The notes under the pieces are model-generated. The model searched no databases. It was not told the DNA's origin and saw nothing but the letters and a program-made list of their open reading frames with translations. A stretch of 40,354 nt of DNA, taken from assembly GCA_002699025.1 (NCBI GenBank), contig PABA01000042.1:1-40354 (forward strand), in the 5' to 3' direction. Position 1 is the stretch's first letter, and every line of letters begins with the position of its first letter. Made by a program: the position numbers and the translations under genes. Below are positions 1-40,354 of the stretch, piece after piece. The stretch is from Sandaracinus sp. (GTDB taxonomy: Bacteria; Myxococcota_A; Polyangia; Polyangiales; Houyiibacteriaceae).

Positions 1-104
1 ACGCGTCCTGCGGACACCGCCACGCGTCCTGCGGACACCGCCACGCGTCCTGCGGACACCGCCACGCGTCCTGCGGACACCACCACGCGTCCTGCGGACA
101 CCGG
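1..104. repeat. 21-bp tandem repeat array, five units, each with a small hairpin core
   Basis: Five head-to-tail copies of a 21-bp unit begin at 1, 22, 43, 64 and 85. The fourth and fifth vary only at the end. Each unit contains GTCCTGCGGAC, in which GTCC and GGAC pair around a three-base loop. The array may continue left of the window. The same 11-nt core recurs, on the other strand, in the 23-bp array at 12618-12776. No reading frame through it looks like a real protein. Confidence 0.9.
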
Positions 105-332
105 GGGGCTCTTGGGACGCGCGGTCGACGTGGGCGAGGGCTCGCCAGATGGCGGAATGCGCCACGATGACGGCTGCTTGCGCGAGAGCGGGGGTCGAGC
201 GCCCGCGGGGGAACCGGAGGTCGAGCCCCGCGAAGTTGAACTTGACGTCAAGTTCAGTTCTTCCTTCCCCCCGCCGCTCGGCCAGCGCCCTCCGGACGGA
301 GTCGCCACGGAGTCGGCTCGCGCGGGGCCAGC
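105..332. other. Non-coding stretch ahead of the Nudix gene
   Basis: With the array at 1-104 this makes about 330 bases with no credible gene. Overlapping frames here are arginine/proline-rich and continue out of frame into the Nudix gene, so they are shadows. The one structured element is the 20-bp palindrome at 237-256. No clear ribosome binding site precedes the Nudix starts. Confidence 0.6.
237..256. promoter_or_regulatory. 20-bp perfect palindrome, candidate operator upstream of the Nudix gene
   Basis: The sequence TGAACTTGACGTCAAGTTCA equals its own reverse complement over 20 bases. It is markedly AT-richer than its surroundings and sits about 77-96 bases before the first ATG of the Nudix gene. 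Perfect symmetry of this length is typical of a dimeric repressor or activator site. The CTTGAC-GTCAAG core resembles MerR-family operators. The regulator is not in the window, so the family is only a guess. Confidence 0.55.
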
Positions 333-764
333 ATGCTCGGTATGCCGAGCGCCATGACCGTGCTCGTCGCCGCTGGCGTGATCCGTCGAGACGAGGGCCC
401 CGAGGTGCTGCTGACGCGCCGCATGAAGGGGGCCCATCTGGCCGGCAAGTGGGAGTTCCCCGGAGGCAAGGTGGAGCCCGACGAGGATCCGCGGGACGCC
501 GTCGTGCGCGAGTGCCGCGAGGAGTGCGCCATCGAGGTCGAGGTGGAGGACATCCTCGACGTGACCTTCCACGCCTACCCGGAGAAGAGCGTGCTCCTGC
601 TCTTCTACGCCTGCCGGCTCCGCAGGGGCGCGGTGCGCCACCTGGGCGTCGCGGACCACGCCTGGGTGCACCCGGACGCGCTCGACGGCTACGACCTGCC
701 GCCGGCCGACGAGCCCGTGGTGGCGAAGCTCCGCGCCCGCGCGACGACCGAGCGGCACGGCTGA
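333..764 (+). CDS. Nudix (MutT-like) hydrolase
   Basis: A 143-residue single-domain Nudix protein, probably hydrolysing a nucleoside triphosphate such as an oxidised dGTP or a pyrimidine nucleotide. MutT-type proteins of this size sanitise the nucleotide pool in the cytoplasm. The Nudix box is visible from G45: G45, E51, R59-E60 and E63-E64 match GX5EX7REUXEEXGU, but the final glycine is alanine (A66). The core starts VLVAAGVI and keeps GKWEFPGGK ahead of the box, as in MutT/CTP pyrophosphohydrolases. Three in-frame ATGs (333, 342, 354) are possible and none has a strong ribosome binding site; 354 would fit family length well. The gene stands alone and converges with the lipoprotein gene on the other strand, 16 bases away. 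A palindrome lies upstream. The domain is certain; the substrate is not. Confidence 0.88.
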   Translation: MLGMPSAMTVLVAAGVIRRDEGPEVLLTRRMKGAHLAGKWEFPGGKVEPDEDPRDAVVRECREECAIEVEVEDILDVTFHAYPEKSVLLLFYACRLRRGAVRHLGVADHAWVHPDALDGYDLPPADEPVVAKLRARATTERHG

Positions 765-780
765 GCGCCGTGGGGCCCGC

Positions 781-1758
781 TCAGGGCGCGATGGGGCAGT
801 CGAGGAAGGTCTCGCGCAGGGCGTACTCCACGACCTCGCCCGCCTTGGGCGTGATCTCGTAGGTCAGCTCGTCGACGTCGAAGAGCTGCGTGTCGGCGGT
901 GATCTCGGCGACGGCCTCGTCCATGGAGGTGTCGATGCTCCCCGTGTCGGCCGGGACGGTCACGGTCACGAGCTGCCAGAGGGGCGTGTAGTCGGCGTCT
1001 CCGAGGCCCGCGCCGAAGAGGTTGTTCGAGTCCACCTGGTCGCCGTCTCCGGTGAGGTCCGCGTTCCGCATGGCCTCGTTCAGCGGCGCGTCCTCGCCCT
1101 CGCGGGTCAGCACGTACACGTTCCGCACGAGGACCGTGCCGGCGCTCTCCAGGACGCGCGCGCCGAGGCCCCGGCGGCCGGTCCCGCGGCCGATGTGGAA
1201 GCAGTCGGCGCGCATGCCGCGGACGTGGATCGGCACGGGAGGCTCGCCCCCCTCGAGGCGCGCGTCCGGGTGGACGATGGGGCAGTGGGCGTGGGCGCCG
1301 AGCGCGACGGGCGCCTCGAGGAGCCCCCGGTCGACGGCGGCGTCCACGGCGGCGCGGCTCGTGATCCGCTCGCCGGCGTAGCGCTCGGTGACGGCGGCGA
1401 GCTCGATGGCGAGGTAGGGGCCGTAGCCCTCCTCACCCGGCAGCGCGTCGACGATGAGGGGGTGGTCGATGGGCTCGCAGGTGCCGCCCTCGTCGCGGCA
1501 GAGGACGACCGCCGGCATGGGCGTGCGCGGCGCCTCGCCGAGGAGCCAGTACTCGACCCGCTCGCCGTCGACGAAGGCACCGAAGCGCGGCACCTCGCGC
1601 TCGACCTGGTCCTCGGCGTCGATCTGCGCAGCGAGCGCCGGATCGACCTCGGCCACCGAGGGCACGGCGCTCCCGGCCGGGAGGATCTCGCCGCTGGAGG
1701 AGCCCCCGTCCCCGCAGGCGAGAAGGGAAACGAGGAGCGGGAGGGCGGGAGCGCGCAT
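781..1758 (-). CDS. Secreted lipoprotein of unknown function
   Basis: A 325-residue protein starting at the ATG at 1758. The reading frame is open further upstream, but this start places a short hydrophobic signal directly before the lipobox L12-L13-A14-C15, followed by GDGGSSS. It is therefore probably a lipid-anchored envelope protein. The mature part is acidic and contains several cysteines (in CRDEGGTCEP, HCPIVHP and near the C-terminus in DCPIAP). A D-rich stretch, DLTGDGDQVDSNN, resembles a calcium-binding loop. I recognise no enzyme family. The upstream neighbour on the same strand (1884-2786) is a membrane protein. Unnamed Cys-containing lipoproteins like this are common in Myxococcota genomes. 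Confidence 0.75.
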   Translation of the reverse strand: MRAPALPLLVSLLACGDGGSSSGEILPAGSAVPSVAEVDPALAAQIDAEDQVEREVPRFGAFVDGERVEYWLLGEAPRTPMPAVVLCRDEGGTCEPIDHPLIVDALPGEEGYGPYLAIELAAVTERYAGERITSRAAVDAAVDRGLLEAPVALGAHAHCPIVHPDARLEGGEPPVPIHVRGMRADCFHIGRGTGRRGLGARVLESAGTVLVRNVYVLTREGEDAPLNEAMRNADLTGDGDQVDSNNLFGAGLGDADYTPLWQLVTVTVPADTGSIDTSMDEAVAEITADTQLFDVDELTYEITPKAGEVVEYALRETFLDCPIAP

Positions 1759-1883
1759 GGCCCATCCTACCGCGGGTTCGGCGACGACCCCGGAGCGGCG
1801 GCGGACCTCCGATGGACTGCTCCGACGGGCCGAAGCCTCGAGAGATCGTCGCGCGACCGGCCCGGCCGGCCAGGCCCCCCTCG

Positions 1884-2786
1884 TCAGAAGCGCGTCGAGA
1901 GCCCCAGGCGCGCGCCGCGACCGACCGGATCGATCGCCGGGGAGAGCGCCCAGCGCGGCCCCTCCGAGAGCGTGTGACGGCGGATCAGCCGCGCGAGCAA
2001 CGCGCTCCCCGCGAGGACCGCCGCCGTGCCCACCATCACCAGCCCGAGGCCGCCCGCGCGGTGCGCCAGCCCGTCCTCGCAGAGCATCTCGCCGTCCTCG
2101 CACTTGCGGCGGCGCTGGTGCTGACCGTGCCGGTGGAGCGCGATGCCCACGGGCGTGAGCACGAGCCCGGCGGCGATCAGGGCCACCCAGGGCAAGGGCT
2201 CGCCGACGCGGAGGGCGGCGCTCCGCTGCCGATCGGCCGCCAGCCAGCGCGCCGTGGCCCGGCCCTGCTGCGGACCGAGGACGAAGGCGCCGAAGGCGAC
2301 GCCAGCCGCGCCGACGCCGACCAGCCCCTGACCGAGCCGCCGCTCGCCTCGCTCGTGCTCGCCGGCATGCGCCCAGATCACGGCCCCGGCGAAGGCGGAG
2401 GCCACGCCGAGCGAGACGGCGAGGAGGGGGCGCCAGGGACGCGGGGCGTCGAAGAGGGCGGCGTCCGGCGGCGGCGGGCCGAGCGCGTGGGCCGGCGCGC
2501 GGAGCTGCAGGTCGTCGGGCGGGGCCGCGCCCGCCGAGCCGCGCGCCTCCGAGCCCTCCGCTCCGGCCGCGCCAGCCTCCGGCTCGGCCTCTTCGGCGAG
2601 GGCCTCGTATCCGGCGGGCACGACGGGCGCGTGCGAGGCGGGCGCCGCCGGCGCGCTCGCCTCCGGGGCCGAGGCCGCCTCCTGGGCCGCGGCGCTGGCC
2701 GCGCACAGCGCGCAGAAGGCCACCGCCAGTCCGATTGATCCGATGCGTCGTTCCACGTTCTCCAAACACCCCGGCCGCGTCCCCAC
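1884..2786 (-). CDS. Multi-pass membrane protein with signal peptide, unknown function
   Basis: About 300 residues from a GTG at 2786; a second GTG about ten codons in would start right before the signal peptide. AGAGG lies four bases before the first GTG. The N-terminus has a hydrophobic signal ending ASAAAQ, then an Ala/Glu/Pro-rich linker of about 80 residues. Four hydrophobic segments follow (LLAVSLGVASAFAGAVIW; LVGVGAAGVAFGAFVLG; WVALIAAGLVLTPVGIAL; GLVMVGTAAVLAGSALLA), separated by short charged loops. One loop holds a CEDGEMLCEDG motif. No family was recognised. It lies between the lipoprotein and TolC-like genes on the same strand and might share an envelope role, but nothing in the sequence proves that. 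Confidence 0.62.
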   Translation of the reverse strand: MGTRPGCLENVERRIGSIGLAVAFCALCAASAAAQEAASAPEASAPAAPASHAPVVPAGYEALAEEAEPEAGAAGAEGSEARGSAGAAPPDDLQLRAPAHALGPPPPDAALFDAPRPWRPLLAVSLGVASAFAGAVIWAHAGEHERGERRLGQGLVGVGAAGVAFGAFVLGPQQGRATARWLAADRQRSAALRVGEPLPWVALIAAGLVLTPVGIALHRHGQHQRRRKCEDGEMLCEDGLAHRAGGLGLVMVGTAAVLAGSALLARLIRRHTLSEGPRWALSPAIDPVGRGARLGLSTRF

Positions 2787-2887
2787 GCGACCTCTGCGCC
2801 GCCCCCGTCGGAGGCGGAGCTGCGACGTTCATGGGGCCGAAGGCGGCGCGGCGCCATGCGCTCGCGCACGGGGCCCGCCGCCCGGCC

Positions 2888-4489
2888 CTACTCGCCGACC
2901 GACGCGTCCAGCCGGTCGCGCGCCAGCCGCACACCGATCGCCGCGTCCACCACCTCGAGGCGCGCACGCGTCAGCTCCGCCTCTGCGTCGATCACGTCGC
3001 TCGTGACCGCCGCGCCCGCCTGGAGCTGATCGAAGCGCACGCGGTAGCTCTCCTCCGCCGCGTGCAGCCCCACCTTCGAAGCCTCGAAGGCCAGCTGCGC
3101 CGAGCGGAGCTCCTCGAAGGCCTGCGCCCCCTCGAGCCGCACCGCGTCCTCGAGCCGCGCCATGTCCGCCTGCACCTCGAGCAGCTGCGCCCGCGCCGTC
3201 TCCACCCGCTGCCGCGCGTCACCGAACTCGTTCGGCGACCAGCGGAGCAGCACGGAGATGTCCCAGCTCGCGTTGAACTCCTCCTGCTGCGGGATGAAGC
3301 GGTTGTTCGGGTTCGCGTAGTCGAGGTTCGCCTGGAGCGCGAGCTGCGGGTAGCGGCGCCCGAGGTCCGCCTGGATCGCCCGCTCCCGCGCCTCTTCGAC
3401 CTGCTGCATGGCCACGATCTCGGGCCGCTGGTCGAGGGCCCGGGCCGTCAGCTCCGGCAGGCTCTCGCTCGGCGGCGGCACGGTCTGGGAGAAGTCCTCG
3501 CCGAGGCGCAGGCTCCCGCTCGGCTCCTCGTGCAGCAGCACCTGCAGCGCCCGCGTCGCCAGCGCCACGCCGCCCCGCGCCCGCGCCGCGTTCACGTTCG
3601 CCTGCGCGAGCTGGGCTTGCACGCGGAGCAGATCCACGCGCGCGGCCGCCCCCGCGTCGACGAGCGCCTGCACCTGCCGCTGGTGCGCCTCGACCTGCTC
3701 GACCGCCTTCTCGGCGACGACCAACGTGCCCCGCGCCCGCGCCAGCTCGTAGAAGGCCTCGCGCGCGCGCAGGGCCACCTGCCGTTGCTCCCCGCGGATC
3801 TGCGCCCGCTGCGCCTCGGCCGCCGTCTCCGAGGCCCGGTAGCCGGGGAGGATCGTGAAGAGCACGTTCGAGACCGGATAGGTCACGGTCGCACGGAAGG
3901 CGTACTGGTTCAGGATGACCGGGAACTGGAAGCTCTCGGAGGTGCTCGAGAGCCCGCTGATCAGCTGCTGCCAGAGGAAGCGCGCGTCCGGATCGTCGAC
4001 GGCCTCGGTCGCTCCCTCGAGCACGGCCGGATCCCCGATCTCGAACCCGCCGAAGTCCGGCTGGTCGATGTCGCTCAGGCGCGTGTAGCGGAAGCTCGCC
4101 TCGAACTGCGGGAAGAACCCCTGCCACGCCTGGCGCGCCGCCGCCTCGGCCACCCGCACGGAGGCTTCGGCCCGCCGCACCGAAGGCGCCGTCTCGACGG
4201 CCCGGGCCGCCGCCTGATCCGCCGTCAGCCCGCCCGGCTCGGCCAGGGCCGCCAGCTGGGCGCGGACCTCTTCCTCCGACGACGGTCCGCCAGGCCGCGT
4301 CGCCGGCTCGGCGGTCTCGGCTGCGCGCGCGGTCTCTTCGGGGGTGGGGGCGTCCTGAGCAGGGCCCTCCTGGGCAGGGGCGTCCTGGGCAGGGGCACCC
4401 TGGGCAGCGGCATCCTGGGCATGGGCCGGGAGCGCGCCGAGGAGCAGCGCGGAGAAGAACGCGGCGACGAAGCGCGGGTGGTGGAGCAT
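2888..4489 (-). CDS. TolC-family outer-membrane efflux channel protein
   Basis: A 533-residue protein of the TolC/OEP family, which forms a trimeric outer-membrane barrel with a periplasmic helical tunnel for type I secretion or efflux. The frame is open far upstream, but the ATG at 4489 begins a clear signal peptide ending LPAHAQ. A low-complexity AQDAP/AQEGP linker follows (residues about 25-60), encoded by near-repeats at 4360-4420. After that come the two duplicated OEP halves, rich in long Ala/Glu/Arg/Gln coiled-coil helices. Typical elements include an SVRRAEASVRVAEAAARQA helix and, in each half, tunnel helices such as ARARGTLVVAEKAVEQVEAH and AFEASKVGLHAAEESYRVR. No membrane-fusion protein or RND/ABC pump gene is adjacent, so it is an orphan channel here. 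It diverges from asd across 268 bases. Confidence 0.88.
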   Translation of the reverse strand: MLHHPRFVAAFFSALLLGALPAHAQDAAAQGAPAQDAPAQEGPAQDAPTPEETARAAETAEPATRPGGPSSEEEVRAQLAALAEPGGLTADQAAARAVETAPSVRRAEASVRVAEAAARQAWQGFFPQFEASFRYTRLSDIDQPDFGGFEIGDPAVLEGATEAVDDPDARFLWQQLISGLSSTSESFQFPVILNQYAFRATVTYPVSNVLFTILPGYRASETAAEAQRAQIRGEQRQVALRAREAFYELARARGTLVVAEKAVEQVEAHQRQVQALVDAGAAARVDLLRVQAQLAQANVNAARARGGVALATRALQVLLHEEPSGSLRLGEDFSQTVPPPSESLPELTARALDQRPEIVAMQQVEEARERAIQADLGRRYPQLALQANLDYANPNNRFIPQQEEFNASWDISVLLRWSPNEFGDARQRVETARAQLLEVQADMARLEDAVRLEGAQAFEELRSAQLAFEASKVGLHAAEESYRVRFDQLQAGAAVTSDVIDAEAELTRARLEVVDAAIGVRLARDRLDASVGE

Positions 4490-4757
4490 GGTTCGTCCTG
4501 GGGCTGAGCGGCGGAGCGGGAGGGTGCGGCGCCCCGCTCCCCGATGGCAGAGGGCATGCCGCGAGGGCGCCTCGCACGCCACCCCCGAGGGTCGGCCGAA
4601 GAGCCCGACCGTTAGGCCCAGCGCCACGCCGCCTGCCGTGCGGGCCCTCACGCCGGCGCCCCTCGGGATGGGGGCTGAGCGGCGAAAAGCGCGAAAATCA
4701 CGGCAGTTCGGGGGGATCGGACTTGCCCGCGAGCGTTTTCCGACTAGTTCGTGGGCC
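4490..4757. other. Divergent intergenic region between the TolC-like gene and asd
   Basis: This 268-base gap must carry promoters for both divergent genes. A 14-bp direct repeat, GGGGCTGAGCGGCG, occurs at 4500-4513 and 4671-4684. Just before asd the base composition drops, with A-runs near 4686-4698 and GCGTTTTCCGACTAGTT near 4732-4748, which is where I would expect the asd promoter. No convincing -35/-10 pair could be assigned by eye. Confidence 0.4.
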
Positions 4758-5768
4758 ATGTCGAAGAAGCTCAAGGTCGCCGTCGCCGGCGTGACTGGAA
4801 TGGTGGGACGCGAGATGCTCCGCGTCCTCGAGCAGCGGGACTTCCCCGTCGGGGAGCTCGTCCCCGTCGCCTCCGCGCGCTCGGCCGGCAAGAAGGTCCC
4901 GTTCCGCGGCGAGGAGCACACCGTGCGCGAGATCGCGCCGGAGGTCTTCGAGGGCGTCGACGTCGCACTCTTCTCGGCGGGCTCCGGCCCCTCGAAGGAG
5001 TGGAGCCCGATCGCCGCGGAGAAGGGCGCCGTGGTCATCGACAACTCCTCGGCCTTCCGCAAGGACCCGGAGTGCCCGCTGGTGGTGCCCGAGGTGAACA
5101 TGGCCGCCGCGAAGGATCGCCCGAAGGGCATCATCGCGAACCCGAACTGCTCGACGATCCAGATGGTCGTCGCCCTCAAGCCGATCCACGACGCCGCCAA
5201 GATCACGCGCGTGGTCGTCGCCACCTACCAGGCCATCAGCGGCTCGGGCGCTGGCGCCGTCTCGGCCTTCGAGACGCAGATGAAGCAGCTCGCCGCGGGG
5301 GAGACGGTCGGGGAGCTCGAGACGCTGAAAGGGCAGCTCGCGGGGAACGTGCTCATGCACTGGTCCCGGGACGTCGAGAGCGGCTACCAGGAGGAGGAGC
5401 TGAAGATGGTCCACGAGACCCGGAAGATCTTCGGCGACGACTCGATCCGCGTGTCGCCCACGGCCGTGCGCGTGCCGGTGGTGAACGGCCACGCCGAGTC
5501 GCTGGCCATCGAGACCGAGAAGCCGATCACGCCGGACGAAGCGCGGGCGCTCCTCGAGAAGGCCGCCGGCGTGAAGGTCGTCGACGACTTCGCCAACGGC
5601 GTCTACCCGACGCCCATCGAGGCGACGGGCACGGACCCGGTCTACGTGGGGCGCATCCGCGAGGACGTCGGGAACCCGGGCGGGCTGCAGATGTTCGTGG
5701 TCGCCGACAACCTGCGGAAGGGCGCGGCCCTGAACGCCGTGCAGATCGCCGAGGGGCTCTTCCTCTGA
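4758..5768 (+). CDS. asd: Aspartate-semialdehyde dehydrogenase
   Basis: A 336-residue cytoplasmic enzyme that reduces aspartyl-4-phosphate to aspartate semialdehyde with NADPH, the branch point to lysine/diaminopimelate, threonine and methionine. The ATG at 4758 begins MSKKLKVAVAGVTGMVGREM, a perfect N-terminus with the Rossmann glycines G11, G14 and G17. The catalytic cysteine is C131 in NPNCSTIQM. The acid/base histidine is H245 in VNGHAES, and R238 in RVPVV is the expected substrate arginine. DNSSAFR and GSGAGA are also family-typical. Length matches the family. The open frame upstream of 4758 is non-homologous and was excluded. A strong 11-bp hairpin follows the stop at 5777-5808. The gene appears monocistronic. 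Confidence 0.97.
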   Translation: MSKKLKVAVAGVTGMVGREMLRVLEQRDFPVGELVPVASARSAGKKVPFRGEEHTVREIAPEVFEGVDVALFSAGSGPSKEWSPIAAEKGAVVIDNSSAFRKDPECPLVVPEVNMAAAKDRPKGIIANPNCSTIQMVVALKPIHDAAKITRVVVATYQAISGSGAGAVSAFETQMKQLAAGETVGELETLKGQLAGNVLMHWSRDVESGYQEEELKMVHETRKIFGDDSIRVSPTAVRVPVVNGHAESLAIETEKPITPDEARALLEKAAGVKVVDDFANGVYPTPIEATGTDPVYVGRIREDVGNPGGLQMFVVADNLRKGAALNAVQIAEGLFL

Positions 5769-5776
5769 CGTTTTGT

Positions 5777-5808
5777 CATGCGCCGCCTTCCCGCGAGGGC
5801 GGCGCATG
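5777..5808. terminator. 11-bp perfect stem-loop after asd
   Basis: CATGCGCCGCC (5777-5787) pairs perfectly with GGCGGCGCATG (5798-5808) around a ten-base loop, eight bases after the asd stop codon. There is no T-tract on the distal side, so it would be a non-canonical intrinsic terminator or an mRNA 3'-end stabiliser. Its position is what supports the call. Confidence 0.6.
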
Positions 5809-5902
5809 CCACAATGGCGGGCGCGCCGTGGACCCGAAGACCTGTCTTTCTGGTTCGCCGCGCGCCCGCTCTGGTCTGCTCCTTGCTTAGGGTCTCGACG
5901 CC

Positions 5903-7060
5903 ATGCCTCCTCGATCCCGCATAGCCCCGCTCCTCGCCGCCTCCTTGCTCTTCGCCGCCAGCACGGCGAGCGCGCAGACCGTCGCCATCGAGAGCATCGA
6001 GAGCACGGCCGGGGGTCGACGGACGGAGACCGAGCCCCTCAGCCGGGGGGTGAACGCCGCCGACTGCGCGAGCGGGGACGCGATCATCACCTTCCGGCTC
6101 ACCGGCATCACCACCAACAGCGTCAACGTCTGGCACGACGACGCGAGCGGCAGCGACTGCGAGGCGACCGCGGGGCGGACCCCGGAGATCGACCGGACCT
6201 GCGCCGTCGTCGGGACCTACACGGTCACGGCGGGCGCGAGCGGGCAGGTGAGCCTCGAGCTCCCGCTGGCGGACGTGACCGCGGGCGACCCGTCCCGCGA
6301 CGACCTCGGCCAGAACATCTGCGACCGGCAGAACAATTACACGCTCTACTTCTTCGATTCGACGAGCGACATGGTCACGGGGGAGGCCACGGCGGCCTCC
6401 TTCACGATCATCATCGACGGCTCACCGCCGCCGGCGCCGACGATCACCTCGAGCGCAGAGCTCCGCGGGAGCAGCCCGACCATCGAGTGGGACGCCCTCG
6501 CCGATGGCCCGACGACGACCCAGGCGCAGATGCGCTACCGCGTCTACGTCGACACGGACGGCTGCGACCCCTTCAGCGTGGACGGGGGCACCGGCGGGAC
6601 CGACGCCGGCATGAGCATCGTCGAGGACGCCGGCACGGCCGAGGACGCCGGCACGGCCGAGGACGCCGGCACCACCGAGGACGCCGGCACCACCGAGGAC
6701 GCCGGCACGGCCGAGGACGCCGGCACCACCGACGATGGCGGCATGGCGATGATGAGCATCGTCTCGCTCGTGGGCACCACCGACTTCGGCGTGACGCGCC
6801 GCGAGGTGACCCTCGGCAGCGACATCGCCGACGGCGCCCAGGTCGGCGTGGCGGTCTCCGCCGTGGACTTCTCGGGCAACGAGGGCGATCTCAGCACGCC
6901 GGTCTGCATCACGAAGGTGCAGGGCGTCGGCTACTGTGACCTCGTCGAAGGCGGCTGCGAGAGCGGCTGCAGCGCGAGCCCGGCGCGGACCGGCTCGCCC
7001 CTCTTCCTCGCCCTGATCGGGGGCGTCGCGCTGGCGCTGGGGCGCCGGAGGACACGATGA
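5903..7060 (+). CDS. Secreted protein with MYXO-CTERM-like tail (MXAN_2561-like)
   Basis: A 385-residue exported protein. It has a signal peptide (residues 1-24, ending ASTASAQ), then beta-rich domains with paired cysteines. Residues 241-276 are six exact-length EDAGT(A/T) repeats, encoded by six 18-bp units at 6623-6730. The C-terminus reads GCESGCSASP, then a hydrophobic stretch (about 366-380), then GRRRTR. This is the Cys-TM-Arg layout of MYXO-CTERM sorting signals, by which myxobacteria anchor proteins at the surface after cleavage. The stop overlaps the next start by four bases (ATGA), so the two proteins are probably translated together. The pairing with a barrel protein matches the families I know as MXAN_2561/MXAN_2562; that assignment is from memory of their architecture. 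Function is unknown. Confidence 0.78.
   Translation: MPPRSRIAPLLAASLLFAASTASAQTVAIESIESTAGGRRTETEPLSRGVNAADCASGDAIITFRLTGITTNSVNVWHDDASGSDCEATAGRTPEIDRTCAVVGTYTVTAGASGQVSLELPLADVTAGDPSRDDLGQNICDRQNNYTLYFFDSTSDMVTGEATAASFTIIIDGSPPPAPTITSSAELRGSSPTIEWDALADGPTTTQAQMRYRVYVDTDGCDPFSVDGGTGGTDAGMSIVEDAGTAEDAGTAEDAGTTEDAGTTEDAGTAEDAGTTDDGGMAMMSIVSLVGTTDFGVTRREVTLGSDIADGAQVGVAVSAVDFSGNEGDLSTPVCITKVQGVGYCDLVEGGCESGCSASPARTGSPLFLALIGGVALALGRRRTR
6623..6730 (+). repeat. Six 18-bp in-frame repeats encoding EDAGT(A/T)
   Basis: Six consecutive 18-bp units, GAGGACGCCGGCAC followed by GGCC or CACC, encode Glu-Asp-Ala-Gly-Thr-Ala/Thr. The near-identical DNA suggests slippage or recombination changes copy number. 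They form a flexible acidic spacer inside the secreted protein. Confidence 0.9.
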
Positions 7061-7746
7061 AGCGGATCCTGCTCGCGCTCGCCGCGGTGGCCATCACCAG
7101 CGGCGCGGCGTCGGCCCAGTACTCGGACGAGCTCCGCGCGCGGAACCGCCGCGCCTCGGTGGAGCGCTTCGCCTTCGAGTTCGGCGTGGGCACCTACACG
7201 CCCGACGCGGGGCGAACGGCGATCTTCTCCGGGGACCGGGGGCCGCAGCTGCGGATGGAGTTCGACGTCCTCCCCTTGCGCATCCCCTACGTGGGCATGC
7301 TCGGGGCGGGCTTCTCGTTCAGCTGGGTGAAGCTCGACGGCAAGCTCTGCGCGACGGCGACCTGCGACGAGAACGACTCGCTCGACGACAGCGGCCGGCT
7401 GCGCCTCTTCCCCTTGGCCCCGCTCGCCGTGCTGCGCGTCGACGTGCTGGCCCGGGAGCTCGGGATCCCGATCGTGCTGACGGGCAAGATCGGACCGGAC
7501 ATCATCCGCTACGACGTCGACGGGGGCTCTTCGACGGGGAGCGGCACCGTCTACGGTCTCCGCTGGGCCGCCCAGGTCGCTCTGGAGCTCGACTTCATCA
7601 GCCCGCGCCGCGCCGCCAGCCTGGACGCGGACTGGGGGATCAACCACAGCTACCTCCTCTTCGAGCTGATGGGGAGCAACATCACCAGCGGCACGGACTT
7701 CGGCGACTCCCTGACCTGGACGGTCGGCCTCGGGCTGACCTTCTGA
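7057..7746 (+). CDS. Outer-membrane beta-barrel protein (MXAN_2562-like)
   Basis: A 229-residue exported protein with signal peptide (residues 1-20, ending GAASAQ). It has alternating beta-strand patterns such as FEFGVGTYTP, MLGAGFSFSWVKL and the terminal strand LTWTVGLGLTF, which ends in phenylalanine as outer-membrane barrels do for BAM recognition. One Cys pair, CATATC, lies in a loop. It overlaps the preceding secreted-protein gene by four bases, the strongest evidence that the two act together, perhaps with the barrel exposing or anchoring its partner. I believe it belongs to the MXAN_2562 barrel family; this is recalled, not searched. Confidence 0.8.
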   Translation: MKRILLALAAVAITSGAASAQYSDELRARNRRASVERFAFEFGVGTYTPDAGRTAIFSGDRGPQLRMEFDVLPLRIPYVGMLGAGFSFSWVKLDGKLCATATCDENDSLDDSGRLRLFPLAPLAVLRVDVLARELGIPIVLTGKIGPDIIRYDVDGGSSTGSGTVYGLRWAAQVALELDFISPRRAASLDADWGINHSYLLFELMGSNITSGTDFGDSLTWTVGLGLTF

Positions 7747-7756
7747 GCGGCGCGTC

Positions 7757-8725
7757 GTGAGCGAGAGGGAGGCCGCGAAGGGCGAGCCGAAGGTGCGCCT
7801 GGCGTACGGCGTGAAGCTGACGCTGGCGTACGACGGAACGGACTTCCACGGCTGGCAGTCGCAGCCGAAGGTGCGCACGGTCCAGAAGACCGTGGAGCGG
7901 GCCGTGCGGGCGCTGGGGCTGCGCTGCACGCGCATGCGCGGCTGCAGCCGGACCGACGCCGGGGTGCATGCGCTCGGGCAGGTGGCGTCCTTCGCCTGCG
8001 ATCGGGATCTCCCCGAGAAGGCCTGGACCCACGGGCTGAACGGGCTCCTGCCGCCGGACGTGGCGGTGATGGGCGCGGAGGCCGTGGACCGGCGCTACGA
8101 CCCGCGGAACGACACGACCGGGAAGCTCTACCGCTACCAGATCACGGTCGGCGAGACGCGGGACCCGCTCTCGCGGCGGCAGGCCTGGCACCTGAGCTCG
8201 CGCTCGGGGCGCAAGGACATCCCGAAGCACGGGCGTCCGCGGCGGGTGGAGGCCTTCCTGGACCTCGAGGCGATGCGGGACGCGGCGCGGCGGCTCGAAG
8301 GGACGCACGACTTCAAGGCGTTCCGCGCCTACGACGACCGGCGGGAGAACACCGTGCGGACGATGCGCTCGGTGCGGGTGCTGCCCGGCTGGGGAGGCCG
8401 GGAGGACATGCTGGCCATCGAGGTCGAGGGGAACGCCTTCATGAAGAACATGGTGCGCATCCTCGCCGGCACGCTCGTGGACATCGGCCGGCTGCACCTC
8501 GAGCCCAGCCGCATCGATCGGATGCTCGCGCCGGAGGGGCAGCGCAAGGACGGCGGACAGACGGCGCCGGCGATGGGGCTGACGCTGGTGCGGATCGATC
8601 TCGGGCGGGGGGACCACCCGCGAGCGCCGAAGAAGGAGCCGACGGGCGAGGGGGCGCTCACCGGCGAGGTCCGGATGGCGGGCCGGGAGCCGCAGGAGAT
8701 CGGACCCGAGACGGAGGCGCCGTGA
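7757..8725 (+). CDS. truA: tRNA pseudouridine(38-40) synthase
   Basis: A 322-residue TruA, which converts uridines 38-40 of the tRNA anticodon arm to pseudouridine. The catalytic aspartate is D67 in RGCSRTDAGVHALGQ, the family signature. Other conserved parts are LAYDGTDFHGWQ near the N-terminus, the FRAYDD region and GNAFMKNMVRILAGTLVDIG in the second domain. It starts at GTG 7757, ten bases after the barrel gene, without a strong ribosome binding site. The C-terminal 40 or so residues beyond RIDLGRG are an extra charged tail that ordinary bacterial TruA lacks. A loop after SRRQAWHLSSRSG also carries an insertion (RKDIPKHGRPRRVEA). The stop overlaps the next GTG by four bases, so it is translationally coupled to the Ala/Glu-repeat protein. 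Confidence 0.95.
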   Translation: MSEREAAKGEPKVRLAYGVKLTLAYDGTDFHGWQSQPKVRTVQKTVERAVRALGLRCTRMRGCSRTDAGVHALGQVASFACDRDLPEKAWTHGLNGLLPPDVAVMGAEAVDRRYDPRNDTTGKLYRYQITVGETRDPLSRRQAWHLSSRSGRKDIPKHGRPRRVEAFLDLEAMRDAARRLEGTHDFKAFRAYDDRRENTVRTMRSVRVLPGWGGREDMLAIEVEGNAFMKNMVRILAGTLVDIGRLHLEPSRIDRMLAPEGQRKDGGQTAPAMGLTLVRIDLGRGDHPRAPKKEPTGEGALTGEVRMAGREPQEIGPETEAP

Positions 8726-9759
8726 GGGCGCGCGTCGAGCTGGCGCTGGGGCTCGCGCTGGGGCTCGCGCTGGGGCTCGACGGGGTGGCGGTGGCGCAGG
8801 AGGGGGCCGCGGAAGCCCCGGTGGAAGCCGAGGCCGACGCGGGGGCCGAAACCGAAGCCCGAGCAGAAGCCGACGCGGGGGCCGAAACCGAAGCCGAAGC
8901 AGAAGCCGACGCGGGCGCCGAAGCCGAAGCCCGAGCAGACGCCGACGCGGGGGCCGAAGCCGAAGCCCAAGCCCCTGCCGAAGCCCAAGCTCCAGCCGAA
9001 GACCAAGCTCCAGCCCAAGCGCGAGCGGATGCCCGAGCCGGAGCGGATGCGGAAGCCCGAGGCCGAGCAGAAGCTCCATCAGCTGAAGCCCGAGCCGGAG
9101 CGGACGCGGAAGCGGGCGCGCAGCCGTCCGACGCGAAGGTGGCGGTCGTCGTCACCGGCGATCCGGACGGGCTGCTCCAGGACGCCGCGCAGCGCCTCGA
9201 GCGCGCGCTCGAAGGCCGCGTCGTCCTGCCGAGCGACCCGGGACTCCGGGCCGCGCTCCGGGGAGAGCCGGGCGAGGACGACGGGCTCGAGCGGGTCCGC
9301 CGCGAGCGGCGCCGGCTCGGCTGGGGCGACGACGACTCGGAGGGCCTCCTCGCCCTCGGCCGCATGGTGGGGGCCGACGCCGTCGTCGCCCTCCGCCGCC
9401 GGGAAGGCGCCGTCGAGCTCGAGGTCTTCGACGTCGGCGCCCTCGCCTTCTTCGAGGATCGCCCCGCCCTCGAGCCACTGGACGAAGCCGCCGCCTTCGT
9501 CGTCGCCGCCGCCCGCGCCGCCCACCGCCGCCGCGGCGCGCCCCCGCCCCGGGAGGTCGCCCGTCACGCCGAGCCCCCCGAGAGCGACGAAGAAGTCGAT
9601 GACCTCCCCCCGGCACGCGCGTGGCTCCGCGAGAACTGGGCCTACCTCGTGGGCGGCCTCCTCCTCGCCGGCACGCTCGTCTTCTTCGTCGTGCGCGCCC
9701 GCCGCGGCGATGACGATCCACCGCCGCCGGTGCTACGCTTCGGCTTCGGGGCGGAGTGA
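8722..9759 (+). CDS. Ala/Glu-repeat exported membrane protein, unknown function
   Basis: A 345-residue protein starting at GTG 8722. Its signal peptide (1-26, ending VAVAQ) has a hydrophobic core that is itself a repeat, LGLALGLALGL, from 12-bp DNA repeats. Residues about 27-135 are low-complexity Ala/Glu/Asp repeats such as EADAGAETEARA. A globular region follows (about 137-260) starting KVAVVVTGDPDGLLQDAAQRL, with a GADAVVALRR segment. A single C-terminal transmembrane helix (about 305-324) and a short tail end the protein. It is probably periplasmic with an inner-membrane anchor. It is coupled to truA and followed 19 bases later by a membrane metallopeptidase, so a joint envelope role is possible. 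I recognise no family. Confidence 0.72.
   Translation: MRARVELALGLALGLALGLDGVAVAQEGAAEAPVEAEADAGAETEARAEADAGAETEAEAEADAGAEAEARADADAGAEAEAQAPAEAQAPAEDQAPAQARADARAGADAEARGRAEAPSAEARAGADAEAGAQPSDAKVAVVVTGDPDGLLQDAAQRLERALEGRVVLPSDPGLRAALRGEPGEDDGLERVRRERRRLGWGDDDSEGLLALGRMVGADAVVALRRREGAVELEVFDVGALAFFEDRPALEPLDEAAAFVVAAARAAHRRRGAPPPREVARHAEPPESDEEVDDLPPARAWLRENWAYLVGGLLLAGTLVFFVVRARRGDDDPPPPVLRFGFGAE
8737..9120 (+). repeat. Low-complexity hexamer/dodecamer repeats inside a coding region
   Basis: Three copies of a 12-bp unit (CTGGGGCTCGCG type) encode the signal-peptide core. They are followed by about 300 bases of GCC-phased hexamers (GAAGCC, GAGGCC, GACGCG, GGGGCC) encoding Ala/Glu/Asp repeats. 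The array stays in one frame throughout, unlike the GCT array at 39850-40205. Confidence 0.8.
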
Positions 9760-9778
9760 AGGGCCTCGGCACACGACG

Positions 9779-10978
9779 ATGAGCACGGCGGGATCCGGGG
9801 CGCAGGGCGAGCACCACGCGGGCGGCGCGCGCCGCCGCCCCACCCCCCGGCGCATCTGGCACGCCCTCGCCGCCTTCCTCCTCGTCCTCTTCGCGGCGCT
9901 GATCGAGCCGACGGGCCTCCACGCCCACGCGCCGGCAGACGAGGTGACGGCCGGCGGCCGGCTCACGCTGCCCCGCGCCCCCTCCGACTTCAACGAGGCG
10001 CGCGACGGCGAGGTCCGCTGGGACTATCCGCGGGCCCTCGAGAGCGACGTGAGCGCGCTCCGCGAGCGCCTGCCCGAGCTCTGGGCCGGGCTGGAGGCGG
10101 ATCTCGGCGTGGACGTGGAGGACGCGCTCGTCATCCGGGTCGCCCGGAACCCGGACGAGATGCGCCGGCTGGCGCCGGAGGGCATGCCCCCGCCGAGCTA
10201 CGCGACCGGCGTGGCCTACCCGCACGCGGGGCTCATCTTGCTCTCGATGACGGCCCCCGAGAGCTGGGGTGTCCCGGACGCCGAAGAGGTCTTCCACCAC
10301 GAGCTCAGCCACGTCGCGCTGCGCCGGGCCGTGCGCGGCCGCGAGATGCCGCGCTGGTTCGTGGAGGGCGTGGCCATCCACCAGTCGGGCGAGCAGTCCC
10401 TCGAGCGCTTCGAGACGCTCTGGGATGGCCACGGGGCGGGCGACCTGATCCCCCTGGCGGAGCTCGACGGGCGCTTCCCGGCGCGGGCCCACGAGGTCGA
10501 CATGGCCTACGCGCAGGCCGCCGACGTCGTGACCTTCCTGCGGCGCGACGATCGGGGCGCCCGGCGCTTCCGCGAGCTGATCGAGGAGATGCGCGAGGGG
10601 GCCGGCTTCGACGCCGCCCTGCTCGACGCCTACGCGCTCACGCCGACCCAGCTCGAGCGCGAGTGGCTCGCCGAGCTCGACGATCGCATGAGCTCCTGGC
10701 CCGTGCTCGTCGGCGGGGGCACGTTCTGGGTCCTCGCCGCCGTGCTCCTCGTCTGGGCCTGGCGCCGGCGCCGCAGCCAGGCGAAGAAGAAGCTCGCCGC
10801 CATGGAGGCGGAGGAGCGAGAGCGGGACCAGACCTTCGAGCGGCTCGAGCGCATCATCGATGCGCGGGTCGAGCGCGAGGAGCAGCCCCTCCTGCTGGTC
10901 AGCGCGGACCCGCCCCAGGGTCGCGAGCCGGGCGTGCCGACCGTCGAGCACGACGGTCGACAACACACGCTCCACTAG
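9779..10978 (+). CDS. Membrane-anchored MA-type metallopeptidase (gluzincin)
   Basis: A 399-residue protein from ATG 9779. The zinc motif is H174-E175-L-S-H178 (VFHHELSHVALRRA), and a downstream WFVEGVA with E196 supplies the third ligand as in gluzincins. This is the peptidase-MA-like arrangement. An N-terminal hydrophobic segment (about 27-45) and a second helix (about 308-328) followed by RRRR suggest the catalytic domain lies in the periplasm, with about 70 residues of charged, partly coiled-coil C-terminus in the cytoplasm. The frame is open upstream, but that part overlaps the real preceding gene out of frame. It lies 19 bases after the Ala/Glu-repeat protein, in the same operon. Substrate unknown. 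A 9-bp hairpin follows the stop. Confidence 0.85.
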   Translation: MSTAGSGAQGEHHAGGARRRPTPRRIWHALAAFLLVLFAALIEPTGLHAHAPADEVTAGGRLTLPRAPSDFNEARDGEVRWDYPRALESDVSALRERLPELWAGLEADLGVDVEDALVIRVARNPDEMRRLAPEGMPPPSYATGVAYPHAGLILLSMTAPESWGVPDAEEVFHHELSHVALRRAVRGREMPRWFVEGVAIHQSGEQSLERFETLWDGHGAGDLIPLAELDGRFPARAHEVDMAYAQAADVVTFLRRDDRGARRFRELIEEMREGAGFDAALLDAYALTPTQLEREWLAELDDRMSSWPVLVGGGTFWVLAAVLLVWAWRRRRSQAKKKLAAMEAEERERDQTFERLERIIDARVEREEQPLLLVSADPPQGREPGVPTVEHDGRQHTLH

Positions 10979-10993
10979 CGACCGGTCGCTCTG

Positions 10994-11014
10994 GCGAAAT
11001 CCGGGGGATTTCGC
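10994..11014. terminator. 9-bp perfect hairpin after the metallopeptidase gene
   Basis: GCGAAATCC (10994-11002) pairs with GGATTTCGC (11006-11014) around GGG, fifteen bases past the stop codon. The stem is AT-richer than the surroundings. No T-run follows, so the termination role is inferred from position and stem quality. Confidence 0.6.
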
Positions 11015-11040
11015 GGGGGGAGGCGAAGGGAGCCGAGCTG

Positions 11041-11100
11041 GTCGTCCACCGCCCGGTCGTCCACCGCCCGGTCGTCCACCGCCCCATCGTCCACCGCCCC
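11041..11100. repeat. 15-bp tandem repeat, four units
   Basis: Four head-to-tail units at 11041, 11056, 11071 and 11086 of the form GTCGTCCACCGCCCG; the third and fourth vary at the ends. They lie between the metallopeptidase stop and the minus-strand small gene and have no coding support. Confidence 0.9.
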
Positions 11101-11150
11101 ATGCTCGGCGGCTTGGCGACCAGGACGTGCGGACGGCGGGGACCCGACAG

Positions 11151-11184
11151 CTCCCATGGGAGAGCTGCTCCCATGGGAGAGCTG
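11151..11184. repeat. Two 17-bp repeats, each with a 12-bp palindrome
   Basis: CTCCCATGGGAGAGCTG occurs twice in tandem (11151-11167, 11168-11184). Each unit holds the perfect palindrome CTCCCATGGGAG. It could be a tandem binding site or another slippage product of the same intergenic tract. Confidence 0.8.
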
Positions 11185-11216
11185 CGCTTCAGCGGGAGTC
11201 TGGAATCCCGCCCGAA

Positions 11217-11236
11217 CGAGGCGCCGCAGCGCCTCG
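11217..11236 (-). terminator. 8-bp hairpin directly after the small basic gene
   Basis: CGAGGCGC (11217-11224) pairs with GCGCCTCG (11229-11236) around a four-base loop. On the minus strand it starts three bases after the stop codon of the 43-residue gene. No T-tract is present. Confidence 0.6.
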
Positions 11237-11239
11237 CTC

Positions 11240-11371
11240 TCAGTCGTTCTTGTCCTTGTGGATGGGGAACTTCGGCGTGGTGCCGTTCTTCTCGAGCGCC
11301 TTCTTGCGCTTCTTCCCCATGCTCTTCTGCTTGAGCTGCCGACGCGTCTTGGTCTTGCTGGTGTCGCTCAT
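11240..11371 (-). CDS. Small highly basic protein, 43 residues
   Basis: This is a short gene buried in a longer open frame. The ATG at 11371 has a good ribosome binding site, GGAG, six bases upstream. The product begins MSDTSKTKTRRQLKQKSMGK and ends FPIHKDKND; about a third of the residues are Lys or Arg. The lysine-rich helix followed by GTTPKFPIH looks like a conserved small protein of deltaproteobacterial lineages that I remember only as hypothetical. Strong hairpins flank it: an 11-bp stem with one bulge at 11381-11408 in the leader, and an 8-bp stem right after the stop. The charge suggests nucleic-acid or ribosome binding, which is inference. Confidence 0.72.
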   Translation of the reverse strand: MSDTSKTKTRRQLKQKSMGKKRKKALEKNGTTPKFPIHKDKND

Positions 11372-11380
11372 GATTGACTC

Positions 11381-11408
11381 CGGGCCTCGCGTGAGCCGCG
11401 AGGGCCCG
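11381..11408 (-). promoter_or_regulatory. Long leader hairpin upstream of the small basic gene
   Basis: CGGGCCTCGCG (11381-11391) pairs with CGCGAGGGCCCG (11397-11408) with a single bulged G and a five-base loop. It lies immediately upstream of the ribosome binding site of the 43-residue gene. It could be a leader stem controlling translation or an attenuator; whether it lies within the transcript is not known. Confidence 0.5.
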
Positions 11409-11538
11409 TCGAGATAATGCGCGGGCGCCGCCATCGCAAGCGGATTCCGCGCCCGCGGCGGTCCTCGCTGCCTGGGAAGGGCACCGGATCTGGCCCGCTC
11501 GCGCCCGGACGGTCCGCGGGCCCGGAGAAGGGCTCCGG

Positions 11539-12477
11539 TCAGACGAGGCCAGGCCAGCGGTGGGCCGCCCAGGCGCCCCGGATGGCCTCGCGAAGCGACG
11601 CCGGGAGGGGACCCCGCGCGAGGGCGTCGAGGTTGGCCTCGAGGTGCGCGGGGCGCGTCGTCCCGACCAGGGTCGTGTGGACCCCGGGGGCGAAGGCGGC
11701 GAAGCGGAGGGCGAGCTCGGCCACGCCGCCTGGTAGCGCGGGGGCCCGGAGCGCGGGCGGGAGCCGCTCGAAGCGCTGGCGGAGCTCGAGCCGGTCGGGA
11801 GAGGGCGCGTCGCCGAGGCCGGCGAAGACCGCGTTCAGGAGCGGGCGCTTGGCGAGCACGCCCGCGCCCGCCGGGAGCCCCTCCTCGAGGGCTTCCTGGT
11901 CGACGAGGTTGTGGCTCACCTGGAAGGCGCCGAAGAGCGGCTCGCGCTTCGCCGCGCGGAGCCCGGGACCATCCCCCGAGTAGCCCGCGCCCCGCACGTC
12001 GCCCGCCTCGACCGCGTCCCGGAGCGCCGCGAGCACGTCCTCGCGCGCGAGCGTCTCGGGCGGGCAGGAGTGGAGGAAGGCGAGGTCGAGGCGCTCGGTG
12101 CGGAGGCGCCGGAGCGCCTGGTGGACGCCACGGCGGATGCACTCGCCCGTCCAGTCCGGGGCCCCCTCGACGCCGTAGCCGAGCTTCGTCGAGAGGAGCA
12201 CACCCTCGCGCCGCCCCTCGAGGTGCCGCCCGAGGCGCTCCTCCGAGCGGCCGTAGGAGGGCGCCGTGTCGATCAGGGTGACGCCCCGCTCGAGGGCGCT
12301 CCCGAGGACGCGATCGACCGCGTCCTCCTCGAGGCTCGCCGCGCCGAGAGGCCCGGCGCCGAGGCCGAGGGCCGGTGCGTCGAAGCCGTGCGCGCCGAAG
12401 GGCCGGCGGGGGGCTGCCGGAGGCGTATCGGGCCGTGCCGGAGCCGAGGACGCTTCGGGGGGTCGCGCGTCGTTCAC
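11539..12477 (-). CDS. Aldo/keto reductase family protein
   Basis: A 312-residue NAD(P)H-dependent TIM-barrel oxidoreductase. The catalytic tetrad is complete: D70 and Y75 in LIDTAPSYG, K98 in LLSTKLGYG and H136 in AFLHSCPP. GLGAGPLG near the N-terminus and the late VGTTRPAHLEANL cofactor-phosphate region are also typical. The first 25 or so residues are Ala/Pro-rich and non-conserved, so the GTG at 12477 may be slightly too far upstream. It lies downstream of the aminotransferase on the same strand, separated by 290 bases that contain a 23-bp repeat array. The substrate cannot be read from sequence. Confidence 0.9.
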   Translation of the reverse strand: MNDARPPEASSAPARPDTPPAAPRRPFGAHGFDAPALGLGAGPLGAASLEEDAVDRVLGSALERGVTLIDTAPSYGRSEERLGRHLEGRREGVLLSTKLGYGVEGAPDWTGECIRRGVHQALRRLRTERLDLAFLHSCPPETLAREDVLAALRDAVEAGDVRGAGYSGDGPGLRAAKREPLFGAFQVSHNLVDQEALEEGLPAGAGVLAKRPLLNAVFAGLGDAPSPDRLELRQRFERLPPALRAPALPGGVAELALRFAAFAPGVHTTLVGTTRPAHLEANLDALARGPLPASLREAIRGAWAAHRWPGLV

Positions 12478-12617
12478 TCGAGCGAAGCTGGCGCGCCCCG
12501 CCCTCCCCGGCCAGCGCCGAGGGGCGAGCTGACGGCTCCGCGGTCGATCCCGACGGCGCGGCGGTCGGCCGGCCCCGGGGAGCTCCCCTCGGCCCGGCGT
12601 ACGACGGTGGAGGCGGC

Positions 12618-12776
12618 GGACCTCCAGACTCCCGGAGAGGCGTCCGCAGGACTCCCCGAGAGCCGTCCGCAGGGCTCCCCGAGAGGCGTCCGCAGGGCTC
12701 CCGGAGAGCCGTCCGCAGGACTACCGCTGAGGCGTCCGCAGGACTCCCGCTGAGGCGTCCGCAGGACTCAGTCGAG
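12618..12776. repeat. 23-bp tandem repeat array, about seven units, abutting a stop codon
   Basis: Units begin at 12618 (diverged), 12641, 12664, 12687, 12710, 12733 and 12756 (partial). Each carries CGTCCGCAGGAC or a one-base variant followed by a C/G-rich spacer. GTCC and GGAC pair around three bases, giving a hairpin per unit. The last unit runs into the stop codon (12768-12770) of the aminotransferase gene. The core is the reverse complement of that in the array at 1-104. Confidence 0.9.
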
Positions 12777-13640
12777 CCGGGACGGGACGGTCTCCCGGTA
12801 GCGCTCGAGCAGCGCCCGCGCCGTCGGACCGACCTCGCCGCTCCCGAGCGCCGCGCCGTCCACGGCGCGGATCGGCATCACCTCGCGCGTCGAGCTCGTC
12901 AAGAAGGCCTCGTCCGCCCCGCGCAGCGCCTCCACCTCGAGCGGCCCCTCTTCGACCCGCAGGCCGACGTCGGCCGCCAGCTCCAGCACGATTCCCCGCG
13001 TCACCCCCGGCAGCACCCCCGCCGCCGGCGTGCGCAGCACGTCTCCGCACACCACGAACACGTTGCTCGTCGCCCCCTCGAGCACGTCCTCGCCGTCCAC
13101 CAGGATCGCCTCGTAGGCCCCCCGCGCACGCGCCTCCCGCGCCGCCAGCACGCTCACCAGGTAGCTCCCCGCCTTCGCCTGCGCGTGACTCCGCGCCCCC
13201 TGCACCAGGCAGACCTCGACGCCCCGCGCGTAGAGCTCCGGCGGGTGCCCGGCGAAGGGCGCCGCCAGGATCACCCGCCGCGCCCCGTCGTCGGCCAGCG
13301 CCGGCGCGTCCCCCCGGGTCACCATCAGCCGCACGCGCCGCTCGTCCTCGCTCGCGCCGAGCAGCCCGCGCACCTCCTCGCGGAGCCCCTCCGGCCCCAC
13401 CGGGAGCGCGATCTCGAGCGCGGCGGCGGAGCGTTCGAGCCGCGCCAGGTGCCGGTCGAGGGCGTGGGCCCGGCGCCCGTAGCTCCGGAAGGTCTCGAAG
13501 ACCGAGTCCCCATAGAGGAACCCGCGGTCCGTGACGGGCACGCGCGCCTCGTCGAGGGCCATCACCTCCCCGTCGATGGCCACGAGCGTCCCGGCGCGGG
13601 CGGGAGCGAGCGGGCGGGTCGCGTCGTTCGTCTCGTTCAC
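12768..13640 (-). CDS. Class IV PLP-dependent aminotransferase (branched-chain / D-amino acid / ADC-lyase type)
   Basis: A 290-residue fold-type IV PLP enzyme. The N-terminal signature is GFLYGDSVFETFRSYGRR. The PLP lysine is K156 in SHAQAKAGSYLVSVLA, and the later VLEGATSNVFVV motif carries the glutamate E188. The family contains IlvE (branched-chain aminotransferase), D-amino-acid aminotransferase and PabC. The GDSVFETFR and LTSSTREVMPI segments do not settle which, although the compact length favours Dat/PabC-like members. The start is a GTG at 13640. It lies 117 bases downstream of the giant TPR gene on the same strand. Confidence 0.9.
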   Translation of the reverse strand: MNETNDATRPLAPARAGTLVAIDGEVMALDEARVPVTDRGFLYGDSVFETFRSYGRRAHALDRHLARLERSAAALEIALPVGPEGLREEVRGLLGASEDERRVRLMVTRGDAPALADDGARRVILAAPFAGHPPELYARGVEVCLVQGARSHAQAKAGSYLVSVLAAREARARGAYEAILVDGEDVLEGATSNVFVVCGDVLRTPAAGVLPGVTRGIVLELAADVGLRVEEGPLEVEALRGADEAFLTSSTREVMPIRAVDGAALGSGEVGPTARALLERYRETVPSRLD

Positions 13641-13757
13641 GCGCCCAGCATGGGGTCAGCCGCCCCGGAAAGCGACCGCCCCGCGCCACGCGTGAGCACC
13701 GCCTTCCGGGCCCGGCGCGGCACGCGAGCCGCCGACGCGCGAGCCAGCGCCGGCTCC

Positions 13758-16700
13758 TCAGCCGATCTGCTCGAGGAGCGCCTTCGCCTGCGCGTGCTCC
13801 GCGTCCTCGGAGACCGCCCGGTCCAGCATCGACTTCGCCTTCCGCGCGTCGCCCTGCTGGTGCGAGATGTCACCCAGGTAGAAGTACACGTCCGCCTTGG
13901 TGATCCCCGCGCTCTCGTCGAGCTTCTGCAGGAGCAGCGCCCGGAAGGTCTTCTGCGCCCGCGCGAGGTCCCCCTGCCGGTGCGTCAGCTTCCCGAGGTC
14001 CCGCAGGATCGCCACGTTCGTGAGGTCGATCTTGAAGGCCGCGTCGTAGTGCTTCAGCGCGCCCTCCTGATCCCCCATGCCCTCGAGCGCCCGCCCGAGC
14101 CGATGGTGGTACTGCGCGAGCTCCTTGCTGCGCCGCGTGCCGAAGCTCTCGATGATCTTCTCGAGCACGGGCACGGCGTCCTGCTGGCGCCCGGCCTCGA
14201 TGTAGAGGTCGCAGAGCGGCAGCAGCACCTCGCGGTCGTCCGGCGTCAGCTCGGCCGCCCGCTCGAGGTAGCCCACCCCGGTCGCCGCGTCGCCGAGCTT
14301 CTCCATGTAGAGGTCCGCGATGCGCTTGAGGTGCGCGACCTTCGCCGCGTCCTCCTCGATGCCCGCGAGCTCCTCGTCGAGCATCTGCGCGAGCGCCGCC
14401 CACTCCTCGTGCTTCTCGTAGTGCGCCTTGAGCAGCTCGCGCGTCGCCTCCGAGGGCTGCAGCTCGTTCGCCGCCACCAGCGCCCCGGCGGCCCGCGCCG
14501 GATCCTCGAGCTTCTCTTCGGCGAGCTCGGCGATGCGGAGGCTCGTCTTCGCCGCCTCGGCCGGCTCCTGCAGGCCGCGCAGCCGCTCGAGATCCGCGGC
14601 CACGGCCGCCCACTCGCCCTGCGCCTCGTGCAGCCCGGCGAGCCGCTCCACGGCCGCCACGTCCTGCGGATCGAGCGTGAGCACCCGGTCGAGCGCCGCG
14701 CCCGCCGCCGCGAGATCCTCGCGCTGCTCCTCGTGGAGCCCGGCCAGCCGCACCAGGAAGCCCTTCTGGGTCGCCACGTCGCCGAGCGCCGCCGCGTCGT
14801 CCGCGCGCCGCTCGAGGAGCTCCGCCAGCTCGTCCCAGCTCTCCTCGGCCTCGAGCAGCCGCCCGAGCTCGTCCAGGGCCTCGCCGTTCGACGGGTCAAT
14901 CTCCAGGATCTCCCGCAGCTGGCTCATGGCCTCGTCGCGCTTGCCGAAGGCCTTCTCCATCAGCCGCGCCAGCCGCACGCGCGCCGCCACCCGCTCCTCG
15001 TCGCTCGTCGCGATCTCGAGGCGCCGATCCAGCAGCCCGCGCAGGTCGTCCCAGCGCTCCGCCTGCTCGTAGAGGGGCTCGAGCGCCCCGATGGCCTCCA
15101 GGTCCTCCGGCGCCTCCTCGAGCACGCCCTCGAGGGCGCTCGTCGCGCGCTCCGCGTCCTCGAGCGGTCCGGCGAAGACCTCGGCGAGCTGACGCCGGAG
15201 CCCCAGGCGCTCCTCCGGGTCCATCTCGACCTCGATGCGCTTCTCGAGCAGGGGCACGACCGCGTCCCAGCGCCCCTCCGACTGGCGGATGCGGCCGAGG
15301 TCCGCGAGCGCCTCCGCGTCGCTGCCGTCGATCTCGAGGATGGCCTCGTAGCACTCGCCCGCGACCCCCGGCGACTGGAGCGCCGACTCGGCGAGCCGCG
15401 CCGCCTCGCGCAGCCGATCCTTCTTCGAGAACTCGTCGAGCTCGATCTCCGCCCAGGCGCGGAGCGCCGCCACGAGGTCCGCCTCGCGCTCGGGCACGCG
15501 CAGCAGCTCCACGAGCTGCCGATGGGCCTCGCCCGCCTCCGGGTCCGCCTCGATGGCCGCCCGCAGGCGCCCCTCGGCCGCCTCTCCGTCGCCGAGCTGG
15601 TCGCGGTACCAGCGGGCCGCCCGCAGGTTCAGCTCCCGCCCGAGCTCCCGGTCGAGGTCGCCGGCCTCGGCGATCTTCTCGATCATCCCCCGGAGCGACT
15701 CCCAGGCGCCCCAGGCCGTGGCCAGGCGCTCGACCTCCTCGAGGATCATCTCGTCCCGCGGATCGATCTCGAAGGCCTTCCGCATCGACGCGAGGGCCTT
15801 GTCCGGCTGGCCGAGGTCGTTCTCCCAGAGCTGCGCCGCCTCCTGGAGCATCTGCACGCGCTCTCCGTCCGTGTCGGCGAGGTGGATGCGGATGTCGTAG
15901 AGGCCCGCGATGCGGTCCATGGCGCCGGTCTCGCGGAAGGCCGTCTCGAGCGTGTCGACCACGTCGAGCGCCAGCTCCTCGTTCTCGCCGAGGCGCTGGA
16001 GCCCGTCGAGGGCCGCGTCGTGGCCCGGGTCCCGCTCGACGACCTCCTGGTAGGCCGCGAAGGCTCCCCGGAGATCGCCGAACTGCTTCTCGCGCAGCTC
16101 CCCGAGGCGCACGAGCAGGGCCGCACGCTCGGTCGGATCGTCGGCCATGGAGATGCGCCGCTCGAGCACCTCCGAGAGGGGCGTCCAGCTCTCCGTCTTC
16201 ACGTGCAGCCGGTCGAGGGCCGCGAGCAGGTCGACGTCGTCGCCCACCTGCTCGAGCGCGCGCTGGTAGGCCTCGACGGCCCGCGCGTCGTCCTCGAGCC
16301 GCTCCTCGGCGATGCGCGCGAGGCGCACGTAGAGCCCCCGGGCCACGACGGGGTCGAGGGCCGAGCTCGCCCGGCTCGCCAGCGTGTCCGCGAGCTTGCC
16401 GTAGCCATCGGTGGCCGCCGCGAGCCGCTCGAGGTTCTCGGCGATCTCCTCGTCGCTCGGATCCTCGCCGAGGGCCCGCGCCAGCGCGTCGAAGGCGCCG
16501 CTCGCGTCTTGCAGCCCGTTCTCGCGCACCTCCGCGAGGGCGATGAGCTCCTGCTTCTTGTCGAGCGGATCGAGCGCCGCGTCGGCCTTCAGCTTCTTCA
16601 GATCCGCGAGGAGGTCCCAGCGCTCCTGGAGGTGGAGCAGGGGCTCGAGGATCTCCGCCGCCTGGGCCCGGTAGTCCTCGAGCTGGCTGATGCGCACCAG

Positions 16701-19700
16701 CGCCTCGAGCGCCGGCTCGTGCCGGTTGTCGAGCTCGAGCACCTGCTCGTAGAGCGTGATCGCCTCGAGCACGTCGTCGAGCTCGCGCTCGGTGACCTCG
16801 CCGGCCCGGTGCATGAACGCGACGCGCTCGTCGACGTTCTCCGCGAGGCCCGCCTGGAGCTTCAGGTTCTCGAGCAGCTCGGGCCAGAGCGCCTGCCGCT
16901 CGTAGAGCCGGGAGAGCGCCGCGATGGCGTCCTTCTGCCCGGACTCCACGTCGAGCACGCCGACGTAGGCGTCGATGGCGTCTTCCGGCTGCTGGAGCTG
17001 GGTCTCGTGGAGCTGGCCGAGGCGCAGGCCGATCTCGACCTTCAGCTCGGCGTCCTCCTCCACCTCGACGCGCCGCCGGAGCACGCGGGCGAGCTGCTCG
17101 TGCTCGCTATGCGCCGCGTAGAGCCGGTCGAGGGCCTCGAGGGCGACCGGATCCTGGTCGTCCTCCTGGGCCGCGCGCTCGTAGAGATCGATGGCGCCCT
17201 TCGGGTCTCCGAGGAGCTCCTCGAGCACGGAGGCCGCGCGGCGGAGCAGCTCGGCGCGCTCGGCCGGCTCGAAGCTCCGCTCGACCTTGCGGTCGATGAC
17301 CTCCACCAGGCCGCGCCAGTCGGCGACCATCGTGTGGAGCGCCTCGAGGGCGTCCAGCGCGCTGACGTCGTCCGGGTCGTTCTCGGCGAGGCGCTCGTAG
17401 GTCTCGATGGCCGCGCGCGGGTCGCCGCGCTTCTCGTCGTGGACGCGCGCCATGGTGCCGAGGAGCTGGCTCCGGCGCATGGGGTCGGTCGTCTTGGCGA
17501 GGGCCGCCTCGTAGGCGGCGACGTGCTCGTCCCAGATGTCGAGGAGGCCGGCGAGCCGGTCGAGCTCCTTCTGCGGGCCCTCGTCGAGCGGATCCGAGGC
17601 GAAGGCGCGCGCCCAGGCCTCGAAGGCGCGGGCGCCGTCCTGGCCGCGGTCCTCGTGGAGCTGCGCGATCTCGCCGAGGAGGCGCACCCGGTCGACCGGG
17701 TCGTCGGTCATCTCGACCTGCGCCTCGAGGACGGCGACGAGCTTCTTCCACTGATCCTGACCGCGGTAGATCGGGTCGAGGATCTGCGTGATGCGCAGCT
17801 TGAGCTCGTCCTTCAGGACCAGCCCCTCGAGGGTCTGGATGGAGGGCGTGTGCGTCGGGTCGGCCTGGAGCACCTCCTCGAGGAGGTCCACGGCCATCAC
17901 CTCGTCGTCGAGGCGTTCCACGTGGAGCACGGCGAGCCGATGCTTCAGGTCCGCCTCCTCGGCGCCACCCATGGAGGCGTCGATGCGGAAGCGGAGGTGA
18001 TCGGCGAGGTCGGGCCAGCGCTCGGTCTCCGTGAAGAGCCGGTCGAGGGCCTCGACGGCCGTGATGTCGTTCGGGTCGTGCTCGAGGGCCTGCCGGTAGG
18101 CGTCGATGGCGGCGTCGACCTCCGCCTCGTCCTCCTGCAGGTCGGCGACGCGGTGGAGCAGCTGCACGCGCTCCTCGTCGCTCTCGGCCACGTCGACGCG
18201 GCGGCGGTAGAGGTCGAGGAGCGACTCGGTCCAGCGCTCGGCGCGGGCCTCGGCCTCCCGGGCCGCCTCGCGGGCGGCGACGCGCGGATCCTCGGCGGGC
18301 TCCGCGGCCTCCGGCGCCTCAGCGCTCTCCTCGGCCTCGCCTTCCGGCGCCTCGGCGCTCTCCTCGGCCTCGCCTTCGGCTGCCTCCGCGCTCTCCTCGG
18401 CCTCGCCTTCCGTCGCCTCGGCGCTCTCCGCCGCGGCTTCGCCTTCGGCCGCCTCGGCCTCGCCTTCCGTCGCCTCGGCGCTCTCCTCCGCGGCTTCGCC
18501 TTCGGCCGCCTCGGCGCTCTCCTCCCCGGCCTCGCCTTCCGCCGCCTCGGCGCTCTCCTCCGCGGCTTCGCCGGGCGCGACGCCCGGATCGCTCGCCCGC
18601 GCCGCCTCGGGCACGGGCGGCGGCGCCTCCGCCTCGGCCTGCTTCGCCTCGGCGAGCGCCTTGCTCTCCGAGACCAGCGACCGATACGCCTCCTCGAGCG
18701 CCTGGAAGGCCTCCCGATCCGTCGGCTCGAACTCGATCACCCGCGACCAGAGCTCGACCGCCTTCTCGCTCTCGCCGAGCCCGGCCCGCAGCCGCCCGGC
18801 CTTCCGCGCGACCTCCGCCGTCTCCTCGTCGACGACGCCACCCTCTTCGATGGCCCCGCCGTAGATCCCGGCCAGCTCCGCCTGCGCGTCGAGCACGCGC
18901 CCGAGCCGCTCGAGGGTCTCCCAGACCTCCCGGTCGCGCACGTCCTCGCGGAAGAGCCGCCCGTACACGGCGAGCGCCCCCTCGAGGTCCTCGAGGTAGT
19001 CCTCGTGGATCTGCCCGAGCTTGGCGAGGATGGCCTTGCGCTCCTCGAGCACGTCGGTCGACGAGAGCCGCGCGTCGAGCGTGGCCGTCACCTTCGGCCA
19101 GTCCATCTGCGCCAGGAAGACCGGCTCGAGGATCTCCGCGGCGGCCCCGCGATGCTCCTCCCGCTCCTCCATGATCTTCTCGAGGAGCGCGATCGACGGC
19201 GCGTGCGTGTTGTCCACGGCGAGCGCCTCGCGGAGCTGGTCCAGCGCCGCGTACTCGTCGTTCAGATGCTCGAGGCTCACCTCGGCGATCGCGTGGCGCA
19301 CCTCCACGGCGTTGCCCACGCCCGCGTCCAGCTGCCGTTCGAGCGTCGCCGAGAGATCGGTCCAGCGCTCGGCCTTCGCGTAGAGGCGCCGGAGGGCCTC
19401 GTAGGCCGACTGCCGGTCCTCCTGCTCCATGAGCACCTGCTCGTAGGCGTCGATCGCCGCCGGCAGGTCGTCGAGCTTCTCCACGTCGAGCTCGGCGCGC
19501 CGTTCGAGCAGCGTGATCCGCTCCTCGGCCGTCTCCGCCAGCTCGGTCTTGCGCCGCAGCACGTCGCGCAGCGCCGGCCAGTCCTCGGCCTCCCCGTGCA
19601 GCTCGTCGAGCGCGTCCAGGGCGCCGCCGTGGTCCGGCCGGTTCTCGAGCACGCGCGTGTAGAGGGCCCGCGCCCGATCCCGATCCTCGAGCCGGGCCCG

Positions 19701-22700
19701 CACGACCGCCGCCGCCTCGAGCAGCGCCGCCGACTGGAGGTCCCCGTCGAGGATGTCCGGCGCGACCTCTTCGAGGAAGGCCGCGTGCTCGACGTGCTTG
19801 TCCGCCGCCGCCGCGTAGCGCGTCAGGTCGGCGAGCATGTCCTGCAGATCCGGCTCGCCGAGGCCGGCCCTCACCGCCTTCGCCGTCAGCGCGAAGGCCT
19901 GCGCCTGGTCCTCGGCGCCGACCTCGGCCACCTCCGCCGCGCGCCGCAGGGAGCGGAGCCGCTCGAGCGGGTCGTCGCTCTCGGCGACCACCTCGAGCGC
20001 CGCCACCAGATCCCCGTAGGCCTGAGCGCCCTCGTAGTGCGGCACGAGCGTGCGCGCCGCGTCGACCCGGTAGTCGGCCTCCGGGTCGGTGATGACCTCC
20101 TCGAGCGCGGTGATCGTGCCCTCGTGCCCCGGGAGCACCTCGAGCACCTCGGCGTAGGTCTCGATGGCGCGCTCCACGTCGCCGGTCTTCGTGCGCATGA
20201 GCTGCGCCCGCCGGAAGCGGAGCTCGGCCGCGGCCTCGCCCTCCGCCTGCTCCTCCTGCATCTCGAGGATCTCGAGCAGGTCGTCCCAGCGCTCGCCGCG
20301 CTCGTAGAGGCGCGCCAGCGCGACCAGGGTCTCCGCGTGGGGCCCAAAGCGCGAGAGCGCGTCGTTGTAGGCGACGATGGCGTTGTCGAGGTCCTCGAGC
20401 TTCGTCTCGTAGACCTCGCCGATGCGCTGTACCACGACCTCCTGCTCGGTCGCGTCGTCGATGCTCGCCTCGCGGCTCTGGAGCACGCCGATGAGCTTCT
20501 GCCACTCGCCCTTCTGCTCGTAGAGCCGCTCGAGCGAGCGCATCGCGCTCACGTCCGCCGGGTCCACGTCGAGGCGCTGGCGGTGCGCCGCGATGGCCCC
20601 GTCCGTGTCCTCGAGCACCTCCTCGAGGAGCGTCGCCAGGCGGAGGAGCAGCTCGCCGCGCTTCTCCTGGTCGAACTCGAGCTTGATCTGCAGACGCAGG
20701 TCCCCCGCGAGCTTCTCGTGCTCGTCGCGCCCCATGTGGATGCGCTCGAGGGCGCGGGCCGCCGGCAGCACGCTGTCCGGGTTGTCGCCGTCGACCTCGA
20801 TGAGCTTCGCGTAGGTGCGCTCGGCCGCGTCGAGGTCGCCGAGCTGGTCGTCGTAGAGGCGCGCGAGCTCGAGGAGGAGCTCGGCGTGGAGGAAGGTCGA
20901 GTCCGCCGACTGCTCGGCGGCCTTCTCGAGCACGGCGGCGCGCTCGGCGTCGGCGCCCCGGAGCCCGGCCACGCGGGCGAGCTCCTGGCGGACGGACGCG
21001 TCCTGCGGATCGGCGAGCACGGCCTTCGAGAGGGCGCCCATGGCCTTCTCGGCGTCGCCGAGCTTGTCCTCCTGGAGCGAGGCGATGCGCGTCAGGAGCG
21101 CGAGCTGCCCGCCCGGATCGGAGACGTCCTCGAGCTGCACCTCGAGGATGCGCGCGAGCTCGCCCCAGGCGCCCTGGGCGTCGTAGAGCGGCTCGAGGGT
21201 CGCGGCGATGCGCTGGCGCTGGCTCGGCTCGCCGAGGAGCCGCTCGAGGGCCTGCTGCGCCTTCACGTGCGTCGGCGCCTTCTCGAGGACCTGCTCGTAC
21301 TGGTCGACGGCCATGGTCGGCTCGCCGAGGCGCTGCTCGTGGAGCTCGCCGATCTCGTAGAGGAGGTCGATCTTGCCGCGCTCGTCCTCCTCCCGGTCGA
21401 GCTCCTGGCGGAGCAGGGCGACGAGATCGCGCCAGCGCTCCGTGCGCCGATAGAGCCGGTCGAGGGCGCGCCGCGTGCTGTAGTGCTCGGGCTCGAGCTC
21501 GAGGACCTCCTGGTAGGAGCGGATGGCCAGCTCCGGGTCCTCGAGGATCTCCTCGAAGAGGAAGCAGACCTGGAGCAGGAGCTCGAGCTTCTGCTCGCCG
21601 TCGACGGTCTCCGCGATGCGGTTGCGGTAGAGCGCCTGGAGCTCGTCCCAGCGCTCCTGCGTCGTGTAGAGCTCCTTCAGCGCGAGGAAGGCCCGCTCGT
21701 GGAGCGGGTCATCCAGGAGGACCTTCTTGTGGAAGGGCTCGGCCTTGGCGGGCTCGCCGAGGATGACGTCGTAGATCTCCGCGACGCGCGAGGCGAGCGC
21801 GGCCCGGTCCCCGTCGGGCAGCTCGCCGGCCTCGATGGCGGTCGCGAAGGCCGTGGCGAGCGCCTCGTGCTTGCCGGCGGCCTCCGCCGCGTTGGCGAGC
21901 CGATCCCAGAGGTCCACGTCCGAGGGGCGATCGAGGAACGCCGCCTCGAGCGCCGCGTAGGCGCCGTCGGCGTCGCCGAGGGAGGTGGCCGCGAGCTCGG
22001 CGAGGCGCAGGCGGAGCTCGCGCGTCTCTTCCTCGTCTTCGGTGGCCTCGAGGCGGAGGCGCAGCACGCCCGCGAGCTTCTCCGGCTCGGCCGAGTTCTC
22101 GTAGGCGCGCTCGAGGAGCGGCGCGGCGAGGAGCTTCAGCGCGTCCTTCTCGGCGAGGGCCTCGACGCCGGCCACGGCCTCGGGGTGCGAGGGCCGGGCG
22201 TCCATGACCTCGGCGTAGTGGTCGAGGGCGCCGCGGTCGTCCCCGAGCTTCTCGCGCTCGAGGGTGGCGAGCCGGAGCGTGAGCCCGATCCGGTCCGCGT
22301 CGTCCAGCTCGCGTCGGCGCTTCAGCACCTCCGCCAGCTCCTCCCAGCGCTCGCCCTGCGTGAGCAGCCGGTCGAGGGCCTCGAGGGCCTCCGGATCCGT
22401 CGGCTCGATCTCGAGGATCGTCCGGTAGCGCGCGGCCGCGCCCTCGGCGTCGTCGAGCACGTCCTCCTCGAGCTGGGCGAGCTCGCGGAGGATCGCGAGG
22501 CGCTCGTCGGCGTCGTCGACGTGCTGGAGCCGGTGGACCTTCAGCTTGCGCAGGTCGCGCGTGCGCCCCTCGCTCCGGTAGAGCCGGTCGAGCACGGCCA
22601 CCACGTCCGCGTCGCGCGGCTCGGCCTCGAGGATCTGCTCGAGCTGGGCGATGGCCTCACCGGTCTCGCCGAGCTTCTCCCCCTGGATCTCCGCGAGCTT

Positions 22701-25436
22701 CCGCCGGAGCGCCAGCGACTCCTCGTCGCCGACGTCCTCGTCCGTGAGCCGGTTGCCGAGCGCGTCGACGAAGGGCTCCCAGGCCCCGGCCCGCGCCGCC
22801 GCCTCCTCGAAGCGCGCGCGCACCCCCGCGTCGTCTGGCGTCAGCTCGAAGGCCTTCTTCGCCCAGCGGAAGGAGGCCTGCTCGTCCCCGAGCCGCTCGT
22901 GGGCGAGCTCGGCGAGCTCCTCGATGGCCGCCAGGCGCTCCTCCACGGGCGCGTCCGCGGGCACGTTGCCGAGGAGGATCTCCTTCATCTCGACCAGGCG
23001 CCGCCACTTGTCCTGCGCCTCGTAGATCGGGATCAGCGCCCGCGCCGCCCGTTCGTTCGTCGGCTCGACGGCGAGCACGCGCTCGTAGCTGCGGAAGGCA
23101 CGCTCCGGGTTGCCGAGCTGCTCCGTGTAGATGGCCGCCGCGCGGAAGCTGAGCTCCTTCTTGTCCTCGACGTCGTCGGTCCGGTCCGCCGCCGTGCCGA
23201 GCACGTCGACGAGCCCCTCCCAGTCCTCCGCCTCGGCGTAGAGGGCGTGCAGCCCCTCCCAGTCCTTGCCCTTGATGAAGGTCTCGCGGAGCGTGCGCAG
23301 GGCGCGCCCGTTCTTCGGGTCGATCTCGAGGATGCGCTTCCAGGCGTCGGCCGCGCGGCTCGGGTCGTCGAGGTGCTCGCCGTAGACGTTGCCGAGCTTC
23401 TGGAGGATCTTGATGCGCTTCTTCTCGTCCTCCTCGGCGCCGAGCTTGCGCTCGAGGGCGAAGGCGAGCGTCTCCCAGTCCTTCTCGCGCTCGGAGAGCT
23501 TCTCGAGGGTCTGCAGCGCGCCCTCGGTCTCCGGCGCCTCCTCGAGGATGCCGCGCCAGAGCACGATCGCCTCGTCGTTGCGGTGCAGCCGGTCGCCCGC
23601 GAGCTTGGCCATCTCGATGCGCATCTCGAGGCGCGCCGTCGGATCGCTCGCGAGCGCGCTCTCCTTCTCGAGCACGGCGTAGAGCGGCTTCCAGGCGCGC
23701 TTCTTCGTGTAGATGGTCTTGAGCTGACCGAGCGCCTCGCGGTTCTCGGGCTCGATCTCGACGACCTTCTCGAGCGGCTCCGTCGCCTTGTTGTAGTTGG
23801 CGAAGCGGTCGATCCAGAGCCGCGCGACGCGGCCGTGCAGGGCGACCTTCTCGGCGTCGCTCTCGGCCGCCTCGGCCTGCTGCTCGAGCACCTGGATGAG
23901 GTCGTTCCAGCGCCCCATCTGCTCGTAGGTGGCGGCGAGCTGGGAGAGGGCCTCCTGATCGCCGGGCTCCTCCTCAAGGAGCGCGTTGTAGGTGTTGATC
24001 ACCATCACGTCGAGCTTCAGCTCGTCGCGGTAGATGGCGATCAGCTCGCGGAGGAGCGCGACGCGGCGCGCCTTCACGTCGGCGTCGTCGCTCTGGGCCT
24101 CGAGGGCGTCGAGCTCGGCGCGCATGACCTCGACCAGCGCGTTCCACTTCTGACCCGCGCGGTAGAGCTCGCGCAGCGCGTCGCCGGCGTCGGCGTGGGT
24201 CGGGTCGAGGCGCTGCACCGCCTTCCAGGCGTCGATGGCCCGGTCCGTGGCGCCGGCCTCCTGGGCCGCCCGGGCGAGCTCGATGGCGAGCGCGAGCTTG
24301 CGCTCCTCCGTGTCCGCCGAGCGCTGCGCGTCGGAGAGGATCGTGAGCAGGCGCTGCTTGGCCTCGTCGGCCGTGGCCGGGTCCTCGCTCTGGGCCTTCG
24401 CGCCGAGGTAGTCCCGGTAGAACTCGATCATCGCCGGTTGGGACGGCGCGATCTTGCGGAGGCGCGCGAAGTGCGGCTCGGCCTCGTCGGGGGCGCCGCG
24501 CATGCGCCAGTGCACCATGCCGATCTGCAGGAGCACGCCCTGCTCGCTCTCGAGCTTCTGCCGGGAGCGGAGCGCGTCCTCGTAGAGCGCGACGAGGTGA
24601 TCCCACTCCTCGCGGGCGGTGTAGTGCTCGACCAGGTAGCGGAGCGCCTCCTCGTGGCCGGGCACGAAGTCGAGCACGCGCGCGAAGCACTCGCCGGCGA
24701 GCGCCGAGTCCTCGAGGTGGCGCACGGCCGTCCGCCCGGCCTCGACGTAGAGGTTCACCTTCTCGTCGCGGTTGCGGGCGGCGTCGGCGGTGCTCTTCAA
24801 GACCTCGGCGACGTCCTTCCAGCGCTTCCGCGACTTGAGCGTCACGCAGTAGAGCCGCGCCGCGCGCGTGTTCGCCGGGTCGGCCTTGAGGGCCCAGCGG
24901 AAGAGCTTGTCGACCTCCTTGGCGCGGCCCTTCTTGCGGTGCTGCCAGACCAGGCTCGCGGCGCGCGCGAACATCGACGCCTTGAGGCTCGCGTCGCTCG
25001 CGTCCTTGGCCTCCTCGATGAAGCGATCGGCGATCGGGCGCCACTTCTCGGCGGCCTGCTCGATCTCTTCGATGGCCACCTCGACGTCCTCGTCGCCGGC
25101 CTTCACCTCGAGGGCACGCCGGAAGGCTTCGAGGGCGCCGGCGTCGTCGAGGAGCTCCTCGCGACGCAGGCGGCCGAGCTCCTTCAGGAGCGTCGCCTGG
25201 AAGCCCGGGTCGTCGGCGCTGAGCTCCACCTCGAGCTCGATGAGCCAGGCGACCGCCCGGGCCTCACCGCGCTTCTCGTGCGTGGCCCGCGCCGCCTCCA
25301 GGAGGCGGAGAGGCTGTTCGCCGACCCGCTCGGGATCGCCGCTCGCGAGCGCCTCCCGGAGCCCCTCGAAGGATTCGGCGTCCTCCGGGTCGTCTTGAAG
25401 ATTGCCCAGGTAGTTCGAGACCGTCAGCGACGCCAT
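13758..25436 (-). CDS. Giant tetratricopeptide-repeat protein, 3,892 residues
   Basis: A single unbroken 11.7-kb gene. The ATG at 25436 is preceded by GGAGG eleven bases away; the open frame further upstream is Arg/Pro-rich and lacks repeat character, so I exclude it. No signal peptide or transmembrane segment is visible, so it is probably cytoplasmic. Nearly the whole length is TPR-like helix pairs in a super-unit of roughly 70-75 residues. A typical one reads ERWDEL..VLERR..., then LGD...AI..Y..VLEIDP, then EALEALDRLY. By length this allows about 50 super-units. Around residues 2270-2400 they are interrupted by a low-complexity AEGEAEESAEA linker. The protein is strongly acidic. TPR arrays bind other proteins, so a scaffold is the natural inference; the partner is unknown. 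A weak hairpin (13741-13756) follows the stop. No catalytic domain was found. Confidence 0.93.
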   Translation of the reverse strand: MASLTVSNYLGNLQDDPEDAESFEGLREALASGDPERVGEQPLRLLEAARATHEKRGEARAVAWLIELEVELSADDPGFQATLLKELGRLRREELLDDAGALEAFRRALEVKAGDEDVEVAIEEIEQAAEKWRPIADRFIEEAKDASDASLKASMFARAASLVWQHRKKGRAKEVDKLFRWALKADPANTRAARLYCVTLKSRKRWKDVAEVLKSTADAARNRDEKVNLYVEAGRTAVRHLEDSALAGECFARVLDFVPGHEEALRYLVEHYTAREEWDHLVALYEDALRSRQKLESEQGVLLQIGMVHWRMRGAPDEAEPHFARLRKIAPSQPAMIEFYRDYLGAKAQSEDPATADEAKQRLLTILSDAQRSADTEERKLALAIELARAAQEAGATDRAIDAWKAVQRLDPTHADAGDALRELYRAGQKWNALVEVMRAELDALEAQSDDADVKARRVALLRELIAIYRDELKLDVMVINTYNALLEEEPGDQEALSQLAATYEQMGRWNDLIQVLEQQAEAAESDAEKVALHGRVARLWIDRFANYNKATEPLEKVVEIEPENREALGQLKTIYTKKRAWKPLYAVLEKESALASDPTARLEMRIEMAKLAGDRLHRNDEAIVLWRGILEEAPETEGALQTLEKLSEREKDWETLAFALERKLGAEEDEKKRIKILQKLGNVYGEHLDDPSRAADAWKRILEIDPKNGRALRTLRETFIKGKDWEGLHALYAEAEDWEGLVDVLGTAADRTDDVEDKKELSFRAAAIYTEQLGNPERAFRSYERVLAVEPTNERAARALIPIYEAQDKWRRLVEMKEILLGNVPADAPVEERLAAIEELAELAHERLGDEQASFRWAKKAFELTPDDAGVRARFEEAAARAGAWEPFVDALGNRLTDEDVGDEESLALRRKLAEIQGEKLGETGEAIAQLEQILEAEPRDADVVAVLDRLYRSEGRTRDLRKLKVHRLQHVDDADERLAILRELAQLEEDVLDDAEGAAARYRTILEIEPTDPEALEALDRLLTQGERWEELAEVLKRRRELDDADRIGLTLRLATLEREKLGDDRGALDHYAEVMDARPSHPEAVAGVEALAEKDALKLLAAPLLERAYENSAEPEKLAGVLRLRLEATEDEEETRELRLRLAELAATSLGDADGAYAALEAAFLDRPSDVDLWDRLANAAEAAGKHEALATAFATAIEAGELPDGDRAALASRVAEIYDVILGEPAKAEPFHKKVLLDDPLHERAFLALKELYTTQERWDELQALYRNRIAETVDGEQKLELLLQVCFLFEEILEDPELAIRSYQEVLELEPEHYSTRRALDRLYRRTERWRDLVALLRQELDREEDERGKIDLLYEIGELHEQRLGEPTMAVDQYEQVLEKAPTHVKAQQALERLLGEPSQRQRIAATLEPLYDAQGAWGELARILEVQLEDVSDPGGQLALLTRIASLQEDKLGDAEKAMGALSKAVLADPQDASVRQELARVAGLRGADAERAAVLEKAAEQSADSTFLHAELLLELARLYDDQLGDLDAAERTYAKLIEVDGDNPDSVLPAARALERIHMGRDEHEKLAGDLRLQIKLEFDQEKRGELLLRLATLLEEVLEDTDGAIAAHRQRLDVDPADVSAMRSLERLYEQKGEWQKLIGVLQSREASIDDATEQEVVVQRIGEVYETKLEDLDNAIVAYNDALSRFGPHAETLVALARLYERGERWDDLLEILEMQEEQAEGEAAAELRFRRAQLMRTKTGDVERAIETYAEVLEVLPGHEGTITALEEVITDPEADYRVDAARTLVPHYEGAQAYGDLVAALEVVAESDDPLERLRSLRRAAEVAEVGAEDQAQAFALTAKAVRAGLGEPDLQDMLADLTRYAAAADKHVEHAAFLEEVAPDILDGDLQSAALLEAAAVVRARLEDRDRARALYTRVLENRPDHGGALDALDELHGEAEDWPALRDVLRRKTELAETAEERITLLERRAELDVEKLDDLPAAIDAYEQVLMEQEDRQSAYEALRRLYAKAERWTDLSATLERQLDAGVGNAVEVRHAIAEVSLEHLNDEYAALDQLREALAVDNTHAPSIALLEKIMEEREEHRGAAAEILEPVFLAQMDWPKVTATLDARLSSTDVLEERKAILAKLGQIHEDYLEDLEGALAVYGRLFREDVRDREVWETLERLGRVLDAQAELAGIYGGAIEEGGVVDEETAEVARKAGRLRAGLGESEKAVELWSRVIEFEPTDREAFQALEEAYRSLVSESKALAEAKQAEAEAPPPVPEAARASDPGVAPGEAAEESAEAAEGEAGEESAEAAEGEAAEESAEATEGEAEAAEGEAAAESAEATEGEAEESAEAAEGEAEESAEAPEGEAEESAEAPEAAEPAEDPRVAAREAAREAEARAERWTESLLDLYRRRVDVAESDEERVQLLHRVADLQEDEAEVDAAIDAYRQALEHDPNDITAVEALDRLFTETERWPDLADHLRFRIDASMGGAEEADLKHRLAVLHVERLDDEVMAVDLLEEVLQADPTHTPSIQTLEGLVLKDELKLRITQILDPIYRGQDQWKKLVAVLEAQVEMTDDPVDRVRLLGEIAQLHEDRGQDGARAFEAWARAFASDPLDEGPQKELDRLAGLLDIWDEHVAAYEAALAKTTDPMRRSQLLGTMARVHDEKRGDPRAAIETYERLAENDPDDVSALDALEALHTMVADWRGLVEVIDRKVERSFEPAERAELLRRAASVLEELLGDPKGAIDLYERAAQEDDQDPVALEALDRLYAAHSEHEQLARVLRRRVEVEEDAELKVEIGLRLGQLHETQLQQPEDAIDAYVGVLDVESGQKDAIAALSRLYERQALWPELLENLKLQAGLAENVDERVAFMHRAGEVTERELDDVLEAITLYEQVLELDNRHEPALEALVRISQLEDYRAQAAEILEPLLHLQERWDLLADLKKLKADAALDPLDKKQELIALAEVRENGLQDASGAFDALARALGEDPSDEEIAENLERLAAATDGYGKLADTLASRASSALDPVVARGLYVRLARIAEERLEDDARAVEAYQRALEQVGDDVDLLAALDRLHVKTESWTPLSEVLERRISMADDPTERAALLVRLGELREKQFGDLRGAFAAYQEVVERDPGHDAALDGLQRLGENEELALDVVDTLETAFRETGAMDRIAGLYDIRIHLADTDGERVQMLQEAAQLWENDLGQPDKALASMRKAFEIDPRDEMILEEVERLATAWGAWESLRGMIEKIAEAGDLDRELGRELNLRAARWYRDQLGDGEAAEGRLRAAIEADPEAGEAHRQLVELLRVPEREADLVAALRAWAEIELDEFSKKDRLREAARLAESALQSPGVAGECYEAILEIDGSDAEALADLGRIRQSEGRWDAVVPLLEKRIEVEMDPEERLGLRRQLAEVFAGPLEDAERATSALEGVLEEAPEDLEAIGALEPLYEQAERWDDLRGLLDRRLEIATSDEERVAARVRLARLMEKAFGKRDEAMSQLREILEIDPSNGEALDELGRLLEAEESWDELAELLERRADDAAALGDVATQKGFLVRLAGLHEEQREDLAAAGAALDRVLTLDPQDVAAVERLAGLHEAQGEWAAVAADLERLRGLQEPAEAAKTSLRIAELAEEKLEDPARAAGALVAANELQPSEATRELLKAHYEKHEEWAALAQMLDEELAGIEEDAAKVAHLKRIADLYMEKLGDAATGVGYLERAAELTPDDREVLLPLCDLYIEAGRQQDAVPVLEKIIESFGTRRSKELAQYHHRLGRALEGMGDQEGALKHYDAAFKIDLTNVAILRDLGKLTHRQGDLARAQKTFRALLLQKLDESAGITKADVYFYLGDISHQQGDARKAKSMLDRAVSEDAEHAQAKALLEQIG
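18300..18600 (-). repeat. Degenerate ~33-bp repeats encoding the acidic linker of the TPR protein
   Basis: Roughly eight imperfect units encode AEGEAEESAEA/ATEGEAAEESAEA segments of the giant protein. At DNA level this is the only part of the gene with near-identical tandem repeats; elsewhere repetition is visible only in the protein. The linker would be disordered and strongly negative. Confidence 0.8.
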
Positions 25437-25746
25437 CGGCTGTATTGCCTCCACATGTCCGCGCGGTGTGAGCGCGCCTTTCCCGCGAGTCCCTCGGGGC
25501 TCCCGGCAGCTCGGCGGCCCTCTCCCGAAGGAGGCGAAGTGCCCGCCGAAATCGCCGAATCCCCAAGGATTCTCGCAAGAAAGAAGCCCCTCTCCGCAGC
25601 GCCGGCGATGGTAACCGCGCGCGGTCGCGCCAATCAACCGCGATTTCCCCTCACGGTTCGCCCGCCGGGCGGAGGGTCCCGGTCGGCGTCTCCTCGGCGG
25701 AGGCGGACGGCCCCGGAGACGGCGCCTTTCTGGCACCATCCCCCGG
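25437..25746. other. Divergent intergenic region between the giant TPR gene and a lipoprotein gene
   Basis: These 310 bases hold the leader regions of both genes. Visible elements are GGAGG ahead of the TPR start, a GCGCG/GCGCGC inverted repeat around 25462-25480, and a 6-bp stem GAATCC/GGATTC with loop CCAA at 25557-25572. The stretch around 25550-25630 is relatively AT-rich and is the best place for promoters. I see no gene in it. Confidence 0.45.
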
Positions 25747-26913
25747 ATGCGTGCGTTGGCGATGGGGTGCGTGCTCCTCGGGCTGCTGTGGGGGGCGTGC
25801 GAGGACGAGCCGCCGCCCGCGCCGCCGCCTCCGCCCCCTCCGGCTCCGCCGCGGGTGGAGGTCGCCGCCCCCCGCGAGCTGGCGACGGACGCGAGCTTCG
25901 ACCTGGTCGTCGGGAGCCGGGGGCCACTCTGGATCTACGGCGCGCCCTCGGAGGCCGGCGGCGAGCTGCGGCTCGTGCCCCTCGACCGGCGCGGCGGCGC
26001 GGCGGGGCCCGAGCGGACCCTCGTCGGGGGCGGGTCGGTGGGCTCGGAGCTGCCGCCGGACGCCGTGGAGATCGCCGCCGGCGCGGCGGACGGGCGCCTG
26101 GCCGTGGCCTGGGTGCGCCGGAACCAGACCCAGCTCTCGGTGCGCGCGGCCTACGGCGACGACGCGGGGGAGGCCTTCTCGCCACCGGTCGCCCTGGGGC
26201 CGACGCTCCGCACCCGGGCCGGGGGCCGCGGACACGTCGCGGTGGCGGCGGAGGCGAACGACTTCGAGGTCCTGCACCGCGGCGACCTCGGGCCCTGCGA
26301 GGAAGGCGCCCCGCCGGAGCGGCCCCGCTGCACGCGCATGGGCGTGACCCGGCTCGGGCCCGGCACCACGGAGCGGCGCGGGGTCGGGCTGGCCCTGCCG
26401 CAGCCCTGCGAGCGCGCGGTGGTCGGCTTCGCGTCGGTCGGGGGCGTCTGGTACTACGCGCTCTGCGACGGCTCCGGCGGCGCGCCGGCGACGACGGTCT
26501 TCGCCGTCCAGTTCGAGCCCCGCTACGCCCACGCCGAGCGCGTCCTCGAGGGCTGCGCGCCCCGCGGGCTCGTGCCCTTCGGCGACGGCGTGGTCGTGCT
26601 CGGCCGCTGCGACGAGGGCATGCGCGGCATGCGCATCGCCTCCGCGGGCCGGGCGCTCCAGCCGCTGAGCGGCGCGCCCCGGGTGGACTGCCTCGACGGG
26701 AGACCGCGCGTGCGCATCGACGCCTGGGAGGACCGCTGGGACGCGCCGCGGGAGCGGGTCGAAGCGCTCCTGCCGGAGGAGGTCGCGCCCGAGGGCAGCC
26801 GGGCCGTGTGGACCGGCGAGGCCGTGCTCATCGCGACGCCGCTCGGCCGGGAGGTGGCGCTGAGGCGTTACGAGTGCGGCCGCGGGGGCTTCCACCGAAC
26901 GGACCACGAGTGA
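25747..26913 (+). CDS. Exported (probable lipo-) protein with beta-propeller-like body
   Basis: A 388-residue protein with a short hydrophobic N-terminus ending WGAC (C18), then ED and a proline-rich tether (PPPAPPPPPPP). Tryptophan at the -3 position makes the lipobox atypical, so lipidation is likely but not certain. The body has repeated beta-strand motifs resembling sialidase/propeller blades: LVVGSRGPLWIYG, RLAVAWVRRNQTQLSVRAAYGDD, GHVAVAAEANDFEVLHRG, AVVGFASVGGVWYYALCDG. Several cysteines may pair. No catalytic residues of known sialidases were recognised. It is the only gene transcribed rightward in this stretch and diverges from the giant TPR gene. Confidence 0.72.
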   Translation: MRALAMGCVLLGLLWGACEDEPPPAPPPPPPPAPPRVEVAAPRELATDASFDLVVGSRGPLWIYGAPSEAGGELRLVPLDRRGGAAGPERTLVGGGSVGSELPPDAVEIAAGAADGRLAVAWVRRNQTQLSVRAAYGDDAGEAFSPPVALGPTLRTRAGGRGHVAVAAEANDFEVLHRGDLGPCEEGAPPERPRCTRMGVTRLGPGTTERRGVGLALPQPCERAVVGFASVGGVWYYALCDGSGGAPATTVFAVQFEPRYAHAERVLEGCAPRGLVPFGDGVVVLGRCDEGMRGMRIASAGRALQPLSGAPRVDCLDGRPRVRIDAWEDRWDAPRERVEALLPEEVAPEGSRAVWTGEAVLIATPLGREVALRRYECGRGGFHRTDHE

Positions 26914-27035
26914 CCCTGCCGAGCTCTCGCCGCGGCGCCGGGTCGAGGCTCGCGGACCTCGCCACGGCACGCGGGGAGAGAACGCGCGCGGACGCGGCTC
27001 TCGGCGCGCAGCTCTCACCGCCGAGGGCTTCCTCC

Positions 27036-27149
27036 GGAGGACCGGCGTCAGAAGAGGAAGACCGTTCCGGACAGGAGGGCCGGCGTCGAGACGGGAAGAC
27101 CGTGCCGGGCCGGAGGGCCGGCGTCAGAACAGGAAGATCGTGCCGGCCC
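27036..27149. repeat. 38-bp tandem repeat, three units, last one overlapping a gene's 3' end
   Basis: Units start at 27036, 27074 and 27112 and share GGAGGNCCGGCGTC at the start and GGAAGA(C/T)CGT later. The third contains the last 26 coding bases and the stop codon of the minus-strand membrane-protein gene (27124-27149). The two outer units are therefore extra, slightly diverged copies of that gene's terminus. Confidence 0.85.
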
Positions 27150-27843
27150 AGGTCATGGTGCCGTAGGTCACGAGGCCGATGGCCATGTGCACCGTGCTCA
27201 GCGCCTTGAGCGTCGAGTAGTCGTTCGCGCGGCTCAGGCCGAAGGAGTCGCCGTTCGCGATGATCGCGCCGAGGGCGAGCTGGGCGACCATGCCCGCGAG
27301 GTGGACCCAGCGGAGCCGCTTGTGCCGCCGCAGGTTCTGCGCGTAGTCGCTGTCCCCCTCGGAGAGGTTCATGGGGTCGGGCATGCGCAGCGAGAGCCCG
27401 AAGGTGACCGAGTAGAGCGCGGTCGTCGCGATCGAGCTGATGAGGTGCGGCAAGGGTTGGCGCGTACAGGAGCTCTGCCCGAAGATCGCGTCGCCCTGGA
27501 CGCAGGGGGTGTCGGCCAGCCCTCCGCCCCCGTAGAGGTTCCAGTACTGGAGGAAGCCGAGCACGACCGTGCCGGTCATCGAGGCCCAGGTGGCGATGCC
27601 GAGGGCGCGGTGCAGCTTCGCGAGCCGGCCGCGCTCCTGCATCTGCTCGGCGACCGTCGGCGCGCCGGGGGAGGCGTCGCTCCCGGATTCCTCCCCGCCC
27701 TCCGCGGACGTCTGCACCGCCGCGACGACGGGGACGTTCGAGAGGCTCGGCCCCGCCGCCAGGGAGGGGTCGACCGAGAGCGAGAATCCGAAGACGGGGG
27801 TCGCGACGAGCAGCGCGGCGAGAGGTCCCATGCGCGCGAGCAT
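27124..27843 (-). CDS. Four-helix membrane protein with helix histidines, possibly cytochrome b561-like
   Basis: A 239-residue protein (ATG 27843; ATG 27831 is an alternative) with a signal peptide (about 1-30) and a Gly/Ser/Glu-rich linker. Four hydrophobic helices follow, each with a histidine near its start or middle: LHRALGIATWASMTGTVVLG, PHLISSIATTALYSV, LRWVHLAGMVAQLALG and VHMAIGLVTYGTMTWAG. Four helices with paired histidines are the pattern of b561-type di-haem proteins, so haem binding is a reasonable inference, but I cannot assign a family. A Cys pair (TPCVQ, SSCTR) lies in the loop between helices 1 and 2. Its 3' end is duplicated in a 38-bp tandem repeat beyond the stop. It diverges from the HMG-CoA lyase gene. 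Confidence 0.72.
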   Translation of the reverse strand: MLARMGPLAALLVATPVFGFSLSVDPSLAAGPSLSNVPVVAAVQTSAEGGEESGSDASPGAPTVAEQMQERGRLAKLHRALGIATWASMTGTVVLGFLQYWNLYGGGGLADTPCVQGDAIFGQSSCTRQPLPHLISSIATTALYSVTFGLSLRMPDPMNLSEGDSDYAQNLRRHKRLRWVHLAGMVAQLALGAIIANGDSFGLSRANDYSTLKALSTVHMAIGLVTYGTMTWAGTIFLF

Positions 27844-28001
27844 AGCGCATGGGACCGGGGCCACACGGAAAGACACGTCCGGCGTCTCCCGCACGTACGG
27901 GATGGCCGGTTCTCGCGGCTCCCGGCGGCGATCGGAGAGCCTCGCGCGGCGCGCTCGCGGGCGGCGGTCCGGGGGAGCGTGACCTGACTCCTTGACCCCC
28001 C

Positions 28002-28016
28002 TGCGGCTTCGCCGCA
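28002..28016 (+). promoter_or_regulatory. Small stem-loop just before the HMG-CoA lyase start
   Basis: TGCGGC pairs with GCCGCA around TTC, ending ten bases before the ATG at 28027. A TTGACC at 27992-27997 could be a -35 box, but the matching -10 (CATCGA) is poor. It may affect ribosome access; weak evidence. Confidence 0.3.
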
Positions 28017-28026
28017 TCGATGAAAC

Positions 28027-28941
28027 ATGTTCGACGCGCTCCCGAAATCGGTGTCCATCTACGAGGTCTCGCCCCGCGACGGCCTCCAGAACGAGGGCGC
28101 CCAGGTCGCGACCCACGCCAAGGTCCGGCTGGTCGAGGCGCTCCAGGACGCGGGCTTGAAGCGCATCGAGGTGACGAGCTTCGTCTCGCCGAAGTGGGTC
28201 CCGCAGATGGCCGACGCGGACCAGGTCTGCGAGATGCTCGAGCGTCGCGAGGGCGTCGTCTACTCGGCCCTCGTCCCGAACGCGACCGGGCTGAAGCGCG
28301 CCATCGCGGCGAACGTCGACGAGGTGGCCGTCTTCCTCAGCGCGTCGGAGAAGCACAACCGCAAGAACGTGAACAAGACCGTCGGCCAGACGCTGAAGGC
28401 CTTCGAGCCCGTCATCGGCCCGGCGGTCGAGGCGGGCCTCCGCGTGCGCGGCTACGTCTCGACGCTCTGGGGCTGTCCCTACGAGGGCGAGGTCCCGCCC
28501 GAGCGCGGTCTGGAGATCGCCGAGGAGCTCCTCCGCGCCGGCTGCTACCAGGTCAGCCTCGGCGACACCATCGGCGTCGGTACGCCGCTGCAAACGCGGC
28601 GGATCCTCGAGCTCTTCCTGAAGTCGATCCCCGCCGAGAAGATCGCCCTGCACCTCCACGACACGCGCGGCACGGCGCTCGCAAACGTGCTGGTCGGCCT
28701 CGAGATGGGCATCACGAACTTCGACGCCTCCGTCGGCGGCCTCGGCGGCTGCCCCTACGCGCCGGGCGCGGCGGGCAACCTCGCGACGGAGGACCTCGTC
28801 TACACGCTCCACGGCATGGGCATCGAGACCGGCGTGGACCTCGAGAAGCTCTGGCAGGCGGGCCAGGTCGCCGAGGCGATCGTCGGCCGCGAGCTGCCGG
28901 GCAAGGTCCACCGCGCGGGCGTGCGCAGCCTGGCGGGGTGA
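28027..28941 (+). CDS. mvaB: Hydroxymethylglutaryl-CoA lyase
   Basis: A 304-residue TIM-barrel lyase that splits HMG-CoA into acetyl-CoA and acetoacetate, the last step of leucine/isovalerate breakdown. Motifs are complete: SPRDGLQNE (R17, D18), the metal-binding H209-L-H211 in ALHLHDTRG, and the signature GGLGGCPYAPGAAGNLATED with catalytic C242. Length is right for bacterial enzymes. The gene stands alone; none of the usual liu/acyl-CoA dehydrogenase genes is adjacent. In myxobacteria HMG-CoA also feeds an alternative route to isovaleryl-CoA, so the enzyme could influence branched fatty-acid supply. The fatty-acid cluster begins just downstream on the other strand. Confidence 0.95.
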   Translation: MFDALPKSVSIYEVSPRDGLQNEGAQVATHAKVRLVEALQDAGLKRIEVTSFVSPKWVPQMADADQVCEMLERREGVVYSALVPNATGLKRAIAANVDEVAVFLSASEKHNRKNVNKTVGQTLKAFEPVIGPAVEAGLRVRGYVSTLWGCPYEGEVPPERGLEIAEELLRAGCYQVSLGDTIGVGTPLQTRRILELFLKSIPAEKIALHLHDTRGTALANVLVGLEMGITNFDASVGGLGGCPYAPGAAGNLATEDLVYTLHGMGIETGVDLEKLWQAGQVAEAIVGRELPGKVHRAGVRSLAG

Positions 28942-28953
28942 GCATCCGCGCGC

Positions 28954-29004
28954 GCCGGCGTGGGTCGGCAGGCGTCGGTGGACGCCGGGCGTCGGTGGAC
29001 GCTG
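28954..29004. repeat. 17-bp tandem repeat between convergent genes
   Basis: GGCGTCGGTGGACGC(C/T)G occurs at 28971-28987 and 28988-29004, preceded by a diverged partial copy from about 28954. It fills most of the gap between the convergent HMG-CoA lyase and four-cysteine genes. Confidence 0.8.
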
Positions 29005-29013
29005 GGCCGCCGC

Positions 29014-29211
29014 TCAGAAGAGCGTGAACTCCTTGCAGAAGAGGAGCTCGGCCTCCGGATCCTCGTAGCGCGCGGCGCGGTGCCGCTCGCTCGGGTAGCC
29101 GTGGCTGCAGCGCTCCCCCTCCGGGTCGAAGAGGGCGCAGTCCTCGCAGTGCCAGCGCAGCCGAAAGCGCTCGGCCTCCTCCCGGAAGAGGGCGTCCTGC
29201 GGGAGGATCAC
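29014..29211 (-). CDS. Small four-cysteine protein, 65 residues
   Basis: From the GTG at 29211 the product has C22-x2-C25, then C35 and C59, in the context HCEDCALFDP, RCSHGYPS and LLFCKEF. Four spaced cysteines in so small a protein suggest a zinc or iron-sulphur site. I recall similar uncharacterised proteins in myxobacteria but know no function. Its GTG overlaps the rpiB stop by four bases, so it is translationally coupled to rpiB as the last gene of the fatty-acid/rpiB run. The open frame upstream of 29211 overlaps rpiB out of frame and is not real. Confidence 0.7.
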   Translation of the reverse strand: MILPQDALFREEAERFRLRWHCEDCALFDPEGERCSHGYPSERHRAARYEDPEAELLFCKEFTLF

Positions 29212-29654
29212 GCGGCGCCTCCTTCGGGGAGCTCGATCTTCCCCACGCGCCGCGCGTGTCGGCCCCCCTCGAAGCGCCCGGCGAGGAAGGCCTCGAGGGT
29301 CGCGCGCGCGAGGCCGCCGCCGACCACCCGCGCGCCCATGCAGAGCACGTTGGCGTCGTTGTGGGCCCGCGTCATCGCCGCGCTCCAGGGCTCGTGGCAG
29401 AGGGCCGCGCGCACCCCCGGGTGCTTGTTCGCCGTCATGCACACGCCCTGCCCCGAGCCGCAGATCAGGAGCCCGAGCGCGCCCTCCGTGGCCGCCACCT
29501 GCGCCGCCACCGGGTGCGCGAAGTCCGGGTAGTCCGCGCTCTCGGTCGAGTGCACGCCGACGTCCTCGACCTCGTGGCCGAGCTCCTTCAGCACCTCGAC
29601 CATCTCTTGCTTCAGCGGGAAGCCCGCGTGATCGCCGCCGACGAAGACCTTCAT
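29208..29654 (-). CDS. rpiB: Ribose-5-phosphate isomerase B
   Basis: A 148-residue LacAB/RpiB-family sugar-phosphate isomerase interconverting ribose-5-phosphate and ribulose-5-phosphate. Visible motifs are GGDHAGFPLK at the N-terminus, SADYPDFAHP, the active-site loop CGSGQGVCMTANK with catalytic C65, and NDANVLCMGARV. The loop has GQG where many RpiBs have GIG. The ATG at 29654 fits family length. It follows fabF on the same strand, as in other myxobacterial fatty-acid clusters, with a repeat-filled gap of 182 bases, and overlaps the downstream small Cys gene. Confidence 0.94.
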   Translation of the reverse strand: MKVFVGGDHAGFPLKQEMVEVLKELGHEVEDVGVHSTESADYPDFAHPVAAQVAATEGALGLLICGSGQGVCMTANKHPGVRAALCHEPWSAAMTRAHNDANVLCMGARVVGGGLARATLEAFLAGRFEGGRHARRVGKIELPEGGAA

Positions 29655-29711
29655 GCCGAGCGACCTAGCACGCCCGAGCCCCCCGGTCCGCACCCGACCC
29701 GAAACGCGGAC

Positions 29712-29846
29712 GCCGCTGGCCGCTGAAGCCGCTCGCCGGTGAACCCGCGGACCGGTGAAGCCGCGCGACCGGTGAGCCCGGACGCCGCGCGCCCATGACG
29801 CCGCGCCCATGACGCCGCGCGCCGTGACGCCGCGGGTCAGTGACGC
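29712..29846. repeat. Degenerate ~15-16-bp tandem repeats overrunning the fabF stop
   Basis: Two related series are visible. Units like GCCGCGCGACCGGTGA occur at about 29712-29776. Units like GCCGCGCGCCCATGAC occur at about 29781-29846. The last unit contains the fabF stop codon (29837-29839) and the last coding bases. Copies are imperfect, so unit borders are approximate. Confidence 0.7.
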
Positions 29847-31078
29847 TGGAAGATCAGGCTGACGTTCGTGCCGCCGAAGCCGAAGCTGTTGGTCAGCGCG
29901 ACCTTCACGTCGCGCTCCTTCGCCTCGTGCGGCACCAGCTCGAGCCCCTCGCAGGCCGGGTCCGGCTCGTCGAGGTTGATGGTCGGCGGCACCACCTTCT
30001 CCGTCAGCGTGAGCGTCGAGATCACCGACTCGAGCCCGCCCGCCGCGCCGAGCAGGTGGCCGTGCATGCTCTTCGTGCTCGAGACCCAGAGCCCCTCCTG
30101 GGCGTGGCTCCCGAAGACCGAGCGGATCGCCTGGAGCTCCTGCACGTCGCCGGTCGGCGTGGAGGTGCCGTGGGCGTTGATGTAGTCGACGTCGGTCGTC
30201 TCGAGCCGCGCGTCCCGCAGCGCCTGCCGCATGGCCCGCTGGGCGCCCTCCCCGTCCGGGGCCGGCTGCGTGAGGTGGTAGGCGTCCGCCGTCGCGCCGT
30301 AGCCGACGACCTCCGCGAGGATCGGCGCCCCGCGCTTCATCGCGTGCTCGCGCTCCTCGAGCACGACCACGCCCGCGCCCTCCGCGATCACGAAGCCGTC
30401 GCGGCCGACGTCGAAGGGGCGGCTCGCCTTCTCGGGGGCGTCGTTCCGCTTGGAGAGCGCGCGCATGGCGGCGAAGCCGGCCACGCCGAGCGGCGTCACG
30501 GAGGCCTCCGCCCCGCCGGCGACCGCGGCCTCGATGCCGCCGCGCTGGATCCAGCGGTAGGCCTCGCCGATCGCGTGGGCGCCGCTCGAGCAGGCGCTCG
30601 TCGTCGTCAGGCTCGGGCCCCGGAAGCCGAAGCGCATGGAGACCTGCCCCGGCGCCAGGTTCGAGATCGCCGAGGGGATGAAGTAGGGGCTGATCCGCCG
30701 CGGCCCCTTCTCGAGCAGGCGCTTCTGCTGATCCTCGACGACCTCGAGGCCGCAGAAGCCGACGCCGATGAAGGTGCCGACCCGATCCTTGCCCTCCTGA
30801 TCCAGCTCGCCCAGCCCGGACTGCTCGACCGCCTGCGCGCTCGCCGCCACCCCGAGGTGGATGAAGCGCGCCATCTCGCGGAGGCGCTTCTTCTCGATGT
30901 ACTGCTCGGGATCGAAGTCGAGGCACTCGCCCGCGATCTGCGAGGCGATGGCGGAGGCGTCGAAGCGCTCGATGCGCCCGATGCCGCTCCGGCCCTCGGA
31001 GACGTTCTTCCAGGTCTCCGCGACGTCCCTTCCGCAGGGGCTCACGGCCCCCATGCCCGTGATGACGACTCTCCGCAT
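29837..31078 (-). CDS. fabF: 3-oxoacyl-ACP synthase II
   Basis: A 413-residue condensing enzyme that extends acyl-ACP with malonyl-ACP in fatty-acid elongation. The Cys-His-His triad is intact: C163 in TTTSACSSGAHA, H303 in INAHGTSTPTGD and H339 in STKSMHGHLLGAAG, with K336 in the same motif. The ATG at 31078 begins MRRVVITGMGAVSPCG, a standard FabF N-terminus. It follows acpP on the same strand but after an unusually wide 330-base gap. The 3' end runs into a tandem repeat. Confidence 0.96.
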   Translation of the reverse strand: MRRVVITGMGAVSPCGRDVAETWKNVSEGRSGIGRIERFDASAIASQIAGECLDFDPEQYIEKKRLREMARFIHLGVAASAQAVEQSGLGELDQEGKDRVGTFIGVGFCGLEVVEDQQKRLLEKGPRRISPYFIPSAISNLAPGQVSMRFGFRGPSLTTTSACSSGAHAIGEAYRWIQRGGIEAAVAGGAEASVTPLGVAGFAAMRALSKRNDAPEKASRPFDVGRDGFVIAEGAGVVVLEEREHAMKRGAPILAEVVGYGATADAYHLTQPAPDGEGAQRAMRQALRDARLETTDVDYINAHGTSTPTGDVQELQAIRSVFGSHAQEGLWVSSTKSMHGHLLGAAGGLESVISTLTLTEKVVPPTINLDEPDPACEGLELVPHEAKERDVKVALTNSFGFGGTNVSLIFQRH

Positions 31079-31408
31079 GATCTTCGCTTCACCCTACGTG
31101 GTGGCTCCGGACCGCGAAGGCCAGCCCTCGCCTCGCGAGGACGCCGCCCGGCCGGTGTTCATGACGACTGCTCGTGACGACTGCTCGTGACGACTGTTCG
31201 TGAGGACGGCGCACCGTCCGCGCCGCGAGCGACCGGGAGGCCCCGCGCGCACGACGAAACGGTGTCGATTCTCGGCGCCGCCCGCGGGGGCGCCGGCCCG
31301 ACGCGTCGAGGCCGGCCGCGGGATCCACGACCGGCTGCGTCCCGAGCGGGACCACGACACGAGGGGCGAGGTCGACCCGACGCCCGGCCGGGTCCACCCG
31401 ACAGCCTC
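31079..31408. other. 330-base gap between acpP and fabF
   Basis: In most bacteria acpP and fabF are nearly adjacent. Here the gap holds three 13-bp units TGACGACTGCTCG (31162-31200), a 6-bp stem GGACGG/CCGTCC with loop CGCA at 31204-31219, and a GGCGCC pair around 31284-31305. I see no credible small gene. It could hold an independent fabF promoter or a terminator for acpP. Confidence 0.5.
31162..31200. repeat. 13-bp tandem repeat, three units
   Basis: TGACGACTGCTCG at 31162-31174 and 31175-31187, and TGACGACTGTTCG at 31188-31200. It lies in the fabF leader region on the minus strand. Confidence 0.88.
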
Positions 31409-31642
31409 TCAGCTGGCGCGCTCCTGGATGTACTTGCAGGCGTCCCCGACGGTCCGGATCTTCTCCGTGTCCTCGTCGGGGATGTCGATCTCGAACTGCT
31501 CCTCGAAGGCGAGCACCAGCTCGACGATGGCCAGGGAGTCCGCGCCGAGATCGTCGATGAAGGCGGCTTCGTCCTTGATGTTCGCCGCGTCGACGTCCAG
31601 CTGCTGCGAGATGATCTCCTTGACCTTGTCCGCGATGTCCAT
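31409..31642 (-). CDS. acpP: Acyl carrier protein
   Basis: A 77-residue acidic carrier protein. The phosphopantetheine serine is S36 in [12 protein letters not shown], and the flanking helices ([31 protein letters not shown]) are canonical. The ATG at 31642 has a good GGAGG six bases upstream, stronger than those of its neighbours, as expected for an abundant protein. It sits between fabG and fabF as in the common fab gene order. A hairpin in the fabG-acpP gap suggests it may be expressed separately from fabG. Confidence 0.97.
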
Positions 31643-31720
31643 TCCGATCCTCCAGGGTCACGCGACGTCCACCGCCGCGCGTTCCGTTGCGAGCCCACCC
31701 AGGGGTCTCGCGGGTCCTCA

Positions 31721-31739
31721 CGCCCGGCCTCGCCGGGCG
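31721..31739. terminator. 8-bp hairpin between fabG and acpP
   Basis: CGCCCGGC (31721-31728) pairs with GCCGGGCG (31732-31739) around CTC, a few bases beyond the fabG stop on the minus strand. It could be a terminator, attenuator or processing site giving acpP its own mRNA level. No T-run is present. Confidence 0.5.
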
Positions 31740-31744
31740 GCACT

Positions 31745-32491
31745 TCAGACGTACATGCCCCCGTTGACGCGGAGCACCTGCCCGGTGACGTACGACGCTT
31801 CGTCGCTCACCAGGAAGAGCACCGCGGCCGCGACCTCCTCGGGCCGGCCGACGCGCCCCAGGGGCGTCTGCTCGACGATGGCCTTCTTGGCCTCTTCCGG
31901 GAGCCCAGTCGTCATATCCGTCTCGATGTAGCCCGGCGCCACGGCGTTGACCGTGATTCCGCGGGTGGCGTACTCGCGAGCCAGGGTCTTCGTCAACCCG
32001 AGGAGGGCCGCCTTCGACGCCGAGTAGACCGCCTGGCCCGGATTGCCGGCCTCGCCGACCACGCTCGAGAGGTTCACGATGCGGCCCTGCTTGGCGCGCA
32101 TCATGGGGCGGATGGCGGCCTTCGCGCAGTGGATCGAGCCGGCGACGTTCGTCGCGAAGGTCTCGTCGATCTCCTCGTCCTTCACGCGGAGGAGCAGCTG
32201 ATCGCGCGCCACGCCGGCGTTGTTGACGAGGATGTCGAGGCGCCCGTGCCGCTTGGCGACGGCCTTGATGACGTCCGCGCAGGCGTTCCCATCGCCCACT
32301 TCGAGCTGCACGGCCTCGGCCTTGCCGCCGGCCTCCTCGATGGCCGCCACGGCCGCCTGCGCCGCCTCGGCGTTGCTGCGGTAACTCAGCACCACCGTCG
32401 CGCCCGCCTTCGCGAGCGCCTCGCCGATCGCGCGGCCGATGCCGCGGCTGCCGCCCGTCACGAAGGCGACCTTCCCGCTCAGATCGAACAT
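31745..32491 (-). CDS. fabG: 3-oxoacyl-ACP reductase
   Basis: A 248-residue short-chain dehydrogenase that reduces 3-oxoacyl-ACP with NADPH. TGGSRGIG (from T12) binds the cofactor, NNAG is present, and the catalytic set is N115, S143, Y156 and K160 (NLSSVVGEAG, AVYSASKAALLG). The C-terminus ends QVLRVNGGMYV, as FabG does. The ATG at 32491 shares its A with the yceD stop (TGATG), preceded by GGGGGAG, so the two are translationally coupled. The longer open frame upstream is out of frame with yceD and not real. Confidence 0.96.
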   Translation of the reverse strand: MFDLSGKVAFVTGGSRGIGRAIGEALAKAGATVVLSYRSNAEAAQAAVAAIEEAGGKAEAVQLEVGDGNACADVIKAVAKRHGRLDILVNNAGVARDQLLLRVKDEEIDETFATNVAGSIHCAKAAIRPMMRAKQGRIVNLSSVVGEAGNPGQAVYSASKAALLGLTKTLAREYATRGITVNAVAPGYIETDMTTGLPEEAKKAIVEQTPLGRVGRPEEVAAAVLFLVSDEASYVTGQVLRVNGGMYV

Positions 32492-33036
32492 CACTCCCCC
32501 TTCTTCGCCTGGTCTTTCAGCGAGAGGAGCGCCGCGAAGGGCGACTCCTTCTTCGGGCTCTCGCTCGACGACGCGAGGATCTTCTCGACCTCGGGATCGC
32601 AGCCGCCCTCGTGGGCGGGCCGCATCGGCACCTCGAGGAGGATCTGCTCGCGCACCAGCGCGTCCAGCTCGATGCTCTCGCCCGCGTAGTAATCGCGATC
32701 GAGGTCCTCCGGCGTCAGCTCGAGCTCCTCGGGCATGGGCGACGGGGTGTCCGGCCGCGGGCTGAGGAACTGCTGGAGCGGCAGGTCGATCGCGAGCGTC
32801 ATGTCCTCGCCGCAGCGGGCGCAGGGCAAGCGCACGGCCGCGCGGAGGTGCCCGTCGAGGTAGACGTCGTCGCCGAGCTTCTTGGCGCTCACGCTCAGCT
32901 CGCCGGGCTCGCCCGTGGCCGGACGGAGCTCCGTATCCGCGAGCGCCTCGGCCAGCCACTCGGCCGGGACGGCGAAGTGGTAGTCGCGGCGCCCCTTCGC
33001 CTCGATGTCGGCGACGTGGAGCGTGAAGCGGGCCAT
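32491..33036 (-). CDS. yceD: YceD/DUF177 family protein
   Basis: A 181-residue DUF177 protein; family members promote 23S rRNA accumulation and usually precede rpmF. Typical parts are the Cys pair in VRLPCARCGEDMTLAIDLPLQQF, the acidic middle DRDYYAGESIELDALVREQILLEVPM and the late CDPEVEKIL. The usual neighbours rpmF, plsX, fabH and fabD are missing: the gene runs straight into fabG with a one-base overlap. The second Cys pair is incomplete, since only one late cysteine (GGCDPE) is seen. The start at 33036 fits family length. A lipoprotein gene lies 38 bases upstream on the same strand. Confidence 0.9.
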   Translation of the reverse strand: MARFTLHVADIEAKGRRDYHFAVPAEWLAEALADTELRPATGEPGELSVSAKKLGDDVYLDGHLRAAVRLPCARCGEDMTLAIDLPLQQFLSPRPDTPSPMPEELELTPEDLDRDYYAGESIELDALVREQILLEVPMRPAHEGGCDPEVEKILASSSESPKKESPFAALLSLKDQAKKGE

Positions 33037-33074
33037 GGAGCGCGGACCATAGCGAGCGCGGGACCGGGCGCAAG

Positions 33075-33980
33075 CTACGGGCTGGCGACGCGGAGGCCGC
33101 CTTCGGCGAGCTCGAGGAGGAGGCCCGAGGCGCGGGTCCGCGAGCCGTCGGCCCGCACGTCCGGGAGCCCCGCCGTGGGGAGGGCGACGGCGAGGGCGCC
33201 CGCCGCGCCGGGGCTCGCGGGCGCGCCGTCCAGGAAGGCGCGACCGGCCTGCGTGCGCGGGAAGGCGTGGACGCCGCCGCGAAGGCCGAGCTCCTCCACC
33301 AGCGCGCCGAGGGCCGGGTCCCCGGCGTTCACGCCGCCGTGGCCGAGATCCGGCCCCGGGCCGGCGCCGCGCGGAGCGGCCCAGGAGAGGAGGCCGCCCT
33401 CGACGTCGTCGGCGGCGTCGCGGAGCGCCTCGAGGTCGTCCTCCCCGTAGCCGCAGCGGGCCTCGCCGAGGGCGTAGCGTCCCTCGGGCGCGCCGGGGAG
33501 CACCAGGAAGGACGCCCCGCCGAGGTCCAGGCGGCGGACACCGCGGAGATCGACCAGGTTCGGGCTCTCCGCCTCGTCGAGCGCCTCGCTCAGCGCCTCC
33601 GGATCGTCCTCGCCCCCCGGGAGGAGGAGCGCGACCCGCTCGCCGACGGCCTCGAAGAAGGCGGCCGCCGTCTCCGCGTCCGGGGCGAAGCCGCCGAGCA
33701 CGAGGAGCGGCGCGTCCGGCGCGTCGGCGAGCGCCTCGGCGGCGCCCGGCCCCGCGGAGAAGGCCCAGACGCGCTCGGCGCCCTCGACCCGCAGGACGCG
33801 CTCGTCGGGGGTGAAGCTCAGCCCACCGGCCTCGAAGGGCTCCTCGGGAGGCTCGGCGAGGGCGCAGCGCACGTAGGGGTGCGGGCCCTCGACGAGCGCC
33901 TCCTCCCCGCAGCCGCCGCAGCTGCCGCAGGCCGCGAGCGCGAGGGAGAGGACGAGGAGGAGCGGAGGACGGTGGGGCAT
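33075..33980 (-). CDS. Lipoprotein, possibly a degenerate metallophosphoesterase-like domain
   Basis: A 301-residue protein with a clean lipobox (L15-A16-A17-C18) followed by GSCGGCG. The middle resembles a calcineurin-like phosphoesterase fold: LLVLGGFAPD, VALLLPGGEDD, ASFLVLPGAPEGRYAL, then GGLLSWAAPRG and GVNAGDPALGALVEELGLRGGVHAFPRTQAG, which echo the late G-H-x-H region. The usual metal ligands (early DxH, GNH, GHxH) are mostly absent, so if related it is probably catalytically dead. This is fold-level inference by eye. It precedes yceD on the same strand, and a palindrome lies upstream in the divergent promoter region. Confidence 0.68.
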   Translation of the reverse strand: MPHRPPLLLVLSLALAACGSCGGCGEEALVEGPHPYVRCALAEPPEEPFEAGGLSFTPDERVLRVEGAERVWAFSAGPGAAEALADAPDAPLLVLGGFAPDAETAAAFFEAVGERVALLLPGGEDDPEALSEALDEAESPNLVDLRGVRRLDLGGASFLVLPGAPEGRYALGEARCGYGEDDLEALRDAADDVEGGLLSWAAPRGAGPGPDLGHGGVNAGDPALGALVEELGLRGGVHAFPRTQAGRAFLDGAPASPGAAGALAVALPTAGLPDVRADGSRTRASGLLLELAEGGLRVASP

Positions 33981-34020
33981 GGCGGGCGCGGTCTCGTGGC
34001 GTGGAGCGCGGCGCATGGTA

Positions 34021-34045
34021 CCGTTGAATGGCCATTCAGCAACGG
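34021..34045. promoter_or_regulatory. Palindromic candidate operator between divergent genes
   Basis: TGAATGGCCATTCA (34025-34038) is a perfect 14-bp palindrome. It is flanked by CCGTTG (34021-34026) and CAACGG (34040-34045), which are also complementary but offset by a few bases. It is AT-richer than its surroundings and lies 40-60 bases upstream of the minus-strand lipoprotein start. The TGAAT-N4-ATTCA form is typical of TetR-family operators; no such regulator is in the window. Confidence 0.5.
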
Positions 34046-34105
34046 CGCCGCGCGCCCTCCCCGGCGAGCCTCCCCGACCCCACGCTCGGGGCGCCGGGGC
34101 TCCCG

Positions 34106-34294
34106 ATGACGGCCGCCGCGCCCTCCCCTCAGTCGCCCCCCCTCCGCGCCATGATCCTCTACCTGCTCCTCCTCGGCCTCGGCGCGCTCGTCGGCGGCAG
34201 CATCGGCTTCCGGCTCGGGCGCACCTACGAGCGCGTCCGGCCCCGCACCTCCCCCCGGAAGAAGTCCGGCAAGAAGAAGAACGGAAGGAAGTGA
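34106..34294 (+). CDS. Small single-pass membrane protein
   Basis: A short protein with one clear helix (MILYLLLLGLGALVGGSIGF) followed by RLGRTYERVRPR and a Lys-rich tail ending KKSGKKKNGRK. Starts at 34028, 34106 and 34151 are all in frame and none has a good ribosome binding site. 34028 lies inside a palindrome and 34151 starts right at the helix; 34106 is a compromise. It could be an inner-membrane protein with a basic cytoplasmic tail. It lies 32 bases before the MoxR ATPase on the same strand and may belong with it. Confidence 0.55.
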   Translation: MTAAAPSPQSPPLRAMILYLLLLGLGALVGGSIGFRLGRTYERVRPRTSPRKKSGKKKNGRK

Positions 34295-34326
34295 CGGTCG
34301 CCCGCGCGGCCCGTCCCAATTGATCC

Positions 34327-35166
34327 ATGAGCGATTTCCGACGTTTTCGAGGCACCGACACCTACCTCACGAGCGAGTCCCTGGAGGCCGCCGTCAACTG
34401 CGCGCTCGTGCTCGAGCGTCCGCTCCTCGTCCGCGGCGAGCCGGGCACGGGCAAGACGCTCCTCGCGGAGGCCGTCTCCGAGGCGCTCGGGCGGGAGCTC
34501 ATCCGCTGGAACGTGAAGAGCACGACCCGCGCCCAGGACGGCCTCTACGTCTACGACACGGTCCAGCGCCTCTACGACTCGCGCTTCCAGGACAAGGACG
34601 TCTCGGACATCCGCCACTACATCAAGCTCGGCCCGGTCGGGAAGGCCTTCGCGGCGGACGAGCGCGTGGTGCTGCTCATCGACGAGATCGACAAGGCGGA
34701 CGTCGAGTTCCCGAACGATCTCCTCAACGAGCTCGACCGCATGCGCTTCTGGATCGACGAGCTCCAGGAGGAGGTCTCGGCGAAGCACCGGCCGATCGTC
34801 ATCATCACCTCGAACGCCGAGAAGGAGCTGCCGGACGCCTTCCTCCGCCGCTGCGTCTTCCACTTCATCGACTTCCCGACGCCGGAGCTGATGGATCGCA
34901 TCGTGCGGGTGCATCACCCGGACCTCGAGGAGCGCCTCGCGGAGCAGGCCATCCAGACCTTCTACGAGCTGCGCAGCATGAAGCGGCTCCGGAAGCGGCC
35001 GAGCACGAGCGAGCTCGTCGACTGGATCGCCGTGCTGCAGAAGGCCGGCGTCGGGGACGTGCGCCTCGACAAGAACCTGCCCTTCCTCGGCGCGCTGCTG
35101 AAGAAGGAGCAGGATCTGGTCGCCTTCGCGGACCAGCTCGCCGGCGGGCGCCGCTGGAGGAGCTGA
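34327..35166 (+). CDS. MoxR-family AAA+ ATPase
   Basis: A 279-residue AAA+ ATPase. Walker A is G37-EPGTGKT (K43, T44), Walker B is VVLLIDEIDKAD (D119, E120), sensor 1 is the N in IVIITSNAEKELP, and an arginine pair in AFLRRC is the likely finger. MoxR ATPases act as chaperones that fit metals or cofactors or assemble complexes, nearly always with a VWA protein. Here the VWA gene follows after seven bases. Size and layout match the two-gene MoxR/VWA pairs often annotated in Proteobacteria (PA2707-like), though I am unsure of the subfamily. The upstream gap (TCCCAATTGATCC) is AT-rich. Confidence 0.93.
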   Translation: MSDFRRFRGTDTYLTSESLEAAVNCALVLERPLLVRGEPGTGKTLLAEAVSEALGRELIRWNVKSTTRAQDGLYVYDTVQRLYDSRFQDKDVSDIRHYIKLGPVGKAFAADERVVLLIDEIDKADVEFPNDLLNELDRMRFWIDELQEEVSAKHRPIVIITSNAEKELPDAFLRRCVFHFIDFPTPELMDRIVRVHHPDLEERLAEQAIQTFYELRSMKRLRKRPSTSELVDWIAVLQKAGVGDVRLDKNLPFLGALLKKEQDLVAFADQLAGGRRWRS

Positions 35167-35173
35167 GGGCGCC

Positions 35174-36355
35174 GTGTTCATCCCCTTCCTCTACGCGCTG
35201 AGGGACCGCGGCGTGCCCGTCGGGGCCACCGAGGCGGTGGCGCTCGCCCAGGCGCTGAAGGCCGGGCTCCACGAGAGCTCGCTGGACGGCTTCTACCACG
35301 TCGCGCGCGCGCTCCTCGTCCACCGGGAGGGGCACCTCGACGACTTCGACCAGGCCTTCCTGAAGGTCTTCAAGGGCATCGAGGTCGAGTCGAAGAAGCT
35401 GAAGGACGAGCTCCTCGATTGGCTGCGCGAGGCGGCCGAGCGGGAGGGCGAGCTGACGGAGGAGGAGCGGGCGCTGCTCGAGCATCTCGACCCGGACGAG
35501 CTCGAGGAGCTCTTCCAGCAGCGCCTCCGCGATCAGAAGGAGCGCCACGACGGCGGGAACAAGTGGATCGGCACGGCCGGCACCTCGCCCTTCGGGCACA
35601 GCGGAAAGGCGGCCCGGCAGGGCATCCGGGTCGGCGGCAAGGGCGGCGGGCGGAGCGCCATCAAGACGGCGGACGCGCGGCTCTACAAGGGGTACCGGCA
35701 GGACCTGACGCTGGACGTGCGGCAGATGCAGCTCGCGCTGCGGAAGCTGCGGAGCTTCGCGCGGGTCGGCGGCGAGGAGGAGCTCGACCTCGAGGAGACG
35801 ATCGCCGAGACGGCGCGGAACGCGGGGGAGCTCGAGGTGGTGACGCGGCCGCCGCGGCGACCGAACACGCGCATCATCCTGATGATGGACGTGGGCGGGT
35901 CCATGGACCCCTTCGCGCACCTCTGCTCGCGGCTCTTCAGCGCGACCAAGAAGTCGTCGCACTTCAAGGAGCTGCGGACCTACTACTTCCACAACTGCGT
36001 CTACGGGCGGGTCTACGAGACCGAGCGCTTCACGGACCCGATCCGGGTGGACGACCTGCTCCACGAGTGCGGGCCGCACTACAAGCTGATCGTGGTGGGC
36101 GACGCCTTGATGGCGCCCTACGAGCTGCTCTCGCCGGGGGGGTCGATCACCTACTCGGGCGAAGAGCGGGCCGAGGGGATCGTCTGGCTGATGCGCTTGC
36201 AGAAGCACTTCCGGCGGAGCGTCTGGCTGAACCCGGAGCCGCAGCGCTACTGGTACGGCAACACCATCGAGCACATCCGCGGCGTCTTCGACATGTTCCC
36301 GCTGACCCTCGAAGGGCTGGGCGAGGCGACGACGCATCTGATGAAGTCGCGCTAG
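35174..36355 (+). CDS. VWA-domain protein, partner of the MoxR ATPase
   Basis: A 393-residue protein from GTG 35174, with GAGGG four bases upstream. The first 130 residues are helical and charged. A Gly-rich segment (GTAGTSPFGHSGKAARQG, GGKGGGR) follows. The VWA domain starts near residue 230: TRIILMMDVGGSMDP, with MIDAS D239-x-G241-x-S243 (DxGxS rather than DxSxS). Later pieces are YYFHNCVY and KLIVVGDALMAPYEL. The end is a conserved region with WLNPEPQRYWYGNTIE. It has no signal peptide or membrane helix and is probably cytoplasmic with the ATPase. A 14-bp tandem repeat begins immediately after its stop codon. Confidence 0.92.
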   Translation: MFIPFLYALRDRGVPVGATEAVALAQALKAGLHESSLDGFYHVARALLVHREGHLDDFDQAFLKVFKGIEVESKKLKDELLDWLREAAEREGELTEEERALLEHLDPDELEELFQQRLRDQKERHDGGNKWIGTAGTSPFGHSGKAARQGIRVGGKGGGRSAIKTADARLYKGYRQDLTLDVRQMQLALRKLRSFARVGGEEELDLEETIAETARNAGELEVVTRPPRRPNTRIILMMDVGGSMDPFAHLCSRLFSATKKSSHFKELRTYYFHNCVYGRVYETERFTDPIRVDDLLHECGPHYKLIVVGDALMAPYELLSPGGSITYSGEERAEGIVWLMRLQKHFRRSVWLNPEPQRYWYGNTIEHIRGVFDMFPLTLEGLGEATTHLMKSR

Positions 36356-36411
36356 CTGGCTCGGAGGCGCTGGCTCGGAGGCGCTGGCTCGGAGGCGCTG
36401 GCTCGGAGGCG
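36356..36411. repeat. 14-bp tandem repeat, four units, starting right after a stop codon
   Basis: CTGGCTCGGAGGCG is repeated exactly at 36356, 36370, 36384 and 36398. The first base follows the TAG of the VWA gene (36353-36355) directly. Confidence 0.95.
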
Positions 36412-36433
36412 ACGGCGGGGGTACCTTCTCGCC

Positions 36434-36865
36434 GTGCGCGGGATTCGACTCTTCGGGCTGGTGTTGGCTTCGACCCTGGTGCTCGGCGCGGGCTGCAAGG
36501 CGCCCGGCGCCGAGAAGGCGTGCGGGGACTACTGCGACGCGGTGACGCGCTGCGACATCACGATCAACGAGCGCACCTGCCTCTGGGCATGCCTCGCGGG
36601 CGTGGAGTGGCGCGAGGACAAGGGGCGCCGCTGCGGGAAGAAGGCGCGCGAGGAGTACTCCTGCCTCGGCGACGTGAACGACTGTGAGTTCCTGCTGACG
36701 GCGACCACCTACCGCCGGGACGACCCCTGCGCCGAGGCGGGGAACGCGCGCTCGAACGCCTGCAACGAGGACGGCATGAGCCCGGCCGAGCTGGTGCCGC
36801 TCTCGGGCGAGCTCGACGACGCCTCCCTCGAACGCATCGACGAGTACGACGGCGTCCGCCGCTGA
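36434..36865 (+). CDS. Cysteine-rich small lipoprotein
   Basis: A 143-residue exported protein from GTG 36434, 22 bases after a tandem repeat. Its signal ends LGAGC (C21); the -3 position is glycine, so the lipobox is imperfect. The mature protein has about ten cysteines (ACGDYCDAVTRCD, TCLWACLAG, RRCGKK, SCLGDVNDCEF, DPCAEAG, NACNED), probably disulphide-bonded. Small Cys-rich lipoproteins like this are common in Myxococcota and of unknown role. It is in the same direction as the MoxR/VWA genes, but the repeat and gap leave operon membership open. Confidence 0.7.
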   Translation: MRGIRLFGLVLASTLVLGAGCKAPGAEKACGDYCDAVTRCDITINERTCLWACLAGVEWREDKGRRCGKKAREEYSCLGDVNDCEFLLTATTYRRDDPCAEAGNARSNACNEDGMSPAELVPLSGELDDASLERIDEYDGVRR

Positions 36866-36949
36866 ACCGCGACTTCGAGGCGATCACGACGCGCACGACG
36901 CGCTACCGGGGGGCTGCCCGCCGCCCGTGGGGTCGCCGGCTCCGCGAGG

Positions 36950-37672
36950 ATGGGCGCCGCCGGAGACCCGGTCGCCGGAAACTTGGTCGCGCGGGGCTGG
37001 GCGTGCGACGCCCGGGAGGTGCCCCCGACGCTCCCCTCGGACCTGCGCCGCAGCAGCCTGAGCGCCCTGCTCGAGGTGCTCGGGCGCGCGGGCGCCGAGG
37101 GCGAGCTGCAGCTCCACCGGGCCGGGCGCACGCACCGGGTGCTCCTGCGCGAAGGCCGGGTGGTCGCGGCGCGGGTGGCCGGGCGCTTCGACCCGCTGCT
37201 CCGCCGGCTCCGGCGCGAGGGCGGCCTGGACGAGGACGGCTACCGGCGCGCCCTCGAGAGCCTCGCGCGCTCCGAGCGGCGCTCGGGGGAGCTGGCCCGG
37301 GCAGCCGGCGCCGAGCCCGCGCGTGTGCGGCGCGGCCTCGAGCGCCAGCTCCGGGACGCGCTCCTCGCGCTCGGCCGGCTCGTGGACGGCACGGAGGCGA
37401 CGCCGCGCTTCGTCGGGCGGCGCGTCGAGCCCCGGGAGGTGGTGGCGGTGATGCCGCGGCCGCCGCGCCCGCGCCGCCGGGCCCATCGGTCCCCGGGCAG
37501 CCCGGCGCGGCGCCCGCTGCCGGCGCGCCCCGCGCCACCTGGCGACCGGCGAGCCCTTCGCGCGCTGGCGCTGGCGCTCCATCCGGATCGGCACCCGGAC
37601 CTCTCCCCCGAGGAGCGCGCCCGCCGCGAGGCGGCGCTGGCCCGCGCCACCGCCGCCTTCCACGGGCTCTGA
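36950..37672 (+). CDS. DUF4388-like protein with J-domain-like C-terminus
   Basis: A 240-residue protein. Residues about 25-90 (LPSDLRRSSLSALLEVLGRAGAEGELQLHR, then VLLREGRVVAARVAG) match the DUF4388/PATAN pattern common in myxobacterial signalling proteins. The next 80 residues are helical. After a Pro/Arg linker the end reads LRALALALHPDRHPD, then SPEERARREAALARATAAF: an HPD motif between two helices, as in DnaJ J-domains but without the full helix I. It may recruit a DnaK. The ATG at 36950 has GAGG only one base away, so a slightly later start is possible. Function unknown. Confidence 0.65.
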   Translation: MGAAGDPVAGNLVARGWACDAREVPPTLPSDLRRSSLSALLEVLGRAGAEGELQLHRAGRTHRVLLREGRVVAARVAGRFDPLLRRLRREGGLDEDGYRRALESLARSERRSGELARAAGAEPARVRRGLERQLRDALLALGRLVDGTEATPRFVGRRVEPREVVAVMPRPPRPRRRAHRSPGSPARRPLPARPAPPGDRRALRALALALHPDRHPDLSPEERARREAALARATAAFHGL

Positions 37673-37775
37673 TCGCGGCGACCCGGTCGCGCTGACCGAG
37701 GCGCCTGCGGCGATGGCTCGCGCGCTCCAGGCGGCGGGGACGGCTCGAGCCGCGCCCTCGGCCTTCGCGCTTCGC

Positions 37776-37811
37776 CGGTACGGAAACACTTCGCGAAGCG
37801 CTTCGGTACGG
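37776..37811. promoter_or_regulatory. Palindrome flanked by direct repeats upstream of hisS
   Basis: CTTCGCGAAG (37789-37798) is a perfect 10-bp palindrome between two copies of CGGTACGG (37776-37783, 37804-37811). It lies 60-95 bases before the hisS ATG and is AT-richer than its flanks. It could be a promoter-proximal operator; no regulator was identified. Confidence 0.35.
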
Positions 37812-37870
37812 GAGCCGCTCCGGACGCCCCGACGCTGGCGGCCGGGGGCCCCTTCGGCTAGACCCCCGCC

Positions 37871-39124
37871 ATGGCGAAGCTCCGTTCCGTGAAGGGGATG
37901 AACGACCTCCTGCCCGCGGAGATCGGCCGCTGGCATCGGGTCGAGCGCACCTTCGAGCGCATGGCCGAGCGCTACGGCTTCGCCGAGGTGCGGACGCCCA
38001 TCCTCGAGCCCACGGAGCTCTTCGTGCGCTCCATCGGCGAGGTCACGGACATCGTCGAGAAGGAGATGTACACCTTCGAGGACAAGGGCGGGAAGTCGCT
38101 CACGCTCCGCCCCGAGGGCACCGCCTCCTGCGCGCGCGCCTACCTGCAGCACAACGTCCCGAACCTCGAGCCGGTCTCGAAGTGGTACTACCTCGGGCCC
38201 ATGTACCGGCGCGAGCGGCCGGCGAAGGGGCGCTACCGGCAGTTCTACCAGGCTGGCTGCGAGGTCTACGGCGACCCGGGCCCGCACTGCGACGCCGAGA
38301 TGATCGACATGGTCGTGCGCTTCCTGGAGGCGCTCGGCGTGCGCGACGTCGAGGTGCTGATCAACTCGCTCGGCTCCGGCGACACGCGCGAGCGCTACCG
38401 GGAGGCGCTCCTCGCCTACCTGCGCCCGCACGCGGCGAAGCTGAGCGAGGACAGCCAGCGGCGCCTCGAGCGGAACCCCTTGCGCGTGCTCGACAGCAAG
38501 GCGGCGCAGGACCAGGAGATCGCCGCGGACGCGCCCCGGCTCATCGACCACCTCGGTGAGGAGGACGCGGCGCACTTCGAGGAGCTGAAGGCGACGCTCG
38601 ACGCGCTGGGGACGCCCTACCAGGTCGACTCGAGCCTGGTGCGGGGCCTGGACTACTACACGCGGACCCTCTTCGAGGTGCGCGGGCGCGGCGGGGACCT
38701 CGGCGCGCAGAACACGCTCTGCGGCGGCGGTCGCTACGACGGGATGATCCGCGACTTCGGCGGCCCGCCCGTGCCCGCCATCGGCTTCGCCATGGGCATC
38801 GAGCGACTCCTGCTCAGCATGGAGGAGGCCGAGGGCGAGGCCGCGCTGGACGCCTTCCTGGTGGTGCAGGCGCCCGAGCTGCGGCGCGACGCGGTGGTGC
38901 TGCTCCGGAAGCTCCGCGACGCGGGCTTCCGGGCGGACGCCGACCTGCGCGGGAAGTCGATGAAGAGCCAGTTCCGGCGCGCGGACAAGAGCGGCGCGCG
39001 CTGGGCCCTGGTGCTCGGCGAGCAGGAGAAGGCCGCCGGCGAGGTGCGCGTGAAGGACCTGCGGGGCGACTTCGAGGGGAACGTCGCCGACGGCGACGAG
39101 CTGATCGCCAAGCTCCGCGGCTGA
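37871..39124 (+). CDS. hisS: Histidyl-tRNA synthetase
   Basis: A 417-residue class II aminoacyl-tRNA synthetase that charges tRNA-His. Motif 2 is YYLGPMYRRERP then GRYRQFYQAG (residues about 106-129). The histidine-specific HisA motif is LVRGLDYYTRT (257-267, R258), HisB is LCGGGRYDGM (283-292), and motif 3 is AIGFAMGIERLLL (303-315). The C-terminal anticodon-binding domain runs from about residue 325 to the end. The ATG at 37871 gives the family's standard start, KGMNDLLP near residue 8. It converges with the AMIN-like gene, with a hairpin in the 45-base gap. Confidence 0.97.
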   Translation: MAKLRSVKGMNDLLPAEIGRWHRVERTFERMAERYGFAEVRTPILEPTELFVRSIGEVTDIVEKEMYTFEDKGGKSLTLRPEGTASCARAYLQHNVPNLEPVSKWYYLGPMYRRERPAKGRYRQFYQAGCEVYGDPGPHCDAEMIDMVVRFLEALGVRDVEVLINSLGSGDTRERYREALLAYLRPHAAKLSEDSQRRLERNPLRVLDSKAAQDQEIAADAPRLIDHLGEEDAAHFEELKATLDALGTPYQVDSSLVRGLDYYTRTLFEVRGRGGDLGAQNTLCGGGRYDGMIRDFGGPPVPAIGFAMGIERLLLSMEEAEGEAALDAFLVVQAPELRRDAVVLLRKLRDAGFRADADLRGKSMKSQFRRADKSGARWALVLGEQEKAAGEVRVKDLRGDFEGNVADGDELIAKLRG

Positions 39125-39147
39125 CTCGGGCGACGCTTCTCTGCAGC

Positions 39148-39162
39148 CGGGGCCACGCCCCG
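39148..39162. terminator. Short GC hairpin between convergent hisS and AMIN-like genes
   Basis: CGGGGC pairs with GCCCCG around CAC, 24 bases after the hisS stop and just before the end of the convergent gene. It is plausible as a bidirectional terminator, but the stem is short and there is no T-tract. Confidence 0.4.
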
Positions 39163-39169
39163 CGCGACC

Positions 39170-39778
39170 TCAGCGGACGCGGACGACGCCGACCGAGCTC
39201 GGCGGGCGGGGGGCCGGCTGGGGCTCGTCCGGGAGCCAGTCGCCGGCGGGGAAGTCCACGTAGACGTAGTGGTAGCCGTTCTGCGTGCCCGTGCTGACGG
39301 CGGGCGTGACGGCGGCGCGGAGCTGGAAGACGACCGCGAGGTCGCTGCGGCCGCGGCGCTCGACCTTGGCCTGGGTGACCGGGGTCTGGAAGTAGCGCGT
39401 GATCAGCGGGCGGCGGGTGTTGCGCAGGTGCGTGCGGACGCCGGGGAGGAGGACCTCGAAGCGGCCCTCGCTCGCGCTCGACTGGGGCTGCACGGGCTGA
39501 TTGAGCTGCAGGAAGAAGCGGCTCGCCCCACGCGGGAGCGGCATGAAGCCGGGCCAGGTGAGCAGGCGCGCCGGTCGCCGTCGGGACCCGGCGCGCTGGA
39601 CCGCGCGGGCGCGGGGCGGCGGGTTGGCGCTGCCGGGCCGGACGCCGGCGTAGTCGCCGACGCCGCGCGTGGGCGAGACCTCCGCGCGGCTCTCCTGGGC
39701 GCTCGCGAGATCGAAGGCCAGGGGAAGGGAGAGGAGGAGAGCGGCGCCGAAGGCCGCGCGCGGGAGCCACACCTGCAT
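39170..39778 (-). CDS. Exported AMIN-domain-like protein
   Basis: A 202-residue protein from ATG 39778, which begins a signal peptide (MQVWLPRAAFGAALLLSLPL, ending ASAQ). The frame is open for another 100 codons, but those encode a Ser/Ala/Pro repeat that would put the signal peptide in the interior, so I reject that start. The domain RFFLQLNQPVQPQ, FEVLLPGVRTHL, FQTPVTQAKVERRG, LAVVFQLRAAVTP, YHYVYVDFP follows the alternating pattern of AMIN domains, which bind peptidoglycan or septal/pilus machinery in proteins such as AmiC and PilQ. That match is by eye. It converges with hisS. Confidence 0.7.
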   Translation of the reverse strand: MQVWLPRAAFGAALLLSLPLAFDLASAQESRAEVSPTRGVGDYAGVRPGSANPPPRARAVQRAGSRRRPARLLTWPGFMPLPRGASRFFLQLNQPVQPQSSASEGRFEVLLPGVRTHLRNTRRPLITRYFQTPVTQAKVERRGRSDLAVVFQLRAAVTPAVSTGTQNGYHYVYVDFPAGDWLPDEPQPAPRPPSSVGVVRVR

Positions 39779-40338
39779 GGTGGAAACAGGGTAGAGGGCG
39801 CGCGGGGCGGGGATCAAAAACGCGACACGGTCGGGCCCGGGGCGGGAGCGCCCCGCTTCCGCTCGGGCGGGTGCTGGGGCTCGGGCTGGGGCTCCACGCT
39901 GGGGCTCGGGCTTGGGCTCGGGCTCGGGCTCGGGCTTGGGCTTGGGCTCGAAGCTGGGGCTGGCGCTCGGGCTGGCGCTCTCGCTGGGGCTGGCGCTGAC
40001 GCTCACGCTTTGGCTGGCGCTCACGCTGGGGCTGGCGCTGGCGCTGGCGCTGGCGCTTTGGCTGGCGCTGACGCTCACGCTTGGCTGGTGCTGCGCTCAC
40101 GCTGGCGCTCACGCTGGAGCTGGCGCTGACGCTCTCGCTGGTGACGCTGACGCTCTCGCTTGGGCTGACGCTGACGCTGGCGCTGGCGACGCTGACGCTC
40201 TCGCTCTCTCCGTCGCGTGGCCCGCCCTCCTCTCGGTTCCCCTCGACGATCCGCGGGCACGGGCAGAGATGCAATGAAGGGGGTCGAATCCGGCAGACTT
40301 GCGACGTCAAGAACCCAAGCCAACGGAGACGACCCCCG
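39779..40338. other. 560-base region dominated by GCT-phased repeats
   Basis: It contains no gene I can support. The left 60 bases are the leader of the AMIN-like gene. From about 39850 to 40205 the DNA is a degenerate hexamer array (separate entry). From 40210 base composition is more ordinary, with a possible promoter and ribosome binding site for the partial gene at the edge. Confidence 0.6.
39850..40205. repeat. Degenerate GCTNNN hexamer array
   Basis: About 55 hexamers keep GCT at one six-base phase (GCTGGG, GCTCGG, GCTGGC, GCTCAC, GCTGAC, GCTCTC). Occasional 3- or 4-base interruptions, for example near 40083-40098, shift the phase. Any frame reads as a dipeptide repeat (Ser-Ala/Ser-Val on the minus strand, Ala-Leu/Gly-Leu on the plus strand), but the phase shifts break each frame. 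It lies upstream of the AMIN-like gene. Confidence 0.85.
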
Positions 40339-40354
40339 ATGAAGACCTACGACA
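40339..40354 (+). CDS. Start of a gene cut by the window edge
   Basis: The ATG at 40339 follows GGAGA with nine bases of spacing, a better ribosome binding site than most in the window. Only MKTYD is visible, so the product cannot be identified. A short inverted repeat, GGGGGTCG (40279-40286) and CGACCCCC (40330-40337), spans its leader. Confidence 0.4.

Follow-up and report, generated by a model that had tools for sequence, protein, structure and literature searches.

Autoregulatory operators of the TetR family are dyads of about 18–20 bp located just upstream of tetR. REP/BIME repeats, which hold sites for IHF or gyrase, and Correia elements are dispersed intergenic repeats that carry protein-binding sites. 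For SlmA, which is structurally related to TetR, a 12-bp palindrome is reported 50 times in E. coli K-12; the sites are described as lying mainly in coding regions, and SlmA is said there to have no obvious part in gene expression (PMC3116907). RefZ is described as a TetR-family protein that acts via chromosomal RBM motifs (PMC6657595).

The 20-bp palindrome considered here lies near one end of the window, which is the whole of contig G000:C53 (40,354 nucleotides) from a genome of 9.24 Mb in 238 contigs. It probably serves as operator for a TetR-family repressor whose gene lies elsewhere in the genome, and the copy in the window closes a dispersed module on the right. Like autoregulatory TetR operators, it forms a perfect dyad just upstream of tetR and is kept there among orthologs; unlike them, it has about 31 extra copies, which belong to a repeated module and are often placed away from promoters. 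A TetR-like protein and a stringent palindrome present tens of times per chromosome recall SlmA as it has been described, although the sites here are all intergenic and accompanied by an array and usually by a second box, and the protein is not SlmA by profile. RefZ, as described, is likewise a TetR-family protein with chromosomal motifs, but the TetR of this genome scores far under the cut-off of the RefZ profile. As in REP/BIME and Correia elements, the modules are intergenic and dispersed and contain a putative protein-binding site; unlike them, they come without a REP-type transposase, would be bound by a specific TetR and include additional 21-bp arrays.

The palindrome and its tetR gene

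Examination of the sequence agrees with the first-pass annotation that the palindrome is fully symmetric and low in GC (40%, against 73% for the window), and the window contains a single match to it at up to three mismatches. The accompanying statement that such symmetry is very unlikely to arise by chance was too strong: from composition, about 0.28 perfect palindromes of at least 20 bp are expected per window (40 block shuffles of the window gave a mean of 0.275 and a maximum of 2), and a further 691 kb of the same genome hold nine. A chance origin is excluded not by the symmetry but by the recurrence of the 18-bp core, which has 11 exact copies genome-wide and is found at 32 places with up to three mismatches (2 for the reversed control), a limit that more diverged copies would escape. 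Eight of the 32 copies are at most about 320 bases away from a contig end, which is where they would fall if tandem arrays interrupt assembly. A blastn search with positions 1–330 of the window for a phage or plasmid origin gave no match, and the sequences were not found in the published literature, either by literal strings or by topic.

A search of the genome for the site and for a neighbouring regulator gene had been proposed; one of the 32 places adjoins a TetR gene. Its product matches TetR_N (PF00440, 51.9 bits) and TetR_C_15 (PF17918, 39.1 bits), both above cut-off, and its ATG follows the end of the operator core by 21 nt (locus L051). Nineteen TetR homologs were matched in the 144 genomes of the order that were searched. 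The operator is present just upstream of tetR, with 0–2 mismatches, in 11 of the 12 orthologs (E < 1e-36, own gene included), the sole one lacking it being L136, and it is found upstream of none of the seven weaker homologs in the order. The exact 18-mer occurs at 23 loci of named genomes; a motif search located a TetR helix-turn-helix motif 173–244 nt after it at 12 of these, a thirteenth tetR-linked case (L075, where the gene is cut by the locus end) was recognized by eye, and no TetR motif was seen at the other ten. The same operator precedes a related tetR in marine Gammaproteobacteria, and the recognition region VATGSFYQYF is common to the TetRs of Myxococcota and Gammaproteobacteria. At L067 and L084, both from marine Gammaproteobacteria, the operator is located between divergent tetR-amidohydrolase and alpha/beta-hydrolase genes.

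A perfect dyad that TetR orthologs keep upstream, the palindrome behaves as the dimeric-regulator site it was first taken for. As to the class of regulator, MerR-type and TetR-type genes had both been named as possible neighbours, and the TetR option stands, tetR being the conserved neighbour. An operator of the MerR type controlling the Nudix gene would be in keeping with the CTTGAC half-site and the position upstream of mutT; this reading is disfavoured because the conserved neighbour gene is tetR, no conserved merR being present, and the site is not specific to mutT, occurring at 32 places genome-wide. We regard it as very improbable. The identity of the putative operator, assigned by TetR orthology, is well supported at the sequence level. 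A TetR dimer would bind the palindrome, and at the tetR gene itself such binding would lead to autorepression. A scan for sigma-70-like promoters, restricted to spacers of 16–18 nt, found none.

Among 16 chosen genomes compared at up to two mismatches, ten relatives have exactly one copy of the operator and five have none; this genome has 29. At up to one mismatch, in 317 genomes of the class, 12 of the 316 others have a single copy and this one has 24. Four single-copy genomes were newly met in this comparison: in two the copy is at tetR by motif, in L174 by reading of the frame, and in L175 no tetR was found beside it. The operator expansion is specific to this genome. The refuting condition put forward in the first-pass annotation speaks, indirectly, against the proposed link to the Nudix gene: in the relatives that have the operator, the sole copy is nearly always at tetR, and thus none would also be present upstream of their Nudix gene at that stringency.

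Structure and conservation of the repeated module

In the window, the palindrome terminates a repeated module, a point absent from the first-pass annotation (Table 1). From left to right, the module consists of tandem repeats of about 21 bp with the core GTCCTGCGGAC, a conserved 37-bp box with the consensus A.GGCGGAAT.CG.CATGATGACGG..GCTTGCGTG. and the operator at the right end; this structure is well supported. A GTCCTGCGGAC-like core lies 24–167 nt from the operator in every one of the 32 copies, and in L020 there are cores on both sides. The box, for which we coin the name M-box, scores well in 27 of the 32 modules and is degenerate in the remaining five (L013, L020, L029:4009, L031 and the tetR locus L051). 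At L026:670-1260 and L028:4187-4700, box and operator are tandemly duplicated, indicating local amplification of the module.

Table 1. Features of the window and position of the tetR gene.
Feature	Position	Strand	Remarks
Tandem array, 4.9 copies of a 21-bp unit, core GTCCTGCGGAC	1..103	+	Tandem Repeats Finder; truncated at base 1, where the contig ends
M-box, 37 bp	149..185	+	Profile match score 30.4
Palindrome TGAACTTGACGTCAAGTTCA	237..256	.	Putative TetR operator; 18-bp core 238-255
mutT-like Nudix gene (8-oxo-dGTP diphosphatase family)	333..764	+	TIGR00586 104.3 bits (cut-off 97.9); NUDIX PF00293
Second GTCCTGCGGAC array	12642..12767	-	Core positions; directly after stop codon, without palindrome
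tetR, 212 aa	G000:C60:13950-14585; L051:4951-5589		Just behind fatty-acid desaturase gene

Conservation is concentrated in the blocks, with a mean pairwise identity of 91% for the operator and 66% for the M-box, and of 35% on the left (18 nt) and 32% on the right. The value for the operator is raised by the three-mismatch limit, so an independent test was run with the M-box pattern alone; genome-wide, at up to three mismatches, it was found at 16 places (control, 0), all 16 of them in operator-bearing modules. Mismatches within the operator cluster at half-site positions 5/6, which take 26 of the 32 in the 31 dispersed copies, 9 of the 10 in the operators of ten relatives and, over 15 distinct operator forms, 19 of 25 (P = 0.0003), although many are shared variants and not independent events, and the shared ancestry of the copies weakens these positional statistics. 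The pattern is what a single TetR specificity would leave.

About a third of the module pairs show a relatedness beyond the conserved blocks that exceeds the 99th percentile of shuffles, so the modules also share descent. Such relatedness would suit a selfish or neutral interspersed repeat, in which a mobile, non-autonomous module has captured the tetR operator and the sites merely titrate TetR. This is the main rival reading, and it would also fit the confinement of the arrays to one of 144 genomes in the order, the presence in L026 and L028 of entire modules duplicated in tandem, and the neighbours without a functional theme. It sits less easily with the conservation of operator and M-box next to a nearly random spacer, with the presence of the operator at 16 of 16 M-boxes and with the orientation of the module, which is tied to the upstream gene; moreover, a search for a REP-type Y1 transposase (PF01797) gave 0 matches in this genome, which is 95.9% complete. 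We consider a selfish repeat possible, if on balance doubtful.

Two further features of the module were considered and set aside. Covariation suggestive of a hairpin in the M-box, seen in a pair test of 27 boxes, was explained by two subfamilies. The spacings between M-box and operator (about 42, 47 and 52), analysed after each tandem pair (L026 and L028) had been reduced to a single copy, gave a helical-phasing signal that was significant for a period of 10.5 bp and for periods of 9 and 12 bp as well, and are therefore taken as mere length classes.

Beyond the core, arm positions 7–18 are more complementary within copies (0.417) than between copies (0.318), and 0 of 1000 shuffles reached as high a value. 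The effect is driven by a minority of copies with long arms (17 bp in L017, 16 bp in L027 and L033), which differ in sequence and keep their complementarity; L017 and L033 also fold strongly, with z-scores of −8.8 and −7.9. The palindrome might accordingly act as RNA or single strand, as a hairpin at the 3' end of the upstream transcript serving as terminator or processing signal, and the location of the arrays after gene ends would agree with this. Yet 22 of the 32 copies extend the symmetry by 5 bp or less, the z-score of the window copy is only −1.8, positions 1–900 of the window contain no T-tract (intrinsic) terminator, no known RNA family in Rfam was matched, and the 18-bp tip is identical to the operator found at tetR in another phylum, making a role as hairpin quite unlikely. 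TetR binding, for its part, leaves the long arms unexplained and does not need them. Template-switch correction of imperfect palindromes could yield matching arms, and a structural role could also account for them. Outside this genome, several gammaproteobacterial tetR operators have perfect arms of 15–19 bp beyond the core, differing between species, and in L066-L069, L075, L081, L082 and L084 the operator is contained in long palindromes of up to about 56 bp.

The wider array family

Exact GTCCTGCGGAC cores number 328 + 290 genome-wide, against 17 + 22 for the control. No comparable excess of the core was found in 32 other genomes of the family, and of the 144 genomes of the order only this one has the tandem-pair pattern. 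Two viral contigs that matched the pattern are without the operator and look unrelated. In a 731-kb sample, non-random in that long or array-bearing contigs were picked (opening stretches of at most 20 kb from C70-C88 without C78, 120 kb from the start of each of C5, C8 and C193, and the window), 22 of 23 core clusters are intergenic, usually a few tens of bases after a stop codon. No palindrome follows 25 of the 29 arrays inspected for downstream sequence, and the stems behind these 25 are similar in length to those of 536 control windows.

The operator-less arrays (for instance, L036-L050) have a spacing of 21–23 bp and array-specific spacers, and most lie right after stop codons. In L041, L046, L099 and L100, the array is followed by another repeated block, which contains a large inverted repeat and an M-box-like box, with GGCGGAAAAAGCCTGTGATTTCGTG present in two of the four; after the block, members of a paralogous family of basic proteins appear to begin. 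We regard this block as a second partner module of the arrays. On the 3' side of the array in L047, a low-GC stretch contains two copies of a different palindrome, ACTGACACGTCAGT, which looks like the site of another regulator. The window also includes a predicted open reading frame of 3892 aa with strong codon bias (13758-25436, minus strand).

Placement of the modules and their possible roles

All 32 operator copies are intergenic, with none inside genes predicted by a simple in-house codon-usage script. On the array side a gene was found in 26 cases, and in 22 of these it reads towards the array; with each tandem pair taken as one case, the figures are 20 of 24 (P = 0.0004). On the operator side, gene orientation shows no bias (16:14). 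As the bias is restricted to the array side, the module is tied to the 3' end of the preceding gene and not to the following gene; in 14 of 30 cases the gene to the right is directed towards the site, which there cannot be the promoter operator of that gene. For the copy in the window, the preceding gene falls outside the contig and the following one is mutT. The palindrome is separated from the ATG at 333 by 76 bases, or by 97 bases from a start at 354, which is the more likely start because TIGR00586 aligns from residue 11. A scan of 10 of the 28 distinct right-hand genes and 10 of the 24 distinct left-hand genes revealed no common function.

Since the modules are biased towards gene 3' ends, we tentatively favour, as the most likely role of the dispersed copies, that TetR bound there would block transcription running out of the upstream gene. 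The module, with its GTCCTGCGGAC array, M-box and putative operator, would act in this way at the 31 copies besides that of tetR, which usually follow the 3' end of a gene. If the next gene is directed away from the module, as mutT is here, the block would also cut read-through into that gene.

The boldest reading is a chromosome-marking role, in which the TetR and its dispersed sites would serve nucleoid organisation or the control of division, like SlmA or RefZ. That a single TetR has about 30 dispersed palindromes, roughly half of which adjoin genes unfit as promoter targets, is consistent with this, and SlmA (PMC3116907) and RefZ (PMC6657595), as described, offer precedents. Several observations argue against it: all 32 sites are intergenic, whereas those of SlmA are reported mainly in coding regions (PMC3116907); the orientation of the modules is unrelated to GC skew (17 of 32 positive); and the orthologs keep one site, at tetR. 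In addition, SlmA is not among the NCBIfam matches of this TetR at E ≤ 1e-4, and the RefZ profile gives 29.5 bits, against a cut-off of 180. A system of the SlmA or RefZ kind is therefore unlikely. It is also conceivable, though we think it somewhat improbable, that within a single lineage a local TetR has turned into a genome-wide DNA-marking factor, its operator having been incorporated into the three-part module at roughly 30 places, mostly 3' ends of genes, to serve chromosome organisation or controlled read-through and no conventional regulon.

Relatives that have this tetR keep a single operator, and so offer a before-and-after view of the multiplication of a binding site. If the dispersed sites are bound, they would represent either a natural rewiring of regulation or the recruitment of a repressor as a chromosome marker; if they are unbound, the genome would provide a clear case of a repeat capturing an operator.
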